Source of the DNA: Paramesorhizobium leguminum | GTDB lineage: Bacteria; Pseudomonadota; Alphaproteobacteria; Rhizobiales; Rhizobiaceae | Direction: 5' to 3' | Assembly: GCF_003217235.1 (NCBI RefSeq) | Contig: NZ_QJTF01000022.1 | Span: 1-64,000, forward strand | Length of the DNA: 64,000 bases | Shown here: piece by piece, positions 1-64,000 of the stretch | How the letters are laid out: each line of letters opens with the position of its first letter | Numbering within the stretch: the stretch's first letter is position 1 | Made by a program: the position numbers and the translations under genes | The notes under the pieces: model-generated | Seen by the model: only the letters and a program-made list of their open reading frames with translations | Told to the model about the DNA's origin: nothing | Database searches by the model: none

Positions 1-2
1 GC

Positions 3-206
3 GGGCGCCGTCACATCAGGCCGATGCTCTTCATCGCAGCCCTGACCGCCATCCGCGGCAAAAATGATCTGGCCGCGGCATACAAGGCATTCCTCAAAGC
101 CGGGAAGCCAAAGCGCCTCGCTCTTGCAGCCATCATGCGAAAGATCATCATCCGCGCAAACGCCCGCATCCGTGACCAAATCGCTCCCAAACCGCAACTG
201 ACTTGA
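3..206 (+). CDS. IS110-family transposase, C-terminal fragment
   Basis: The window opens inside a reading frame that runs into the left edge and ends with TGA at 204-206. The visible residues start GRRHIRPMLFIAALTAIR and continue with an AAGKP-like segment and a basic end. This pattern is typical of the C-terminal transposase_20 domain of IS110/IS116/IS902 transposases (family knowledge). The beginning of the gene lies outside the window, so it is unknown whether the element is intact. No terminal inverted repeat is seen, as expected for IS110 elements. The sequence from 207 to 405 carries no convincing gene, only a short inverted repeat at 293-315. Confidence 0.7.
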   Translation, partial: GRRHIRPMLFIAALTAIRGKNDLAAAYKAFLKAGKPKRLALAAIMRKIIIRANARIRDQIAPKPQLT

Positions 207-292
207 TGACGGCAACATGGCTTTTGACACCAGCCCAAACATTTCCGCCTGCAAGACGATGAAGTTTCAGGCGAAGAACCCTCTCTTCCGTC

Positions 293-315
293 ATTCCTGT
301 GCTTGTCACAGGAAT
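293..315. repeat. Short inverted repeat ATTCCTGTG-N5-CACAGGAAT
   Basis: A 9-bp perfect stem with a 5-nt loop lies in the gap between the transposase tail and the FadL gene. I remember similar CCTGTG/CACAGG repeats scattered in Rhizobiales genomes, but cannot verify that here. There is no T-run, so it is not clearly a terminator. Nothing else was recognised in 207-405. Confidence 0.5.
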
Positions 316-405
316 CCATGCCTCAACCTATCCATTCACGACAACGGCGCAAAAGGACACCAAGCGATTCCACCAAAAGAGGAAGCTTTCTAGGGCGCGC
401 GATAA

Positions 406-1590
406 TCAAAACGAATACGAATAGCTCACGCCCACGGCGGTCGCCCAATCGTCATCGGCGGTTGCGTTGAATGTGGCGCCTTTGGTCTCGCTTTGCGAGC
501 CTTCGGTCAGGTAGGAAAAGGAGACGCCCAGGCCGAATGTGCCGATTTCGGTCTTGTATTCGCTACCCAATCCAACGGTCCAGGTGTCGGTGGCGATGTC
601 GGCTCCGCTTCCCACGCCCTGATCCCAGGTCAGGTTTACGGTTCCCGAAAGTTTCTGGGTAAATTCGTGGCCCACGCCAACCTGGATTGTGTAGCCGTCC
701 TTGTAGTTGAAAGTCTTGATGCTTTGGGCGAGATTCTCGACGTCGTACCGGAAATAAGGCAGGGCGCTCCAGTCCGTCCAGGTCACCGAGCCATAGGCCA
801 GCCAGCCGGGTGCGATACCGGTCTGGGCGGAGAGTTTGACCGATTGCGGCAGGGTTCCGCCGCCGACCGATGGGAGATTGCCGATTATCCCATAGCTGGC
901 CGCGAGCTCCGAAGGCGTGAAGGTGCCCTCCGCATCGTGTTTCACCTGCGAGCGGTACATGAGCTGGAAACGCATGGCGTATTCCGGGATGTCGTAGGCA
1001 GCGCCGATCCGGTAGCCGAACCCGCCGTCATCCTCCAGATGAATAGAACCGAACCAGGTATCTTCGTCATATTCGAAAGTCTCGTAGAACAGGCCGCCGA
1101 TCAGGTGAAGGCCGCCGCGACCGGCATCGAAGCGGACAGCGCAGGTGGCGCCATATTCGTCGGTCGAGAAGCTCAGCTTACTAGTCGGGTTGACGAGCGG
1201 CAGACCTTGGCCGGTGGCCGTTTCGGCTTCGGCATACTGCGCTTGTTCGCCATAGGTGGCATCGACGCCGAACGGTTGCGTATAGGTCAGCGCGCAAGTG
1301 ACGGGCGATGACCCAAGCTTTGCCTTGAGCGCGACGCCCGGCACCCAGAACGTATCCGAATAGGCGCTATCGGAGCTTGAGCGTCCGTTCAGCGTGGAAT
1401 AGGTGCGGCGGGGCGAGACATATGCGCCGCCGGAACGGATCGCGTAGTTTCCTTCCATGAAGAGGATGTCGGTGTCGGCTTCGCCTCGGGTGAACCCTCC
1501 CGCAAGCGCGGTCGAGGATGCGAGCGATAACGCGCCAGCCAACACTGCAAGCGCAAACCGCGCCTTTCCGGCCTCAATATTCGTGTTCAT
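406..1590 (-). CDS. Outer membrane protein transport protein, OmpP1/FadL family
   Basis: The 394-residue product has a signal peptide ending at about residue 30 (SSTALA followed by G) and alternating polar/aromatic beta-strand patterns through its length. It ends in a terminal phenylalanine (SYSYSF), the usual BamA recognition end of outer-membrane barrels. Glycine/aromatic strands such as WLAYGSVTWTDW and the length fit the FadL/TodX family, which imports hydrophobic compounds such as fatty acids and aromatics through the outer membrane. It is transcribed away from the aldehyde dehydrogenase across a 174-bp gap with no recognisable feature. A link to uptake of the aromatic aldehydes handled next door is possible but only inferred. 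Confidence 0.8.
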   Translation of the reverse strand: MNTNIEAGKARFALAVLAGALSLASSTALAGGFTRGEADTDILFMEGNYAIRSGGAYVSPRRTYSTLNGRSSSDSAYSDTFWVPGVALKAKLGSSPVTCALTYTQPFGVDATYGEQAQYAEAETATGQGLPLVNPTSKLSFSTDEYGATCAVRFDAGRGGLHLIGGLFYETFEYDEDTWFGSIHLEDDGGFGYRIGAAYDIPEYAMRFQLMYRSQVKHDAEGTFTPSELAASYGIIGNLPSVGGGTLPQSVKLSAQTGIAPGWLAYGSVTWTDWSALPYFRYDVENLAQSIKTFNYKDGYTIQVGVGHEFTQKLSGTVNLTWDQGVGSGADIATDTWTVGLGSEYKTEIGTFGLGVSFSYLTEGSQSETKGATFNATADDDWATAVGVSYSYSF

Positions 1591-1764
1591 TTTGTCCCCT
1601 CGTTTTTTATGTAGTGTAAAGCTTCCGGCAGTTTCGACGGCGCTCTTCAGAAACTCCTATTCTTCCCACTTGCGACGATAGATTTGACCTTGCTTTCAGC
1701 AAGGGAAAATGGGGTCACATTGGTGTCATATGCGGCCAAGCTTTGCAGGCGAACAGGCGCTGCC

Positions 1765-3168
1765 TCACCCCCGCATCATGAAACGCGCCAGCAGCGCGGC
1801 GATGCGTCCATAGGGCGGCATGGCGAGGCGGGCGGGATTGAAGATGCGCACCTTGGCAATGCCGCGCGCGTGGGAAAACCGCTTGAACCCTTCATGGCCG
1901 TGATAGGCGCCGATGCCGCTTGGGCCTATGCCGCCGAAGGGGAGATCGTTCTGTGCGATATGGAGAAGCGTGCCGTTGACGGTCACGTTGCCGGAAATCG
2001 TGTTGCGGAGGGCTTTTTCCTCAATGGCTTTGTCACAGGTGAAAAGATAGAGCGCCAGCGGGCGCGGCCGTTCGCGGATGAATTTGAGCGCTGCGTCGAA
2101 ATCATCATAGGGAATGAGTGGCAGGACCGGCCCGAAGATTTCCTCTTCCATCAACAGGCAATCGGCTGGCGGGTCGATAACCAGCGTAGGCGGAATGTGG
2201 ACGCCCTTGGCGGGCAGCGCGATGCCGGCGCTCATGAGTTTGACGCCGCGCGCCCGGCATTCCCCGATCCCGCGCATGAGCCGGTCATGGGCGCGCTCCC
2301 CGACAAGGCTTGTGTAGTGCGTCTCGCCGGACTGCCGCGGATAAAAGGTTTCGGCTGTTGCGATGAAGGCGGCGGCGAATGTTTCGAGCTTGCTTCTCTC
2401 GATCAGCACATAGTCGGGCGCGATACAGGTCTGGCCGGCATTCATCAGCTTGCCGAACGCGATGTCCCGCGCGGCTTGTGCCACTGGATAATCCGGCGCG
2501 ATGATGGCCGGTGATTTGCCGCCAAGCTCCAGCGTCAGCGGCGTGAGGTTTTCCGCCGCCGCCGCCATGACCTTGCGCGCGACGGCGGTCGAGCCGGTGA
2601 AGATCAGATGATCGAAAGGCAGGGCGGAAAAGGCCTCTGCGGTCTCCACTCCGCCCTCGGTGACGGCAACTTCTTCCGGCTTGAAATAGGTGCCGGCAAG
2701 CCGGGCGAGAAGCGCCGAGGTCACGGGGAGCAGTTCCGAGGGCTTGATCATCGCCCGGTTTCCCGCAGCCAGAATGTCGATGAGCGGCCCAAGCGCCAAT
2801 AGAAGCGGATAGTTCCACGGCACCATGATGCCGATCACGCCGAGTGGCTGATATTGAACCCAGTTTGAAAATTGGAGAAACTCCAGCGACCGGCTCCGGC
2901 GCTCAGGCTTCATCCAGCGGCGCAGACGCGCTCGCGTATGGCGGAGCGCGCCCATGAGCGGCGCGATTTCGAGCTGTATCGTTTCATGGTGCGATCTATG
3001 CCCGAAATCGCGCGAAACCGCCTCGCAAAGGGCGGCCTGGTTTTCCTTCAGCAATCTGCCGATGCGGTTCAGCCGGTCGCGGCGCACTTCCAGCGATGGA
3101 TGCATTTCCTCATCGAATGCTTCGCGCTGTCGTTTCAGCATGAACCTAAGGGGGTCGATATCTGACAA
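1765..3168 (-). CDS. Coniferyl aldehyde dehydrogenase-like ALDH
   Basis: This 467-residue aldehyde dehydrogenase oxidises an aldehyde to the acid with NAD(P)+. It has the catalytic glutamate at about 214 in TLELGGKSP and the nucleophilic cysteine at about 248 in MNAGQTCIAP. The short N-terminus, PWNYP motif near 117-121 and overall length match class-3 ALDHs of the CalB (coniferyl aldehyde dehydrogenase) group rather than the 490-residue betaine aldehyde type. The chosen start is TTG at 3168, preceded by GGAG that overlaps the stop of the MFS gene (translational coupling). ATG at 3141 is the alternative. The true substrate is not shown by the sequence; other fatty or aromatic aldehydes are possible. 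Confidence 0.82.
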   Translation of the reverse strand: MSDIDPLRFMLKRQREAFDEEMHPSLEVRRDRLNRIGRLLKENQAALCEAVSRDFGHRSHHETIQLEIAPLMGALRHTRARLRRWMKPERRSRSLEFLQFSNWVQYQPLGVIGIMVPWNYPLLLALGPLIDILAAGNRAMIKPSELLPVTSALLARLAGTYFKPEEVAVTEGGVETAEAFSALPFDHLIFTGSTAVARKVMAAAAENLTPLTLELGGKSPAIIAPDYPVAQAARDIAFGKLMNAGQTCIAPDYVLIERSKLETFAAAFIATAETFYPRQSGETHYTSLVGERAHDRLMRGIGECRARGVKLMSAGIALPAKGVHIPPTLVIDPPADCLLMEEEIFGPVLPLIPYDDFDAALKFIRERPRPLALYLFTCDKAIEEKALRNTISGNVTVNGTLLHIAQNDLPFGGIGPSGIGAYHGHEGFKRFSHARGIAKVRIFNPARLAMPPYGRIAALLARFMMRG

Positions 3169-3171
3169 AGG

Positions 3172-4317
3172 TCACTCCGCTGTTTTGACAGCCTCTATCG
3201 CGGGAAGGATGCGGTGCAGATGGCCGAAGATCATCACACCGCAGATCGCCGCGATGGCGAGCGGCAGGAGGCAACCCCACGCGAAGGCGCTGGCGCCCGC
3301 CGCCGCGAAGACTGGTCCGGCGAGCGCCGTCCCGACCGTGGCGCCCACGATGGCGACGACCAGCGTGCGAGACATCAGTGACCCGTCCGGGTCGTTCTCG
3401 GTCAAAATGCCGGTGACGAACGGCGTCACGGCATAGAAGCCCATGTTCACGAAAACCTGCGCCGCGACGAAGACCGGCGGCGTCAACCGGTTGAACAGGA
3501 AATAGATCGAGGCGGCCATGATCAGGAAGCCCGCAAGGACGGCGGGCAGCCGCTTGGCCTTGTCACGCGTGAAGGAAGGTATGACCGCGCCCGCGAAACC
3601 CGCCAATGACGAGACGGCGAGGTAGAAGCCGACCTCACCGTTGCTCAAGCCCACTCGCTCGCCGACATAGCCGCAGACCGCCCATTGCGCCGCCTGCACC
3701 GCGTAAACAAGAAAGACGACGACCATCGCCAGCAGCATCTTGCTGCGATCGAGTCTGGAATGATGAGTGGCCACGGTCAGGGAAGGCGAGCGCCGGGTGA
3801 CGAAGAGCAGAAGCGGGGCCATGACGGCGGCAAACGCGGCCAGCATGAGGAAGACAGGCGCGTCCGCTTCCGGCTGAGGCATCAGCGACACCACGAAAAG
3901 CAGGACCCCCATCGCGGAGCCGCCGACGAGGCAGAGCGCGCCCCAAAGCCGCTCGGCATTCGCGCGTGAAGCGAGACTCATCGCAACAAGGCTGAACACC
4001 GCGCCTTCGCCAAGGCCGGTGGCAAAGCGGGCGCCGGCGAGGAGCAAGGGGGCGTGAAGCGTGAAACTCACGGCTTCGCCGGCCACGACCGCGACGAGGC
4101 CGCCGATGGCGACCGCCTTCCAGGATTTCAGCGCCAGTTTCGGCAGAAACAGCCCATAAAGCGCGATGCCGGCCAGCTCCGCGCTGGCGACCAGCGTCGC
4201 CATTCCCTCATCATAGCCTGCAAGCTTGCTTATCGACAGCACGACGACGGGCATGACCATCGTGCCGTTCAGCGCCACCGCATAGGCGGCGCTCAAGCCG
4301 AGTATCCACAAAAGCAT
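3172..4317 (-). CDS. MFS transporter
   Basis: The 381-residue integral membrane protein shows about twelve hydrophobic segments, with a short cytoplasmic loop RRSPSLTVATHHSRLDRSK between the two six-helix halves. It fits the major facilitator superfamily, so it is a secondary transporter of the inner membrane; the substrate is unknown. I chose ATG 4317 because it begins directly before the first membrane helix (MLLWILGLSAAYAV) and has AAGGGAA upstream. An open extension up to 4464 reads as non-membrane, proline-rich junk. The gene is immediately upstream of the ALDH and divergent from the AraC regulator, which suggests regulator and target. Confidence 0.8.
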   Translation of the reverse strand: MLLWILGLSAAYAVALNGTMVMPVVVLSISKLAGYDEGMATLVASAELAGIALYGLFLPKLALKSWKAVAIGGLVAVVAGEAVSFTLHAPLLLAGARFATGLGEGAVFSLVAMSLASRANAERLWGALCLVGGSAMGVLLFVVSLMPQPEADAPVFLMLAAFAAVMAPLLLFVTRRSPSLTVATHHSRLDRSKMLLAMVVVFLVYAVQAAQWAVCGYVGERVGLSNGEVGFYLAVSSLAGFAGAVIPSFTRDKAKRLPAVLAGFLIMAASIYFLFNRLTPPVFVAAQVFVNMGFYAVTPFVTGILTENDPDGSLMSRTLVVAIVGATVGTALAGPVFAAAGASAFAWGCLLPLAIAAICGVMIFGHLHRILPAIEAVKTAE

Positions 4318-4549
4318 CGCCGTTCCCTTATTCTTATCTCGAAGAATAGAAGGCAGGCCTTTTCCGGCCAAGGGAGTTTGGGGCCTCTGTGGTGTCCTAT
4401 CCGGCCAATTCGTGGCGTAATGCTGCATTTGATGGTTGCCAGGCAGGTGTGTTTGTATTCTCATTCAGACCATAGGCAGCCGCATTGTCTGGCTGCGGGA
4501 CGAAGGGGAAAATCGTCTTGGGGAAGGATATGAATCTTGGGGGGAGAAT

Positions 4550-5578
4550 ATGAATATAGTCGATGCGCGCTACGTCACCGCCAATATTCCGGTATTTCTT
4601 ATTCGCAGCCTCATCGCGACGCTTGGTGAGATCGGTCTGGATGCCTCGCGGCTGACCGCCGGTCTCGGCATGGAAAAGGAAGATCTCGCCGATCCCGCCT
4701 GTCAGGTCTCCTTTCGCCAAGGCCGCGAAGCAATTCTTCGCGGCCTGAAAATGGCGAAGGGCAGGGCGCTGGGGCTGGAGACCGGAATGCGCGAAAAGAT
4801 AACATCCGTCGGTCTGGTCGGCTATGCGATGCTGACGGCGGGTACGGTCGGTGATGCGGTCAAGCTAGGCCTCGATCTTCAGAAGGATACGGGCAGCATG
4901 CTCGAATTCGACACGAGGATCGGCGCGGAAGAAATCGCTGTCACCGCGGCGAGCCGGTTCCACGATTCCGAGATCCACGTGTTTCTGGTGGAGGAAGCAT
5001 TCGCGAGCTTCATGGGGATAGCCACTAGCCTTGCCTGCGATGGTTTCAAGCCGTTGCGGATCGATCTAGCCTATCCGGCGCCCGCGCATGCGGAGGCTTA
5101 CCAAAGGGTCTTCGGCTGTCCGGTGCGGTTCGGCCAGATGGAGAGCGTCTTCGTTTTTGATCCCGCCTGGTACAAGCGTCCGCTGGCGACCGCTGATCCC
5201 TTCACCCATCGCCAACTGATAGAGTTCCTGGCCTATAACCGGGCCCGCCGCCGCGAGGCCGCGGAAATCATCGAGTCCGTCGAAAGGGTGCTCCGTCAGA
5301 AGCTCGACAGCCGCAATCATATTTCCAAGGTGGCGCGTGCGCTCGGTATGAGTGAGCGGACACTCCGCCGCAGGCTGGCGGAAAGCGGGGTGTCCTTCCA
5401 GTCGATCCTAGACGGCCTCAGGAAAAACCGCGCGCTCGAGCTTCTGTCCAATCAGAACATGCCGGTCGACCAAATCGCATTCGCCGTCGGCTTTTCGGAC
5501 CCCCATAATTTCCGCCGCGCCTTCCGCCGGTGGACAGGCGCGACGCCCGGCGCGCTGCGGGCTCACTTATCCCTTTGA
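4550..5578 (+). CDS. AraC-family transcriptional regulator (Arabinose_bd type)
   Basis: This is a 342-residue regulator. The N-terminal ~200 residues resemble the arabinose-binding-like domain (PF12625) of OruR/ArgR-type AraC proteins. The C-terminal ~95 residues carry two helix-turn-helix units (ISKVARALGMSERTLRRRLA and VDQIAFAVGFSDPHNFRRAF) ending in the typical W-TGATPGALR motif. ATG 4550 is preceded by GGGGGGAGAAT, a strong Shine-Dalgarno; the upstream in-frame ATG at 4436 lacks one. It is divergent from the MFS-ALDH pair and 68 bp upstream of the kinase operon on the same strand, so it could control either or both. The inducer is unknown. Confidence 0.85.
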   Translation: MNIVDARYVTANIPVFLIRSLIATLGEIGLDASRLTAGLGMEKEDLADPACQVSFRQGREAILRGLKMAKGRALGLETGMREKITSVGLVGYAMLTAGTVGDAVKLGLDLQKDTGSMLEFDTRIGAEEIAVTAASRFHDSEIHVFLVEEAFASFMGIATSLACDGFKPLRIDLAYPAPAHAEAYQRVFGCPVRFGQMESVFVFDPAWYKRPLATADPFTHRQLIEFLAYNRARRREAAEIIESVERVLRQKLDSRNHISKVARALGMSERTLRRRLAESGVSFQSILDGLRKNRALELLSNQNMPVDQIAFAVGFSDPHNFRRAFRRWTGATPGALRAHLSL

Positions 5579-5646
5579 CCGGATAAGACCCCTAAAAGGG
5601 CAGCTTTGCGCTACGCAGAAGATGCGGGGCTCACTATCGTCGGCAC

Positions 5647-7245
5647 ATGACCAAAGCCGACCAATATATCCTGGCGATCGATCTTGGCACCAGCGGCTGC
5701 AAGGTCGGGCTGGTTTCGATCACCGGCAAGGTGGTTGCCTGGGGGTTCCGGCCGGTTCCCTTGATCGTGGTGGATGAAATCGGCGCTGAGCAAGACCCGG
5801 CGCAATGGTGGGATGCATTCATCGAGGCGGCGCGGGATGTGCTCGCTCAGAATGCCGTCCCGCGCGAAAACATCGTCGCGGTCTGCTCGTCGGCCCAGGG
5901 TGAAGGAACGATCGCCGTCGACCGCGATGGCAAGGCGTTGATGAACGCGATCATCTGGCTCGACATGCGCGGGGCGCGCTACTTGAAAAAGGAAATGCGC
6001 GGCCTGCTGAACGTCGCGGGTTACGATCCGATCAAGCTGCAAAAATGGCTGAGGCTGTGCGGCGGCGCGCCGGCCTTGTCCGGCAAAGACCCTGCCGGCC
6101 ATATGCTGCTGATCCGCGACGCCTTTCCTGATATCTACGAGAAGACCTATAAATTCCTCAATGTCCTGGATTTTCTCAACTTGCGGCTTACCGGCCGCTT
6201 CTGCGCCACGCAGGATTCGATCCTGACCTCCTGGGTTACCGACAACCGTGACGTCGACAATATCCGCTATGACGACGGGCTGATTGGCTTAGGCGGCATC
6301 GACAAGGCAAAATTTCCGGAGCTGGCGCGCTGTACGGATATCGTGGGAACCCTGCTTCCTTCCGTCGCCGAATCCTTAGGCCTTTCGCCGAAGACGCCCG
6401 TTGTGGCCGGCGCCATCGATAATTCGGCGGCGGCTATTGGCGCCGGTACGCTTGGGGACTATGACACCCATCTCTACATGGGGTCGTCCTCCTGGATCGC
6501 CGCGCATGTACCCTTCAAGAAGACGCACGTTCTAAATCAGATCACATCCGTTCCTTGCCCGGTTCCGTCGAAATATCTGATGATGGCGATGCAATCGAGC
6601 GGAGCCAGCAACATCGCCTTCCTCAAGGATCGCATCGTCTTCCACGATGACGGCCTGACCCGCTCGGAACCGACACCCGACACTTACCGGATACTCGATG
6701 AAATCGCGGCGCGCACCGCAGCGGGCGCCGGCGGCATGATGTATCTGCCCTGGCTCTTCGGGGAGCGATGCCCGGTGGACGACCCCACGCTTCGAGCGGG
6801 TATTTTCAACATGAGCATAGGGCATAACAGGGAGACACTGGTGCGGGCCGTATTCGAGGGCGTTGCGCTCAACACGCGCTGGATGATGAAACCGGTGAGC
6901 AAATTTCTTGGCCGTAAGCCGGACGAGATCACCATGATCGGCGGCGGTGCGATGTCGGGCGCCTGGTGCCAGATATTCGCCGATGTGCTGGGGGTGTGCA
7001 TCCGCCAGCCGCATGAGCCGATGAAGGCGAATGCGCGCGGCGCCGCTTTTATCGGCGCCGCCGGTCTCGGCCTCATCCGCATCGAGGATGCCGCAAATCT
7101 CGTGACGATCGATAAGGTCTACGAGCCGGCGGCAGCCCAGTGCGCGCTTTATGATGAGCGCTTCGCCATTTTCACCGAATTCCACCGGCGGCTCGCGCCG
7201 CTTTACAAACGTCTGAATGGTGCGAAGGGCAGCGCGCATGGCTAG
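5647..7245 (+). CDS. FGGY-family carbohydrate kinase
   Basis: The 532-residue product is an ATP-dependent sugar kinase. It shows the N-terminal phosphate motif AIDLGTSGCKVGLV (about residues 9-22), the substrate-side segment SSAQGEGTIAVDRDG, and the C-terminal GGGAMSGAWCQIFADVLG adenosine-binding motif. Length and motifs are closest to xylulokinase/gluconokinase-type FGGY enzymes. It is the first gene of a four-gene overlapping operon with a class II aldolase, which matches the common kinase plus sugar-phosphate aldolase arrangement (as in fuculose or ribulose breakdown). The ribosome site before ATG 5647 is weak. The sugar cannot be named from sequence. Confidence 0.85.
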   Translation: MTKADQYILAIDLGTSGCKVGLVSITGKVVAWGFRPVPLIVVDEIGAEQDPAQWWDAFIEAARDVLAQNAVPRENIVAVCSSAQGEGTIAVDRDGKALMNAIIWLDMRGARYLKKEMRGLLNVAGYDPIKLQKWLRLCGGAPALSGKDPAGHMLLIRDAFPDIYEKTYKFLNVLDFLNLRLTGRFCATQDSILTSWVTDNRDVDNIRYDDGLIGLGGIDKAKFPELARCTDIVGTLLPSVAESLGLSPKTPVVAGAIDNSAAAIGAGTLGDYDTHLYMGSSSWIAAHVPFKKTHVLNQITSVPCPVPSKYLMMAMQSSGASNIAFLKDRIVFHDDGLTRSEPTPDTYRILDEIAARTAAGAGGMMYLPWLFGERCPVDDPTLRAGIFNMSIGHNRETLVRAVFEGVALNTRWMMKPVSKFLGRKPDEITMIGGGAMSGAWCQIFADVLGVCIRQPHEPMKANARGAAFIGAAGLGLIRIEDAANLVTIDKVYEPAAAQCALYDERFAIFTEFHRRLAPLYKRLNGAKGSAHG

Positions 7246-8044
7246 GTTCATGATCGAGCGGCAGGAGATTGCCGATACCTGTCGTACTCTCGCGGACAAT
7301 GGCTATCTCGCCGGAACCGGCGGCAATATCGGCGTTCGCGTCGATGACCGGCTGATGGCCGTGACGCCATCCGCCACGGACTATTCATCCATGCGGGCGG
7401 AAGATGTGGTGATCCTCGATATCGAAACCCTCGTTGTGGTGGAAGGCGACAAGGCCCCGACCATCGAGAAGGGCCTGCATGCGCGGATGCTTGGCTTTCA
7501 TCGTAACCGCAAAGCCAGCGTCCATACGCATCAGCCGATTGCAAGCGCCGTGGCGCTGCTGCATGAGAAGCTGAATTGGCAACTAGACCCATCCGCCGGT
7601 TGCCCCTCACCCTTACCCTCTCCCCGTAAGAACGGGGAGAGGGGGACGTCCGCGCTTTCGCCAATTTCTTTGCCAGGAGATGACGAACACGGAAAAGCGG
7701 CAACATCGATGCCCCCCTCTCCCCGCGCGCGGGGAGAGGGTAAGGGTGAGGGGCAATCGGGCATCGCGGCGCTCGGCTCCCATGTCGCGCGCGTCCCTTA
7801 CCGGCCATCCGGCACGGGAATGCTGGTCAAGGCTCTCGCCAACGCGCTGCGGCCGGATGTTTTTGCTTATCTTCTCGCAAGCCACGGCATCATCTGCGCC
7901 GGAACCGACCTCAAGACCGCGACCGGGATGATTCGCGAGATCGAAGCCAGCGCCGCCGCTTATCTGCGTGGCCGCATCTTGAAAAACATCAATCTCGACA
8001 GCCAATTACAGGCGTTCATCATGGACGCGCTGGAGAAGGCTTAA
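7238..8044 (+). CDS. Class II aldolase/adducin-family protein with an in-frame palindromic repeat insertion
   Basis: The 268-residue product is a zinc-dependent sugar-phosphate aldolase-type protein. Metal ligands are visible: H96 and H98 in SVHTHQP and H216 in LLASHGIICAG; a glutamate at 77 is the likely catalytic residue. Residues ~122-173 do not belong to the family. They are the translation of a family-B palindromic repeat (7601-7755), reading CPSPLPSPR ... RGEGKGEGQ. Without it the protein would be about 216 residues, the normal family size. Start ATG 7238 follows AAGGG and overlaps the kinase stop (ATGGCTAG). It is not a pseudogene by sequence: the frame is open and the catalytic residues remain. 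Whether the insert is tolerated in the fold is unknown. Confidence 0.85.
   Translation: MARFMIERQEIADTCRTLADNGYLAGTGGNIGVRVDDRLMAVTPSATDYSSMRAEDVVILDIETLVVVEGDKAPTIEKGLHARMLGFHRNRKASVHTHQPIASAVALLHEKLNWQLDPSAGCPSPLPSPRKNGERGTSALSPISLPGDDEHGKAATSMPPSPRARGEGKGEGQSGIAALGSHVARVPYRPSGTGMLVKALANALRPDVFAYLLASHGIICAGTDLKTATGMIREIEASAAAYLRGRILKNINLDSQLQAFIMDALEKA
7601..7755 (+). repeat. Family B palindromic element, copy 1, inside the class II aldolase gene
   Basis: Two inverted arms (TGCCCCTCACCCTTACCCTC ... GAGGGTAAGGGTGAGGGGCA) bracket a ~70-bp variable centre, and each arm contains its own CTCCCC...GGGGAG hairpin. The span is 155 bp by my count. It is read in frame through the aldolase gene without a stop. 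The same repeat occurs at 45905-46063, 54397-54554 and 56918-57071. Confidence 0.92.
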
Positions 8045-8049
8045 GACCA

Positions 8050-9522
8050 ATGGAGCCTGAAATGAACATGGCCGCCCGTACGCCGGAACCCGCCTACGCC
8101 ATCAGCGCCTGGCCTGATAACAAGGACCTGATGGATCGGTTGAACGCGCTGCTCAAGCAGCCTCCGCGCGGCATTTCCAGGGCGAACATGCCTGGTGTGC
8201 TCGATTATTTCGACCGGAAATGTCCTACTTCCAAGGAATGGGCCACGCGGGCGGCGGAAGTCATCCCCGGCGGCGTCCAGCATAACCTTGCCTTCAATTA
8301 TCCTTTCCCGATTGCCGCCGCCAAGGTGGATGGCCCCTATATCTGGGACGTCGACGGCAACCGCTATACCGACTTTCTGCAAGCGGGCGGCCCGACGCTT
8401 CTGGGTTCCAACTATCTTCCCGTGCGCGAAAAAGTGCACCGGGTCATCGATGAATGCGGTGCGGTCACCGGCCTCACCCATGAATATGAGTTCAAGCTCG
8501 CAGAAATCATCCGCCAATATATGCCAGGCATAGAGATGTTCCGCATGCTGGGGTCCGGCACCGAAGCCTGCATGGGGGCGATCCGTCTTGCCCGCGCCTA
8601 CACGGGCAAAAAGTGGGTGGTCAAGGTCGGCGGCGATTATCACGGCTGGAGCGACCAGATGGTCTACGGCATGCGCGTGCCGGGCACCGGGCGACGCGAG
8701 GCCACGGGTATTCCGAAAGGCGTCACCGCCTATACGCAAGAAGTTTTCCCCAACGAACTTGCCACGCTGCGGCGCAAGCTGATGCTGAACCGCATCCGCG
8801 GCGGCACCGCCGCCGTCATAGTCGAACCGCTCGGACCGGAAAGCGGTACGCGGCCCGTCACGCCTGAATATAACCGCGAGGTCCGCAAGCTCTGCGATGA
8901 ATTCGGTGCGCTGCTGATCTTCGACGAGGTGGTCACCGGTTTCCGCGTGGGCATGGGAGGCGCGCAAGGCTATTTCAACGTGAGCCCCGATATAACCGTA
9001 TTTGGCAAGTGCCTGACCGGCGGCTATCTGATGGCGGGCGGCATCGGCGGGCGCAAGGAAATCATGATGACGCTGGTGGGCGGCATCGGCACGACCAAGA
9101 AGCGCGCCTTCGTCGGCGGCACGCTTTCCGCCAATCCCTTGTCCTGCGTCGCCGGGTATCATGCCATCGAAGAGATGGCGCGCACCAACGCGCCTGTTAT
9201 CGCAGGGCGCGCAGGCGACAGGCTCGCCAAGGGGCTGAAGGAAATCCTCGACCGGCTGGGCCTGCCCTATGTGGTCTATAACATGGGCTCGATCGTCCAT
9301 CTGCAGACCTCAGCGGTGCTGCTGATGAGCATGCGCAACCCGATCAAGGTTATGCGCGAGGCCAATGCGCGCAAGCATCTGATGGAGGAAATGGGCGCGG
9401 CCTACATGGCCCACGGCATCCTGACGCTGGCCGGTAGCCGCATCTATACGAGCATGGCCGATACGGACGACGTCATCGACGACGCTCTCGACCGTTTCGA
9501 AACCGTTTTCCGGCTGGTGTGA
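8050..9522 (+). CDS. Class III PLP aminotransferase (glutamate-1-semialdehyde aminomutase-like)
   Basis: The 490-residue protein belongs to the fold-type I class III aminotransferases annotated as aspartate aminotransferase family or GSA aminomutase-like. Visible motifs are the PLP phosphate region LGSGTEACMGAIRLAR, the aspartate in LLIFDEVVTGFR that contacts the pyridine nitrogen, and the probable Schiff-base lysine in TVFGKCLTGGYL. It would move an amino group between a keto compound and an amine or amino acid, or perform a 1,2-shift. It lies 5 bp after the aldolase and overlaps the next gene (TGATG). A second ATG at 8062 is possible. It is too far from a haem context to be HemL; the substrate is unknown. 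Confidence 0.85.
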   Translation: MEPEMNMAARTPEPAYAISAWPDNKDLMDRLNALLKQPPRGISRANMPGVLDYFDRKCPTSKEWATRAAEVIPGGVQHNLAFNYPFPIAAAKVDGPYIWDVDGNRYTDFLQAGGPTLLGSNYLPVREKVHRVIDECGAVTGLTHEYEFKLAEIIRQYMPGIEMFRMLGSGTEACMGAIRLARAYTGKKWVVKVGGDYHGWSDQMVYGMRVPGTGRREATGIPKGVTAYTQEVFPNELATLRRKLMLNRIRGGTAAVIVEPLGPESGTRPVTPEYNREVRKLCDEFGALLIFDEVVTGFRVGMGGAQGYFNVSPDITVFGKCLTGGYLMAGGIGGRKEIMMTLVGGIGTTKKRAFVGGTLSANPLSCVAGYHAIEEMARTNAPVIAGRAGDRLAKGLKEILDRLGLPYVVYNMGSIVHLQTSAVLLMSMRNPIKVMREANARKHLMEEMGAAYMAHGILTLAGSRIYTSMADTDDVIDDALDRFETVFRLV

Positions 9523-10175
9523 TGCTGACCAAGGTGGACAACGCCCAAATCGAGACGGCTCTAGGCGAGGCGGCGGCGAGGCTCGCCAGCAAGGGGCTTT
9601 TAGTGCCGGGCGATACGCTTTCCCAACGCATCCCCGAACAGGATGCATTTGTCAGTGTCCAGATCAGCGCGACGCGGGATGTCACCCCAGTCTTCGAGTG
9701 GGCGCGACTTTCCGCCCCGCGCCAGGGATTGCACCATCGGATATATTCGGCGCGACCCGATGTTGGCGCGATTGCCACCGGCGCGCTTCCGTGGACTTCA
9801 CGGCTTGCGCGCCTTGATCTGTCCATGCCGGCGGTGTTCGACGAGCAGGTCCGGCATCTGGGTATCGAAGCGAAACGGGTGAACGTGCGGTCGATGGAGA
9901 GGCTGATGGAAGCCCTCTCAAATGGCGCTAATGCCTATTGCCTCGATGAGATGGCGCTCTGTTTCGGCATGAACCTCGAACGCCTGCTGATGAATGTGGA
10001 AATCCTCGAAAAATGCGCCGAGAGTTTCATTCTCGCGCAAGCCGCCAGGGACAAGGTCAAGCGCATTCCGTGGCTCATCAGGTTTATCGCCAATGGTCGC
10101 TTGAAGAAGGACCAAAGGGATGCCGCTGCACGGCATCTTCGCGGCGAGCGGTCGATCATGAAGGCCGGATACTGA
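9522..10175 (+). CDS. Class II aldolase-fold protein lacking the metal site
   Basis: This 217-residue protein aligns by eye with class II aldolases: an early GLLVPGDTLSQRIP segment (family SxGNxSxR region), then LHHRIYSARPDVGAIATGALPW where the family has the HxH zinc motif, and a late CLDEMALCFGMNLERLL where it has the NHG motif. All three zinc histidines appear replaced (T/G/A and M). It is therefore probably non-catalytic or has a changed chemistry, for example a partner or regulator of the intact aldolase in the same operon. ATG 9522 overlaps the aminotransferase stop. Last gene of the operon; 128 bp follow with nothing recognised. Confidence 0.7.
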   Translation: MLTKVDNAQIETALGEAAARLASKGLLVPGDTLSQRIPEQDAFVSVQISATRDVTPVFEWARLSAPRQGLHHRIYSARPDVGAIATGALPWTSRLARLDLSMPAVFDEQVRHLGIEAKRVNVRSMERLMEALSNGANAYCLDEMALCFGMNLERLLMNVEILEKCAESFILAQAARDKVKRIPWLIRFIANGRLKKDQRDAAARHLRGERSIMKAGY

Positions 10176-10303
10176 CTATTGCTGAACGGACTATCGGATA
10201 CATGGATTGCACCCCTCCGCGAAGATATATTCGCAAAGCGTGACAAGGGGCTTCTTGGCCACGGAAATCTTCGCTAAACAGCTGAGCGGGGAGGCGGATA
10301 GGC

Positions 10304-11443
10304 ATGTTCCGTTTTATTCATTCAAGCGATCTGCATCTTGGAAAGCGCTTTGGCAATTTTTCCGGTGATCTACCCAGCCGGTTGCGTGAAGCCCGGCATA
10401 TGGTCATCGGGCGGCTTGCGAGCCAAGCGCGGGAACAGGGCGCGCTGACCGTCCTGCTCGCGGGCGATACGTTCGATACCGAGACGCCTGCGCCCGATGT
10501 CCGCCGGCAGGCGCTCGTGGAGATGGCGCATCATGCGCCAATCCGGTGGGTGATCCTGCCCGGCAATCATGATTCCCTGCAGGCGACCCAGCTCTGGACG
10601 ATGCTGAAAGCAGACGCGCCGGAGAATGTCATTGTGCTGGACGAGCCCCGGCCGCTCGAACTGGCGGCTGATGTCGTGCTGCTGCCTGCGCCATGCACAA
10701 CCCGGCGACCCGGCCGCGATCTGACCGAATGGATGGACGGCGAAGCGACGCCTGAAGGAGCCGTCCGCATCGGGCTTGCTCATGGCGCGATCCGGAGTTT
10801 TTCCGAGGAAGGAAACGCATCCGAAATCATTGCGCCCGATCGGGCGAGGCGGGCGGGCCTCGACTATCTCGCGCTGGGCGATTGGCATGGCGCGGTCGAA
10901 GTCGATCCGCGCACGCGCTACAGCGGAACGCCCGAACCAGACCGGTTCAAGCACGATCGGCCTGGGAGTGCTTTGCTTGTGAACATCCCCGGTCCCTCCG
11001 CCCTGCCGGAGGTCACTTCGCTGGAGATGGCCGGCTTCGCCTGGCGAACGCTGGATTTGCATCTGCTCGATAGCGATGATCCCGTACCGGCGCTGGAAGC
11101 ACTGTTGCCTGGGCCGAGGCAGCGCCGACAGACGCTCGCCCGCGTGGTGGCAACCGGACGCAGCCGATTGCCGTTGCGTACGGCTTTGGCGGGAGCGGTC
11201 ACAAGAGCCGCGCCGGATTTTGCATTCCTGGAACTCGATGAGACAAATCTGGCGACGGAATGCGAGGGGGAAGACCTCGACATGATCGATCGCGGCGGGG
11301 CATTGCGTGAGGCAGCCAACATGCTGCTTGCCGAGGCTGGGGATGAGAGCCGCTCCGCCGTTGACCGTGAAATCGCGCGCGCCGCACTCGCTCGCCTCTA
11401 TTCTTACGCGCAGGAGTCCCATGGGCAAGAGGGCGCATCATGA
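10304..11443 (+). CDS. SbcD/YhaO-like metallophosphoesterase (DNA repair exonuclease)
   Basis: The 379-residue protein carries all calcineurin-like phosphoesterase motifs of Mre11/SbcD nucleases: SSDLHLGKRFGN (D9, H11), LAGDTFDTE, LPGNHDS, AHGAI and LGDWHG. These bind two Mn2+ ions for DNA end processing. The remaining ~150 residues form the capping/ATPase-binding region. GGGGAGG precedes the ATG. The last bases overlap the start of the ATPase gene (ATGA), as expected for a nuclease-ATPase complex. The short C-terminus and the partner are closer to Bacillus YhaO/YhaN than to canonical SbcDC. Role in double-strand break or recombination processing is inferred from the family. Confidence 0.85.
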   Translation: MFRFIHSSDLHLGKRFGNFSGDLPSRLREARHMVIGRLASQAREQGALTVLLAGDTFDTETPAPDVRRQALVEMAHHAPIRWVILPGNHDSLQATQLWTMLKADAPENVIVLDEPRPLELAADVVLLPAPCTTRRPGRDLTEWMDGEATPEGAVRIGLAHGAIRSFSEEGNASEIIAPDRARRAGLDYLALGDWHGAVEVDPRTRYSGTPEPDRFKHDRPGSALLVNIPGPSALPEVTSLEMAGFAWRTLDLHLLDSDDPVPALEALLPGPRQRRQTLARVVATGRSRLPLRTALAGAVTRAAPDFAFLELDETNLATECEGEDLDMIDRGGALREAANMLLAEAGDESRSAVDREIARAALARLYSYAQESHGQEGAS

Positions 11444-14058
11444 AGATCACAGCGCTGCGTCTGTTCAATGTGAAGCGCTTCGCCGGCCGCGGGGTTGCGA
11501 TCGAAGGGATCGGTGACGGCGTCAACGTGCTTTGCGCCGTCAACGAGTTCGGCAAATCGACCAGCTTCGAGGCGCTCCACGCGCTGTTCTTCCAGCGGCA
11601 TTCGGGCAAGTCCGGGGCAGTCACCAAGCTACGGCCCTATAGCGGTGGAAGCCCGCTGGTGGAGGCGGATATTGCGACTGTGGAAGGCCGTTTTCGCATC
11701 GCCAAACAATATTATAGCGGCGGATGGGCGCGGGTAACCGATATCGCTTCTGGACGGCTTTTGGCTCAGGCGGATGAAGCGGAGAATTTCATTGCCGGTC
11801 TGATCAAGGGCGGCACGGCGGGGCCGGCCGGCTTGCTATGGGTCAGGCAAGGCATCACGGGCATCGAAAAGCAGAGCGATTCCGAAGAAAAAGACGAGAA
11901 GGTGCGCCGAAGCCTTGTCGAATCCGTCCAGGGTGAGGTGGAGGCCGTCACCGGCGGGCGGCGCATGGCTGATATTATTGATGCCGTGACCGACGAACTT
12001 GGAAAACTGATTACAACGAGGGGGCCGAAAATCGGCGGTCGTTACGCCTCCGCAGTCGAGGAGCACGACAGGCTCGTCGCCGAAGAACAGAAGCTTTCCG
12101 GCGAAGTTGCCGCCTTGCGCGAGGCGCTGGACAAACGGGCGCTGGCGACGAAGCGGCTCGCCGAACTGGGCAGGGAGGACGACAGACAGGAGCGGCGCAA
12201 CGCGATCGAGGCGGCGCAGTTGGCGTTTGATGCGGCAAAGGCGCGGAGCGGGATGCTCAAGACCGCGGAAACCGAACTGAAATTCGTTCGAGAACGTCGG
12301 GATAGCGTCGGGGGGGACCTTGCGAATTTCCGGGATGCCCTGGAAAAAGCGGAACAGCTGAAGGGGCGGCTTCGCGATGCCGAGCAGCATCGCAACGAAG
12401 CCATCGACAAGCGCCGGGTCACCGCGGATGCAATCGAGAAGGCACGGGCGGATGCGGCGGCGGCTGAGACCGAGGAGCAGGAGATGCGTGACCTGTTCAC
12501 CCGCCTGGACGCAGCGTTGAAGGCAAAGGAAAAAGCGGATCAACTGGCCGACTTGAAGGAACGGCTGAGGGAGGCGGAAGCCACCCGCCGGACGCTCGAA
12601 GAGGGCGAAGCGAAGCTCGCGCTCTTGGAGATAAAGCCTGGTGACATTGACGCGCTCCAGGAAATCGAGCTGGAAATCGCGACACTGCGCGCGGTCGAAG
12701 CCGCGGCGCGCCCCTCGGTTGCCATTGCCTATGACAACGATGCATCGGTTCGCGTAACAGTGGACGGTACCCCGCTGATGGATGGCGAAGAGCGCGGCTT
12801 TGACGGACAGGCGCGGCTTGTCGTGCCGGGTGTCGGCACAATCACGCTGCGGTCAAACCGTGCGGCTCGTAGTGATGGCCGCCTGGAGCAGGGTGAAGAG
12901 AAGCGGCGCGGGCTGCTTGACGCGATGGGCGTCGCAGACCTTGCCGCCGCGCGGGAGCGGCAGATGCGCGCGCAGCAGATGGATGGGGATCTTCGTGTAT
13001 TGCGAGACCGGTTGTCCCTGCTTGCGCCGAAGGGGTTGCCTACGCTGCGGGCGGAGGTCGAAGCGCATAGTGTGACCGGCGCCGAGATTCCCGAAATGAG
13101 CGAAGACCCGGCGCAAGTCCGAGCGGCGCATGCTGAGACGGAGGAACGGCGAAAGGCTGCGCGGCTGGCTCTACGTGAAGTGGAGCCCATGCAGAAGGGC
13201 GCTGACGAAGCCTTTATTGCAGCTGAAACAGCGTTGGCTTCGCTGAAGGGCGAACAGGCGCAGGTCAATGCAATTCTTGGTCCGCAGGAGGAGCGCGGCG
13301 AGCGCGAGCGCGTTTTGGCGAACGCGCTGGAGGATTTGAGCCGTCAACTCGCCGGGGCAGAGGAGGCGGTAGAGACGTTGCGGGCTGCGGCAGTCGATCT
13401 GGATTCCGCCGAGGCGCGGTTGAGGCGTGCCCGTTCCGTCGAGGAAACCGTCGAGAAAGAGATCAATAAGCTGCGCGAGGATGTTGCGGGGCTGAACGGG
13501 AAAATTGTGGCTCGATCCGATGAGGCGGTGGAAGAGAAATGGCGCGAGGCCGGCGAGGCGCTCGTGACCGCAAAGGCTCGCGTGGCCGCGTTCGAGAAGG
13601 AAGTCGCGGTCTCGCAGCGGCTGTTGGCGGCTCTGGAGAGTGCCCGATCCGAGGCTCGCGAGACTTATCTCAAGCCCGTCATGGCTGAGCTTAGGCCGCT
13701 TCTCGGGTTGCTGTTCGATGACGTATCCATCACTTTTGACGACAAGACTCTTCTGCCCCACAAGATTTTGCGCAATGGCCAGGAAGAAGATGTCGATCGC
13801 CTGAGCGGCGGTATGCGGGAGCAATTGTCGGTGCTGACGCGGCTAGCCTTCGCGCGGCTGCTCGCCCGCGATGGCCGGCCGGCGCCGGTCATTCTCGACG
13901 ATGCCCTCGTTTATTCGGATGACGACCGCATCGAGAAGATGTTCGATGCGCTCCACCGGCAATCGAAGGATCAACAGATCATCGTCTTCTCCTGCCGCCA
14001 GCGCGCGTTCCAGAAGCTCGGCGGCACCGTTCTCCGGATGACGGATTGGCAACCGTAG
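11440..14058 (+). CDS. SbcC/YhaN-like AAA ATPase with long coiled coils
   Basis: The 872-residue protein is an SMC/Rad50-type ATPase partnering the preceding nuclease. The Walker A is CAVNEFGKST (about residues 31-40; an unusual C where G is common). There are long charged Ala/Glu/Arg-rich coiled coils at ~190-390 and ~490-740. The signature motif is RLSGGMREQLSVLTRLA near 790, and the Walker B is PVILDDALVYSDD near 815. No clear zinc-hook CxxC is visible between the coils, unlike Rad50/SbcC, which again suggests the YhaN subgroup. A compact beta-rich stretch at ~430-490 interrupts the coils. Start overlaps the nuclease gene by 4 bp. Confidence 0.85.
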   Translation: MKITALRLFNVKRFAGRGVAIEGIGDGVNVLCAVNEFGKSTSFEALHALFFQRHSGKSGAVTKLRPYSGGSPLVEADIATVEGRFRIAKQYYSGGWARVTDIASGRLLAQADEAENFIAGLIKGGTAGPAGLLWVRQGITGIEKQSDSEEKDEKVRRSLVESVQGEVEAVTGGRRMADIIDAVTDELGKLITTRGPKIGGRYASAVEEHDRLVAEEQKLSGEVAALREALDKRALATKRLAELGREDDRQERRNAIEAAQLAFDAAKARSGMLKTAETELKFVRERRDSVGGDLANFRDALEKAEQLKGRLRDAEQHRNEAIDKRRVTADAIEKARADAAAAETEEQEMRDLFTRLDAALKAKEKADQLADLKERLREAEATRRTLEEGEAKLALLEIKPGDIDALQEIELEIATLRAVEAAARPSVAIAYDNDASVRVTVDGTPLMDGEERGFDGQARLVVPGVGTITLRSNRAARSDGRLEQGEEKRRGLLDAMGVADLAAARERQMRAQQMDGDLRVLRDRLSLLAPKGLPTLRAEVEAHSVTGAEIPEMSEDPAQVRAAHAETEERRKAARLALREVEPMQKGADEAFIAAETALASLKGEQAQVNAILGPQEERGERERVLANALEDLSRQLAGAEEAVETLRAAAVDLDSAEARLRRARSVEETVEKEINKLREDVAGLNGKIVARSDEAVEEKWREAGEALVTAKARVAAFEKEVAVSQRLLAALESARSEARETYLKPVMAELRPLLGLLFDDVSITFDDKTLLPHKILRNGQEEDVDRLSGGMREQLSVLTRLAFARLLARDGRPAPVILDDALVYSDDDRIEKMFDALHRQSKDQQIIVFSCRQRAFQKLGGTVLRMTDWQP

Positions 14059-14118
14059 GAAATCCGATCCGGGCGATGGATTGACACGCCTCGATATCGT
14101 CATGCTCGCGCAATGTTT

Positions 14119-14128
14119 CGTAACAAAA
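14119..14128 (+). promoter_or_regulatory. CGTAACAAAA box upstream of the glycosyltransferase
   Basis: The box matches CGYAACAAAA, the sequence also found upstream of the response regulator (21316), the sensor kinase (23346) and mipA (23291-23310, on the other strand). It may be a binding half-site for the OmpR-type regulator at 21.4 kb. It lies 72 bp before the start codon at 14200. Regulatory meaning is inferred only. Confidence 0.35.
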
Positions 14129-14161
14129 CTTCGCGTCGAGCCTGTCGTTGCCTCTGGTACG

Positions 14162-14188
14162 CCTGAAGCTCCCATTTACGGCTTCAGG
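14162..14188 (+). promoter_or_regulatory. Hairpin just before the glycosyltransferase start
   Basis: CCTGAAGC at 14162-14169 pairs with GCTTCAGG at 14181-14188 with an 11-nt loop. The 3' arm ends 11 nt before the ATG and overlaps the only weak Shine-Dalgarno (CAGG), so it could mask ribosome binding. It could also be the end of the upstream transcript. Confidence 0.3.
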
Positions 14189-14199
14189 TTCCATGCCCC

Positions 14200-16875
14200 A
14201 TGTCCACGATCATACCAAATTCCATCCAGATCCAGCGCATGGGGGAAGAGGCGCTCCCGGCCTTCCTTGTGCGCGGGGACCCGCTTGTTTCGATCATTGT
14301 TCCCACGCTGAACGAAGCGGAGAATATCGACCCTCTGCTTGCCGCCATTTTCGATGAGGCCATTTATGGCTTCGAATTCGAAATTCTCATTGCGGACGGC
14401 GGCTCGACGGACGGCACCGTCGAGCGGGTAAACGATTGGGAAAAAAGGGCCGATGTCCGCCTTGTCGCGGGTGGAGGCTCCCGTGGTCTCGCCGGTGATG
14501 TGCTGGCGGCTGCCAGAGTTGCTCGCTCCGATGTCGTCGTCGTCATGGATGCGGATTTCAGCCACGCGCCGTCCAGCATCCATGCGCTCGTCCAGCCCGT
14601 GCTCAACGGGGAAGCCGACATGGTCGTGGGCAGCCGTTACGTGCCCGGCGGTGCGACGCCCGGCTGGCCTTTGCCACGGCGCATGCTCTCGCGGCTCGGC
14701 GGCCTCATTGCCTGGCCGTTGACCGAGATCAAGGATCCGATGTCCGGCTTCTTCGCCGTGCGCCGCGAGCGGTTGCTGGCCGTCGACCCGGAGGCGGCGG
14801 GGTTCAAGATCGCATTGGAGGTCATGGCCCATGGCGGCGGGGCGCTTGACGTCATCGAGGTGCCGATCAGCTTTCCGGATCGGGTCCATGGCGAATCCAA
14901 GATCGGCAAGGCGCAAATGGTGGCCTATTTACGCCGCCTTCTGGTGCTGGGCGGCGGGGCGATATCGGCTGGCGGCGCGGCCCGCTTCGCGGCGGTCGGC
15001 TTCATCGGCATGTTTGTCGATCTTCTCGTGTTTCAGGCCCTGATCGCCGTCGGAGCAGGGCTTGTTGCCGCGCATGTGTTGAGCTTCTGCGTCGCCACCG
15101 TTTCGAACTATTGCCTGAACTCACGCTGGGCTTTCGCAGGGTGGAAGGCGAGCGGGGAGCGCGCAAGCGAAGTCTACTTGCGCTATCTGGTAATATGCCT
15201 CCTTGCGCTCGCCATGCGGGGCAGCGTGCTGGCAGGCGCATCGCGCTTGTTCGATATGCCGGCGCAATGGGCCATAATCTTCGCCATCGGCGCGGCGGCT
15301 GTCGTCAGCTACCTCGGCTCGGCGTTCTTTGTATTTCCTTCGGTCAATCCGCGTGTGCCATACGATATACGCTGGCGCGTTGCCGCCATTGGTGTGGTCG
15401 GCTATGCCGTCCTGCTGCGCTTCCTGTTTATCGGCGTCATCGACGTGATCCCGCAGGAGGCCTATTACTGGAACTATTCCCAGCATCTCGATATCGGCTA
15501 TCTCGACCATCCGCCCATGGTGGCATGGCTGATCCGGGCCGGTACCAGCATATTCGGCAATAATGAGTTCGGCGTGCGCATCGCCGCCCTGGCGTGCTGG
15601 TTCGCAACCGCATTCTTTACGTTTAGCCTCTCGCGGCGGCTGTTCGGCAAGTCGGTTGCCTTTGTCAGCTTGCTGCTGGTCGCTGCCATGCCGTTCTATT
15701 TCGGCATCGGCCTCTTGATGACGCCAGATGCGCCGCTGACAGCGGCATGGGCCGGTTCGCTCTATTTCCTGGAGCGGGCGCTGCTCGGCGGCCAACGTCG
15801 CGCCTGGTGGGGGGCAGGCATCTTCATCGGCCTCGGTATGCTCTCTAAATATACCATCGCCCTGCTAGGCCCGGCGACGCTGATATTCATGCTGGTTGAT
15901 GTCCGGGCGCGGGGCTGGCTGAAGCGGCCGGAACCCTATCTTGCGGCGGCGCTGGCGCTCCTCGTCTTCTCGCCGGTTATCTACTGGAACATCGAGAATG
16001 GCCTGGCGTCTTTCGCTTTCCAGAGCACCGGCCGCATGGCGGACAAATTCCGGTTCGCTTTGCCTTCGCTTATTTTGAATGCAACGGTACTGCTTACGCC
16101 TCCGGGGTTGGTGGCGGCGATCATCGCGCTTTGGCACCGGCACAGCCTGACGAGCAGGGCGCCGCGACACTCCGCGCTCCGTCGTCTTACGTTGTTCATG
16201 ACAATCTTTACGCTGGCGCCGCTTTCGGTCTTCATGGGCTTCAGCCTGCTTTATTCCACGAAGCTCAATTGGACCGGCCCGCTTTGGCTGGCGGCGCTGC
16301 CGGCGGTTTCCATGATGATGCTCGCCATTGCGGAGGCCTCATCCAACTTCGCGCTGAGGATGCGGCGGGTCTGGGTGTCGACGGTGGCAATCGCGCTGGT
16401 CTTTTACGGAGTCGGATTGAACTATCTGGTGTTGGGTTTGCCAGGTGTGGACTACGCTGTGAAATTGCCGAACCTGCCGGTGGCGTGGAGCGAATTCGGG
16501 CGCGAGGCGGCGAGCATCCAGCGCGATGTCAGGCAGGATACCGGCGCGGAGCCGATCATGATCGCGCTTGATAAATACAATCTGGCGAGCGAGCTAGCCT
16601 TCTACGGCGGGATTGACGGGAACGGGGTATCCAGTTCGGTCGGGCGGGGTGTCCTCGGAGAGGATAGTCTCATGTATGATTACTGGTTCAAGCCGGAAGC
16701 ATTTGAGGGACGTCCAGCCATCTTGCTGGCATCCAAGCGCGGTCAGATTGAGAATCCTGACCTCGCCGGTCATTTCAGCACTTTGAGCGAGCCGATGGAG
16801 CGGGTGGTTCTCAAGGACGGGAAGTTGGCCGGGCGGTTCTATTACCGTATCGGATATGACTTTCAAGCCAAATGA
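14200..16875 (+). CDS. Fused GT2 (DPM1-like) / GtrA / GT39-83-like membrane glycosyltransferase
   Basis: The 891-residue protein joins three modules. Residues ~25-240 are a GT2 polyprenyl-phosphate mannose/glucose synthase: SIIVPTLNEAENI, VVVMDADFSHAP and DPMSGFFAVRRE. Residues ~265-390 are a four-helix GtrA-like module (FAAVGFIGMFVDLL, SNYCLNSRWAF). Residues ~400-890 are a GT39/ArnT-PMT-like multi-pass transferase with the luminal motif DVIPQEAYYWNYSQHLDIGY and DHPPM. It would make a lipid-linked sugar, help flip it and transfer it to a periplasmic acceptor, all in the inner membrane. The acceptor is unknown (lipid A, glycan or protein). There is no operon partner. Confidence 0.82.
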   Translation: MSTIIPNSIQIQRMGEEALPAFLVRGDPLVSIIVPTLNEAENIDPLLAAIFDEAIYGFEFEILIADGGSTDGTVERVNDWEKRADVRLVAGGGSRGLAGDVLAAARVARSDVVVVMDADFSHAPSSIHALVQPVLNGEADMVVGSRYVPGGATPGWPLPRRMLSRLGGLIAWPLTEIKDPMSGFFAVRRERLLAVDPEAAGFKIALEVMAHGGGALDVIEVPISFPDRVHGESKIGKAQMVAYLRRLLVLGGGAISAGGAARFAAVGFIGMFVDLLVFQALIAVGAGLVAAHVLSFCVATVSNYCLNSRWAFAGWKASGERASEVYLRYLVICLLALAMRGSVLAGASRLFDMPAQWAIIFAIGAAAVVSYLGSAFFVFPSVNPRVPYDIRWRVAAIGVVGYAVLLRFLFIGVIDVIPQEAYYWNYSQHLDIGYLDHPPMVAWLIRAGTSIFGNNEFGVRIAALACWFATAFFTFSLSRRLFGKSVAFVSLLLVAAMPFYFGIGLLMTPDAPLTAAWAGSLYFLERALLGGQRRAWWGAGIFIGLGMLSKYTIALLGPATLIFMLVDVRARGWLKRPEPYLAAALALLVFSPVIYWNIENGLASFAFQSTGRMADKFRFALPSLILNATVLLTPPGLVAAIIALWHRHSLTSRAPRHSALRRLTLFMTIFTLAPLSVFMGFSLLYSTKLNWTGPLWLAALPAVSMMMLAIAEASSNFALRMRRVWVSTVAIALVFYGVGLNYLVLGLPGVDYAVKLPNLPVAWSEFGREAASIQRDVRQDTGAEPIMIALDKYNLASELAFYGGIDGNGVSSSVGRGVLGEDSLMYDYWFKPEAFEGRPAILLASKRGQIENPDLAGHFSTLSEPMERVVLKDGKLAGRFYYRIGYDFQAK

Positions 16876-17009
16876 CCACGTCATCTCCATGCAATCCTGA
16901 CACTGCAACATTTCTTTAAATGACGAAACAGCTCAGGCGTTCGTCATCGATACAGTGTGGCCTGACATTCGAGGGCTCTCTGTCCTCCGGTTCAAGCAAA
17001 GGTCGCTCC

Positions 17010-18239
17010 ATGACGGCATCGTCTCTTCTGTTTCCCTCGCTCCGGCGCAACGTCACGCTTGCCGTGACGGCAGCGTCCCTCGTCTATGCCGTACCGATAG
17101 CGGCGGCCTCCGAGGCGCAGATGCCGGTTACGGCATTGATTACCAAGAAAAGCGCTGTCACGGAGCGGATATCGGTGGTTGGAACGCTTGCCGCCCGCGA
17201 GGAGGTCCAGGTCCATCCTTTTGTCGTGGGCAAGGAAATCAGGCAGATCCTCGTGGAGGCCGGACAATCTGTTGAAAAGGGCCAGCCACTCGCGCTGCTC
17301 GATACGACGGAAGCAATGATGCTGCTGGACAAGAACGCGGTGAGCCTGCTCCGCGCCAAGGCCGCCGTCGCGGTCGAAAGCAGCAAGGTGGATGTGGCGC
17401 TGGTGAATGAGGCGGAGGCGCTCAAGAAGCTGGAGCGAAGCCGCTTGCTTCAGCCGAAAGGGATTATCGCGGATCATGTCCTCGATGAACATCAGAATGC
17501 GCATGCCCGTGCCGTGGCGGAATTGCGGTTGGCGCGCCAATCGCTGGAGCTTGCGACGGCTGAAGAACAGCTGATCGCCCGCGAACGGCAGGAGATCGAA
17601 CTGACGGTTGAGCGAAGCACCTTGCGGGCTCCCGCCGCCGGCAAGCTGTTGAGCCGGAGCGCTCGCATCGGCGCGATGACATCAAGCTCCGCGGAGCCGC
17701 TTTTCCTCATCGCCGGCGATGATGACATAGAGTTTGTCGCGCAGGTGACCGAGACAAGCTTCGTGCGTCTTCGTGAAGGCATGCGTTCCGAAATTGTCCT
17801 GCCGGGGCGTGATCGTGCCGTCACAGGCATCATCAGGCTGAACGCGGCGCAACTGGACCCGAAGACGCGAAGCGGGACGGTCCGGATCGAGCTTGCCGAA
17901 AAGGAAGGGCTCATTCCCGGTGTTTTCGCGCGCGGGACCGTCAATATCGCCGAACGGGAGAATATCCTGGTGCCCGGCTCCGCCGTGGAAAGCTCTGGCG
18001 GGACGCATAGCGTTTATGTCGTTTCCGATGGCGTGGTGGATATACGCCGGGTTCGCATCGGCTCGCAGCAAAGCGGCTTCGTCGAGATTGTCGACGGCGT
18101 CAAGGATGGGGAAACGATCGCGCTGAAGGCCGGTGCGTTCCTGAAGGCTAATGAGCGGGTCACGCCGGTGATCGCGCCGAACGCTCTGGCTGACGAGCCA
18201 ACCGCATCGCTCAGCCGTCAAGCGGGAGCGCCGCTCTGA
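17010..18239 (+). CDS. RND efflux periplasmic adaptor subunit
   Basis: The 409-residue membrane fusion protein links the RND pump to an outer membrane channel. An N-terminal signal segment (TLAVTAASLVYAVPIAAAS) is followed by barrel/lipoyl halves: AAREEVQVHPFVVGKEIRQI and RSTLRAPAAGKLLSRSARIG. A coiled hairpin at ~85-170 comes between them, then a beta-barrel and membrane-proximal domain (VPGSAVESSGG). ATG 17010 has AAAGG upstream and places the signal peptide at the N-terminus; the upstream frame from 16920 does not. It overlaps the RND gene by TGATG. No outer membrane factor gene is nearby, so a shared TolC-like channel is likely. Confidence 0.87.
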   Translation: MTASSLLFPSLRRNVTLAVTAASLVYAVPIAAASEAQMPVTALITKKSAVTERISVVGTLAAREEVQVHPFVVGKEIRQILVEAGQSVEKGQPLALLDTTEAMMLLDKNAVSLLRAKAAVAVESSKVDVALVNEAEALKKLERSRLLQPKGIIADHVLDEHQNAHARAVAELRLARQSLELATAEEQLIARERQEIELTVERSTLRAPAAGKLLSRSARIGAMTSSSAEPLFLIAGDDDIEFVAQVTETSFVRLREGMRSEIVLPGRDRAVTGIIRLNAAQLDPKTRSGTVRIELAEKEGLIPGVFARGTVNIAERENILVPGSAVESSGGTHSVYVVSDGVVDIRRVRIGSQQSGFVEIVDGVKDGETIALKAGAFLKANERVTPVIAPNALADEPTASLSRQAGAPL

Positions 18240-21200
18240 TGAACAGTAACATTTCGGCCTGGGCCATTCGCAAACCTCTTCCGTCCATTCTTCTTTTCGT
18301 CATTCTCACAATCATCGGTCTCTACGGTTTCACGCAACTGCCCATCACCTATTTCCCGACCGTCAACACGCCGGTCGTGAACATCACCGTCGAGCAATCC
18401 GGCGCCACGCCAAGCGAACTGGAGATGGAAGTCACCCGGCGCATAGAGGATGCCGTAGCGCCGCTGCCGGGCATCGAGGAGATCAAATCCACGGTTGGAC
18501 AAGGGCGCTCGGTAACCAAAGTCGAGTTTGAACTGGGTGTGATATCGCCGGATCGCGCTATCGCCGATGTGCGTGACGCCGTCTCCAAGATACGCTCTGA
18601 TTTGCCTGATACGATCGATGAGCCTGTCATCGAGCGGGTTGAGGAAGAAGCGCAGTCCGTGGTGACCTATGCGGTGACCAGCCGGGACATGACACTCGCG
18701 CAACTTTCCTGGTTCATCGATGACGTCGTTTCGCGGCGATTGCAGGGCTTGAAGGGTGTCGGGCGTATCGAGCGCGCCGGTGGCGTCGACAGGGAGGTTC
18801 ACATTGAACTCGACCCGTTCCGGCTGCAGGCGCTTTCATTGACCGCACACGCGGTCAACGAAAGCCTGATCGCGAGCCAAGCCGATGGGTCCGGCGGGCG
18901 GAGCAATCTCAACGGGCGCGAGCGGGCGCTTACGACCGTGGCCGCGGCGCCAAGCGTATCCGACCTCGCCGGCGTGCGGATCGCCTTGTCGGACAATGCC
19001 AGCATACGGCTGGACGACATTGCCAGTGTGCGGGACACGATTGCGGAACCCCGGTCTATCGCCATACTCGATGGGGGGGATGTGGTCGGTTTTGCCGTGT
19101 ACCGTTCCCAAGGGGCAAGCGATGTCGCCGTTGCGGACGAGGTGGCTGCGGCTCTGGCAAACTTGAGCGCGGAGAATCCGGATGTCCGCTTCAAGCTCGT
19201 GGACGACAACGTGTCTTATACGGCGGGCAATTATCATTCGGCCATGAACACGCTGTTCGAGGGCGCGGCCCTTTCGGTGGTCGTGGTGTTTCTGTTCCTG
19301 CGGGATTGGCGGGCTACGATCGTTGCCGCCGTGGCATTGCCGCTTTCGATTATTCCGACCTTCTTTGCCATCTATCTCATGGGATTTTCGCTCAATATCC
19401 TCAGCCTGCTGGCGATCACCCTTGTGACCGGCATCCTTGTCGACGATGCGATCGTGGAAATCGAGAATGTGGTGCGCCACCGCAATATGGGCAAATCCGC
19501 CTACCGGGCCGCGCTGGATGCCTCCGGCGAAATCGGGTTTGCCGTCATTGCGATATCCGCCACCATCATGGCGGTGTTTATTCCTGTTGGCTTCATGAGC
19601 GGCGTTGTAGGCCTATACTTCCGGCAGTTCGGGCTGACGGTCGCGATTGCTGTGTTCTTCTCGCTGCTGGTTGCGCGGTTGATCACCCCGATCATGGCCG
19701 CCTATATCATGACGAACCGCACGGCCTCGCTGGAGAGGAGAGGGCGTCTCACGCTTGCCTACGAGCGGCTCCTGAAACTAACGCTGAGATGGCGGTGGAC
19801 GACGATTGGCTGTGCGTTGGGTTTCTTCGCGCTGGCGATGATGGCATTGACTTCGGTGCCATCAGCCTTTTTGCCGGAGGAGGATACGGGGCGCCTGACG
19901 CTTTCCGTCGAGTTGCCGCCAGGCGCGACACTGGACGAGACGCGCGCGGTCGCTGATGAAATCGCGGGCCGTATCCGCCAGGACAGTGAGGTGGAAGGGG
20001 TGTTTGTTCGCGCCGGCGCGAGCACAACGGGGCAGGAGGATGTGCGCTACGCCAGCATTCTTGTCGATCTGCTACACAAATCACAAAGAAGCCGCTCATC
20101 ATTTGCTATCGAAGCCGACCTCGAAAAGGAGCTGTCCTCAGTCCCCGACGCGAGACTCCGGTTCCTCAATATGCGCGGCGGGCGGGATTTGTCGTTTGCC
20201 GTTCTCTCCGCTGATGGAGATTTGGCGCAGCAGGCTGCGGACAGCATACTCCGGGAACTCTCGGCGGATGCAAGCTTCATCAACCCGACCGCTGACAATG
20301 CGGCGATGCGCCCGGAACTGCGCATGAAGGTTCAGGCGGATAAAGCTCTGACGATGGGCGTGTCCCCGGCGGAAATCGCACGGACGATCCGGGTTTCGAC
20401 CGCGGGTGACGTGGACAGCCGCCTGCCGGATTTCACCGATGGTTCAAGGCAAGTTCCCATCCGTGTCCTGCTCGACCGCAATGCGCGCAACGATCTGCCG
20501 ACGCTGGAAATGCTTACCGTGCCGGCGGCGAACGGAACATCGGTGCCATTATCGGCTGTTGTCGATATCAGCTTTGACGAGACGGTTTCCGCCATTTCGA
20601 GATACGATCGCCAGCGCTATATCGAGATTGGGGCGGATATGGCCGGCGGCATGACATCGGGGCAGGGGCTCGAAAAAATCATGCAACTCGCCAGCGTCAA
20701 GAACCTGCCGGAAGGCGCGCGCATCCAGACGACGGGCGATTCCGACACCGAGGGCGAGGTGTTCGCCAGCTTCGCCGTGGCGATGGCCGCGGGCGTCATG
20801 CTGGTTCTTGTCATTCTTATCCTGTTGTTCGGCAGCGTTCTGGCACCATGGACCATTCTGGCCTCTCTTCCCCTGTCGATCGGCGGGGTTGCCGCCGGTC
20901 TGTTGCTGAGCGGGAGCGCCCTGTCGCTGCCGGTCGTCATCGGCATCTTGATGTTGATGGGGATCGTCACCAAGAACGCCATCATGCTGCTCGACTTCGC
21001 CATTGAACGTGAAGCGCATGGATTGTCCCGGATGGATGCCATCATCGAGGCTTGTTCGGAGCGCGTGCGTCCGATCGTCATGACCACGCTTGCCATGATC
21101 GGCGGCATGTTGCCTTCGGCCTTCGGCGTAGGGGATGGAGGCGAATTCCGAGCGCCCATGGCGATCGCGGTGATTGGCGGGTTGCTGGTTTCCACCCTGC

Positions 21201-21301
21201 TTTCCCTGATCGTGATCCCGTCTCTCCATCTGGTCGTTTCCGGTCTGGGTGATCGGGCGGCGCGGATCTTCAAGCCGTTCTTCCAGTCGGCTGAGATATG
21301 A
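18239..21301 (+). CDS. RND efflux transporter permease
   Basis: The 1020-residue proton-driven inner-membrane pump has the classic RND layout: one helix, a large periplasmic loop, five helices, then the same again. Motif A (PVNxTVEQ-like GATPSELEMEVTRRIED), the helix-4 segment GILVDDAIVEIENVVRH with its proton-relay aspartates, and GIVTKNAIMLLDFAIE in helix 10 are all visible. It resembles AcrB/MdtBC-type multidrug (HAE1) or lipid-type pumps. The drug range is unknown. It forms a two-gene unit with the adaptor and is followed by its likely two-component regulator 94 bp downstream. Confidence 0.9.
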   Translation: MNSNISAWAIRKPLPSILLFVILTIIGLYGFTQLPITYFPTVNTPVVNITVEQSGATPSELEMEVTRRIEDAVAPLPGIEEIKSTVGQGRSVTKVEFELGVISPDRAIADVRDAVSKIRSDLPDTIDEPVIERVEEEAQSVVTYAVTSRDMTLAQLSWFIDDVVSRRLQGLKGVGRIERAGGVDREVHIELDPFRLQALSLTAHAVNESLIASQADGSGGRSNLNGRERALTTVAAAPSVSDLAGVRIALSDNASIRLDDIASVRDTIAEPRSIAILDGGDVVGFAVYRSQGASDVAVADEVAAALANLSAENPDVRFKLVDDNVSYTAGNYHSAMNTLFEGAALSVVVVFLFLRDWRATIVAAVALPLSIIPTFFAIYLMGFSLNILSLLAITLVTGILVDDAIVEIENVVRHRNMGKSAYRAALDASGEIGFAVIAISATIMAVFIPVGFMSGVVGLYFRQFGLTVAIAVFFSLLVARLITPIMAAYIMTNRTASLERRGRLTLAYERLLKLTLRWRWTTIGCALGFFALAMMALTSVPSAFLPEEDTGRLTLSVELPPGATLDETRAVADEIAGRIRQDSEVEGVFVRAGASTTGQEDVRYASILVDLLHKSQRSRSSFAIEADLEKELSSVPDARLRFLNMRGGRDLSFAVLSADGDLAQQAADSILRELSADASFINPTADNAAMRPELRMKVQADKALTMGVSPAEIARTIRVSTAGDVDSRLPDFTDGSRQVPIRVLLDRNARNDLPTLEMLTVPAANGTSVPLSAVVDISFDETVSAISRYDRQRYIEIGADMAGGMTSGQGLEKIMQLASVKNLPEGARIQTTGDSDTEGEVFASFAVAMAAGVMLVLVILILLFGSVLAPWTILASLPLSIGGVAAGLLLSGSALSLPVVIGILMLMGIVTKNAIMLLDFAIEREAHGLSRMDAIIEACSERVRPIVMTTLAMIGGMLPSAFGVGDGGEFRAPMAIAVIGGLLVSTLLSLIVIPSLHLVVSGLGDRAARIFKPFFQSAEI

Positions 21302-21315
21302 CGCGCGTTGCCGGT

Positions 21316-21325
21316 CGCAACAAAA
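21316..21325 (+). promoter_or_regulatory. CGCAACAAAA box upstream of the response regulator
   Basis: A CGYAACAAAA box followed at 10-bp phasing by CTTAATAAAG, a weaker second half. It lies 71 bp before the regulator start and may mediate autoregulation. Tandem 10-bp phased direct repeats are usual for OmpR-type proteins (family knowledge). Confidence 0.4.
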
Positions 21326-21395
21326 CTTAATAAAGTGAAATGTCTGGAGGCGGGCGCGGAACGCATTGTGCCCGTCTTCACATAGGAAATATGTC

Positions 21396-22118
21396 ATGCA
21401 GCCAAGTTCCGCCAACGCCAGAATACTGATCGTCGAGGATGATCCGGAAATTGGTAATCTCCTCGCGCTGACGGTGCAGGAAAACGGAATGCTCCCGACC
21501 GTTGCGGAAGATGGACGGGTGATGCAGGCTCTCCTGCGGAGCAATTCCTTCGATCTGATCATCCTGGACGTCATGCTGCCGGGCGAAGACGGCCTCAGCA
21601 TTTGCAAGCGTATTCGCTCCGAGAAGACGACGCCTATTATCCTGCTGACGGCGCTTGGAGAGGAAATCGACCGGATTGTCGGGCTGGAAGTCGGCGCGGA
21701 TGACTACATCACCAAACCGTTCAGCCCCAGAGAGGTGGTCGCGCGTATTCGCAGCCTTCTCCGGCGCGCCTCATACGGGCTGACGAGCAGTTCCGGACAG
21801 CGAAAGCTGCGATTTGACGGTTGGCTGATCGATCCCATGCGCCGCCAGCTTCACGACCCGAACAACGCCCGCATTGCGCTGACGACGACGGAGTTCGATC
21901 TTCTCCTGGCGTTCTGCAAAAATCCAGGACGGATCATTACACGTGAAGAGTTGCTGCTGTTCACCCATGCCGGATTGGCTGGGCCGATCGAGCGGAGCAT
22001 CGATGTGCATATCAGCCGGTTGCGGCAGAAAATCGAGGCCGATCCGAAGGAGCCGACGCTTTTGCAGACTGTCAGGCTGGGTGGGTATTTGTTTACCGCG
22101 GTGGTGGAGGAGGCTTGA
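21396..22118 (+). CDS. OmpR/PhoB-family response regulator
   Basis: The 240-residue regulator has a receiver domain (~10-125) with the acidic pocket VEDD, the phospho-acceptor aspartate in DLIILDVMLPGEDG, the conserved T in ILLTALGE and K in YITKPFSP. A winged-helix trans_reg_C domain follows (~140-235: TTEFDLLLAFCKNPGRIITREELL ... RSIDVHISRLRQKIE). ATG 21396 is preceded by AGGAA. The cognate kinase is at 23428-24774, separated by mipA on the opposite strand. Together with the neighbouring pump this suggests control of efflux and envelope composition. Confidence 0.88.
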   Translation: MQPSSANARILIVEDDPEIGNLLALTVQENGMLPTVAEDGRVMQALLRSNSFDLIILDVMLPGEDGLSICKRIRSEKTTPIILLTALGEEIDRIVGLEVGADDYITKPFSPREVVARIRSLLRRASYGLTSSSGQRKLRFDGWLIDPMRRQLHDPNNARIALTTTEFDLLLAFCKNPGRIITREELLLFTHAGLAGPIERSIDVHISRLRQKIEADPKEPTLLQTVRLGGYLFTAVVEEA

Positions 22119-22151
22119 GGGGGGCTGGTCTTATGGAAACGCGAGGCATAA

Positions 22152-22309
22152 CCCCCCTCTGCCCTGCCGGGCATCTCCCCCTCAAGGGGGGAGATTGGCT
22201 GACATAGATGACGGCATTCATTCTGCAACGCCTGCGATTGGTGCCGTGCGCTTATGAAGGCGTAATCTCCCCCCTTGAGGGGGAGATGCCCGGCAGGGCA
22301 GAGGGGGGT
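22152..22309. repeat. Family A palindromic element, copy 1
   Basis: The arms are CCCCCCTCTGCCCTGCCGGG...CTCCCCCTCAAGGGGGGAGATT and its inverse. They flank a ~65-bp centre containing TTCTGCAACG-like and GATTGGTGCCG sequence. This copy sits between the convergent regulator and mipA genes and could act as a terminator. The same ~158-bp element occurs at 34711, 42208, 49953 and 59090. Confidence 0.92.
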
Positions 22310-22347
22310 GCCGTCCAGCCCGCGCTTCTTCTAAATCAATGCTCTAA

Positions 22348-23196
22348 TCAGAACTTATACCCAACAAAAGCCGATACGGACGGCTGCATCTTTTTCTCGA
22401 CGACGGGGCTGTCCGCCGCATCGCCGGTCAGCACGCCAATGCCTGCTTGCCCACGGACCATCCAGTTTTCGCTCAAGGCGTAGGTGGCGGATGCCGAAAA
22501 ATCGACGCGCTTGATGCCCGCTCCCGGCTTATATTCGGAAAGGCCAGAGCGTGCCGACTGGGCGGCATCGACGCCGAAATAGGCCTGCATGTGCTCCTCA
22601 TTGGCCCATGTCGCCTCAGCTTGGACACCCAGAACAAGCCGCTCCGTCACCGGGGCGGAGTATTCGGCGCCGAAGGTTCCCAGAAGGCTCTTGCTGCCGC
22701 CAATGGTTTGATCGATGCCGGCATATAATTCAACGGGACCCAGATCGTAAGCGAGTTTCGCGCCGACAGTCGCCCCGGCGTCGATTTCGCCGAGCCCCTT
22801 GAGGCGATCGCCGTCGTCTTCGTCACGTCCCGATTCGTAGCCGACTTTCGCGTCGAGCGTAAACCCATTGGTATCGAGCACGGTAACACTCACGCCGCCC
22901 GGATCGATTTCCAGCCAATCGCCATATTTGAAAATAATGAAGGGGATGGGACTGACCTCGAATTCGTCGCTTCCTTCGTATTTTGGCTTGTAAGCTCCTC
23001 CACCCCCGACAATCAAACTCCAGTCGCGTTTCGGCTGGCCATCGCCGAAACGCGCGCTGTCGATTGCCGGTTCGGGCGCTTGCTCTGAAGCGGTCTGGTC
23101 GGCGGCACGGGCTTGGGAGGTGAGCCCTGCGATGCCGATTGCAGCGCAGATGGCGACGGGCGAAAGACGCCGCTTGTTTTGTTCAAGATATGACAT
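22348..23196 (-). CDS. MipA/OmpV-family outer membrane protein
   Basis: The 282-residue protein has a signal peptide ending ITSQARAA-like (GIAGLTSQARAAD) and the family core RDWSLIVGGGGAYKPKYEGSDEFEVSPIPF. Alternating beta strands follow, ending in VGYKF with the terminal Phe of outer membrane barrels. MipA/OmpV proteins are scaffolds or porins of the outer membrane. ATG 23196 with GGAG upstream fits the signal peptide; an extension to 23268 does not. It lies between a response regulator and its kinase, and its upstream region has the best CGYAACAAAA direct repeat, so it is a likely target of that system. Confidence 0.87.
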   Translation of the reverse strand: MSYLEQNKRRLSPVAICAAIGIAGLTSQARAADQTASEQAPEPAIDSARFGDGQPKRDWSLIVGGGGAYKPKYEGSDEFEVSPIPFIIFKYGDWLEIDPGGVSVTVLDTNGFTLDAKVGYESGRDEDDGDRLKGLGEIDAGATVGAKLAYDLGPVELYAGIDQTIGGSKSLLGTFGAEYSAPVTERLVLGVQAEATWANEEHMQAYFGVDAAQSARSGLSEYKPGAGIKRVDFSASATYALSENWMVRGQAGIGVLTGDAADSPVVEKKMQPSVSAFVGYKF

Positions 23197-23290
23197 GGAG
23201 GCTCCAGGATATTTTGCCGGCCCCCGATCCGGGGCGGAAGGGGGACTTGCTGCGGATTTGTTCCACACTGGGGCCGTTATGAGCGTGTAT

Positions 23291-23310
23291 TTTTGTTACG
23301 GTTTGTTGCG
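23291..23310 (-). promoter_or_regulatory. Tandem CGYAACAAAM direct repeat upstream of mipA
   Basis: On the minus strand CGCAACAAAC and CGTAACAAAA are placed exactly 10 bp apart, starting 95 bp before the mipA start. One-turn-spaced direct repeats are the usual binding site of OmpR-family regulators. This makes it a candidate site for the regulator encoded at 21396-22118. Confidence 0.5.
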
Positions 23311-23345
23311 AACCCTCCGTGATGGGGAAACACGGCAACCTCCCA

Positions 23346-23356
23346 TTGCAACAAAA
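23346..23356 (+). promoter_or_regulatory. TTGCAACAAAA box upstream of the sensor kinase
   Basis: A single copy of the CGYAACAAAA-like box (TGCAACAAAA) lies 72 bp before the kinase start and is followed by an AT-rich stretch (CGAAATATTTAAAC). It could be a half-site for the partner response regulator. Confidence 0.35.
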
Positions 23357-23427
23357 CGAAATATTTAAACGGGTGAAATGCCTGCTCTCTCATGAGAGAG
23401 ATTGAGTGATACGCACAGAGAGATCCC

Positions 23428-24774
23428 ATGCCCTTTCGTCAGCTCTTTTCGCTACGGACCATTCATGGTCAGATCACAGGCATCATTCTCGTTGGCCTGA
23501 TCATCATCGTCATTGGCGGTTCGATGCTGGAGATTGGCGGCTCCATGCTCGAACAGAGAATTGGAAACGACCAGCCGATCCCTGAGGTGGAGAGGCTTGC
23601 CGAACGTGTTTTTTCGATCAGTTCGATCCTGAAGGATGCGACGCCCGAAGAGCGTGGGATTATTTTGCGCGCTGCCAATCGCGCCGGCTGGGATATCAGT
23701 CTGCAGCCTCGTGAATTCGCCAGGACATTCACGAGGTCATCTCCTACGGAGAGTACTTTTGATATCGCTTTCGAGTCTCTTTTCCAGCCCGATGGACCAC
23801 AGACGCCGCTCGGAGGCTGGAAGACTTTCGTTGACGGAAGGCGGGTCGTCGCGGCCGGGGTTGACGGGCAATCAATACTCGTCATGGAGGGCGTTCCGAA
23901 TACGGTTTTCTGGACCGTACTCCTGAGACGTGGTCCACACTATCTGGTGGCGCTCATTACTTTGATCATCCTGTTCTCGTCCTTCGCAGTGTGGGCGATC
24001 ACGCGACCCCTACGAAATATCGCTTCGGCGGCGGCAAATGCGGATATCACATCGGGGCGGGTCATTTTCGAAGAGAAAGGCAGCGTTGAAATCATGGCCG
24101 TTGCCCGCTCATTGAACGAAATGAGCGGTCGCATCACAAACATGATCGATGGCCGAACGCGCATGTTGCGGGGCGTGAGCCATGATCTGCGCACGCCGTT
24201 GACGCGGTTGAGACTTCGAGCGGAACGCATCCGCGAGCCTGATTTGCGCGATATGCTGCTGGCCGACATCGCACGTATCAACAGCCTGATCAAGGAAAGC
24301 CTCAGTTATATGCGGGATGATCATCACCGCGAACAGATCGAACGGGTGGACCTCGCAACGACGCTTCAAACGATCTGCAACGAGTTCAGCGATATCGGAC
24401 ACAACGTTGTTTACGATGGTCCCCCCCATGCCACCGCGCATTTCAAACCGCTTGCGATTACGCGCGCGGTCACCAACCTTTGCGATAATGCGGTCAAGTT
24501 CGGCAACAATGTCATTGTAGAACTGCGATCGACCATGGAGACGGTCGTGATCGAAGTCGCGGATGATGGTCCCGGAATACCGGAGGAATCCCGCTTACGG
24601 GTTCTGGAGCCGTTTTATAAGATCGATGCGGCCAGGACACGAGGCGATGCCGGATTCGGTCTCGGACTTTCCATTGTCGATGAAATTGTACAGGCTCATC
24701 AGGGCAGGCTGGAGCTTCTTGACCGGCAACCATCCGGCCTCATCGCGAGATTGACGATTCCGCTTCGGCAGTAG
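23428..24774 (+). CDS. Sensor histidine kinase
   Basis: The 448-residue inner-membrane kinase has a first transmembrane helix (~15-38), a periplasmic sensor region (~40-165), a second helix (~172-192) and a HAMP linker. The H-box is GVSHDLRTPLTRLRLRAE with the phospho-histidine near 252. The HATPase domain has N-box NLCDNAVKFG, G1 DDGPGIP and G2 GFGLGLSIV. This is the EnvZ-like class. A curious short repeat IGGSMLEIGGSMLE follows the first helix. It should phosphorylate the regulator encoded on the far side of mipA. The signal is unknown. Confidence 0.88.
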   Translation: MPFRQLFSLRTIHGQITGIILVGLIIIVIGGSMLEIGGSMLEQRIGNDQPIPEVERLAERVFSISSILKDATPEERGIILRAANRAGWDISLQPREFARTFTRSSPTESTFDIAFESLFQPDGPQTPLGGWKTFVDGRRVVAAGVDGQSILVMEGVPNTVFWTVLLRRGPHYLVALITLIILFSSFAVWAITRPLRNIASAAANADITSGRVIFEEKGSVEIMAVARSLNEMSGRITNMIDGRTRMLRGVSHDLRTPLTRLRLRAERIREPDLRDMLLADIARINSLIKESLSYMRDDHHREQIERVDLATTLQTICNEFSDIGHNVVYDGPPHATAHFKPLAITRAVTNLCDNAVKFGNNVIVELRSTMETVVIEVADDGPGIPEESRLRVLEPFYKIDAARTRGDAGFGLGLSIVDEIVQAHQGRLELLDRQPSGLIARLTIPLRQ

Positions 24775-24779
24775 GCACA

Positions 24780-24812
24780 GGTTCACCGGAACTGCCTGAG
24801 TTCCGGTGAACC
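24780..24812. terminator. Bidirectional hairpin between the kinase and Tim44-like genes
   Basis: GGTTCACCGGAACT (24780-24793) pairs perfectly over 14 bp with AGTTCCGGTGAACC (24799-24812), with a 5-nt loop. It sits between two convergent genes whose ends are 50 bp apart. There is no clear T-run on either strand, so termination is likely but not certain. Confidence 0.6.
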
Positions 24813-24824
24813 GTATAGGGTAAG

Positions 24825-25835
24825 TTACGCTTCCTGGATTGCCGAGAGTTTCCAGTCCGAGCCGTTCTGCCGCGTGAACGTCCACAGTTCGGTGGTTTCC
24901 GTCGGCTGGTCCGCATTTCCTTCGACGATGCTGCCATCGGCACGGTCGACGGTGACATCACGCGATGCGTAGCGCAGCGCGGCGGTGGCATAATCGCGAT
25001 CGCCCTCGCTCCAGCTTTCCGCGATATCCGCCTGCAGCAGCTTGACGTCGGAAACATCGTTCCTCACGCCGTTCTTGGCGTTTTCAGCCAGTTCCTCGGA
25101 GAAGTAGGAAACCATTTCCGGCGTTGCCAGCCGGCGCAAACCGGCGTGGTCTTCGCGCCCGAATGCATCCTGCACCTCCGCCAGCAGGCGCTCGAAAGTC
25201 TCGCGATCCTGCTGCGTCAGGCCGATCTCATCGGCATTGCCGGAGCGGGCCGCGGTTTGCGCACGGGAGCCGAAACCCGGAAAGCCTGGATATCCCGAAC
25301 CACTGGCTGAGGAGGAGGAGGAGCTGCTAGCCGGAGCTTCGCGATAGGAGAAGTTGCCGGGAGCGGATGAATTTCCAGCCATTGCAGCGACCGGCGACTG
25401 TGCCGATCGCGAGCGGAACATTCTGATGGCCAGCATGGCCAACCCGCCGATCAACAGAGCCTGTAGCAGGAAGCCGAACATGCCGGCCATGCCGCCAAAT
25501 CCCTGGCCAAGCAGGAGCCCGATAAGGCCGCCCAGCGCCAATCCCCGCAGCATCGAGCCGCCGAAACCGTTCATGAAGCCCGGACGTGAGGCTGCCGCCG
25601 GCGCTTGGCGGCCTGTGTTGCTCTGGCCAGTATTCGGCGTCATCGAACGCTCCACCGGAGCGGCTGGTTGCGGCGCTGTCGGGGTCGCCGGAGCCGACTG
25701 GGAGGTGCGGGCACCGCGGCTGCCGAAGCTGCCGCCACGGCGCGCCTCGGCGTGATCCATGGCCACCATGGAAAATGCCAGGAGCAATCCTGCAAATAAA
25801 GTTGCAAATCGGGTCGTTCGCGGCATCGTCGTCAT
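24825..25835 (-). CDS. Tim44-like domain protein
   Basis: The 336-residue protein has an N-terminal signal or anchor segment (FATLFAGLLLAFSMVAMDHAEA). A low-complexity Ser/Ala/Pro linker and a glycine-rich hydrophobic stretch (LRGLALGGLIGLLLGQGFGG and FLLQALLIGGLAMLAIRMF) come next. A C-terminal ~130-residue Tim44-like domain (from TQQDRETFERLLAEVQDAFG to WKLSAIQEA) ends the protein. Bacterial Tim44-domain proteins are membrane-associated and of poorly defined function (family knowledge). It stands alone, convergent with the kinase gene. Confidence 0.8.
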   Translation of the reverse strand: MTTMPRTTRFATLFAGLLLAFSMVAMDHAEARRGGSFGSRGARTSQSAPATPTAPQPAAPVERSMTPNTGQSNTGRQAPAAASRPGFMNGFGGSMLRGLALGGLIGLLLGQGFGGMAGMFGFLLQALLIGGLAMLAIRMFRSRSAQSPVAAMAGNSSAPGNFSYREAPASSSSSSSASGSGYPGFPGFGSRAQTAARSGNADEIGLTQQDRETFERLLAEVQDAFGREDHAGLRRLATPEMVSYFSEELAENAKNGVRNDVSDVKLLQADIAESWSEGDRDYATAALRYASRDVTVDRADGSIVEGNADQPTETTELWTFTRQNGSDWKLSAIQEA

Positions 25836-25916
25836 GGCTATCCCTTGCTCAAATAAACGTGAGGCTCATATAGGGACGAGCCGGGAGCAGGACAATAACA
25901 TCACTTGACGTTATCG

Positions 25917-26639
25917 CTACCGCGCCGGCCGGTTGGCTTTCTCCCCGAAGAGGGAAGGGTGCTGTTTGACGAGCTCATCGATCGAACTGAAAACCTGCCT
26001 CAGATGTGTCTTCATGTGCCGGGCTGTCCCGTCAGGGTCATTGGCTTTCACTGCGGCGGCGATATCGGCATGCTGAATGTAAAGCTGTTCGATGTGGCCC
26101 GGCTGGGGCAGGCTCAGGTAGCGTACCCGGTCGAGCTGGCTTTTCACCGACTGGATGACCTTCCAGCTTCGGGGCAGTGCTGCGATATCGGAGAAGGCGC
26201 GGTGAAACTGGTCGTCGAGCACCATGAAATCATCGAGATGCCTCGCATCGACGGCCTGTTTCTGCAGCCGTAGCAATTCGTCCAGGCGCGCAGCGAAAGC
26301 AGCGTCGGCACCACGCGCGACCCGGCGCACAACAGCGATCTCCAGGGCTTCCCGGATGAACTGCGCTTCCATCACTTCCGCCACACGGATGGGAGAGACA
26401 TAGGTTCCGCGCTGCGGAAAGATATCGACCAGTCCTTCATCGGCCAGCTTGATGAGCGCTTCGCGCACCGGCGTGCGGCTGACGCCGAGCTTCAGCGACA
26501 GTTCCTTTTCGCTCAAGGCTTCGTTCGGCGCCAGTTCGAGCGTCAGGATCGCCCGTTTGATCTGGCTGTGCACCTGCGCCCCGATTGGCGATTTCGGGTC
26601 GATGGGACCGGTCCAGTCTGGTGCCTGACGAACTGACAA
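25917..26639 (-). CDS. GntR-family regulator, FCD (FadR) subfamily
   Basis: The 240-residue regulator has an N-terminal winged helix (LSEKELSLKLGVSRTPVREALIKLADEGLVDIFPQRGTYVSPI split over ~40-85). An all-helical FCD domain follows, with metal/ligand residues in VLDDQFHRAFSDIA and AVKANDPDGTARHMKTHL. This subfamily includes UxuR/ExuR and LldR and senses sugar acids. It is the last gene of the uxu operon (93 bp after uxuA) and the natural candidate to bind the palindrome at 33390-33403. The start appears to be TTG 26639 with AGGAG seven bases upstream. Confidence 0.85.
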   Translation of the reverse strand: MSVRQAPDWTGPIDPKSPIGAQVHSQIKRAILTLELAPNEALSEKELSLKLGVSRTPVREALIKLADEGLVDIFPQRGTYVSPIRVAEVMEAQFIREALEIAVVRRVARGADAAFAARLDELLRLQKQAVDARHLDDFMVLDDQFHRAFSDIAALPRSWKVIQSVKSQLDRVRYLSLPQPGHIEQLYIQHADIAAAVKANDPDGTARHMKTHLRQVFSSIDELVKQHPSLFGEKANRPAR

Positions 26640-26732
26640 ATATTTTCTCCTGCTGATTGTTCAGCCGCATGGTCAATTACGAAAAGTCAGCAACTTTTTG
26701 CTCACGCTGACCTTCGGTTCAGAACCATGCTG

Positions 26733-27935
26733 TTATTCCAACGCCGATAAGGCTGCCATTACTCCGCGCAGTTCCGCAAGTCCGCGCATGCGACCGATGA
26801 TCGGATAGCCGGGGTGAGTCTTGCGTGTGTGGTCGTCGATCAGCTCATGGCCATGGTCGGGGCGCATGGGAATTTGCCAATCCGCGCGGCCCTCGGCCTT
26901 GCGGCGGCGGCATTCCTTGAGGAGCACCTGAACCAGCCTGACCATGTCGGTGTCGCCGCCGAGATGGTCGGCCTCCATGAAAGAGCCGTCCGGATCCTTC
27001 TTCACATTGCGTAAGTGAGCGAAGTGGATCCTGTCGGCGAAGCGTTCGGCGATGGCGGGAACGTCGTTGGCCGGGTTCGCGCCGAGCGAGCCGGAGCACA
27101 GCGTCAAGCCGTTGGAGGGAGAGGCGACAGCGGAGAGAATGAAATCGATATCCTCTGCGGAAGAGACGATGCGGTCCAGTCCGAAAAGCGGGCGCGGCGG
27201 ATCATCGGGATGCACGCAGAGCCTGATGCCGACCTCTTCGGCCGTCGGCACCACCTCGCGCAGGAAGCGAGTGAAATTCTCGCGCAATTGTTCACGCGAA
27301 ACGTCGCTGTAGCGTTCGAGCATGGCGCGGAGCCCCGGCACGTCATAGCGGGCATAGGCGCCGGGCAGGCCGGCCATGATGTTGGCGAGGAGTTTCTCGC
27401 GGTCGCTTTCAGAGGACGCGGCGATCCAGGCGCGGGCCTTGTCCAGCGTGGCGCTGTCCTGCTCGTCCTCGGCGCCCGGACGCCTCAGCATATAGCAATC
27501 GAAGGCGGCGTATTCGTGCATATTGAAGCGCAACGCCGTGCCGCCGCCGGGCAGCGGAGCGTCCAGCTCGGTGCGGGTCCAGTCAAGGATCGGCATGAAA
27601 TTATAGCAGATGATTTTCAGGCCGCATGCGGCGAGATTGCGCAACGACTGCCGGTAATTATCGAACAGCGGCGTCAGATTGCCGGAGCCGAGCTTGATAT
27701 CCTCGTGGATCGGAAGACTTTCGACCACGCGCCATTCCAGTCCGAGCGAGGGATCGGCGCTTATGATTGCCTGCCGGCGCCTGATCTCATCCGTCGTCCA
27801 GATTTCACCATAGGGAATGTGGTGGAGTGCGGTGACGATCCCGCGCGCGCCGGTCTGCCGGATGTGCTTCAGCTCGCACGCATCGCCCTCGCCGAACCAG
27901 CGCCAGGTTTCTTCCATGGTGCAAGTTTCTTCCAT
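26733..27935 (-). CDS. uxuA: Mannonate dehydratase UxuA
   Basis: The ~400-residue enzyme dehydrates D-mannonate to 2-keto-3-deoxy-D-gluconate. It matches UxuA from the very N-terminus (MEETWRWFGEGD, then GARGIVTALHHIPYGEIW) to metal-binding and active-site segments such as LCVHPDDPPRPLFGLDR, FAHLRN and RPDHGHELIDD. The start is ambiguous: an 18-bp tandem duplication makes two in-frame ATGs (27935 and 27917), with a third at 27962. I list 27935 because GGAG lies 8 nt upstream; homologs begin at the 27917 position. It follows uxuB in one operon. Confidence 0.92.
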   Translation of the reverse strand: MEETCTMEETWRWFGEGDACELKHIRQTGARGIVTALHHIPYGEIWTTDEIRRRQAIISADPSLGLEWRVVESLPIHEDIKLGSGNLTPLFDNYRQSLRNLAACGLKIICYNFMPILDWTRTELDAPLPGGGTALRFNMHEYAAFDCYMLRRPGAEDEQDSATLDKARAWIAASSESDREKLLANIMAGLPGAYARYDVPGLRAMLERYSDVSREQLRENFTRFLREVVPTAEEVGIRLCVHPDDPPRPLFGLDRIVSSAEDIDFILSAVASPSNGLTLCSGSLGANPANDVPAIAERFADRIHFAHLRNVKKDPDGSFMEADHLGGDTDMVRLVQVLLKECRRRKAEGRADWQIPMRPDHGHELIDDHTRKTHPGYPIIGRMRGLAELRGVMAALSALE

Positions 27936-27938
27936 GGT
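27903..27938 (-). repeat. 18-bp tandem duplication around the uxuA start codon
   Basis: On the minus strand ACCATGGAAGAAACTTGC is followed directly by ACCATGGAAGAAACCTGG, identical at 16 of 18 positions. It duplicates the start codon and the first residues, MEET, in frame. Confidence 0.85.
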
Positions 27939-27968
27939 GATTGCTCCGGTCTGGTCTGTCATTTTCTC

Positions 27969-29444
27969 TTATTCCGCTGTCTGATTGATTGCGCTGACCG
28001 CCGCATGGGCGCCGCCGGTAAGAAGCTTGCGATAGGCCGCTTCGACCGTGTGGAGGAACCGTTCGTCCCGCCCGAGATCGGTGCCGAATATGGTTTCAAT
28101 GAAGGTCACGCGGCGCACATGGGCGGCGGGATCCTGCCCGTCCGCTTTCAGCCGGTCGGCGAGGGGGTCCTTGACGTCGATGGGGCGCCCTTTCTCGTCC
28201 GAGCCGCCGGCATAGTAGATGAAGGCTGCGACCGTGAGCGCAAGCCGGTTCCACGGCTGGCCGGCGTGCAGCCGGTCGCGGATGGTGCCGAGGATGCGCT
28301 GCGGCAGCTTCTGCGATCCGTCCATGGCGATTTGCGCCGTGCGATGGCTGATGGCCGGGTTGGCGTAACGCTCCAGTAACTGGCCCGCATAGGCGGAAAG
28401 GTTTGTCCCGGCGGGTGCGGGCACGGTCGGGATAATCTCGTCGCCCCACAAACCGGCGAGGAAATCCTTGAAAACAGGATCGGCAACCGTTTGCGATATG
28501 GTTTCGAAACTTGAGAGGAAACCGAGATAGGCGAGCGCAGAATGCGAGCCGTTGAGCATGCGCAGCTTCATCAGCTCGAACGGCTCGACATCGGTGACGA
28601 ACTGGGCCCCGGCGCGTTCCCAGGCAGGCCGATCCGCTGAACCGAAAATGTCCTCGATGACCCATTGGCGGAACGGTTCGTGGATGACCGGCGCCAGATC
28701 ATTCAATCCTATGAGGTCACGGGCTAGCGCCAGGTCATTGTCTGTCGAAGCCGGAACGATGCGATCCACCATCGTGCTTGGGAATGCGACATTGCTCTCG
28801 ATCCATGCGGCAAGCCCATCGTCGCGGAGCGCGGCGAAATCGCGGATGAGGCCGCGCAACAGCTTGCCGTTGGAGGGAAGATTGTCGCAGCTTATCACCG
28901 TGAACGGCGCTATTCCACGGTTCTTGCGTAGCTTCAGCGCAGCGACGAGAAAGCCGGGGAGGGAGACGGGCGCTTCGGGATGCTCCAGATCATGGATGAT
29001 GTCAGAATGGGCCGGATTGAGCCTTCCCGTCGCCGGATCGTGGCAATAGCCCTTTTCCGTCACCGTAATGGTGACGATGCGAATGCCGGGATCAGCCAGC
29101 GTTTCGACAAGACCTCGCGGATCTTCCGGCGCCACGACCGCTTGCAGCAGCGAACCCATGATGCGCGGCTTGTCGCCGGAAGCTGAACGCTCGATCGCGG
29201 TATAAAGGCCACCCTGCAGCGCCAGCCTGTCGCGCTGAGAGGGGCTGCGCAGGCTGACGCCGATGATCCCCCAGCCATTGTGGGCCGCCGGATCGGTCTC
29301 GATCGCGTCGTCATTATAGACGATGCCATGGGCGCGGTAGAAGGCGCCGAGACCGATATGGACGATGCCCGGTGTCAGCCTTGTCCTGTCGAAGGCGGGC
29401 AGGCGCGCCTTCGCGTTTTGCAATGTTGCGTTGTCAAGTCTCAT
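27969..29444 (-). CDS. uxuB: Fructuronate reductase / mannitol dehydrogenase family (UxuB)
   Basis: The 491-residue long-chain polyol dehydrogenase reduces D-fructuronate to D-mannonate with NADH. It shows the N-terminal dinucleotide region GIVHIGLGAFYRAH and the family motifs TVISCDNLPSNGK and ERAGAQFVTDVEPFELMKLRMLNGSHS, the latter containing the catalytic K-N-H set typical of MtlD/UxuB. ATG 29444 follows the DctM stop by 8 bp; an upstream extension to 29480 runs inside dctM. Uxu context favours fructuronate reductase over mannitol dehydrogenase. Confidence 0.87.
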   Translation of the reverse strand: MRLDNATLQNAKARLPAFDRTRLTPGIVHIGLGAFYRAHGIVYNDDAIETDPAAHNGWGIIGVSLRSPSQRDRLALQGGLYTAIERSASGDKPRIMGSLLQAVVAPEDPRGLVETLADPGIRIVTITVTEKGYCHDPATGRLNPAHSDIIHDLEHPEAPVSLPGFLVAALKLRKNRGIAPFTVISCDNLPSNGKLLRGLIRDFAALRDDGLAAWIESNVAFPSTMVDRIVPASTDNDLALARDLIGLNDLAPVIHEPFRQWVIEDIFGSADRPAWERAGAQFVTDVEPFELMKLRMLNGSHSALAYLGFLSSFETISQTVADPVFKDFLAGLWGDEIIPTVPAPAGTNLSAYAGQLLERYANPAISHRTAQIAMDGSQKLPQRILGTIRDRLHAGQPWNRLALTVAAFIYYAGGSDEKGRPIDVKDPLADRLKADGQDPAAHVRRVTFIETIFGTDLGRDERFLHTVEAAYRKLLTGGAHAAVSAINQTAE

Positions 29445-29452
29445 GGGCGCGC

Positions 29453-30730
29453 TCAATCGAAGAAGACGGAAGGCAGCCACAGGGACAGCGCCGGAATGAA
29501 CGTCACCAGCATCAGCACGATGACATTGCTGAGGATGAAGGGCAGAACCTCGCGGCTGATGACGCTGAGCGGCACCTTGCCGATATTGCCGGCAACGAAC
29601 AGGCAGATGCCGACGGGCGGTGTCGTCAGGCCGATCATCAGGTTGATGACCACGATCATGGCGAACTGGATCGGATCGATGCCGACCTGCAGCGCCACCG
29701 CGAGCAGCGGCGGGAACAGGATGATCAGCGCGGCAATCGTCTCCATGAACGTGCCGACGAAGAGAAGCAGCACGTTGATCATCAGCAGGATCAGGTATTT
29801 GTTATCCGTCACCGAGAGCATCGCGGCGGCGATCATCTGCGGGATCTGCTCGCTTGTCAGAATCCAGCCGAACACATTGGCGAGGCCGACGAGAAGAATG
29901 AGCGCGCCCGAACCGACGGCGGATTCCAGCATGATGCGGGGCAGGTCGCCAAGCTTGAAGCCCTTATAGATGAAGAGCCCGACGGCAAAGGCGTAGAGCG
30001 AGGCGACGATCGATGCCTCGGTGGGCGTGAAGATGCCGCCGACGATGCCGAAAAGGATGATCACGGTCATGAGGACGGCCCAGAAGGCGGCCTTGCCGGA
30101 GACGAAAACCTCGCGGAAGCCGACCCAGCTGCCCTTGGGATAATTGCGCACCCGCGCGATGATATAGGCAGTCAGCATCATGCCGAGACCCATCATGATG
30201 CCAGGGATGGCGCCGGCGAGGAACATGCGGCCGACCGACAGTCCGGTGAGCGTGCCGACGATGATCATCGGAACCGAGGGCGGAATGATCGGGCCGACCG
30301 TCGAGGCGGCGGCGGTGAGCGCGGAGGCGAAGCCGGCGCCGTAGCCGGATTTTTTCATGGCGGGGATCATGACCGAGCCGATTGAAGCGGTCTCGGATAC
30401 GGCGGTCCCGGAAATGCCGGCGAAGATCATTGATCCGGTGACATTGGCGAGGCCAAGTCCGCCCCTGATATGGCCGACGAGGGCATTGCCGAAGCGGACG
30501 ATCTGGTCGGTGATGCCGCCATTGTTCATCAGATTGCCGGCCAGCACGAAACCGGGAATGCAGAGCAGGACGAAGCTGTCCATGCCGGAGAACATGAACT
30601 GCGGGACGACCGCCAGGTCGATATCGGCGAGGAAGAGGTAGACGACCGAGGATATGCCGAGCGTGATGGCGACGGGAACGCCGAGCGCCAGGCAGACGAT
30701 GAACGTGCCGAAAAGGGCTGCGACCAGCAT
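29453..30730 (-). CDS. dctM: TRAP transporter large permease (DctM)
   Basis: The 425-residue protein is the 12-helix large subunit of a TRAP transporter. It begins MLVAALFGTFIVCLALGVPV and contains the family pattern FSGMDSFVLLCIPGFVLAGNLMNNGG and IIPPSVPMIIVG. It uses an ion gradient to import an organic acid delivered by DctP. ATG 30730 overlaps the DctQ stop (TAATG). A longer open frame to 31180 is a shadow through dctQ. Confidence 0.9.
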   Translation of the reverse strand: MLVAALFGTFIVCLALGVPVAITLGISSVVYLFLADIDLAVVPQFMFSGMDSFVLLCIPGFVLAGNLMNNGGITDQIVRFGNALVGHIRGGLGLANVTGSMIFAGISGTAVSETASIGSVMIPAMKKSGYGAGFASALTAAASTVGPIIPPSVPMIIVGTLTGLSVGRMFLAGAIPGIMMGLGMMLTAYIIARVRNYPKGSWVGFREVFVSGKAAFWAVLMTVIILFGIVGGIFTPTEASIVASLYAFAVGLFIYKGFKLGDLPRIMLESAVGSGALILLVGLANVFGWILTSEQIPQMIAAAMLSVTDNKYLILLMINVLLLFVGTFMETIAALIILFPPLLAVALQVGIDPIQFAMIVVINLMIGLTTPPVGICLFVAGNIGKVPLSVISREVLPFILSNVIVLMLVTFIPALSLWLPSVFFD

Positions 30731-31224
30731 TACAGCGTCTCCTGATGTTGCATCGGCCTGCCGAAGCCGAAGAGCCGGGCGAGATAGAAGAAGGCCAGCG
30801 ATACGGGGATGATGAGGATCGTGATATAGACGATGACCATCGGCGCATCGAACGAGCGGGCGCGTTCGCCGAAGCTGTTCATCACATAGGCATAGGCGCC
30901 GGGAATGATCGCCAGCGAGAAGATGATCGTGGCGAGATCGGCGAGCTTTTCGATTGCCGCTTGCGCCTTGGCGGGCAAGGTCGAGGTCAGGAGATCGACA
31001 TTGACCAGTTCCCCGCCCAGCGCGGCAAGGCCGCAGGAGAACGCGACGAGATAGAGCAGGGCAAAGCGCGAGACTTCTTCCGTCCAGATCGGGGCGGGGA
31101 ATCCGGGGATGCGCCCCAGAACCTGCAGGGTCACCATGACGATAAGTACGCCAAAGGCGATGACCGTGCCAACCCTGCACAGGATCGCAGCGCCCTCGAT
31201 GATTTTGCCGAATAGGCTTTTCAT
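30730..31224 (-). CDS. dctQ: TRAP transporter small permease (DctQ)
   Basis: The 164-residue protein has four predicted helices, and the DctQ hallmark W-TEEVSRFALLYLVAF (about residues 46-61) is visible. It forms the inner-membrane complex with DctM. The listed start, MKSLFGKIIEG, removes an unlikely prolyl N-terminal extension to 31275. It is 65 bp downstream of dctP and overlaps dctM. Confidence 0.88.
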   Translation of the reverse strand: MKSLFGKIIEGAAILCRVGTVIAFGVLIVMVTLQVLGRIPGFPAPIWTEEVSRFALLYLVAFSCGLAALGGELVNVDLLTSTLPAKAQAAIEKLADLATIIFSLAIIPGAYAYVMNSFGERARSFDAPMVIVYITILIIPVSLAFFYLARLFGFGRPMQHQETL

Positions 31225-31289
31225 GGCATTAAATCCTGGAAAATGTGGCCGCCCCGGAAAAGGGACGGCCGGCATTTCGAGCGTTGCGC

Positions 31290-32282
31290 TTACTTGACGG
31301 CCAGCATCTCTTCATAGAGAGGCGTGACTTCGGGATTGAGCGACTTGGCCACCGCATCCTTCGCCTTCGCGGCAAAGGCCGCCTTGTCGACCTCTACGAA
31401 TTCCATGCCCTTGCCCTGCAACTCGCTCTTGAAGCGCTCTTCATCGGCGAGGAAGAGCTCGCGCTCATAGGCCTGCGCATCCTTGGCAGCCTCAAGCACG
31501 GCGCCGCGCTGCTCGTCCGTCAGGTTCTTCATCAGGCGCTGGCTGGCGACGAGATAGATCCAGCTGCGGACATGGTCGGTCATGTTCACATATTTCTGGA
31601 CTTCATACAGACTGGCCGAACGGATCAGGGCGAGGGGGTTTTCCTGCGCGTCGATGACATGGCTCTGCAGGCCGGTGAAGACTTCCGAGAAGGCCATCGG
31701 CGTCGGCTTGGCGCCGAGCGCCTCCCAGACCGAGACGAACAGCGGCACGTTCGGCACGCGCAACTTTAATCCATTGAGTTCGTCGGGCGTCTTGATCGGC
31801 CGGTTGGAGGTCAGTTCGCGCGGACCGCGCTCGAACCAGGTGAGCGGCACCAGCTTGGCCTTGGCTTCGATTTCGGTTGCGATCTTCTGGCCGATCGGAC
31901 CCTCGACCACCTTGCGCATGTGCTCGCTGTCACGGAGCGCGTAGGGAACGGCGAGAAGCGAGGCGTAAGGCGTCCAGTTCTGCAAGGATTCGCCCGTGAT
32001 GGTGAAATCGACGGTTCCGAGCTGCAGTCCCTTGATCAGGTCGGTTTCCTTGCCGAGCTGCTCGTTGGGGAAGACCTGCACTTCGAGTTCGCCATTGGTG
32101 CGGGCCTTCACCTCTTCGGCGAATTTCATCGCGGCCTTATGCCAGGAATTATCTTCGTTTCCGAGATGGCCGAGTTTCAGCGTCTTGGCCTCGGCAAGGC
32201 CCGGCGTCAAAGCCGTCATGGCCACGCAGGTTGCGAGCATTGCAGCCAGCAGGCCGCGTCTCCTAGGGTTCGTCTTGATCAT
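31290..32282 (-). CDS. dctP: TRAP transporter substrate-binding protein (DctP)
   Basis: The 330-residue periplasmic binding protein has a signal peptide ending TPGLAEA and family segments KFAEEVKARTNGELEVQVFPN, GLKLRVPNVPLFV, and AFSEVFTGLQSHVIDAQENP. The arginine in LRVP that binds the ligand carboxylate is present. Context with uxuA, uxuB and a sugar-acid dehydrogenase suggests a hexuronate or aldonate ligand. GGGAGGA precedes ATG 32282. Confidence 0.88.
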   Translation of the reverse strand: MIKTNPRRRGLLAAMLATCVAMTALTPGLAEAKTLKLGHLGNEDNSWHKAAMKFAEEVKARTNGELEVQVFPNEQLGKETDLIKGLQLGTVDFTITGESLQNWTPYASLLAVPYALRDSEHMRKVVEGPIGQKIATEIEAKAKLVPLTWFERGPRELTSNRPIKTPDELNGLKLRVPNVPLFVSVWEALGAKPTPMAFSEVFTGLQSHVIDAQENPLALIRSASLYEVQKYVNMTDHVRSWIYLVASQRLMKNLTDEQRGAVLEAAKDAQAYERELFLADEERFKSELQGKGMEFVEVDKAAFAAKAKDAVAKSLNPEVTPLYEEMLAVK

Positions 32283-32321
32283 GCTATTCCTCCCTTGTTT
32301 GCGGCTCCCACCGCATTTCAC

Positions 32322-33338
32322 TCAACTGAAATCCAGCTGCACCTTTACCGTTTGTTCCGGGGATCGCTCGATCAGCGCAAACGCCTCCTTCGCCTCGCTG
32401 CCCCGGAATGTCTGGGTGATCATCGGCTCCGGCTTCAACTGTCCGCTTTCCAGCCAGCTCACCACCTCCGGCAGAAGCCGCCGGCTGAGCCTGGAGCCGA
32501 CGAGCGTCAGTTCCTTCTTGACGATTTCCTGTTGCGACACGTTGCAGGGCGCGGGCGAAAAGCCGAGAATACCGATGCGCCCGGCCGGGCTTGCAACACG
32601 GCACGCCTCTTCGAGAAGGGCGGGTACGCCGGCCCCATCAATCACCAATGTCGGACCCAACCCATTATTTTCGCCGGCGACGCTTGCCGGAATATCATCC
32701 TTGCCGGATTGCAGAACCCGGTCGGCGCCAAATTGCTCCGCGCGCTCGAGACGCCGCTTGTCCGGATCGGCGACGATGACCCGCGCGCCTTTCAGTTTGG
32801 CGACCTGCAGGACCGTCAACCCGACTGTGCCGGAGCCGTAGATAAGGACAGTGTCACGCTCATCGCATCCGGTTCGGACAAGCACGTTGGCGGCAATCGA
32901 GAACGGCTCGGCGAGCGCGGCCACGGATAGCGGCAGGTTTTTCGAGACTTTCACCGCATTGGCCACGGGCACGACGACTTCCGAACGAAAGCCGCCATCG
33001 CGATGCACGCCCAGCACTTCCAGATTGGCGCAAACATTGGATCGACCGACGCGGCAGGCGTAGCAATGACCGCAGGAGATGACCGGGTCGACCACGACAT
33101 TGTCGCCCACGGACACCGATGTCACGGCAATACCCGTTGCAGCTATGGTGCCGGCGAACTCATGGCCGATCACGCGCGGATATTTGGCGAAGGGATTGGA
33201 GCCATGCAGGATATGGATGTCGGAACCGCAAATCCCTGATGTCGACACCTTCACCCGGATTTCATTCGGGCCCGGTTCGGCGCATTCAGCCTCGATGACC
33301 TCAAGAAAATGCGGTTCGCGCACGCGGACTGCTATCAA
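32322..33338 (-). CDS. Zinc-type sugar-acid/alcohol dehydrogenase (RspB / L-gulonate 5-dehydrogenase-like)
   Basis: The 338-residue medium-chain dehydrogenase has the catalytic zinc site (CGSDIHIL, GHEFAG) and the structural zinc cysteines in CGHCYACRVGRSNVC. A Rossmann motif YGSGTVGLTVLQVA follows. It resembles RspB/LgoD-like enzymes that oxidise L-galactonate or L-gulonate to a 5-keto acid. As first gene of a uxuB-uxuA operon, oxidation of L-gulonate to D-fructuronate would feed directly into UxuB and UxuA (inference). Threonine and other polyol dehydrogenases of the same fold are alternatives. Confidence 0.82.
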   Translation of the reverse strand: MIAVRVREPHFLEVIEAECAEPGPNEIRVKVSTSGICGSDIHILHGSNPFAKYPRVIGHEFAGTIAATGIAVTSVSVGDNVVVDPVISCGHCYACRVGRSNVCANLEVLGVHRDGGFRSEVVVPVANAVKVSKNLPLSVAALAEPFSIAANVLVRTGCDERDTVLIYGSGTVGLTVLQVAKLKGARVIVADPDKRRLERAEQFGADRVLQSGKDDIPASVAGENNGLGPTLVIDGAGVPALLEEACRVASPAGRIGILGFSPAPCNVSQQEIVKKELTLVGSRLSRRLLPEVVSWLESGQLKPEPMITQTFRGSEAKEAFALIERSPEQTVKVQLDFS

Positions 33339-33389
33339 TCTTATTCCCTCCCCGTTCCCATGTCTGCATGGTCACGGGCAGAACCTAAT

Positions 33390-33403
33390 ACTACCATGGT
33401 AGT
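33390..33403. promoter_or_regulatory. Palindromic operator ACTACCATGGTAGT for the GntR regulator
   Basis: A perfect 14-bp palindrome lies 52 bp before the first gene of the uxu/TRAP operon. A minus-strand TTGACA (33405-33410) adjoins it, so a bound protein would cover the promoter. It is the obvious site for the FCD-type GntR encoded at the operon end. I found no second copy elsewhere in the window. Confidence 0.6.
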
Positions 33404-33491
33404 GTGTCAACGATAAGAATAGGCTATCGAATGGGACACTTCACGCGGCGAGTGGATTGCTATTTTCTCAGCGGTGGCGGCGCCAGCTAGA

Positions 33492-33534
33492 GCATGGTCC
33501 CGAAAAGTTGCAGACTTTTCGGATAAGATCATGC
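33492..33534. repeat. Family C repeat (GCATGRTCC...GATCATGC), copy 1
   Basis: A 43-bp imperfect palindrome, GCATGGTCCCGAAAAGTTGC then AGACTTTTCGGATAAGATCATGC. Similar elements lie at 40985, 57901 and 60214. It is in the 251-bp gap 33339-33589, which holds only the operator, this repeat and the next inverted repeat. Confidence 0.85.
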
Positions 33535-33548
33535 GGCTAAAACAAAGG

Positions 33549-33594
33549 TTTAGAGCGGAATGCCCGATTCAACTTAATTGCATACCGCTCTAAA
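33549..33594. repeat. Inverted repeat TTTAGAGCGG...CCGCTCTAAA at the end of the ABC ATPase gene
   Basis: Ten-base perfect arms, with inner GAATGC/GCATAC partly paired, around a 26-bp centre. The stop codon of the ATPase gene (33590-33592) lies in the right arm, so the element abuts the gene's end and may act as a terminator or 3' stabilising structure. Confidence 0.7.
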
Positions 33595-34666
33595 TGCGCC
33601 TTCCATCCGCGCCGAACAGATGCGTCTGGGCCAGTTCGAAGCCGAAGGGGATGGCATCGCCGATGCGGATCTGGCGCTGGCCCTCCAGCAGCATGGTCAC
33701 GGGCTGGCGGTCGGGGGTGTTTGCATAAACCACCGTCGATCCACCCAGATGCTCGACCAACTGCACCGAGGCATCGCCAAGCGAGGCCGCCTGTGTCCGA
33801 GGATTGAGGTGTTCCGGACGGACGCCGAAGGTGAGCGGCTCGTCATCGTTTGCCTCCACCGGTTTTGCCAGGGCGATGCGGCTGCCGGCGATTTCAAGCG
33901 TCCGGCGCGATGGATCTTCGGGCGAAATCCGGGCGGCAAGAAAGTTCATTTTCGGCGAACCGATGAACCCGGCGACGAACTGGTTGGCCGGATTGTTATA
34001 GAGGTCGAGCGGCTTTCCAGCCTGCATGACGCGGCCATCGCGCAAGACGACGATCTTGTCGGCCATCGTCATGGCTTCCACCTGATCGTGGGTGACATAG
34101 ATCATCGTGGATCCCAGTTGCTGATGCAATTTGGCGATCTCCACCCGCATCTGCACCCGCAATTCCGCATCGAGGTTCGACAGCGGTTCATCGAAGAGAA
34201 AAATCTTCGGTTCGCGAACGATCGCCCGGCCAATCGCCACGCGCTGGCGCTGTCCCCCCGAAAGCGCCTTTGGCTTGCGCTGCAACAGCGGGCCGATCTG
34301 CAGAATGTTCGCAGCCTTTTTCACCCGCTCCTCGATCGCCGGTTTCTTGTATCCGGCGGTCTCCAGACCGAAGGCAAGGTTCTTGTAAACAGTCATATGC
34401 GGATAAAGCGCATAGGACTGGAACACCATGGCGATGCCGCGTTTCGAGGCGGCGACCTCATTCACCTGCTCACCGTCGATACGCAGGGTGCCGCCGGTGA
34501 TTTCCTCCAGCCCCGCGATCATGCGCAAAAGCGTAGACTTGCCACAGCCGGAAGGCCCGACGAACACGGTGAATTCACCCGGCTCGATCTGCAGATCGAT
34601 GCCATGGATAATCGGCAGGGAGCCGTATCGCTTGACGATCTTTTCGAGTGTGATGCTGCTTGCCAT
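33590..34666 (-). CDS. ABC transporter ATP-binding protein, CUT1 sugar type (UgpC/MsmK-like)
   Basis: The 358-residue ATPase energises sugar import. Walker A GPSGCGKSTLLRMIAG (about residues 38-53), signature LSGGQRQRVAIGRA, Walker B FLFDEPLSNLDAELR and the switch histidine VTHDQVEAM are all present. A C-terminal ~120-residue OB/TOBE regulatory domain follows (FGVRPEHL). ATG 34666 is preceded by GGGAGGA. It is the last gene of the operon that contains the binding protein and permeases at 36970-40087. Such ATPases are sometimes shared by several CUT1 systems. Confidence 0.9.
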   Translation of the reverse strand: MASSITLEKIVKRYGSLPIIHGIDLQIEPGEFTVFVGPSGCGKSTLLRMIAGLEEITGGTLRIDGEQVNEVAASKRGIAMVFQSYALYPHMTVYKNLAFGLETAGYKKPAIEERVKKAANILQIGPLLQRKPKALSGGQRQRVAIGRAIVREPKIFLFDEPLSNLDAELRVQMRVEIAKLHQQLGSTMIYVTHDQVEAMTMADKIVVLRDGRVMQAGKPLDLYNNPANQFVAGFIGSPKMNFLAARISPEDPSRRTLEIAGSRIALAKPVEANDDEPLTFGVRPEHLNPRTQAASLGDASVQLVEHLGGSTVVYANTPDRQPVTMLLEGQRQIRIGDAIPFGFELAQTHLFGADGRRI

Positions 34667-34710
34667 GCTGTTCCTCCCTGTATTTCTTTTAAAACCGCTG
34701 GCGGGAAACA

Positions 34711-34868
34711 CCCCCCTCTGCCCTGCCGGGCATCTCCCCCTCAAGGGGGGAGATTACGCCTTCATAGGTGCTCGGTACCAATCGCCGACGTGGCAGAATA
34801 GAGGCAGGAGGCTGTGTCAGCCAATCTCCCCCCTTGAGGGGGAGATGCCCGGCAGGGCAGAGGGGGGT
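34711..34868. repeat. Family A palindromic element, copy 2
   Basis: A 158-bp element with inverted CTCCCCCTCAAGGGGGGAG arms. It occupies nearly all of the 233-bp space between the Gfo/Idh gene and the ATPase gene of the same operon. Confidence 0.92.
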
Positions 34869-34899
34869 GTCGCGCGCTTCCATCAAAACAACCACCTCT

Positions 34900-35967
34900 C
34901 TACGGTCGCCACGTCTTATATTTCGGATGCTCGCGTCCGAGCGGCAGAGCGACATCGGTGCCGGTTTCGCTCGAATGATAGATCGCCGCCAGCAGTTCAA
35001 GGGAGCGCCGGGCGTCCTCAGCTGTCACCGGCGGCCTCTCGCCCCTTTCCAGCGCGCGATGGAAGGCTTCCATCTGCCCAGTGAAACGCCTGCCCACCGG
35101 CGGCATATCCTTCAACAGCGCCTCAATCTGCACCGCAACACCCTCATTCGCGGGAACGATGCGCCAGGGCCCGTCGCCCGGCGAATAGGCGGCGTGGTTG
35201 CTTTCAAACGTGACGTTCTCGAATGCCAGATGCAGGCGGCTGATTTCCTCCTGCGCACCAAGCGTCGCGGTTGCGGAAACCAGCGCGCCGTTTTGCATGA
35301 GCAAGCTTGCGGAAACGCAGTCCTCCACCTCGATGGCGTTCACCCTTGTGGCGACGCGGCCGAACACACGCTCGACCGGTCCCATGAGAAACGTCAGCAT
35401 GTCGTGCAGATGAATGGCATGGGTCATCAGCACGCCGCCAAGCTCGGTTGCCCAGCGGCCGCGCCATGGATTGTCGTAATAGCCGGCGCTGCGCTTCCAG
35501 AACGTCTCGGCGGTGCCGGCATAAGGTTTTCCCGCCAAACCGCTTTCGATGATACGGCGCGCCTGCTCGACGCCTTCGCCATACCGATACTGGAATATCG
35601 GCATCAGGACGCCCCGTGCCGTCCTTTCGGCTTCCATCACCTGATCGACTTCAAGGAGCGATCCGGTCAGCGGCTTCTCGCATACGACATGTTTTCCGGC
35701 GGCCAGCGCTTCCAAAATGAGACGCGTGTGCGGAGCGGGGGGCGTGCAGATATCGATGATGTCGATATCCGGCATCGCGATCAGTTCGTCGGAGGAAACC
35801 GTACGCCGCGGTACGGCGAATTCGTCGGCTACGGTCGTGAGGCGCGCTTCGTCGAGGTCGCAGAGGGCGACGACCTCGAACTTGTCGCCATGCGGCGCAT
35901 AGCCCTCGACGATATGCGACCTGCCGATGCCGCAGCCGATGATGCCGACCTTGTAGCGCTTAGGCAT
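34900..35967 (-). CDS. Gfo/Idh/MocA-family oxidoreductase (1)
   Basis: The 355-residue NAD(P)-dependent sugar dehydrogenase has Rossmann motif VGIIGCGIGRSHIVEGYAPHG and the catalytic lysine motif VVCEKPLT (~100). A C-terminal alpha/beta substrate domain contains GGVLMTHAIHLHDMLTF, the histidine pair expected in the active site. Its start overlaps the preceding dehydrogenase gene by 8 bp. Family members oxidise or reduce sugars, inositols or glycosides at C1-C3; the sequence does not fix the substrate. Confidence 0.87.
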   Translation of the reverse strand: MPKRYKVGIIGCGIGRSHIVEGYAPHGDKFEVVALCDLDEARLTTVADEFAVPRRTVSSDELIAMPDIDIIDICTPPAPHTRLILEALAAGKHVVCEKPLTGSLLEVDQVMEAERTARGVLMPIFQYRYGEGVEQARRIIESGLAGKPYAGTAETFWKRSAGYYDNPWRGRWATELGGVLMTHAIHLHDMLTFLMGPVERVFGRVATRVNAIEVEDCVSASLLMQNGALVSATATLGAQEEISRLHLAFENVTFESNHAAYSPGDGPWRIVPANEGVAVQIEALLKDMPPVGRRFTGQMEAFHRALERGERPPVTAEDARRSLELLAAIYHSSETGTDVALPLGREHPKYKTWRP

Positions 35968-36973
35968 GGTGGTTTTCCTCGGCCATTTTCTGAGCCCTCA
36001 GCGCCAGTTCCATTGCCGCGAAGCATCGCGCCTGCGGCATGGCGGTTTCCGTCCGGTCGCGGATATCGGCAAGGAGTTGCCGGCCATAAGGCAAAGGCAC
36101 CTGCGAGCAATCCATGTAATGAACCCCTTGCCGGTCGGTGAGAAGCAAATGATTGCCGCCCTCGCGCCCGGCAACATCGATATTTTTGCGCAACTCGATC
36201 GCGCCCTCCGTTCCCGTGATGAACAGCCGCCCGTCGCCCCAGCTTGGCAGCCCGTCCGGTGTGAACCAGTCGACATGGATGAAGCCATCGGCCTCCGTTG
36301 TCGCCAGATGGATGCTGCCCGTATCCTGCAAGCCCGGCCATTGCGGATGGGCGCGGTTGCGGGCGGTTGCGGAAAGAATGTCCGCCGTGTCCGCCCCGGT
36401 GAAGAACAGGAATTGCTCGCACTGGTGCGAGCCTATGTCGACAAGAATACCGCCATAGCGTTCCCGCTCGAAGAACCACGCGGGACGGGTCGGCGCGCGC
36501 AGGCGGTGCGGGCCGAAACCGGCGAGGGAAATCACCTTGCCGATGGCGCCCGCGCCAACCAGTTCTCCCGCCTTTACGGTCGCGCGGTTTTCGAAATGCT
36601 CCGAATAGAGGATGGAGAAAATCCGGCCGGTTTCGGCCTGAACCTGCCTGACCTCTTCCAGCTGCGCCATCGTCACCATGCCGGGCTTGTCGACCATCAC
36701 GTCCTTGCCCGCCCGCATCGCCTCGATTGCGATGCCTGCCCGCTCATCGGGAACCGCAGCGCTGATGATGAGGTCGATGCCGTCGTCTTCAAGCAGGCGT
36801 CTGATATCATCGACATCAGGGATATCAGGATATTTTTCCGCATAGGCGCGTGACAGCTCGTTATCTCCGGCATGGAAGCCAACCAGCTCCGCGCCCGCGT
36901 CCAGCAGGCAGGCCGTTTGGCCGAAGATGTGGTCGTGCTCGATGCCGATGGCGGCGAATTTTACGGGTTTCAT
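35960..36973 (-). CDS. Gfo/Idh/MocA-family oxidoreductase (2), DKP variant
   Basis: The 337-residue protein begins MKPVKFAAIGIEHDHIFGQT. The dinucleotide-binding loop is atypical (no GxGxxG), and the catalytic-lysine motif reads VMVDKPGM instead of the usual EKP. The C-terminal domain has GGILVDIGSHQCEQFLFFTG. The altered nucleotide loop makes the cofactor less certain than in its neighbours. It overlaps the permease upstream by 4 bp and the next Gfo/Idh gene by 8 bp, so all are co-translated. A longer frame to 37726 runs through the permease gene and is spurious. Confidence 0.83.
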   Translation of the reverse strand: MKPVKFAAIGIEHDHIFGQTACLLDAGAELVGFHAGDNELSRAYAEKYPDIPDVDDIRRLLEDDGIDLIISAAVPDERAGIAIEAMRAGKDVMVDKPGMVTMAQLEEVRQVQAETGRIFSILYSEHFENRATVKAGELVGAGAIGKVISLAGFGPHRLRAPTRPAWFFERERYGGILVDIGSHQCEQFLFFTGADTADILSATARNRAHPQWPGLQDTGSIHLATTEADGFIHVDWFTPDGLPSWGDGRLFITGTEGAIELRKNIDVAGREGGNHLLLTDRQGVHYMDCSQVPLPYGRQLLADIRDRTETAMPQARCFAAMELALRAQKMAEENHHA

Positions 36974-37845
36974 CGCTTCATTCCGGTCGTGGCGATGCCT
37001 TCGATGAGAAGACGCTGGAAGAACAGGAAAAACAGGAAGACCGGCACCAGCGAAAGGTTGGACATGGCGAAGAGGGCCGTCCAGTCGGAACTGCCAGTCG
37101 AATCCACGAAGGAGCGCAGGCCGAGCTGTACCGTGTAGGTGTTGATGTCGTTCAAATAGATCAGCGGGCCGAAGAAATCGTCCCATGTCCAGATGAAAGA
37201 GAAGATGGCGGCGGTCGCCAGAACCGGCAATGACAGCGGCAGCATGATCTTCCAGTAGATGCGGAACGGGCTGCACCCGTCCATCACCGCCGCCTCGTCC
37301 AGCTCGCGCGGAATGCCCCGGAAGAACTGCACCATGAGGAAGATGAAGAACGCATCCGTCGCCAGATATTTCGGCACGATCAGCGGCAGGGGCGTGTTCA
37401 CCCAGCCGAGTTCGAGGAACAGGATATATTGCGGGATCAGGACGACATGATAGGGCAGCATCAGCGTGCCCAGCATCAGCGCGAACCAGAAGTTCCGGCC
37501 GCCGAAGCGCAGGCGGGCAAAGGCGAAGGCGGCGAGCGAGCACCCCATGACATTGCCCACGGTCGCCAGAACCGAAATGACGAACGAGTTCCAGAAGAAG
37601 CGCCCGAAGCTGACCTGCAGACCGGTCCAGCCCCTGATATAGCCGCCAAGATCCAGTGATGACGGGATGAGCGAGGTGGAGCCGAACAGTTCGTCCTGCG
37701 GCCTGAGCGAGCCGGAAAGCATCCACAGGATCGGGTAGAGCATGGCGAAGGATGCCGCTATCAGCGCGGCATGCAGCAGCACGGATTTCAGGGGCGAGCG
37801 CTGCGGCATCTGGCCGGGACGGCTGGCGGTGACGGCGTCAGTCAT
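36970..37845 (-). CDS. Sugar ABC transporter permease (MalG-like)
   Basis: The 291-residue CUT1 permease has six helices and the coupling-helix motif DEAAVMDGCSPFRIYWKIMLPLS split as EAA-G-I-LP. It pairs with the MalF-like permease encoded just upstream (8-bp overlap). It imports the unknown sugar brought by the binding protein at 38798-40087. Confidence 0.9.
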   Translation of the reverse strand: MTDAVTASRPGQMPQRSPLKSVLLHAALIAASFAMLYPILWMLSGSLRPQDELFGSTSLIPSSLDLGGYIRGWTGLQVSFGRFFWNSFVISVLATVGNVMGCSLAAFAFARLRFGGRNFWFALMLGTLMLPYHVVLIPQYILFLELGWVNTPLPLIVPKYLATDAFFIFLMVQFFRGIPRELDEAAVMDGCSPFRIYWKIMLPLSLPVLATAAIFSFIWTWDDFFGPLIYLNDINTYTVQLGLRSFVDSTGSSDWTALFAMSNLSLVPVFLFFLFFQRLLIEGIATTGMKR

Positions 37846-38791
37846 CGTAATGCACCCAGTATTTCGCGGAGAGGAACGAAAACGCCGTGAACAGAGAGAT
37901 TATGATCACCAATATCCAGGCGAGCGCCGACGCATAGCCCATGCGGAAGAAGCCGAACGCCTCCTGATAGAGATAGAGCGTGTAGAAAAGCGTCGAGTTG
38001 ATCGGCCCGCCCGTACCTTCCGAGATAATGAAGGCAGGGGTGAACGCCTTGAACGCGTCGATGGTCTGGATCACCGCATTGAAGAAGATGACAGGCGTCA
38101 GCAACGGCAGCGTGATCCGCAGAAACTGGCGCAGCTTGCCGGCGCCGTCGATTTCGGCGGCCTCATACATATCCTGCGGAATCTGGCGCAGACCGGCGAG
38201 GAAGATGATCATCGGAGAGCCGAACTGCCAGACGGACAGGATGACGAGCGTATAAATCGAATAATCCGGGTTGGAGATCCAGCTTGGCCCCTCATAGCCG
38301 AAGGCCCGCCAGAGAAGCATGTTGATCAACCCATCGGAGGCGAAGAGCTGGCGCCACAGCACGGCGATGGCGACGCTGGAGCCGAGCAACGACGGCAGAT
38401 AGAAGATCGCCCGGTAAAGCGTCAGCCCCTTGATGCCGCGATTGAACGCCAGCGCGACGAGAAGCGCGAAGGCCAGCTTGAGCGGAACGGATAGCAGCAC
38501 ATAGGTGAACGTGACCTGCATCGCCGCCGCGAATTTCGGATCTGATGTGGCGATGCGCACATAATTGGCCGCGCCTACCCAGTCCGGCGATTGCAGCAGA
38601 TCGTAATTGGTGAAGGAGAGATAGAGCGAGACAAGCGCCGGCCCCAGCGTCAGGCCGAAGAAGCCGATCAGCCAGGGCAGAAGAAACAGATACGCATGAA
38701 TGTTGCGATCGAATATCCGTTTCAGCCCTGTCCGCTTTGGGAGAGACGCCGCGCGCCTCTCCTCGGCAATGGATCCAGCATAAAGGGTCAT
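37838..38791 (-). CDS. Sugar ABC transporter permease (MalF-like)
   Basis: The 317-residue CUT1 permease has an extended N-terminus, six helices and the EAA motif YEAAEIDGAGKLRQFLRITLP. It follows the binding-protein gene by 6 bp and overlaps the second permease. Confidence 0.9.
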   Translation of the reverse strand: MTLYAGSIAEERRAASLPKRTGLKRIFDRNIHAYLFLLPWLIGFFGLTLGPALVSLYLSFTNYDLLQSPDWVGAANYVRIATSDPKFAAAMQVTFTYVLLSVPLKLAFALLVALAFNRGIKGLTLYRAIFYLPSLLGSSVAIAVLWRQLFASDGLINMLLWRAFGYEGPSWISNPDYSIYTLVILSVWQFGSPMIIFLAGLRQIPQDMYEAAEIDGAGKLRQFLRITLPLLTPVIFFNAVIQTIDAFKAFTPAFIISEGTGGPINSTLFYTLYLYQEAFGFFRMGYASALAWILVIIISLFTAFSFLSAKYWVHYDD

Positions 38792-38797
38792 AAGCCG

Positions 38798-40087
38798 TTA
38801 CTTCCGCTTGATGACGTTATCCGCATCCTGAACCAGACGGCTCCCGCCTTCCTCCGGCGTGATCCGCTTGAAAGCCACTTCCTCCGCTATTCGTTTCAGC
38901 ACGAAGGCGAATTCTCCCGCGCCGGGCGGCGGAGCGGGCGGCAGATCGCCCACGCCGGGGGTGATGTCGGCGATGAACTGCACCATGCTTTTGCTCACGC
39001 CGTCGAGCTTTGTGGCCAACTGATCGCGCATGGAGCTTGACGCGGGCACACCGCGCTCGACACCCAGGATATCGACGCCCTCAGGTGTTGCGACGAGGAA
39101 ATCGATGAAGCCCACGGCGTCGGCGATCCCCTTGCTGTCCTTGGCGACGCTGAGCAGCATCGAAGGCTTCAGATAATGGCCGGAAACCGAGTCCGCTGAA
39201 ATCCGGGGATAGGCGGCAAGCGAAAGCTTGGCCTTGTTGAGCGCCTGATAGCCGACGAACTGGTTGGAATGGGCGAACGCCGTTGCCGCCTTGCCGGTCG
39301 TCAGCGCGTTGGTTTCAATATTCAGCTGGTCGAGCGCTTGGATATCCGCCGGCACGCAACCGCCGCTTTCGCGCATCTTCGCCCACATCGCGAACCATTT
39401 CCCGGCATCGGCGGCGTCATAGCCGATCTTGCCATCGGGCGTATAAAGCGACTTGCCTTGCTGCCGCAGCCAGCATTCGAGAGCCGGCTCAAGCCCGCTG
39501 GCATCGGCGGTAGCGTAATAGCCGGGCTTGGGTTTGTTGGTCCCGAACTTCGCGGTGTTTTCGGCAAACTCCTCCCAGGTCTTCACCTGCGATGGCGGCG
39601 TTGCGCCGGTCTTCTCCCATGCCGCGCCGTCGAACATCAGCGCGCTGGAATTGACGCCGAGATTGATGCCGTAGAGCTTCCCGTCGACCCGGCCCGAATC
39701 GATGTTCATCGTGCCGAAATCCGCAATGTTCAGCCCTTTGCCCAGATAATCGTCGAGCGGGGCAAGCGCGCCGCGGCGGGCATATTCGAAGATATAGCGG
39801 TAATCCATCTGGATAAGATCGGGCGCGTTGCGTCCGGCGACCTGGGTTGCAAGACGCGGCCAGTAATCGCTCCAGCCGGCGAACTCCCCGGCGATCGTGA
39901 GGTCCGGCTTGATCTTCTTATAGGCCTCGATGGCCTTGTTGGTGCGGTCGGCGCGTTCCTGCGAGCCCCACCAGAGCATCCGCAGGCGTATCGCCTGCGC
40001 GAACGCCCGCCCTCCACCAAGTGCTGCAAGTGAAAATGCGGCCAGACCTGCCGTAAGAACGGCACGCCTTTGAAGCATCACGGACAT
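38798..40087 (-). CDS. Sugar ABC transporter substrate-binding protein
   Basis: The 429-residue extracellular solute-binding protein (family 1) has an N-terminal twin-arginine-like signal, MLQRRAVLTAGLAAFSLAAL with a cleavage after RAFA. This suggests Tat export of a folded protein. Typical segments are RLRMLWWGSQERADRTNKAI, DLIQMDYRYIFEYARRG and TTGKAATAFAHSN. ATG 40087 has GGGAGGAG upstream. First gene of the leftward operon; its promoter lies next to the TetR operator at 40142-40155. Confidence 0.88.
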   Translation of the reverse strand: MSVMLQRRAVLTAGLAAFSLAALGGGRAFAQAIRLRMLWWGSQERADRTNKAIEAYKKIKPDLTIAGEFAGWSDYWPRLATQVAGRNAPDLIQMDYRYIFEYARRGALAPLDDYLGKGLNIADFGTMNIDSGRVDGKLYGINLGVNSSALMFDGAAWEKTGATPPSQVKTWEEFAENTAKFGTNKPKPGYYATADASGLEPALECWLRQQGKSLYTPDGKIGYDAADAGKWFAMWAKMRESGGCVPADIQALDQLNIETNALTTGKAATAFAHSNQFVGYQALNKAKLSLAAYPRISADSVSGHYLKPSMLLSVAKDSKGIADAVGFIDFLVATPEGVDILGVERGVPASSSMRDQLATKLDGVSKSMVQFIADITPGVGDLPPAPPPGAGEFAFVLKRIAEEVAFKRITPEEGGSRLVQDADNVIKRK

Positions 40088-40141
40088 TGGCAACTCCTCC
40101 CTGATAACTGCCAAGCGGATAATGCGAGTATTGTCATTTTA

Positions 40142-40155
40142 TAACCAATTGGTTA
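40142..40155. promoter_or_regulatory. TetR operator 1, TAACCAATTGGTTA
   Basis: A perfect 14-bp palindrome in the divergent gap between the ABC operon and the TetR gene. On the minus strand it directly precedes TATAAAAT, a likely -10. The near-identical site at 40925-40938 supports specific recognition. Confidence 0.7.
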
Positions 40156-40196
40156 CATGGGACCATCGATCCATCGCCTTGTCAAGTGGATGCCGG

Positions 40197-40898
40197 ATGA
40201 CTGAAAGCAGAAAAGAGAATACCCCCGAGCCCGCGAAAGACGGGGAGGTGAAGCGTAAACGCACCCCTCTCCAGGGTCGAAATCCGGAGCGCACAAGGGC
40301 ATCGATCCTTGAGGCAGCCCGTCGCGAGGTCGCCGACAAGGGGTTGGCCGGGGCGCGCATCGATGTCGTGGCGCGCCGCGCCGGCACGAACAAGCGCATG
40401 ATCTACCATTATTTCGGCGACAAGGACGCGCTGTATCTGGCTGTGCTGGAGGATGCCTATCGCCATATCCGCCATGCGGAACGCAGGCTCGACCTGACGC
40501 GTAAGCCACCGTCCGAAGGCCTGCGGGAGCTGGCGCTTTTCACCTGGCACTATTACTTGGACCATCCGGAATTCCTGAGCATCCTTGCGACGGAGAATCT
40601 CAATCAGGCCCGCTATCTCCGGCAATCCAAGGCGATCACCGAGATGCACTCGAATTTCATCTCGGAGCTGAAGGACGTGCTGCAGCGCGGCGAGGCGGCG
40701 GGCGAGTTCCGCGCCGGGCTTGATCCGGTCGATGTCTATCTGACCATCGCCTCGCTTGGCTTTTTCTATCTCTCGAACCGCTACACGCTGTCGACAATCT
40801 TCCAGCGCGACCTGATCGCACCGGCGGAGCTGGAGCGCTGGGGGCAGCACATCGTGGAAACGCTTCTCGCCGCGCTGCGGCCGTTACAAGCGGCTTGA
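40197..40898 (+). CDS. TetR/AcrR-family transcriptional regulator
   Basis: The 233-residue regulator has a basic N-terminal tail and a HTH of the TetR type (ARIDVVARRAGTNKRMIYHYFGDKDALY, about residues 50-80, shown here as one family motif spanning the two helices). A C-terminal ligand domain with HYYLDHPEFLSILATEN resembles RutR-like TetR_C proteins. ATG 40197 is my choice; an in-frame ATG at 40158 overlaps the operator flank. Two copies of the TAACCAAWTGGTTA palindrome flank the gene, one before each catabolic operon, so it most likely represses both and itself. Confidence 0.85.
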   Translation: MTESRKENTPEPAKDGEVKRKRTPLQGRNPERTRASILEAARREVADKGLAGARIDVVARRAGTNKRMIYHYFGDKDALYLAVLEDAYRHIRHAERRLDLTRKPPSEGLRELALFTWHYYLDHPEFLSILATENLNQARYLRQSKAITEMHSNFISELKDVLQRGEAAGEFRAGLDPVDVYLTIASLGFFYLSNRYTLSTIFQRDLIAPAELERWGQHIVETLLAALRPLQAA

Positions 40899-40924
40899 CA
40901 GCGAACTCCTTTCACGCAACTAAA

Positions 40925-40938
40925 TAACCAAATGGTTA
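40925..40938. promoter_or_regulatory. TetR operator 2, TAACCAAATGGTTA
   Basis: This near-perfect palindrome matches operator 1 at 13 of 14 positions and lies 107 bp before the start of the rightward catabolic operon. It is in the 146-bp gap 40899-41044, which otherwise holds only a family C repeat. Confidence 0.7.
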
Positions 40939-40984
40939 CAAATTGCCATAAGCGCCTTCGGGAAAAGGTCGTTGTTTTTAGGCC

Positions 40985-41026
40985 GCATGATCTTATCCAA
41001 AAAGTCTGCAACTTTTTGGGATCATG
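40985..41026. repeat. Family C repeat, copy 2
   Basis: GCATGATCTTATCCAAAAAG then TCTGCAACTTTTTGGGATCATGC: an imperfect palindrome ending just before the GGGAGGAG ribosome site of the gene at 41045. It would place a hairpin in the 5' UTR of that mRNA. Confidence 0.88.
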
Positions 41027-41044
41027 CTGTGGGAGGAGAATTCG

Positions 41045-42187
41045 ATGAAGCGCATCGGCGTTATCATGCACGGCATTACCGGCCGCATGGGGTATAACCA
41101 GCATCTGGTCCGCTCGGTTCTGGCCATTCGCGACCAGGGCGGCGTCACGCTGAAAAGCGGCGAGAGGGTCATGCTCGACCCGATCCTCGTCGGGCGAAAT
41201 GCAGGCAAGGTCGAGGACATCGCCCGCCGCCATGGCGTTTCCCGCTGGACCGCCGATCTGGATGGCGCGCTCGCCAATCCGGACGACACGCTTTTCTTCG
41301 ACGCAGGGACGACGCAGATGCGCGGCAGCCTGCTGGAAAAGGCGATCAAGGCGGGCAAGAACGTCTATTGCGAAAAGCCGATCTCCGACACAGTGGAGGA
41401 GGCGCTTGGCATAGCGCGGCTTGCGGAAAACTCCGGCGTCAAGCATGGCGTCGTGCAGGACAAGCTCTTCCTGCCGGGACTTCGCAAGCTCGCCATGCTG
41501 CGCGACAGCGGCTTTTTCGGGAAGATCCTCTCGGTACGCGGCGAGTTCGGCTACTGGGTTTTCGAGGGCGACTGGCAGCCGGCCCAGCGTCCGTCCTGGA
41601 ACTATCGTACAAAAGACGGCGGCGGCATCATTCTCGATATGCTCTGCCACTGGCGCTACGTGCTGGACAATCTGTTCGGCGCGGTGAAATCGGTAAGCTG
41701 CCTTGGCGCCACTCATATCCCGGAACGCTTCGACGAGCAGGGCCGCCCCTATGCCGCCGATGCCGACGACGCGGCTTACGCCACCTTCGAACTGGAAGGC
41801 GGGGTGATCGCCCACATCAATTCCTCCTGGGCGGTCCGGGTGCGCCGCGACGACCTCGTGACCTTTCAGGTGGACGGCACCCATGGTTCCGCCGTGGCGG
41901 GGCTCACGCAATGCTGGACACAGCACCGCACCAGCACTCCGAAGCCGGTGTGGAACCCCGATCAGCCGCAGACGATCGACTTCTACAAGACGTGGCAGCA
42001 AGTGCCGGACAATGTGGCCTACGACAATGGCTTCAAGACGCAGTGGGAAATGTTCATCCGCCATATCGTCGATGACGAGCCCTGGTCCTACGGGCTGATG
42101 GAAGGCGTCAAGGGCGTGCAGCTGGCGGAGCTTGGCCTGCAATCCTGGAAGGAACGCCGCTGGCTCGATGTTCCGGCGCTGGGGTGA
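41045..42187 (+). CDS. Gfo/Idh/MocA-family oxidoreductase (3)
   Basis: The 380-residue dehydrogenase begins MKRIGVIMHGITGRMGYNQH with a long first loop; the catalytic-lysine motif is VYCEKPIS. The active-site region is GGGIILDMLCHWRYVLDNLFG. It is larger than the 330-residue norm and carries insertions, e.g. LGATHIPERFDEQGRPY. GGGAGGAG precedes ATG 41045. First gene of the rightward operon with a DHDPS-like aldolase, an enolase-superfamily enzyme and an isomerase, under TetR operator 2. Confidence 0.86.
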   Translation: MKRIGVIMHGITGRMGYNQHLVRSVLAIRDQGGVTLKSGERVMLDPILVGRNAGKVEDIARRHGVSRWTADLDGALANPDDTLFFDAGTTQMRGSLLEKAIKAGKNVYCEKPISDTVEEALGIARLAENSGVKHGVVQDKLFLPGLRKLAMLRDSGFFGKILSVRGEFGYWVFEGDWQPAQRPSWNYRTKDGGGIILDMLCHWRYVLDNLFGAVKSVSCLGATHIPERFDEQGRPYAADADDAAYATFELEGGVIAHINSSWAVRVRRDDLVTFQVDGTHGSAVAGLTQCWTQHRTSTPKPVWNPDQPQTIDFYKTWQQVPDNVAYDNGFKTQWEMFIRHIVDDEPWSYGLMEGVKGVQLAELGLQSWKERRWLDVPALG

Positions 42188-42207
42188 TTTCGTGGCGTCG
42201 CGAGATA

Positions 42208-42365
42208 CCCCCCTCTGCCCTGCCGGACATCTCCCCCTCAAGGGGGGAGATTGGCTGACACGGCGCTCGGCCTTCATTCTGCAACGTTTGCGATTGGTGC
42301 CGAACATTCATGACAGCGTAATCTCCCCCCTTGAGGGGGAGATGTCCGGCAGGACAGAGGGGGGT
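42208..42365. repeat. Family A palindromic element, copy 3
   Basis: 158 bp, with GCCGGACATCTCCCCCTCAA arms (ACAT/ATGT variant of the other copies). It fills the 224-bp gap between two genes of the same operon. Confidence 0.92.
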
Positions 42366-42411
42366 ACTGCCCCACCAACGTTTCAAAATAATCCATTCAA
42401 GGGAAGCGGGA

Positions 42412-43575
42412 ATGCCTGAAATCAGACTCCCCACCGAAACAGCTAACATCGAAACCTATCGCCTCCAGGGAAACCCAATCGCCCTCGAACGGCGCAAGGC
42501 TAGCGACTTCAACCGCATCGCATTCGCGGCGGCGCATGTGGTGGCTGATCCGCTTGCCGTCAACGATCCCTGGCTCACCCCGGCGATCGATTGGGATGCA
42601 ACCCTGCAATTCCGGCACCGGCTCTGGGATCTGGGGCTTGGCGTGGCCGAAGCGATGGATACCGCGCAGCGCGGCATGGGCCTTTCATGGCCGGACGCGC
42701 GTGAGCTTATCGCAAGGTCGCTGAAAGAAGCAGCCAGCCGGGACGATGCGCTGATTGCCTGTGGCGTCGGGACCGACCATCTGGAAGGCACGGGCCACGA
42801 TTTGCAGCGGATCGCCGATGCCTATCACGAACAGCTCGATTTCGTGCAAGGCCATGGCGGCAGGGTCATTCTCATGGCCAGCCGCGCGCTTGCGAGCGCC
42901 GCCCGCTCGCCGGACGATTATCTGGAAACCTACGCCCGCGTGCTGGAAAGAGCGCAAGGCAAGGTGATCATCCACTGGCTTGGCGAGATGTTCGATCCGG
43001 CATTATCGGGTTATTGGGGCAACGCCGATCACATGAAGGCCATGGACACCTGCCTTGAAATGATCGAGGCGAACGCCGGCAAGATCGACGGTATCAAGAT
43101 TTCGCTTCTGTCGAAGGAAAAGGAAATCGCCATGCGCCGGCGGCTGCCTCAAGGCGTGCGCATGTATACCGGCGACGATTTCAACTATGCCGAACTGATC
43201 GCGGGCGACGAGCACGGCCATTCCGACGCGCTTCTGGGTATATTCGACGCCATCGCCCCCGCCGCATCGAGCGCGCTGGCATCCCTCAAGCGCGGCGAGA
43301 CGGATGCATTCTTCGATATTCTGGAGCCGACCGTTGCGCTGTCGCGGCACATCTTCCGCGCGCCGACCCGGTTCTACAAGACGGGCGTTGTCTTCCTTGC
43401 CTGGCTGAACAGCCTTCAGAACCATTTTACCATGGTGGGCGGGCAGGAAAGCGCGCGCTCCACCCGGCATTTCGCCGAGCTTTTCCGCCTGGCTGACAAG
43501 GCGAATGTTCTCGCCGACCCGGACCTCGCCGCCCGGCGCATGAAGGCCTTTCTCGCGGTAAGAGGCGTTGAGTGA
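42412..43575 (+). CDS. Dihydrodipicolinate-synthase-like protein (DUF993)
   Basis: The 387-residue TIM-barrel protein belongs to the DUF993 group of the DHDPS/NAL superfamily. The probable Schiff-base lysine is in DGIKISLLSKEKE, followed by YTGDDFNYAELI where DHDPS has the GDD(F) segment. VDFVQGHGGRVILMASR precedes. It likely performs a lyase/retro-aldol step on a 2-keto-3-deoxy sugar acid, like related KDG aldolases, but the substrate of this group is not known to me. AAGGGAAGCGGGA precedes ATG 42412. It overlaps the next gene region by being 1 bp upstream. Confidence 0.8.
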   Translation: MPEIRLPTETANIETYRLQGNPIALERRKASDFNRIAFAAAHVVADPLAVNDPWLTPAIDWDATLQFRHRLWDLGLGVAEAMDTAQRGMGLSWPDARELIARSLKEAASRDDALIACGVGTDHLEGTGHDLQRIADAYHEQLDFVQGHGGRVILMASRALASAARSPDDYLETYARVLERAQGKVIIHWLGEMFDPALSGYWGNADHMKAMDTCLEMIEANAGKIDGIKISLLSKEKEIAMRRRLPQGVRMYTGDDFNYAELIAGDEHGHSDALLGIFDAIAPAASSALASLKRGETDAFFDILEPTVALSRHIFRAPTRFYKTGVVFLAWLNSLQNHFTMVGGQESARSTRHFAELFRLADKANVLADPDLAARRMKAFLAVRGVE

Positions 43576-43576
43576 T

Positions 43577-44995
43577 ATGACCGACGCACCGTCGCTAAAG
43601 GTCAGGGACGCCGCGATTTTTGAACGGCGCGTGACCATGCGCATGCCGTTCCGCTTCGGCGCGGTAACGGTGCGCGAAGCAAGCCAGCTTTTCCTGCGCC
43701 TGACGGTCGAGGACGGGCGTGGTCATTATGCGCATGGCTATGCCGCCGAACTGATGGTGCCCAAATGGTTCGACAAGAACCCGGCGCTTGGGGCTCCGGA
43801 GAACGAAGATCAGCTGCGCCGTTCGGTTCGTATCGCGGTAAAACTTGCGAGCGATGCGCCTGCCGCACCCGCCTTTGCCCTGCATGCCGCGGTTGAAGAC
43901 GAGCAGCACCGCCTCGCGGCGGCGGAGGGGCTCAACGGCCTCATAGCGTCCTTCGGGCTTGCGCTTGTCGACCGCGCGGTGCTCGACGCGCTCTGCCGCA
44001 TGAATGGTGTTTCCATTACCGAAGCGATCCGCAACAATCTGGCGCAAATCGATGCAAGCACTACGCCAGATCTCGCCGGGTTCGATATCGCCGGCTTTCT
44101 GGAAAGCCTCAAACCCCAGCCGAACCTCTCCCTGCGCCACACGGTTGGCTATGTCGATTCGCTTACGCCTTCCGATATTTCCGCGCGTCTTGAGGATGGC
44201 CTGCCGGAATGTCTGGAAGAGGAAATCCACGCCTATGGCGTCAGATATTTCAAGCTGAAGGTTTCCGGGCGTCCGCGAGAGGATGCCGAGCGCCTGAAAG
44301 CGATTGCCGCGGTTCTGGACACGCTGCCGGAATACAAGGTGACGCTTGATGGCAACGAGCAGTTCGAAAGCGAGGCGGCGGTGATTGATCTCATGGATCG
44401 CATCGAGGCCGAGCCTTCGCTCCAGCGCCTGCGCCGCTCCCTACTCTTCGTGGAGCAGCCGATTGCCCGCGCCGCCGCCCTGGTGAGCCCGGTTCGAAAC
44501 CTGGCGGGGCGCGTTGCGCTCGAAATTGACGAGTCGGACGGAACGCAGGACGCGTTTCTTGCCGCGCGGGAACAGGGCTATCGCGGCGTATCGTCCAAAT
44601 CCTGCAAGGGATTCTACCGCTCGCTCCTCAATCGCTGCCGCGTCGAAAAATGGAATGCCGAAGGACCCGGCGGCTTCTTCATGTCGGCGGAAGATTTGAC
44701 GACCCAACCGGGCATTGCCGTGCAGCAGGATCTGGCGCTTGCTGCGATTCTTGGGTCTAGCCATGTCGAGCGCAACGGCCATCACTATGTCGAGGGCATG
44801 CAAGGCGCATTGGAGGGTGAGACGCGCTCCTGGCTTGATGCGCATGGCGACCTATACCGGCAAATGGACGGCGGCCTGCGCCTCGATATCCGCCATGGTA
44901 GGCTTTCGCTCGCAACCACGCTTCACGCTCCGGGTCTCGGCATTTCCGGCGATGCCGCCGCAGCGACCTTTGCGGCACTTGAAAAGGGGGCATGA
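43577..44995 (+). CDS. Enolase-superfamily (mandelate racemase/MLE-like) protein
   Basis: The 472-residue protein shows the enolase-superfamily barrel residues: the K-x-K base in RYFKLKVSG, metal ligands in TLDGNEQF (D), LLFVEQPI (E) and LEIDESDG (D/E), and a second-side lysine in VSSKSCKG. This is the layout of MLE/dipeptide-epimerase-type members. It is longer than typical 370-400 residue members owing to an extended N-terminal half. In this operon it is probably the sugar-acid dehydratase between the dehydrogenase and the DUF993 lyase (inference). ATG 43577 is used; a TTG at 43568 is possible. Confidence 0.8.
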   Translation: MTDAPSLKVRDAAIFERRVTMRMPFRFGAVTVREASQLFLRLTVEDGRGHYAHGYAAELMVPKWFDKNPALGAPENEDQLRRSVRIAVKLASDAPAAPAFALHAAVEDEQHRLAAAEGLNGLIASFGLALVDRAVLDALCRMNGVSITEAIRNNLAQIDASTTPDLAGFDIAGFLESLKPQPNLSLRHTVGYVDSLTPSDISARLEDGLPECLEEEIHAYGVRYFKLKVSGRPREDAERLKAIAAVLDTLPEYKVTLDGNEQFESEAAVIDLMDRIEAEPSLQRLRRSLLFVEQPIARAAALVSPVRNLAGRVALEIDESDGTQDAFLAAREQGYRGVSSKSCKGFYRSLLNRCRVEKWNAEGPGGFFMSAEDLTTQPGIAVQQDLALAAILGSSHVERNGHHYVEGMQGALEGETRSWLDAHGDLYRQMDGGLRLDIRHGRLSLATTLHAPGLGISGDAAAATFAALEKGA

Positions 44996-44996
44996 C

Positions 44997-45818
44997 ATGA
45001 ATCTTTCCGGCCTGTCGGTGAACTTCGCGACCATAAAGCAGGGCGGCTCCTTCGGGGCGCTTGTCGATGCCTGCCTCGCGCAAGGCATCACCACCATTTC
45101 GCCCTGGCGCGATCAGGTTCACGCAGCCGGACTTGGCGAGGCGGCCCGTATCGTCGGGCAGAACGGGCTTCGTCTCAGCGGGCTTTGCCGTGGCGGGTTT
45201 TTCCCCGCACCTGACGCGGAAGGCCGCGCCCGCGCCATCGAGGATAACAAGCGCGCCGTGGATGAAGCCGCAACGCTCGCCGCCGATTGCCTGGTGCTGG
45301 TTGTCGGCGGCTTGCCGCACGGATCGCGCGATATCGAGGGCGCGCGCCAGATGGTGGAAGACGGCATGGCGGCGCTTCTGCCCCATGCGCGCGCCGCCGG
45401 TGTCCCGCTCGCCATAGAGCCTCTGCATCCCTTCTATGCGGCGGATCGGGCCTGCATCAACACGCTGAAACAGTCGCTCGATTTGTGCGACCGGCTCGGC
45501 GAGGGAACCGGCGTGGCGATCGATGTCTATCATGTCTGGTGGGATCCGGAACTGGAAAGCCAAATCGCCCGCGCCGGTCGCAACGGCCAGATCCTCGCCC
45601 ATCACATCTGCGACTGGCTGGTGCCGACGACCGACCCGCTGAACGATCGCGGCATGATGGGCGACGGCGTCATCGACCTCAGGGGCTTCCGCGCCATGAT
45701 CGAGAAAGCCGGTTTCTTCGGCCCGCAGGAGGTGGAAATCTTTTCCCATCGCTGGAATGGCCGCCCAGTGGAGGAGGTGCTGGCGACCGTGGTCGAGCGG
45801 TACAGGGCGGTTTGTTGA
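44997..45818 (+). CDS. Sugar phosphate isomerase/epimerase-like TIM-barrel protein
   Basis: The 273-residue AP-endonuclease-2-fold protein has metal-site segments LAIEPLHPFYAADRACINT, VAIDVYHVWWDPEL and AHHICDWLVPTTDPLNDRGM, with the E-D-H-E ligand set visible (final E in PQEVEIFSHRW). It may isomerise, epimerise or act as a 3-keto-glycoside-type lyase. The gene starts 1 bp after the enolase-like gene (TGACATG). It ends the core of the operon; 381 bp of repeats follow before the next Gfo/Idh gene. Confidence 0.83.
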   Translation: MNLSGLSVNFATIKQGGSFGALVDACLAQGITTISPWRDQVHAAGLGEAARIVGQNGLRLSGLCRGGFFPAPDAEGRARAIEDNKRAVDEAATLAADCLVLVVGGLPHGSRDIEGARQMVEDGMAALLPHARAAGVPLAIEPLHPFYAADRACINTLKQSLDLCDRLGEGTGVAIDVYHVWWDPELESQIARAGRNGQILAHHICDWLVPTTDPLNDRGMMGDGVIDLRGFRAMIEKAGFFGPQEVEIFSHRWNGRPVEEVLATVVERYRAVC

Positions 45819-45844
45819 GTGGTTCATGGTTTGACGGCGTCAGT

Positions 45845-45884
45845 GCCAAGCGCCCTCGTGGGTATCGAGGCTCACCATGAGGGA
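45845..45884. repeat. Family D repeat, copy 1 (CGCCCTCGTGG...ACCATGAGGG)
   Basis: A short degenerate element with CGCCCTCGTGGGTATCGAGG then CTCACCATGAGGG. A longer version lies at 47447-47563 and a related one at 46095-46156. It is part of the 381-bp non-coding stretch 45819-46199, which contains only repeats. Confidence 0.6.
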
Positions 45885-45904
45885 TTTGCTGGAATGTCGC
45901 GGAA

Positions 45905-46063
45905 TGCCCCTCACCCTTACCCTCTCCCCGTGAAAATACGGGGAGAGGGGGACATGGACGTCTTCGCCTTCTTTTTCTGCTAGGTGCTGTAGGAGAAGAA
46001 AGAGGCGGCAAGGCTCACGTCCCCCTCTCCCTGCTTGCGGGGAGAGGGTAAGGGTGAGGGGCA
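45905..46063. repeat. Family B palindromic element, copy 2 (intergenic)
   Basis: 159 bp by my count, with TGCCCCTCACCCTTACCCTC and inverse arms. Read in the phase used by the genic copies it meets a stop (TAA) in the second arm, so this copy could not be carried inside a gene in that frame. Confidence 0.92.
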
Positions 46064-46094
46064 CTCCACGCGATATGCTTTTAAGCGCAACGCC

Positions 46095-46156
46095 CCTTCA
46101 CCCTCATCCTGAGGTGCTCGCGTGAGCCAAGCCTCGAAGGACGAGATGAAGGGGAT
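46095..46156. repeat. Family D-like inverted repeat, copy 2
   Basis: CCCTTCACCCTCATCCTGAG ... CCTCGAAGGACGAGATGAAGGG is an imperfect palindrome of about 60 bp immediately upstream of the Gfo/Idh gene at 46200. Similar CTCATCCTGAGG/CCTCGAAGGATGAG repeats are common in Rhizobiales (from memory). Confidence 0.65.
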
Positions 46157-46199
46157 CGCCATTAGCCGGCGTCTCCATTTCAACATGAAGGAGGAAGGC

Positions 46200-47435
46200 A
46201 TGTCTCTGAAACGCAAGCGTTACGTCCTCGTCGGAACGGGCAATCGCGGCACGACGATGTGGGGCCGAGAGTTGTTGGCGGGGTGGAGCGATTATGTCGA
46301 GCTTGTCGGCATCTGCGACCTGAACCTCATGCGCGCCGAACGGGCGCGCACCATGATCGGCTCTGATGCGCCGCTTTACGATGATTTCGACCGGATGATG
46401 GCCGAGCTGAAACCGGCTCTCGTGATCGTCTGCACACCTGACGATACCCACGACGACATCATCGTGCGCGCGCTCGAAGCCGGGGCCGATGTGATCAGCG
46501 AAAAGCCGATGACCACGACCCCGGAAAAGATCGCCCGCATCCTGGAGGCGGAAGCGCGGACCGGGCGGCGGGTGGACGTCTCCTTCAACTACCGCTTCGC
46601 CCCCACGGCCGCGCGCATCAAGGAACTGATCAACGAAGGCGCCATCGGCGATGTCACCTCCGTCGATTTTCACTGGTATCTCGATAACAAGCACGGCGCG
46701 GACTATTTCCGCCGCTGGCATGCCTTCACGGAACGCTCGGGCAGCCTCTTCGTGCACAAGGCGACGCATCATTTCGACCTGCTCAATTGGTATCTGGATT
46801 CCGATCCCGTCGAGGTCAAAGGCTTCGGCCAGCTCCTGCATTACGGCCGCAACGGACCCTTTCGCGGCGAACGATGCCGCACCTGCCCGCACAAGGGCGA
46901 GTGCGATTACTATTTCGATCTCTCAGCCGATCCGTTCCTCGAAACGCTTTATGAAGAGCCGTCCGAGGTCGACGGCTATGTCCGCGACGCCTGCGTCTTC
47001 CGCGAGGATATCGATATTCCCGATACGATGAGCGCTTCTATCCGCTATGCCAGCGGCGTGCAGGTTTCCTATTCGCTGAACACCTACATGCCGATCGAAG
47101 GCCATCATATCGCCTTCAACGGCCACAAGGGGCGCATAGAGATGCGCCAATATGAAAAACAGCCATGGACCGAGCCCCCGGCTGACGAGATCCTGCTCGT
47201 CAGGAGCTTTGGCGGCGGTGTCGAGCGTATCTGGGTCCCGCACGAGCCCGGCGGCCATTATGGCGGCGACAACCGAATGCGCGACATGATCTTCAAGCCC
47301 GGCTCGAACGATCGCCTGCGCCAGCGGGCGGGGTCACGGGCGGGCGCCATGTCGGTCCTGTGCGGCGTCGCGGCGCTTGAGAGTTCGCGCAAAGGCGGTG
47401 CGGCGATAGTGGAGCCGCCTCGTTCCGTTGTTTAA
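46200..47435 (+). CDS. Gfo/Idh/MocA-family oxidoreductase (4) with a cysteine cluster
   Basis: The 411-residue dehydrogenase begins MSLKRKRYVLVGTGNRGTTM; the catalytic motif is VISEKPMT and the substrate-side histidines are in VHKATHHFDLLNWYL. Near residue 225 it has ERCRTCPHKGECDYYFDL, a C-x2-C-x5-C cluster that could bind a metal ion; a fourth ligand (C or H) would be needed. ATG 46200 has AAGGAGG; earlier in-frame ATGs lie within the repeat. It may be part of the rightward TetR operon or stand alone. Confidence 0.85.
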   Translation: MSLKRKRYVLVGTGNRGTTMWGRELLAGWSDYVELVGICDLNLMRAERARTMIGSDAPLYDDFDRMMAELKPALVIVCTPDDTHDDIIVRALEAGADVISEKPMTTTPEKIARILEAEARTGRRVDVSFNYRFAPTAARIKELINEGAIGDVTSVDFHWYLDNKHGADYFRRWHAFTERSGSLFVHKATHHFDLLNWYLDSDPVEVKGFGQLLHYGRNGPFRGERCRTCPHKGECDYYFDLSADPFLETLYEEPSEVDGYVRDACVFREDIDIPDTMSASIRYASGVQVSYSLNTYMPIEGHHIAFNGHKGRIEMRQYEKQPWTEPPADEILLVRSFGGGVERIWVPHEPGGHYGGDNRMRDMIFKPGSNDRLRQRAGSRAGAMSVLCGVAALESSRKGGAAIVEPPRSVV

Positions 47436-47446
47436 GTCGGTTCCGC

Positions 47447-47563
47447 CAAGCGCCCTCGTGGTTCGAGGCTCATTCCGCTTCGCTCCATTCACACCTCACC
47501 ATGAGGGCTACTGCGGCGTTGCAACCTTCACCCTCATGGTGAACCACGGGGGTGAAGGGCGCG
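47447..47563. repeat. Family D repeat, copy 3
   Basis: CGCCCTCGTGGTTCGAGGCT ... CTCACCATGAGGGC followed by CACCCTCATGGTGAACCACG forms nested inverted repeats. It fills the 144-bp gap between two convergent genes (Gfo/Idh and mmsA) and may act as a bidirectional terminator. Confidence 0.65.
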
Positions 47564-47579
47564 CGGCGTGGAATTGCCT

Positions 47580-49079
<1,500 letters not shown>

Positions 49080-49130
49080 GGCGGGTCCTCCCATGATGCT
49101 GTTTTGTCGTTTGAACCAGTAATCAGGATA

Positions 49131-49913
49131 TTACAACGTGAAAACCGCCCGGAATGCCTCTAGCGCCTTTTCGGCATCATCCTTGGCGAAAGCTTCCAGT
49201 CCGACCGGCCCGCGATACCCCATGTCATGAAGCGCGCGCGCAATGGCCGGATAGTTGATCTCCCCAGTGCCCGGCTCGCAGCGTCCGGGTACATCCGCCA
49301 CCTGGATTTCGCCAATCCATGGCAGGCAGGTCCGGCAAGTTTCGATCAGATTTCCCTCGCCGATCTGCACATGGTAGAGATCGAGGTTGAGCCTCAAGCG
49401 CGGATGGTCGATGGCGGAAACCAGCGCCAGCGTATCCATCGCGCGGGCGAAGGGTACACCCGGATGATCGACCGGCAGGTTCAGATTCTCCAGCGTGAAC
49501 ACCACGCCTTCCTCCTCCGCCATATCGGCAATGCGGCAAAGCGTGTCGCGCGCCTTGAGCCACATTCTGCCCGTGACGATCTCGCTTGGCCGCGCGGGGA
49601 GACCGCCCGGACCCAATCCGGTGCCATGCAGGTTCAACCGCGCGACGCCGAGCATTTTGCCGATTTGCGCCGTTTCGCGGGCGGAGCGCAGGAGTTCACC
49701 GGCTCCTTCGTCATCGGCTAGCCGCCCGGTCACATAGCCATTCATGATGGAGAATGTCGCGCCTGAGCGCTTGAGCGCGACGAGATCGTGATCGGACCAG
49801 TTCCATAGACCGACGTGGAAGCCCATTTCTTTCAGGCAAGCGCAACGCCACTCGATGGGTTTGTCGCGCCACAACATTTCGGCACAGGCGGAAAGGGTGA
49901 AGGGGTGGGTCAT
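49131..49913 (-). CDS. Hydroxypyruvate isomerase-like TIM-barrel protein
   Basis: The 260-residue protein resembles Hyi/OtnI-type isomerases: N-terminal FTLSACAEMLWRDKP, then ARLNLHGTGLGPGG, VFTLENLNLPVDHPGVPF with its metal-binding glutamate, LNLDLYHVQIGEGNLI and GEIQVADVPGRCEPGTGEINY. The E-D-H-E metal set is in place. In the iol operon its role might be an inosose or keto-sugar isomerisation; hydroxypyruvate itself is not implied by the neighbours. It is separated from iolB by a family A repeat. Confidence 0.83.
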   Translation of the reverse strand: MTHPFTLSACAEMLWRDKPIEWRCACLKEMGFHVGLWNWSDHDLVALKRSGATFSIMNGYVTGRLADDEGAGELLRSARETAQIGKMLGVARLNLHGTGLGPGGLPARPSEIVTGRMWLKARDTLCRIADMAEEEGVVFTLENLNLPVDHPGVPFARAMDTLALVSAIDHPRLRLNLDLYHVQIGEGNLIETCRTCLPWIGEIQVADVPGRCEPGTGEINYPAIARALHDMGYRGPVGLEAFAKDDAEKALEAFRAVFTL

Positions 49914-49952
49914 GTGTGGATATCCCCGACGTGGCCGCGTACCCGCCGAACA

Positions 49953-50110
49953 CCCCCCTCTGCCCTGCCGGGCATCTCCCCCTCAAGGGGGGAGATTGGC
50001 TGACGCGAACCACGCCTCTCATCCTTCGACGTTTGCGATTGGTGCCGAACGTCTATGAAAGCGTAATCTCCCCCCTTGAGGGGGAGATGTCCGGCAGGAC
50101 GGAGGGGGGT
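49953..50110. repeat. Family A palindromic element, copy 4
   Basis: 158 bp with the usual arms and centre, lying inside the iol operon between iolB and the TIM-barrel gene (224-bp gap otherwise empty). Confidence 0.92.
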
Positions 50111-50137
50111 ATGGCTTGGAACAAACATCAAAAACCC

Positions 50138-50932
50138 CTACACCAACCGCTCAACCGCCGGAGCAGCCACAAAGCGCCATTTGCGCAGCGGTCCGGCCAT
50201 GACGTTCAAATAATACATCTCAAATCCGGGAGGCGCCCCGCAAGGATGATGCCCGCGGGGGACGCAGACCACGTCGCCGTCATGCACGGCCATGGTTTCG
50301 TTGAGCGTCAGATCGTCGGTATAGACCCGCTGGATGCCGAAGCCGTCAGCCGGGTTCAGACGGTGATAATAGGTCTCTTCCAGATAAGTGATGCGCGGGA
50401 AATCATCCTCGTCATGGCGATGGCTCGGATAGCTCGACCAGTGACCAGCCGGCGTGAATACCTCCGTCACCAGCAGCGAGTCGCAGTAATCCTCGTTTTC
50501 CATGGCGATATTGTTGATGTAGCGGGTGTTCGTGCCTTCGCCCCGCTGCGTCAGCGTGATGCCATCAGGCCCGATCCGCCGCGCCTCGTGGCCTCCGTTG
50601 CCCGGCGCGGAGCAGACGGCGATGACGCAGTCCGTCTCCGCGACTGCCTCCCACTCGCTGCCATCAGGCAAATACAGGCAATGCGGCGGCGATTTCTCAA
50701 AAACGCTCATGCGTTGGCCCAGCACACCCCAATCCCGCCCCGCACCCTGAATTTGCGCCTTCCCCTCGACCATGACGAGGATGACCTCGCAGTCCCCGGT
50801 CGCCTCCGCCGCGCGCTCGCCCGCCCGCAGGCGGTAAAGCGAAAAGCCGACATAGCGCCAGCCGGCAAGCGCCGGAGTGATCTCGTGCACCTTGCCATGG
50901 GTGCCGAACGGGCGGTGAAGCAGATTGGGCAT
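50138..50932 (-). CDS. iolB: 5-deoxy-glucuronate isomerase IolB
   Basis: The 264-residue bicupin isomerises 5-deoxy-glucuronate to 2-deoxy-5-keto-gluconate. It shows the hallmark HWSSYPSHRHDEDDFP metal site and the second-cupin motif VHDGDVVCVPRGHHPCGAPPG, plus YYLNVMAGP near the end. It starts 4 bp after iolE in the operon direction (50937 to 50932). Confidence 0.94.
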   Translation of the reverse strand: MPNLLHRPFGTHGKVHEITPALAGWRYVGFSLYRLRAGERAAEATGDCEVILVMVEGKAQIQGAGRDWGVLGQRMSVFEKSPPHCLYLPDGSEWEAVAETDCVIAVCSAPGNGGHEARRIGPDGITLTQRGEGTNTRYINNIAMENEDYCDSLLVTEVFTPAGHWSSYPSHRHDEDDFPRITYLEETYYHRLNPADGFGIQRVYTDDLTLNETMAVHDGDVVCVPRGHHPCGAPPGFEMYYLNVMAGPLRKWRFVAAPAVERLV

Positions 50933-50936
50933 GGTT

Positions 50937-51839
50937 TTACTCCTGGATTAAACCTGTTTCAGCCGCAGCAGCTTTCAGCGTCTTCAAGCCAAGAGACTGG
51001 TATTGAAACGGGTTACGAACATCCGGGTCCTGCTCGGCCTCGATGACGATCCAGCCATCATAACCCACATCTTTCAGGATGCTCAGGAGCGGCACAAATT
51101 CGACTCCGCCTTCCTCGTCGCCCGGCACGGTGAAGACCCCGGCACGCACGCCATCCATGAAGGACATGCCGCTCTCTCGAACCTGACGCATGATGGCGGG
51201 GCGCACGTTCTTGGCGTGGAAATGGCTGACCCGGTCGGCATATCGGGACAAAACCGGCGCTGGATCCTGTCCGTTTGACCCGAAATAACAATGCCCCGCA
51301 TCGAAGAGCAGCCGCGTATTCGGGCCGGTTGCCGCCATGAAAGCGTCGATCTCTTCGGGCGTTTCAACCACCGTTCCCATATGGTGGTGATAGACGAGAT
51401 GAATGCCCTGCGCCGCCGTGAACGCCGCAAGCTCTTCCACTTTCGCACCGAAAGCCTTCATCTCCTCGGGCGTAAGAACCGGACTTTCACTCAGCGGCCT
51501 GGCCAAACCCTGAATGCTGTTCGAGGTCTCGCAGACGATGCACACCGTAGAGCCATTATGCTTCAACCTGTCCAGATGGCGCTGGATCGCTTTTTTCTCC
51601 TCTTCCACGGAGTGCGCGAGCAGATTCAGCGAATACCAGCCGGACACGAAGGCCAGACCATAAGAGCCAAGCAATTGTTTCAATGCTTGCGGATCGTCCG
51701 GCCAGCGATGGCCGTTCTCGATGCCGTCGAAGCCGATATCCGCCGCCTCGCGCAATATCTGTTCGGTCGGAATGTTTGCGCCAAGGGTCTGGTCGTCATC
51801 ATTGGCCCAGGCGATGGGGTTGGTGCCGAAGCGGATCAT
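50937..51839 (-). CDS. iolE: Myo-inosose-2 dehydratase IolE
   Basis: The 300-residue TIM-barrel dehydratase converts 2-keto-myo-inositol to 3D-trihydroxycyclohexane-dione. Start [16 protein letters not shown], then [31 protein letters not shown] and [10 protein letters not shown] carry the metal ligands; VIEAEQDP provides the last glutamate. It follows iolD by 7 bp. Confidence 0.94.
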
Positions 51840-51846
51840 GTTTTCC

Positions 51847-53679
51847 TCAATTCACAACTCTCTGTTTCGCTGACGCCTCAAGGTACCGCGCATAGGCCTC
51901 TTTAAGCTTGTCGGTAGTCCCCACCTCCGGCACAGCCACATCCCACCACTGTCCAGCATCGCCGAAGCCCGGCCCATGGGTCGGATCCGTGTCTATGACG
52001 ATAACCGTCGGAATGTCTCGTCCCCGCGCGGCGGCGATTTGCGCTTCCAGATCGGCAATATCTTTCGCCTTCACCGCAACCGCGCCCATCGATGCCGCAT
52101 GGGCGACGAAATCGATCTGTGGCTGCTGCTCTATGTTGCAATCCCTGTAGAGATTGTTGAACGGCTCCCCGCCGCTTAGCCGCTGCAGGCGGTTGATGCA
52201 GCCGAAGCCGCGGTTGTCGGTGAGCACCACTGTGAACGGCACCTTGCGCATGACGGCGGTCGCCAGCTCCGAATTCGCCATCATGTAGGAACCGTCGCCA
52301 GCGAAGCAGATCACCTCGCGGTCGGGCCGCGCGAGCTTGAGCCCCATCGCCCCGGCGATCTCGTAGCCCATGCAGGAATAGCCGTATTCCATATGATAGC
52401 CGCCCTGGCTCGCCTGCCAGAGCAGCTTGAGCGCACCCGGCATGGTGCCGGCGGCGCCCATGGCGATGGCGCTTTCCCCGGTCGCGCGCTGCACCGCGCC
52501 GATGACTTGCGCATCCGTTGGAAGTCCTTCGCCTGAGGGGGCGGCGCAATGGCGGTTCACGGCGGCAAGCCATTCGGTTCGCGAGGCAGTATCCGGCATG
52601 GGGGCGCGATGATCTCCAAGTATGTCGCTTAAACCTTGAAGAGCAACCTTCGCATCGGCCACGAGGCCGACTGCGCCGTGCTTGTCCGCATCATAGCCCT
52701 GCACGTTGATCGAAACGAGCTTCATATCTTTCGCCTCGAATAGCGACCACGAGCCGGTGGTGAAATCCTGAAAGCGCGTGCCGATGCCGATGACCAGATC
52801 CGCCTCGCGAGCAAGCGCATTGGCCGCCGCCGAACCATCGACGCCCGCCGCGCCGAAATTCATCGGATGGGCCTGCGCCAAAGCCGATTTTCCTGCCTGC
52901 GTCTCGATGACAGGAATAGAGTGGCGGATGGCGAAATCGGCCAATTCCTGCTCCGCTTCGCTGTAAATCACGCCGCCCCCGGCGACGATGACAGGACTTT
53001 TCGCGGCGCGGATCAATGCGGCAACGTCCTCCAGATCGCGCCTGTCCGGCACAGGCCGGCGGATGCGCCAGACATGTCGCTCGAAGAAGGCTTCCGGCCA
53101 GTCATAGGCTTCCGCCTGCACATCCTGGCAAAACGACAGCGTCACCGGGCCGCAATTGGCCGGATCTGTCATCACCCGCAGCGCCCGTGGCAGCGCCGTC
53201 AGCAATTGCTCGGGCCGCGTGATGCGGTCGAAATAGCGGCTGACCGGGCGGAAGCAATCATTTGCGGATACGGTGCCGTCGTCGAAATCTTCCACCTGCT
53301 GCAGCACCGGGTCCGGCCGGCGGCTGGCGAATACATCGCCCGGAATGAGAAGCACGGGGAGCCGGTTGACATGGGCGAGCGCCGCCGCGGTGATCATATT
53401 GGTCGCGCCCGGCCCGATGGAGGACGTCACGGCCTGCGCGCGGCGACGCTTCATCGCCTTGGCATAGGCGATGGCCGTGTGCGCCATGGTCTGCTCGTTC
53501 TGGCCGCGCCAGGTGGGCAGGCCATTGCCCGCCTGCTGCAGCGCTTCGCCAAGGCCGGCCACATTGCCATGGCCGAAAATCGCCCATACGCCATCGACGA
53601 AACGCTCGCCCTCTTCCGTCATTTGGCTCGCAAGCCATTTCACCATGGCTTGCGCCGCCGTTAGTCTGATCGTGCTCAT
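51847..53679 (-). CDS. iolD: 3D-(3,5/4)-trihydroxycyclohexane-1,2-dione hydrolase IolD
   Basis: The 610-residue TPP enzyme opens the inositol ring. It has the N-terminal glutamine-type motif [11 protein letters not shown] (IolD's version of the activating glutamate region), the central FAD/ADP-like domain and the C-terminal TPP motif [19 protein letters not shown]...NRGFG. ATG 53679 overlaps the iolC stop (ATGA). Confidence 0.94.
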
Positions 53680-55763
53680 TGCGCTTTAGCCTTCTCCCGT
53701 GCGGCGTCCCACACCCGGCAAAGCCGGGCATATCGCGCCGCCATGTCGTCCACTGCTTGCCCATCGGAGATTTCTCCGCCAAGCCAGCGCCGCGCCGCAT
53801 CGGCGAAGATCGTGCGCCCGACGGCAAAGCCCTTGACCAGATCGAAACGGGCGGCGACGTCGAAGCTCTCGGCAAGCTCCGCCTCCGGCGCATCCAGCCC
53901 AAGCACGACGATGCCGCGCGTATGCGGGTCATGCGCCTCTATGGCGGCGATGGCGTTGGCCCAACCGGTCTCGGTCTTCATCGATTCCAGTTTCCACCAG
54001 TCTGGATAGATGCCCGCCGCGTAGAACTGATGGACCAGCGTCGCGACCGTCATATCGCCGGTTGCGCCGACCTTGGAGGGGATGATCTCCAACAGGAATT
54101 CCAGCCGGTTGCGCCGCGCCGCCTCGAACAGTCTTTTGACAATCGCCTCCTGGGCAGCGCGTGTGTCGGCATCGTCATCCGGATGGCAGAAGCACAGCAC
54201 TTTCACCACCTGCTCGCGCGCCCACTCCGCGAGCCCTCCGCAATCGGAACCCAGTTCCGGCTCCAGCATCAGCGGACGCGATCCCGGCCATTCCGCCGGG
54301 CGCCCAATCCAGAGACCGGTGCCGGATGCCCGATGCAGCGCCGAGCGGCCAATGCGGTTGTCGCAGAGGATGCCGTAGCCATCGGAGGTGGTGGACTGCC
54401 CCACACCCTTACCCTCTCCCCGTGAATTACAGGGAGAGGGGGGCGTCAGCGTTGACGCTTCTTTCTGTTCTGCTGTGCCTGGCTCAATGGATAGGGCACC
54501 AGCGTGGATGCGCCCCTCTCCCCGCAAGCGGGGAGAGGGTAAGGGTGAGGGGCAATGCGCCGCCTGCACCCGCAAGGCAGCGTCGAGGCAGAGTTCCTTG
54601 AAGGCCGCGCCCTTTTGCGGGGTGTAGCCCGGCATGTCCTCGAGTTGTTTGCGGTGGTCGAAGGCGAACACGCGCATGGTAGACCAATCGCCACCCGCCC
54701 GCGTGTGGCGCGTGGTTGACCAGTGGATCTGCTCCAATTCCCTATCGTTGCGCAAATCGGCGCGCTTTACGCCCCGCGCGAGGAAAAACTGCAATTCCTC
54801 CCAGCTCGGATAGGCCGGCGTACAGCCATGGCGGCTGACGGCGAAGGCGCCGCAGGCATTGGCAAATTTCAGCGATGTGGACCAGTCCGCTCCGCTCATC
54901 CAGCCACGCAACAGGCCGGCGAAGAACCCGTCGCCCGCGCCCAGCACGTTGAACACCTCTATTGGGAATCCCTGTCCGCTTTGGCCATTGTCGAGGCTAT
55001 CGGGTATCTCCCCCTCGAAGGCGACCGCGCCGAGCGGCCCGCGCTTGCAGACCAGCGTCGCGGCGCTGACGGCGCGAACTGCGCGGAGGGCCGCAATCGT
55101 ATCGGTCGATCCCCCCGCGATGTGGAACTCTTCTTCGGTGCCGACGATCAGGTCGAAATAGTGCAGCGTCGATTGCAGCCGGGCGGTGACCTTGGCGCTC
55201 TCGACAAACCGGCTTTCGCCCTCGCCGTGGCCTGCGACGCCCCAGAGGTTCGGGCGATAATCGATATCGAGCGCGGTGCGGAGACCATGCTTGCGCGCAA
55301 GCCGCAGTGCCTTGATCACGGCGGCTTCAGTGTGCGGGTGGGAAAGATGCGTGCCGGTTACCACAATGGCCCGCGCGACAGCGATGAAGGCTTCATCGAT
55401 ATCGTCCTCGCAGAGCGCCATGTCGGCGCAGTTCTCGCGGTAGAAGATCAGCGGAAACTGCGTGTCATCGCGGATGCCGAGGATGACCAGCGCGGTGAGC
55501 CGTTCGGGATCGACCTTCACGCCCGCGGTTGACACACCTTCGCGCGCGAGCTGCTCCAGGATGAACCGTCCCATATGCTCGTCACCAACGCGGCTGATGA
55601 GCGCGGTCTTCAGCCCCAACCGCGCGGCGCCGCAGGCAATGTTGGTGGGCGAGCCGCCGATATATTTCTCGAACGAGCCCATATCCTCCAGCCGCCCGCC
55701 AATTTGTGTTCCGTAGAGATCGACGCTGGCGCGGCCTATGGTGATGACATCGAGGGTCTTCAT
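53676..55763 (-). CDS. iolC: Bifunctional IolC kinase-DUF2090 aldolase with an in-frame palindromic repeat
   Basis: The 695-residue fusion has a PfkB 5-dehydro-2-deoxygluconokinase (~1-330; IGGSPTNIACGAARLG, and FNVLGAGDGFFAGLLRG with the catalytic aspartate). A C-terminal DUF2090 domain (~360-695) takes the place of the IolJ aldolase in many Proteobacteria. Together they give DHAP and malonate semialdehyde. Residues ~404-456 are the translation of a family-B repeat ([14 protein letters not shown] ... RGEGKGVGQ), inserted between KELCLDAALRVQAA and GYGILCDNRIGRSAL early in DUF2090. Removing it gives ~642 residues, the usual length. ATG 55763 overlaps the preceding stop. Frame and active-site regions are intact. 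Confidence 0.92.
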   Translation of the reverse strand: MKTLDVITIGRASVDLYGTQIGGRLEDMGSFEKYIGGSPTNIACGAARLGLKTALISRVGDEHMGRFILEQLAREGVSTAGVKVDPERLTALVILGIRDDTQFPLIFYRENCADMALCEDDIDEAFIAVARAIVVTGTHLSHPHTEAAVIKALRLARKHGLRTALDIDYRPNLWGVAGHGEGESRFVESAKVTARLQSTLHYFDLIVGTEEEFHIAGGSTDTIAALRAVRAVSAATLVCKRGPLGAVAFEGEIPDSLDNGQSGQGFPIEVFNVLGAGDGFFAGLLRGWMSGADWSTSLKFANACGAFAVSRHGCTPAYPSWEELQFFLARGVKRADLRNDRELEQIHWSTTRHTRAGGDWSTMRVFAFDHRKQLEDMPGYTPQKGAAFKELCLDAALRVQAAHCPSPLPSPRLRGEGRIHAGALSIEPGTAEQKEASTLTPPSPCNSRGEGKGVGQSTTSDGYGILCDNRIGRSALHRASGTGLWIGRPAEWPGSRPLMLEPELGSDCGGLAEWAREQVVKVLCFCHPDDDADTRAAQEAIVKRLFEAARRNRLEFLLEIIPSKVGATGDMTVATLVHQFYAAGIYPDWWKLESMKTETGWANAIAAIEAHDPHTRGIVVLGLDAPEAELAESFDVAARFDLVKGFAVGRTIFADAARRWLGGEISDGQAVDDMAARYARLCRVWDAAREKAKAQ
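54397..54554 (-). repeat. Family B palindromic element, copy 3, inside iolC
   Basis: 158 bp by my count. It is read on the minus strand through iolC in the same phase (CPSPLPSPR start) as copy 1 is read on the plus strand through the aldolase. Its span has the same remainder modulo 3 as copy 1 (155). Confidence 0.92.
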
Positions 55764-56872
55764 CACTGCCCTCCGATCCGGACGGGCGTTCCGTTTGACG
55801 CCGCCATGGCATGGATGATCCGTTCTATCTCCAGCCCATCCGCGAAATCAGGTCCAACGTTCGGGCCGCCTGCAATGGCGGTGAGGAGATCGCGGGCCTC
55901 GATCACCTTCTGCTCATTGAACCCGAAATTATGGCCGGGAGCGGGGCAGAAGGCGGCGTAATCCGGTTGAGCGGGGCCGCTCAGGTGCCGCACGAAGCCG
56001 GCCTCTCCGGCTCGGTGCACCCAAAGCTCGTTCATGTTCTCCTGGTCGAAAATGATGGTTCCGTTCGTTCCATGCGCTTCCCATTGCAGCCGGCACTTTC
56101 GCCCGCGCGCCACGCGCGACGTGGCAAAGGAGCCATGCGCGCCGGACGCAAAACGCAACAGAGCCATGGCGCTGTCCTCGTTCTCCACCGCCTTCGCGCC
56201 CTCCCGCGAGGGACGTGCCGGTATGGCGATCTGCGTCTGCGCGATGACCTGTGTGACAGGTCCCATCAGCGCCAGCATCTGGCTCACAAGATGGCAGCCA
56301 AGGTCGCCGAGCGCACCGAGACCTCCGCCCTCATGCGTCATCCGCCACGACCATGGCAGGAGCGGATCGGCGGAATAATCCTCGTCATAGACGCCGCGAA
56401 AGGCAAGCGGCTCCCCGATCTCGCCATTGCGGATCATGTCGCGCGCCGCCTGAAAGGCGGGGTTCCTCAAATAGTTGTAGCCGAGCATCGTCATCTGTCC
56501 CGGATGGGCGGCGGCGGTGGCGGCCATTGCTTCCGCGTCGGCAAGCGTCAGCGCCATAGGCTTTTCCAGCCAGACATGCTTGCCGGCCTTCAACGCGGCT
56601 TCTGCCATGGGCCGGTGCAAACCGTTGGGCGCGGTGATGGACACGACATCGACCTTGGGATCGGTAACAGCCTCCTCCCAGCGGGCCGTGGCACGAGCAA
56701 AACCGAACTGGCTAGCGAAAGCGTTCGCCGCATCCTCCGTCGCATCCGCGAGGATTTCCAGCCTCGGATGCGCCCCGCTGAAAACCGCCGCGACATTGCG
56801 CCAGGCCATGGCGTGGCATTTGCCCATGAAGCCGGTTCCGATCAGGGCGACGCCCAATTCTTTCTGCGACAT
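55763..56872 (-). CDS. Gfo/Idh/MocA-family oxidoreductase (5), inositol operon
   Basis: The 369-residue dehydrogenase has [20 protein letters not shown], the catalytic motif VWLEKPMA and [21 protein letters not shown] with active-site aspartate/histidine. Its place directly before iolC (TGATG overlap) suggests a scyllo-inositol, other inositol-isomer or keto-inositol dehydrogenase alongside IolG, but this is inference. ATG 56872 has GGGAG upstream. A 229-bp gap with a family B repeat separates it from the ABC ATPase. Confidence 0.86.
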
Positions 56873-56917
56873 CGTCAACTCCCGCTCGATAAAAAGCCGG
56901 TCGGATAGGGAGCAATC

Positions 56918-57071
56918 CGCCCCTCACCCTTACCCTCTCCCCGCGAATTGCGGGGAGAGGGGGACGTCATCGCCGGCGCCCTTTTTCTCCCCCTTGCCTG
57001 GCATGAGAAGGAGGCGCGGCGTTCATGTCCCCCTCTCCCCGTGTGCGGGGAGAGGGTAAGGGTGAGGGGCA
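56918..57071. repeat. Family B palindromic element, copy 4 (intergenic)
   Basis: About 154 bp, inside the iol operon between the Gfo/Idh gene and the ABC ATPase gene. Arms match the other copies (GCCCCTCACCCTTACCCTC and inverse); its span has a different remainder modulo 3 from the two genic copies. Confidence 0.92.
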
Positions 57072-57101
57072 TTCCACTAAGCATTTGAGGTTTCCCTGAC
57101 A

Positions 57102-57881
57102 TCACACAGTTCCTCCAAGCGAACCTTCGAGTACGGCCAGTTCCTGCCCGCCCGCCATCAAATCCTGCAGTTCAGTGGCCGTGATTTCGCCCTTCGTCGC
57201 CGTGCCGAGCGTCTGCCCGCGATTGAGCACGGTGAAGCGGTCGCCGACAGCGAGCGCATGCCGCACATTGTGGGAAATGAACACCACGCCGATCCCCTGC
57301 GACCGGACGCGATCAATCGTCGCCAGCACGTTCGAGGTCTGGCGCACGCCGAGCGCCGAGGTCGGCTCATCGAGAATCAGCACCTTTGCGCCGAAATAGA
57401 CCGCCCGGGCGATAGCCACCGTCTGCCGCTCCCCGCCCGACAGCGTCCCCACCGCCTGTTCGGGGCTGCGCAGATTGATGCCCATCCGGCGCATTTCGGC
57501 CCGGGTGATGTCGTTGGCCGTGTCGATATCGAAGCGCTTGAAGAGCCCCCTGCCTTTCGTCGGTTCCCGCCCCATGAAGAAGTTGCGGGTGACCGACATC
57601 AGCGGGATCATGGCGAGATCTTGAAACACCGTGGCGATCCCCGCCTCCATGGCATCACGCGGACTATCGAAGGACATCGGCCTGCCTTCGAAGGTGATCG
57701 ATCCCCCGGTCGGCTTGTGCACGCCGGACATGGTCTTGATGAAGGTGGATTTTCCGGCGCCATTGTCGCCAAGCAGGCAGTGGCACTCGCCCGGCCTGAC
57801 GTCGAAGGTCACGCCATTGAGCGCGATGACGTTGCCGAAATGCTTGCTGATGTTTTCCATGTGGATGATCGGATGGGACAT
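57102..57881 (-). CDS. Sugar ABC transporter ATP-binding protein (CUT2, single domain)
   Basis: The 259-residue ATPase has Walker [17 protein letters not shown], signature [15 protein letters not shown], Walker [16 protein letters not shown] and [15 protein letters not shown]. It is a one-domain enzyme of the CUT2 type like FrcA, unlike the two-domain RbsA/MglA. It pairs with the RbsC-like permease and RbsB-like binding protein just upstream; inositol import is the likely role from context. ATG 57881 has AAAGGA upstream. Confidence 0.9.
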
Positions 57882-57900
57882 CTGAATCCTTTCTGAAACC

Positions 57901-57942
57901 GCATGATCTTGCCTGGAAGTCTGCAACTTTTCGGGATCATGC
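57901..57942. repeat. Family C repeat, copy 3
   Basis: GCATGATCTTGCCTGGAAG then TCTGCAACTTTTCGGGATCATGC: a 42-bp imperfect palindrome occupying the 61-bp space between the permease and ATPase genes. Confidence 0.87.
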
Positions 57943-59049
57943 TCAGCGCTCCCCCGTCACGCGCTTGCGGATTGCGTTGTTGAAAAGCACGGCGATGAGG
58001 AGCATGGCGCCGAGAAACACCTGGAACCAGTCCTGATCGAAGCGGGTATAGGTCAAACCAATCGTGACCATGCCGAAAAGGATGGCGCCGAAGAAGGCGC
58101 CGATGGCCGAGCCGTAGCCGCCGGTCAGCAGGCAGCCGCCGATGACGGCCGTGATGATCGCCTCGAACTCCTTCATGAAACCACGCCGCGCATCGGTGGA
58201 TCCGGCATCGATCACGGTGATGATGGCCACAAGCGCCGCGGCTGTTGCCGTCAGCATGAAGAGCATGATCTTGACGCGGCGGACGGGCACGCCGGAATTC
58301 TCAGCGGCAAGGGCATCGCCGCCCGTGGCGAAGATCCAGTTGCCGAACGGCGTGCGCAGGAGAACCCAGGTCGCAATAAGTGCGAACAAAATGAACCAGA
58401 TGATTTCGACGGGAACGCCCGGCACTTTCGGCGCGCCGGATTTGAAGGCGTCGATGACGCCCGCCTTTGCCAGCCAGTCAAAGAGAAAGCCAAAGGCATC
58501 GCCGGAAAAGATCGGCGTCAGGAAATCGCTTGCGACCGCCTCGCGAACCCCGCGCAACTGCGTCGCGCCGCCGGTGAATATCTTGAGGCCAACCAGCGAA
58601 GCGCCACGCAGGACGAAAAGCCCCGCAAGCGTGACGATAAAGGATGGCAGGCCGGTGCGGATGACGATGAGTCCATTCGCCGCGCCCAGCACCGCAGCAA
58701 ACGCAATCGTCAGCGGAATGGCAAGGATGAGCGGCAGGCCCATATTGACGGTGAAGACGCCGAAGATCATGCCCGCGAAGGCAACCATCGAGCCGATCGA
58801 CAAATCGAACTCGCCACCGATCATCAGCATCGCGGCGGCAATACCAAGAATGCCAAGCTGCGCCGCCGGCGTCATGAAATTCATGATGCCCGAGAGCGTG
58901 AACATGCTGCGGTCGGCGGTGATCAGGAAAAAGATGGTGACGAGGATCACGCCCCCGATGGCGCCCAGCTCCGGCCGTTTCATGAGTTTTGTCGCGAGAG
59001 ATTCGGATTTGATCCGCTCGTCGGTCTTAGCCAGCGTATCGGTGGACAT
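57943..59049 (-). CDS. Sugar ABC transporter permease (CUT2, RbsC-like)
   Basis: The 368-residue protein has about ten helices and the CUT2 permease pattern [20 protein letters not shown] and [21 protein letters not shown], then [24 protein letters not shown] 59049 with AAGGAAAA upstream is chosen; an extension to 59112 falls in the repeat. Part of the inositol-operon transporter. Confidence 0.9.
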
Positions 59050-59089
59050 GGGTTTTCCTTTATTCTGCGGAAACGCTGGGGCATGAACA

Positions 59090-59246
59090 CCCCCCTCTGG
59101 CCTGCCGGCCATCTCCCCCTCAAGGGGGGAGATCAGCCTTCATAAACGTTCGGCACCAATCGCAGATGTCTGATGATGAGGGCCGAGCGTCGTCCCAGCC
59201 AATCTCCCCCCTTGAGGGGGAGATGCCCGGCAGGGCAGAGGGGGGT
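59090..59246. repeat. Family A palindromic element, copy 5
   Basis: About 157 bp with one-sided arm changes (CTGGCCTGCCGGCCATC instead of CTGCCCTGCCGGGCATC). It fills the 228-bp gap between the binding-protein and permease genes. Confidence 0.92.
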
Positions 59247-59277
59247 ACTGCCTCGCGCCAAGCGTTAACGCTCTCGC

Positions 59278-60198
59278 CTACCTAATCCCCTTCGCCGAAA
59301 GCTCGATCACCTTCGCCGCGCTATCCTTCGTCACAAGGTTCGGCCCGGAAGGCACATCACCACCCGGCATCAGTCCGTACTCGGCATTCAGCGCCAGAAA
59401 CGCGACCGGCAGATAGCCCTGCAGGAACTGCTGTTGATCGATGGCGAAAGCGGCCTTGCCGTCGGCAACCTGCTGGAGAAACCCTGCCGAAAGATCGAAC
59501 GTCGCGATCAGCACATCGTCGCGGCCAAGCGCCTGCGCGGCCTTGACCGCCGGCTCGCCCACCAGCGTGGCGTTGAGGCTGAGAACGGTGTTGACATCCT
59601 TGTCGGATTCAAGCGCCGCCCGGACCTTGGATTCCACTTCCGCCGGATCGTTGCTCGTCGGCAATACCGTGACCGGTTTCCCGAAGCCTTCCGTGAAGCC
59701 GGCGCAGCGTTGGTCGAGCGAGACGTTGCCGACTTCCTGGTTGATGCAGATGCCCTTCTTGCCGCCCATTTCGGCAAGCTTGGCCCCGGCGACCTTGCCG
59801 GCATCGAATTCGGACTGGCCGACATGGAGACGCGCGCCGAGCTTGTGCGAGACATCGCCGCCCGAATTGATGGAAATGACCGGGATGCCAGCCTCGACCG
59901 CGCGCTTGATCGAGGGACCGAGGGCATCGGCATCGGGGATCGAAACCACGAGGCCATCCGGATCCTGGTTGACCGCCGCATCGATCAGCTGGCCCATCTT
60001 GACCATATCGAATGTGTCAGGCGCGCGGTATTCAACATTGACGCCGGTATCCTTGCCCGCCTTCTCCACGCCGTTCTTGACCACGGACCAGAACGGATCG
60101 TTCGCCTGGCCATGGGTCACGACGATGATGTCAGCGGCAAGAGCAGGGGTGGCCGCCAGAATCGCGGCGGCTGCGACAGCTGCGAATAAATTTTTCAT
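59278..60198 (-). CDS. Sugar ABC transporter substrate-binding protein (RbsB-like)
   Basis: The 306-residue periplasmic binding protein type 1 has a signal peptide ending ATPALAA and core segments DIIVVTHGQANDPFWSVVKNG, DGLVVSIPDADALGPSI, GIPVISINSGG and LIATFDLSAGFLQQV, all typical of ribose/inositol/fructose binding proteins. TGGGAGGA lies before ATG 60198. In the iol operon it is likely the inositol receptor. Confidence 0.88.
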   Translation of the reverse strand: MKNLFAAVAAAAILAATPALAADIIVVTHGQANDPFWSVVKNGVEKAGKDTGVNVEYRAPDTFDMVKMGQLIDAAVNQDPDGLVVSIPDADALGPSIKRAVEAGIPVISINSGGDVSHKLGARLHVGQSEFDAGKVAGAKLAEMGGKKGICINQEVGNVSLDQRCAGFTEGFGKPVTVLPTSNDPAEVESKVRAALESDKDVNTVLSLNATLVGEPAVKAAQALGRDDVLIATFDLSAGFLQQVADGKAAFAIDQQQFLQGYLPVAFLALNAEYGLMPGGDVPSGPNLVTKDSAAKVIELSAKGIR

Positions 60199-60213
60199 GC
60201 TATCCTCCCATTG

Positions 60214-60256
60214 AGCATGATCCCGAAAAGTTGAAGACTTCCAGGTAAGATCATGC
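60214..60256. repeat. Family C repeat, copy 4
   Basis: GCATGATCCCGAAAAGTTG then AAGACTTCCAGGTAAGATCATGC, just upstream of the binding-protein ribosome site on the minus strand. Confidence 0.85.
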
Positions 60257-60284
60257 GGTTGAAAAGAGGACGCCACCTCCTGAC

Positions 60285-60347
60285 GTCCCGTTCACCCGGT
60301 CACGCGGGACCGGCACCGAGAGCCGGCGACCGCACCTCCCCGTGCGG
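60285..60347 (-). promoter_or_regulatory. Three consecutive hairpins in the iolG-binding-protein gap
   Basis: GTCCCG/CGGGAC (60285-60290 with 60305-60310), CCGGC/GCCGG (60310-60314 with 60322-60326) and CCGCAC/GTGCGG (60330-60335 with 60342-60347). These GC-rich stems sit between iolG and the binding-protein gene. They may stabilise, process or attenuate the mRNA. No riboswitch motif was recognised. Confidence 0.4.
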
Positions 60348-60366
60348 CCGTGGGCAATTCATCGTT

Positions 60367-61359
60367 TCACATCGGCGGTTCGACGGGCTGGCCCGTCCTC
60401 GCGGATATCGTCGCAGCTTCGGCGAGCGCCAGTGCGGCGACCCCGTCGCGAAGCGTCACCGGAATGTCGGCGCCATCGAGAACGGCCTTGACGAAGGCAT
60501 CCCATTCCGCCGCGTAGGCGCGCATGTAGCGCTCCAGGAAAAAGAATTCCGGCCTGGCGCTCGTCACACCGGCGGCTGTCGCCTTCGACACGGTGTTCTC
60601 AAGAACGTTCGCCGCCGAAAGCAGGCCTTGCGAGCCGAGAAGCTCGAGGCGCTGGTCGTAGCCATAGACGGCGCGGCGGCTGTTCTTGATGACCGTTATG
60701 CGGCCATCGGCATAGGTCAGCGTCACCACCGCCGTATCGACATCACCAGCCGCGCCGATCGCCGGATCGACGATCGAGGTGCCGACGGCGGACACGGTTT
60801 TCGGCATGTCGCCCATGATGAAATTCGCCATGTCGAAATCATGGATCATCATGTCGCGGAACAGGCCGCCGGACAGTTTGACATAGCTGAGCGGCGGCGG
60901 CGCCGGATCGAATGACGTGATCGACAGAAGTTCCGGCTTGCCGATTTCACCGGCGGCGACAGCGGCCTTGATCATCGCGAAATTCGGGTCGAAGCGCCGG
61001 TTGAAGCCGATCATGACAGGCACACGGGCGGACGAGACGGCTTCAAGGCAGGCCCGCGCTCGATCAAGCGACAGGTCCACCGGCTTTTCGCACAGCACGG
61101 CCTTCCCGGCGGCGGTCGCTTTCTCGATCAGGTCCGAATGCGTATCCGTCGAAGTAGCGATCAGCACGGCATCGATGGAGCTATCCGCCAGAATTTCCTC
61201 CGTGCTCGCGGCCTTTGCGCCATGGGCTTCCGCAAGCAAGCGCGCCGCATCCTCGTTGACATCAGACACGGCAATCAGCTCGCTTCTCGCATGGCCGGCA
61301 ATATTGACGGCGTGCACACGGCCAATGCGGCCGGCGCCGAGCAATCCAACTCTCAGCAC
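60367..61359 (-). CDS. iolG: Inositol 2-dehydrogenase IolG
   Basis: The 330-residue Gfo/Idh dehydrogenase oxidises myo-inositol to 2-keto-myo-inositol with NAD+. The Rossmann motif is VGLLGAGRIGRVHAVNI, the catalytic lysine motif VLCEKPVDLS, and the active-site region GGLFRDMMIHDFDMANFIMG with the D-H pair of IolG. The start is GTG 61359 with GGGAGGAATAGA upstream. It is the first gene of the iol operon, 54 bp from the nearer LacI operator. Confidence 0.9.
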   Translation of the reverse strand: MLRVGLLGAGRIGRVHAVNIAGHARSELIAVSDVNEDAARLLAEAHGAKAASTEEILADSSIDAVLIATSTDTHSDLIEKATAAGKAVLCEKPVDLSLDRARACLEAVSSARVPVMIGFNRRFDPNFAMIKAAVAAGEIGKPELLSITSFDPAPPPLSYVKLSGGLFRDMMIHDFDMANFIMGDMPKTVSAVGTSIVDPAIGAAGDVDTAVVTLTYADGRITVIKNSRRAVYGYDQRLELLGSQGLLSAANVLENTVSKATAAGVTSARPEFFFLERYMRAYAAEWDAFVKAVLDGADIPVTLRDGVAALALAEAATISARTGQPVEPPM

Positions 61360-61412
61360 TCTATTCCTCCCAAGCGGTTCCTCTGCCGCTAGGGGAGTAG
61401 ACTATCCAGTCT

Positions 61413-61428
61413 TTGCTCACGTGAGCAA
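61413..61428. promoter_or_regulatory. LacI operator 1, TTGCTCACGTGAGCAA
   Basis: A perfect 16-bp palindrome with a central CG, typical of LacI/GalR operators, in the divergent iolG-lacI gap. The second copy is centred 23 bp to the right. Confidence 0.75.
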
Positions 61429-61435
61429 GAGGATT

Positions 61436-61451
61436 ATGCTCCCGTGAGCAA
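61436..61451. promoter_or_regulatory. LacI operator 2, ATGCTCCCGTGAGCAA
   Basis: Matches operator 1 at 14 of 16 positions. Two adjacent sites about two helical turns apart suggest cooperative binding and control of both divergent promoters. Confidence 0.7.
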
Positions 61452-61519
61452 TTTTTCTGAAGGGTTGACTGAAATCGTTCTATAAGGGAGTGCGATCCGG
61501 TTGAAAAACTAGGACAGAG

Positions 61520-62548
61520 ATGGAAATGACGGACGGGAAGAAAGCGCATTTTGCGGGCAATGTCACGGCGGACGATGTGGCGCTTGCAGCCGGCGTATCG
61601 CGCTGGACGGTCAATCGCGCTTTCCGCAAAGATGCCTCCATCTCCGCCAAAAGCCTCGAAAAGGTCATGGCCGCAGCCGAGCGGCTGGGCTACGTGCCGG
61701 ACCTCAGGGCCGCCAGCCTCGCCTCCGATAGGTCCAATCTGGTGGCGCTGCTGATCGACGATTTCGCCAATCCGCACAAGCTCGTGATGATGGAACGGCT
61801 GACCCGTATCCTGCGGCGCGAAGGCTGGGATATATTGCTGGTCAACACGCTTGACCGGGACGATGCCGGGCACGCGCTTCTAAACGCCAGCCAGCGGCGC
61901 GTGGACGCGGTGATCCTGATCGGCATTCAGTTCGATGATGAGGTGCTCGAAACCGCGCTCCATGCGCGGCGGTTCCGCAAGCTCATCATTTTCGCCCGCA
62001 CATCGCAGAACCCGAACACGATCTCTATTGCCGTCGATGATGTCCTCGCCATCAAGGAGATGGCAAATTACGTGAACGCGCGCGGCTATCGCAGGCCAAT
62101 GTTCCTCGCCGGACCGCAAACCTATTCCGCGCATCTCTTACGCAAGGAAACCTTCGTCGAATATTGGCGCGAGCATTTCGGCAATGAGCCGGAGATCGTC
62201 GGGGTGCCGGCATATGATCCGGTGCTGGCCGCCGGGATCGTGATGGAGAAATTGAGCGAACGGCCGGCGCTGGCGCTGCCGGATATCCTCGTCTGCGAGA
62301 ACGACGCTCTGGCGATGGGCGCCATTGATGTCATCCGGCACAGGCTGAACCTGCGCATTCCCGAAGACATCGCCGTGACCGGCTTCGACGACGTGCCTCA
62401 GGCCGCAAGCCCCAACTACCAACTGACGACATACCGGCAGCCGCTCACCGAAATGGGCGAATACCTTGTCGAAGTGCTCCAGAGCTCGGAGACTGAAAAT
62501 CTGGATCGGCTGTTCGAGGGGAAATTGATCGTCAGGGATAGCGCCTGA
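61520..62548 (+). CDS. LacI-family transcriptional regulator of the inositol operon
   Basis: The 342-residue regulator has an N-terminal LacI HTH (VTADDVALAAGVSRWTVNRAF, about residues 15-35) followed by the hinge and a periplasmic-binding-protein-like sensor domain (ILVCENDALAMGAIDVI and IAVTGFDDVPQAASPNYQLTTY are classic). The WTVNRAF sequence departs from the usual TVSRVLN. It is divergent from iolG with two operators between, so it is almost certainly the iol repressor; ligand is likely inositol or an intermediate. ATG 61520 and 61526 are both possible. Confidence 0.88.
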   Translation: MEMTDGKKAHFAGNVTADDVALAAGVSRWTVNRAFRKDASISAKSLEKVMAAAERLGYVPDLRAASLASDRSNLVALLIDDFANPHKLVMMERLTRILRREGWDILLVNTLDRDDAGHALLNASQRRVDAVILIGIQFDDEVLETALHARRFRKLIIFARTSQNPNTISIAVDDVLAIKEMANYVNARGYRRPMFLAGPQTYSAHLLRKETFVEYWREHFGNEPEIVGVPAYDPVLAAGIVMEKLSERPALALPDILVCENDALAMGAIDVIRHRLNLRIPEDIAVTGFDDVPQAASPNYQLTTYRQPLTEMGEYLVEVLQSSETENLDRLFEGKLIVRDSA

Positions 62549-62654
62549 ACATACGCGGCGGATGGTCGATTTGGTGATCGATGGATTGCGATTTCACGCG
62601 CGGGCGCGCGGGGATGAGCGAGCGATCAACTTTCAAGAAAATGAAATCTATCGG

Positions 62655-62679
62655 GGAACATCAAGCAAGTTGACAGGTT
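62655..62679 (+). promoter_or_regulatory. EcfG-type general-stress promoter GGAAC-N16-GGTT
   Basis: GGAAC at 62655-62659 and GGTT at 62676-62679 are spaced by 16 bp. The alphaproteobacterial EcfG/RpoE2 consensus is GGAAC-N16/17-CGTT (or GGAAC-N18-TT), so there is one mismatch. It lies 35 bp before the stress-peptide start. The gap 62549-62713 has nothing else recognisable. Confidence 0.55.
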
Positions 62680-62713
62680 AAGAGAGTGTTCACCAGCTAA
62701 AGGAGATAAGAAA

Positions 62714-62932
62714 ATGGCTGATAACACTTCGAACCGTGGGTTTGCCTCAATGGATGAGGACAAGCAGCGGGCAATCGCCTCGAAGGGCGGTCATGCTTCG
62801 GGTGGTAACTTCAAGAACGACCCCGAGCGCGCTGCGAAGGCCGGCCATAAGGGCGGCCAGGTTTCGGGCGGCAACTTCAAGAATGATCCGGAACGCGCCG
62901 CACAGGCCGGCCGCAAGGGCGGCGAGCATTAA
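62714..62932 (+). CDS. KGG-repeat (GsiB-like) general stress protein
   Basis: The 72-residue hydrophilic protein has the stress-associated KGG motif repeated: SKGGHASGGNFKND-PERAAKAG, HKGGQVSGGNFKND-PERAAQAG and a final RKGGEH (22-residue period). These Gly/Lys/Asp-rich proteins are induced under desiccation, osmotic or general stress and are thought to be disordered protectants. AAAGGAGATAAGAAA precedes the ATG, a strong site, and an EcfG-like promoter lies upstream. Confidence 0.88.
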   Translation: MADNTSNRGFASMDEDKQRAIASKGGHASGGNFKNDPERAAKAGHKGGQVSGGNFKNDPERAAQAGRKGGEH

Positions 62933-62954
62933 CCCATGCAGACCCTCCCAACGA

Positions 62955-62984
62955 AACGCCCGCCAGAGTGGCGGGCGTTTTTTG
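62955..62984. terminator. Rho-independent terminator, KGG gene (bidirectional)
   Basis: AACGCCCGCC (62955-62964) pairs with GGCGGGCGTT (62970-62979) around AGAGT, followed on the plus strand by a T-run (TTTTTT). It may also serve the convergent SDR gene, which ends at 62990. Confidence 0.85.
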
Positions 62985-62989
62985 TTGGC

Positions 62990-63850
62990 TTATAGGATAG
63001 GCCTGCCGCCGGTGACGGCGATGGTTGCGCCGGATGTATAGCTCGACAGCGGATCGGCCAACATTACATAGGCAGACGCAAGCTCCGCCGGCTGGGCCGG
63101 CCGTTTCATCGGCACCTGCTTACCGAAATTCCTGACGGCTTCGTCAGGGAGCGTGGAGGGGATGAGGGGCGTCCACACTGGTCCCGGCGCAACCGTGTTG
63201 ACGCGAATGCCTTTCTCGGCGAGCAGTTGCGCGAGACCCGCCGTGAAGTTCTGTATGGCGCCCTTGGTCGTGGCATAGGCGAGCAGCGATGGATTGGGCA
63301 TATCGGAATTGATCGAGGCGGTGTTGATGATCGCCGAGCCTGGTAACAGGTAGGGCAGGGCGGCCTTGGTCAGATAGAACATCGCGTGGATGTTCACGCG
63401 GAATGTCAGGTCCCATTCCTCGTCGGTGATATCCTCCAGCTTGGCGAAGCTCGCCTGATGCGCGGCATTGTTGACCAGAATGTCGATACCGCCCAACTCG
63501 CTTACAGCTGTTTCTACGATCTGGCGGCAGGCTTGCGGATATTGCACGTCGCACTTCACGGCAACGGCCTTGCGGCCTTCCACTTCGATGAGCGAGCAGG
63601 TGTCCTCGGCGTCGGTGTCTTCCTCGATATAGGCGATGAGCACATCCGCGCCTTCGCGGGCAAAGGCGAGCGCGACGGCGCGGCCAATGCCGCTATCGCC
63701 GCCCGTGATGATGGCTTTCTTGCCTTGAAGCTTGCCGGAACCGCGATAGCTCGTCTCGCCGTGGTCCGGCCTCGGATTCATCCTGCCCGTGGTGCCGGGC
63801 ATTGGCTGGTGGGGCGTATCGAATGGCGGGGTAGGGTGGTGCGTTTCCAT
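62990..63850 (-). CDS. SDR-family oxidoreductase (YghA/YhdF-like)
   Basis: The 286-residue short-chain dehydrogenase has an extended N-terminus METHHPTPPFDTPHQPMPG, which is common in the YghA/general-stress subgroup. It has the cofactor motif TGGDSGIGRAVALAFAREGAD and NNAAHQASF, then catalytic Ser in NTASINSD and Y-x3-K in AYATTKGAIQ. ATG 63850 has AAGGAAG; an upstream frame up to 63982 is in repeat DNA. The substrate is unknown; proximity to the KGG gene hints at a general-stress set. Confidence 0.87.
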   Translation of the reverse strand: METHHPTPPFDTPHQPMPGTTGRMNPRPDHGETSYRGSGKLQGKKAIITGGDSGIGRAVALAFAREGADVLIAYIEEDTDAEDTCSLIEVEGRKAVAVKCDVQYPQACRQIVETAVSELGGIDILVNNAAHQASFAKLEDITDEEWDLTFRVNIHAMFYLTKAALPYLLPGSAIINTASINSDMPNPSLLAYATTKGAIQNFTAGLAQLLAEKGIRVNTVAPGPVWTPLIPSTLPDEAVRNFGKQVPMKRPAQPAELASAYVMLADPLSSYTSGATIAVTGGRPIL

Positions 63851-63910
63851 GTCCGGTCTTCCTTTCTGATTTAATGGAGTGGAAACGAGGAGGCGGGCTG
63901 GATGTTCCAA

Positions 63911-64000
63911 TAGTGAGCAGTGAGGCAGTGAGCGGTAAGCGGTAAGCAGTAAGCAGGGCGATAGCGCCTTTTTCCGGCTCACTGCTCGCTGCTCACCGCT
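63911..64000. repeat. Heptamer-like TRAGCRG array with inverted partner, right edge
   Basis: TAGTGAGCAGTGAGGCAGTG continues as AGCGGTAAGCGGTAAGCAGT, built on 7-8 bp TRAGCRG units, and is followed by the inverse CTCACTGCTCGCTGCTCACC at the end of the window. It would fold into a long hairpin. The element runs out of the window. It fills most of the sequence upstream of the SDR gene. Confidence 0.75.

Follow-up and report, generated by a model that had tools for sequence, protein, structure and literature searches.

The iolC gene of Paramesorhizobium leguminum carries, within its coding sequence, a palindromic element of 158 bp that leaves the reading frame open and is very probably translated as part of the IolC protein. 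Compared by description with known repeats, it is an in-frame palindrome of the Rickettsia type, now in a free-living genus. We put at roughly 85% the probability that the element is a dispersed palindrome whose genic copies persist only when they are in frame and free of stop codons, and that these copies are tolerated as translated loops.

An in-frame palindromic element in iolC

The elements and genes discussed below lie at the following positions of the window, by which we mean the whole 64,000-nucleotide stretch of P. leguminum DNA that was analyzed. We term the element AA.

7217..8044, plus strand: class II aldolase/adducin open reading frame, host of an element; its PF00596 match runs across the insert
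7601..7755, plus strand: AA element of 155 bp, in frame and in phase 0 within the class II aldolase gene
22151-22328, 34709-34868, 42207-42384, 49952-50129 and 59115-59246: family-2 palindromic doublets, which have other arms
45905..46063, no strand assigned: AA element of 159 bp, between genes
50138..53679, minus strand: iolD (TPP enzyme), iolE (TIM barrel) and iolB (KduI/IolB), by Pfam, downstream of iolC
53676..55766, minus strand: iolC host gene, PfkB kinase plus DUF2090 (Pfam), with the element in the DUF2090 half
54397..54554, minus strand: AA palindromic element in iolC, 158 bp, 53 codons (CPSPLPSPR...RGEGKGVGQ)
54397..54422, plus strand: arm A at the left end of the iolC element, read last by iolC, one mismatch to the 22-mer
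54529..54554, minus strand: arm A at the right end of the iolC element, read first by iolC, exact 22-mer
56918..57071, no strand assigned: AA element of 154 bp, between genes

The iolC frame (53676-55766, minus) is open right through the element, where the peptide ends ...SRGEGKGVGQ; the 53rd codon borrows one base past the element end. The 22-base arm sequence is TGCCCCTCACCCTTACCCTCTCCCCG, matched exactly at 54530-54551 on the minus strand and with one mismatch at 54400-54421 on the plus strand. The peptide of the aldolase copy ends similarly (...RGEGKGEGQ). The names iolD, iolE and iolB are inferred from Pfam families. A first-pass annotation of this DNA had described the same element in iolC and in a first copy on the opposite strand, here the aldolase copy, read in the same phase, and we confirmed its coordinates, both arms and the open frames. 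The four lengths it gave (155, 158, 159 and 154 bp) are exact, the genic two leaving a remainder of 2 on division by 3 (hereafter 2 mod 3) and the intergenic two remainders of 0 and 1. It had also reported that at least one intergenic copy meets a stop in phase 0, and this holds for the copy at 45905 in both orientations and for that at 56918 in one. The window contains 8 arms where 0 are expected from 100 shuffles, and no tRNA genes were found in it.

In an AlphaFold model of IolC built from 32 sequences, residues 406-461 have a pLDDT of about 25 and are flanked by a helix (383-404) and a strand (464-467) of the more confident DUF2090 domain, such that the insert is predicted to be a disordered loop. 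This structural placement is for IolC only. In DusB, another host, the two flanks join close to residue 267 of the DusB entry 6ei9, which by sequence alignment only is a domain boundary, and the flanks of the aldolase copy align to residues 5-110 and 118-187 of 6btd, meeting at 110/118.

The iolC copy is common to P. leguminum and Paramesorhizobium endophyticum (G003; ‘Brucella endophytica’ CGMCC 1.15082), whose IolC, the nearest named protein, is 89% identical and contains the insert. Between the two species the element core is 99% identical and its flanks 85%, a disparity that our explanation cannot account for fully. On contig 32 of P. endophyticum (L207) there is, among the matches listed, a second iolC-like gene that is element-free and 73-79% identical over two parts.

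Distribution of the element and its sister classes

AA elements are built of two inverted, hairpin-forming arms, with constant ends and a variable middle, and their commonest length is 158 bp. When up to 3 mismatches are allowed, the arm is matched 88 times in the 3.73-Mb P. leguminum genome (76 perfect, 10 with one mismatch and 2 with two), and a reversed-pattern control gives 0 matches. These comprise 26 AA elements of 135-166 bp and 36 elements with a single A arm, counted below as class AB. A second type of arm, B, was found 28 times in this genome, each time near one of these single-A elements and no more than about 240 bases from an A arm, and on that ground a BB class was rejected. Family 2, with 137 + 134 arms, forms doublets that vary very little in length: of the 88 in the loci examined, which are not all those of the genome, 84 measure 159-161 bp.

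Among 61 genomes, that of P. leguminum included, a search requiring exact 16-base arms recovered the AA pattern in five: 22 copies in P. leguminum itself, 24 in P. endophyticum, 17 in G001, 5 in G004 and 2 in G055, which belongs to another family. Because this exact pattern was used for the other genomes, arm constancy there is biased upwards. All 48 places in the four other genomes were fetched and hold 49 AA elements, the extra one being L155:219. Of 297 genomes drawn from the order, 6 have AA, with at most 4 copies in any except P. leguminum. Two distant families within the order also have AA-like elements in few copies (g84, L237-L243; g51, L244-L245); judged with the P. leguminum coding score, none of these is a clear in-frame insertion in a gene.

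Copies in genes keep the reading frame

Genic copies were recognized by a test of the flanks that is blind to the element, in which 240 bases on each side must be open and coding on one strand, the coding call being made with a hexamer score of our own that was trained on the long open reading frames in the same loci. In the absence of constraint, one third of such copies would keep the frame by chance. Both flanks are coding for 9 of the 26 AA elements of P. leguminum, all 9 of which are in frame and open, and for 15 of the 49 in other genomes, of which 14 are in frame and 12 open. Pooled, the frame is kept in 23/24 and is stop-free in 21/24. These counts include L070:14275 (phase 1, length 158), which passed the flank test but matches no Pfam family and looks antisense. 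In L157 and L180 the frame is kept but a stop is met, and L190 is out of frame; these three may be intergenic, with both neighboring genes on the same strand.

After exclusion of L070:14275, 20 copies, spread over 13 host genes, were taken to be genic; 19 of these copies have a length of 2 mod 3 and are read in phase 0. A length of 2 mod 3 is found in 19/20 genic copies versus 19/55 others (Fisher, 2.5e-6), or 12/13 when counted by host gene (2.9e-4), with L070:14275, L157, L180 and L190 taken as non-genic; without the two G055 copies the non-genic figure is 18/53. The association is stable at five score thresholds, and the genic lengths of 143, 152, 155, 158 and 161 differ in multiples of 3. 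The first-pass annotation had suggested that only frame-compatible copies survive in genes and had proposed a genome-wide examination of length and phase, which we ran on the P. leguminum genome and four others; the suggestion is strongly supported by the frame and length counts. Genic copies in several phases, which it had named as contrary to its idea, are represented by a single deviation (L185, phase 1, length 153).

The eight P. leguminum hosts are a CydC-like ABC transporter, a CobC-like aminotransferase, TilS, YgfZ, a nitrate-reductase-like molybdoenzyme, DusB, aldolase II and IolC. The 12 relatives’ hosts are CydC, CydD, IolC, CobN twice, aldolase II, YgfZ, a two-domain carboxyltransferase, the molybdoenzyme, a CobC-like protein, an ATP-grasp protein and an unnamed open reading frame (L193). 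Host names finer than a Pfam family are our reading of the sequences. A Pfam scan covering 18 of the 20 genic copies matched a family in 17, in some cases on one side of the insert only; L193, with no match, is genic by coding score alone, and L156 and L188 were judged by orthologues. Because the carboxyltransferase element sits between two domains, we are less sure that this host is one intact gene. In the same two-domain carboxyltransferase frame, P. leguminum has a truncated single-A element in frame (L055:3280-3379) at the place occupied in P. endophyticum by an AA element (L175:2012-2169). The dusB gene is insert-free in the five other genomes of the genus. An exact empty site was not found, the dusB and tilS genes of relatives and the iolC paralogue of P. 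endophyticum being too divergent at the loop, and the inserted length is therefore only approximate.

One might suppose that in-frame copies are removed or skipped, by RNA splicing or ribosome bypassing, and that the protein is made without them. The three genic copies that we folded could form a very stable RNA hairpin (-103 to -115 kcal/mol), and one copy lies in tilS, an essential gene. However, frame keeping and stop avoidance would then be needless, yet 19/20 copies keep length and phase, and an Rfam scan of the window gave 0 matches. We consider this account very unlikely. The explanation we favor, persistence of in-frame copies as tolerated loops, would operate as follows. For an element that lands in a protein gene to persist, it would have to preserve the frame and be read without a stop. 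Since the commonest length of 158 bp is 2 mod 3, frame-keeping insertion is possible. Phase-0 reading would then yield a loop some 50 residues long, enriched in Pro, Gly, Ser and charged residues, that the host protein may tolerate at its surface.

Phase preference and the possibility of adaptation to translation

The 38 orientations of non-genic AA elements with length 2 mod 3 are open in phase 0 in 29 cases, in phase 1 in 16 and in phase 2 in none. Phase 2 is stopped in every copy of length 2 mod 3 examined, so that the element is in practice read in phase 0. From these counts, a pure stop filter predicts phase 0 in about 64% of cases; all 12 host genes with copies of this length use phase 0, which at an expectation of 0.64 each, or (29/45)^12, gives p of about 0.005. 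There is thus a moderate indication of phase uniformity beyond a stop-codon filter.

The first-pass annotation had offered, as a second possibility, that the element is adapted to be translated, in which case its length, phase-0 openness and soluble Pro/Gly-rich peptide would have been selected for harmless entry into genes. The phase counts speak for this idea, as all 12 host genes use phase 0 although phase 1 is so often open outside genes, and so does the unused orientation of genic copies, which is likewise open in phase 0 in 18/19. The sister classes, rare in genes, give a further hint in the same direction: AA lies in genes in 8/26 cases versus 1/36 for AB (p 0.003) and 2/88 for family 2 (p 9e-5). 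The flank test is passed by 949/2000 stretches of 158 bp taken at random, and by this measure AA (9/26) is not strongly depleted from genes, whereas AB (3/36, with 1 in frame) and family 2 (8/88) are. Of the 8 family-2 doublets that pass, 4 keep the frame and 2 of those 4 are also free of stops, their hosts being CobN and a FAD-binding protein that we read as NadB; none of 12 single family-2 arms passed. Against adaptation, phase 0 is closed in 9/38 of the non-genic orientations, and phase could also be set by insertion-site preference. Evolutionary rates in shared copies, given next, also argue against it.

Evolution of shared copies and their hosts

Between species, the element cores of the IolC (0.99), CobN (0.85) and CobC (0.76) copies are more alike than the maximum of 0.75 seen between different genes. 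The cores in the molybdoenzyme (0.69), YgfZ (0.69, or 0.74 reversed), CydC (0.62) and AldII (0.57) fall below it, and these copies may have inserted independently at almost the same site. The molybdoenzyme core similarity is inconclusive, and for that reason pooled ratios are given for three pairs and for four. In the three pairs (IolC, CobN and CobC-like) the hosts have dS 0.70 and dN 0.09, and the element middle dS 0.21 and dN 0.10. The pooled dN/dS of the middle is 0.50, or 0.57 with the molybdoenzyme as fourth pair, versus 0.13 for the hosts. In three pairs the arms have no synonymous change at 45 sites, and 2 changes of other kinds; in four pairs they again have no synonymous change, at 60 sites.

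The inner peptide is therefore weakly constrained, and the arms are unchanged at synonymous positions too. They are equally constant genome-wide, mostly outside genes, which indicates that their constancy does not serve the peptide. We see no good sign of selection on the element peptide and, the phase excess being moderate, regard adaptation to translation as improbable. Tolerance of in-frame copies, which we prefer, would be joined by conservation of the arms at the DNA level for reasons unrelated to the host protein, such as recognition by a mobilizing or binding protein, or conversion between copies. Plain tolerance does not explain why the synonymous rate in the middle of shared copies (0.21-0.26) is lower than that of the hosts (0.66-0.70).

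Host evolution also bears on the proposal that the hosts are decaying genes whose frames are open by chance. The P. leguminum genome, at 3.7 Mb, is smaller than those of five others of the genus (4.9-5.6 Mb), as decay would have it. In seven host pairs, however, the flanks are under constraint (dN 0.04-0.20, dS 0.35-1.33), which contradicts decay for these hosts, and tilS and iolC each have one close match in the P. leguminum genome, with no second close copy of either among the matches listed. We consider decay, too, very unlikely.

Different inserts at one site of CobN and of tilS

In each of the six genomes of the genus, one loop of CobN (L257:950-1108, L297-L304) holds a palindrome or hairpin, in frame throughout: a family-2 doublet in P. 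leguminum and G004, a shorter family-2-like hairpin in G002 and G005, and AA in P. endophyticum and G001. Elsewhere in CobN, P. leguminum and P. endophyticum each seem, among the matches listed, to have one more family-2 copy. The tilS gene has AA in P. leguminum and a different insert at the same place in P. endophyticum (L214/L223). By eye, the latter insert is not of the A type.

Relation to known repeats and mobility

By description, the nearest known kind to AA is the Rickettsia palindromic elements (RPE), with the Wolbachia analogue WPE. As described in three reports (PMC3767692, PMC10969869, PMC3733652), RPE are palindromes of about 100-150 bp, some families of which are often found as in-frame inserts in genes unrelated to one another, at solvent-exposed positions and with the same site kept in orthologues; different RPE groups occur at nearby positions of one gene, and frequent in-frame palindromes are reported for Rickettsia and Wolbachia, which are obligate intracellular bacteria. 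AA is likewise a short palindrome, in many copies (26 in the P. leguminum genome), that sits in existing genes with the frame intact. It differs in its free-living rhizobial genus, its build as a two-hairpin inverted doublet and its GC-rich arms. In the literature searched, mostly outside subscription journals, there was no report of in-frame palindromes in Paramesorhizobium.

A second comparison is with REPINs, which are REP doublets of two inverted hairpin repeats mobilized by RAYT. AA shares with them the two inverted hairpins, constant ends, variable middle and tens of copies. In contrast to REPINs, the P. leguminum genome lacks RAYT, with 0 matches to the Y1 transposase family (PF01797; one each in P. 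endophyticum and G004, or 2 of 6 genomes of the genus), and about one third of its AA copies are in genes. Of the tags GTAG and CGTC that mark the hairpin of REPINs, CGTC occurs, by raw count, at positions 37-56 in 14 of 52 P. leguminum AA arms.

AA also resembles MITEs in being short with terminal inverted repeats, and in-frame fusions are known for MITEs and intragenic ERIC (PMC10969869). Unlike MITEs, AA has no target-site duplication above chance, as direct repeats at the ends of 75 elements are no longer than in shuffled pairs, and a search confined to PF01797 brought up no full-length autonomous partner. Some copies are centered in a palindromic flank such as TGGCGCCAAG...CTTGGCGCC (L036:9163, L048:3241, L064:3033), and such a flank is perhaps a preferred target.

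Implications for repeats that enter proteins

More speculatively, AA may be a gene-compatible mobile element that its length, its openness in phase 0 in either orientation and its soluble peptide allow to enter the genes of a free-living bacterium without destroying them. Its arms would be selected as DNA even inside genes, so that genic copies would stay live, while the sister classes, without these properties, are mostly excluded; we hold this to be rather doubtful. The three classes, alike in build but with only one common in genes, provide internal controls for asking why repeats enter proteins. In the CobN loop, a single site in the protein has received insertions repeatedly, the family differing between species.
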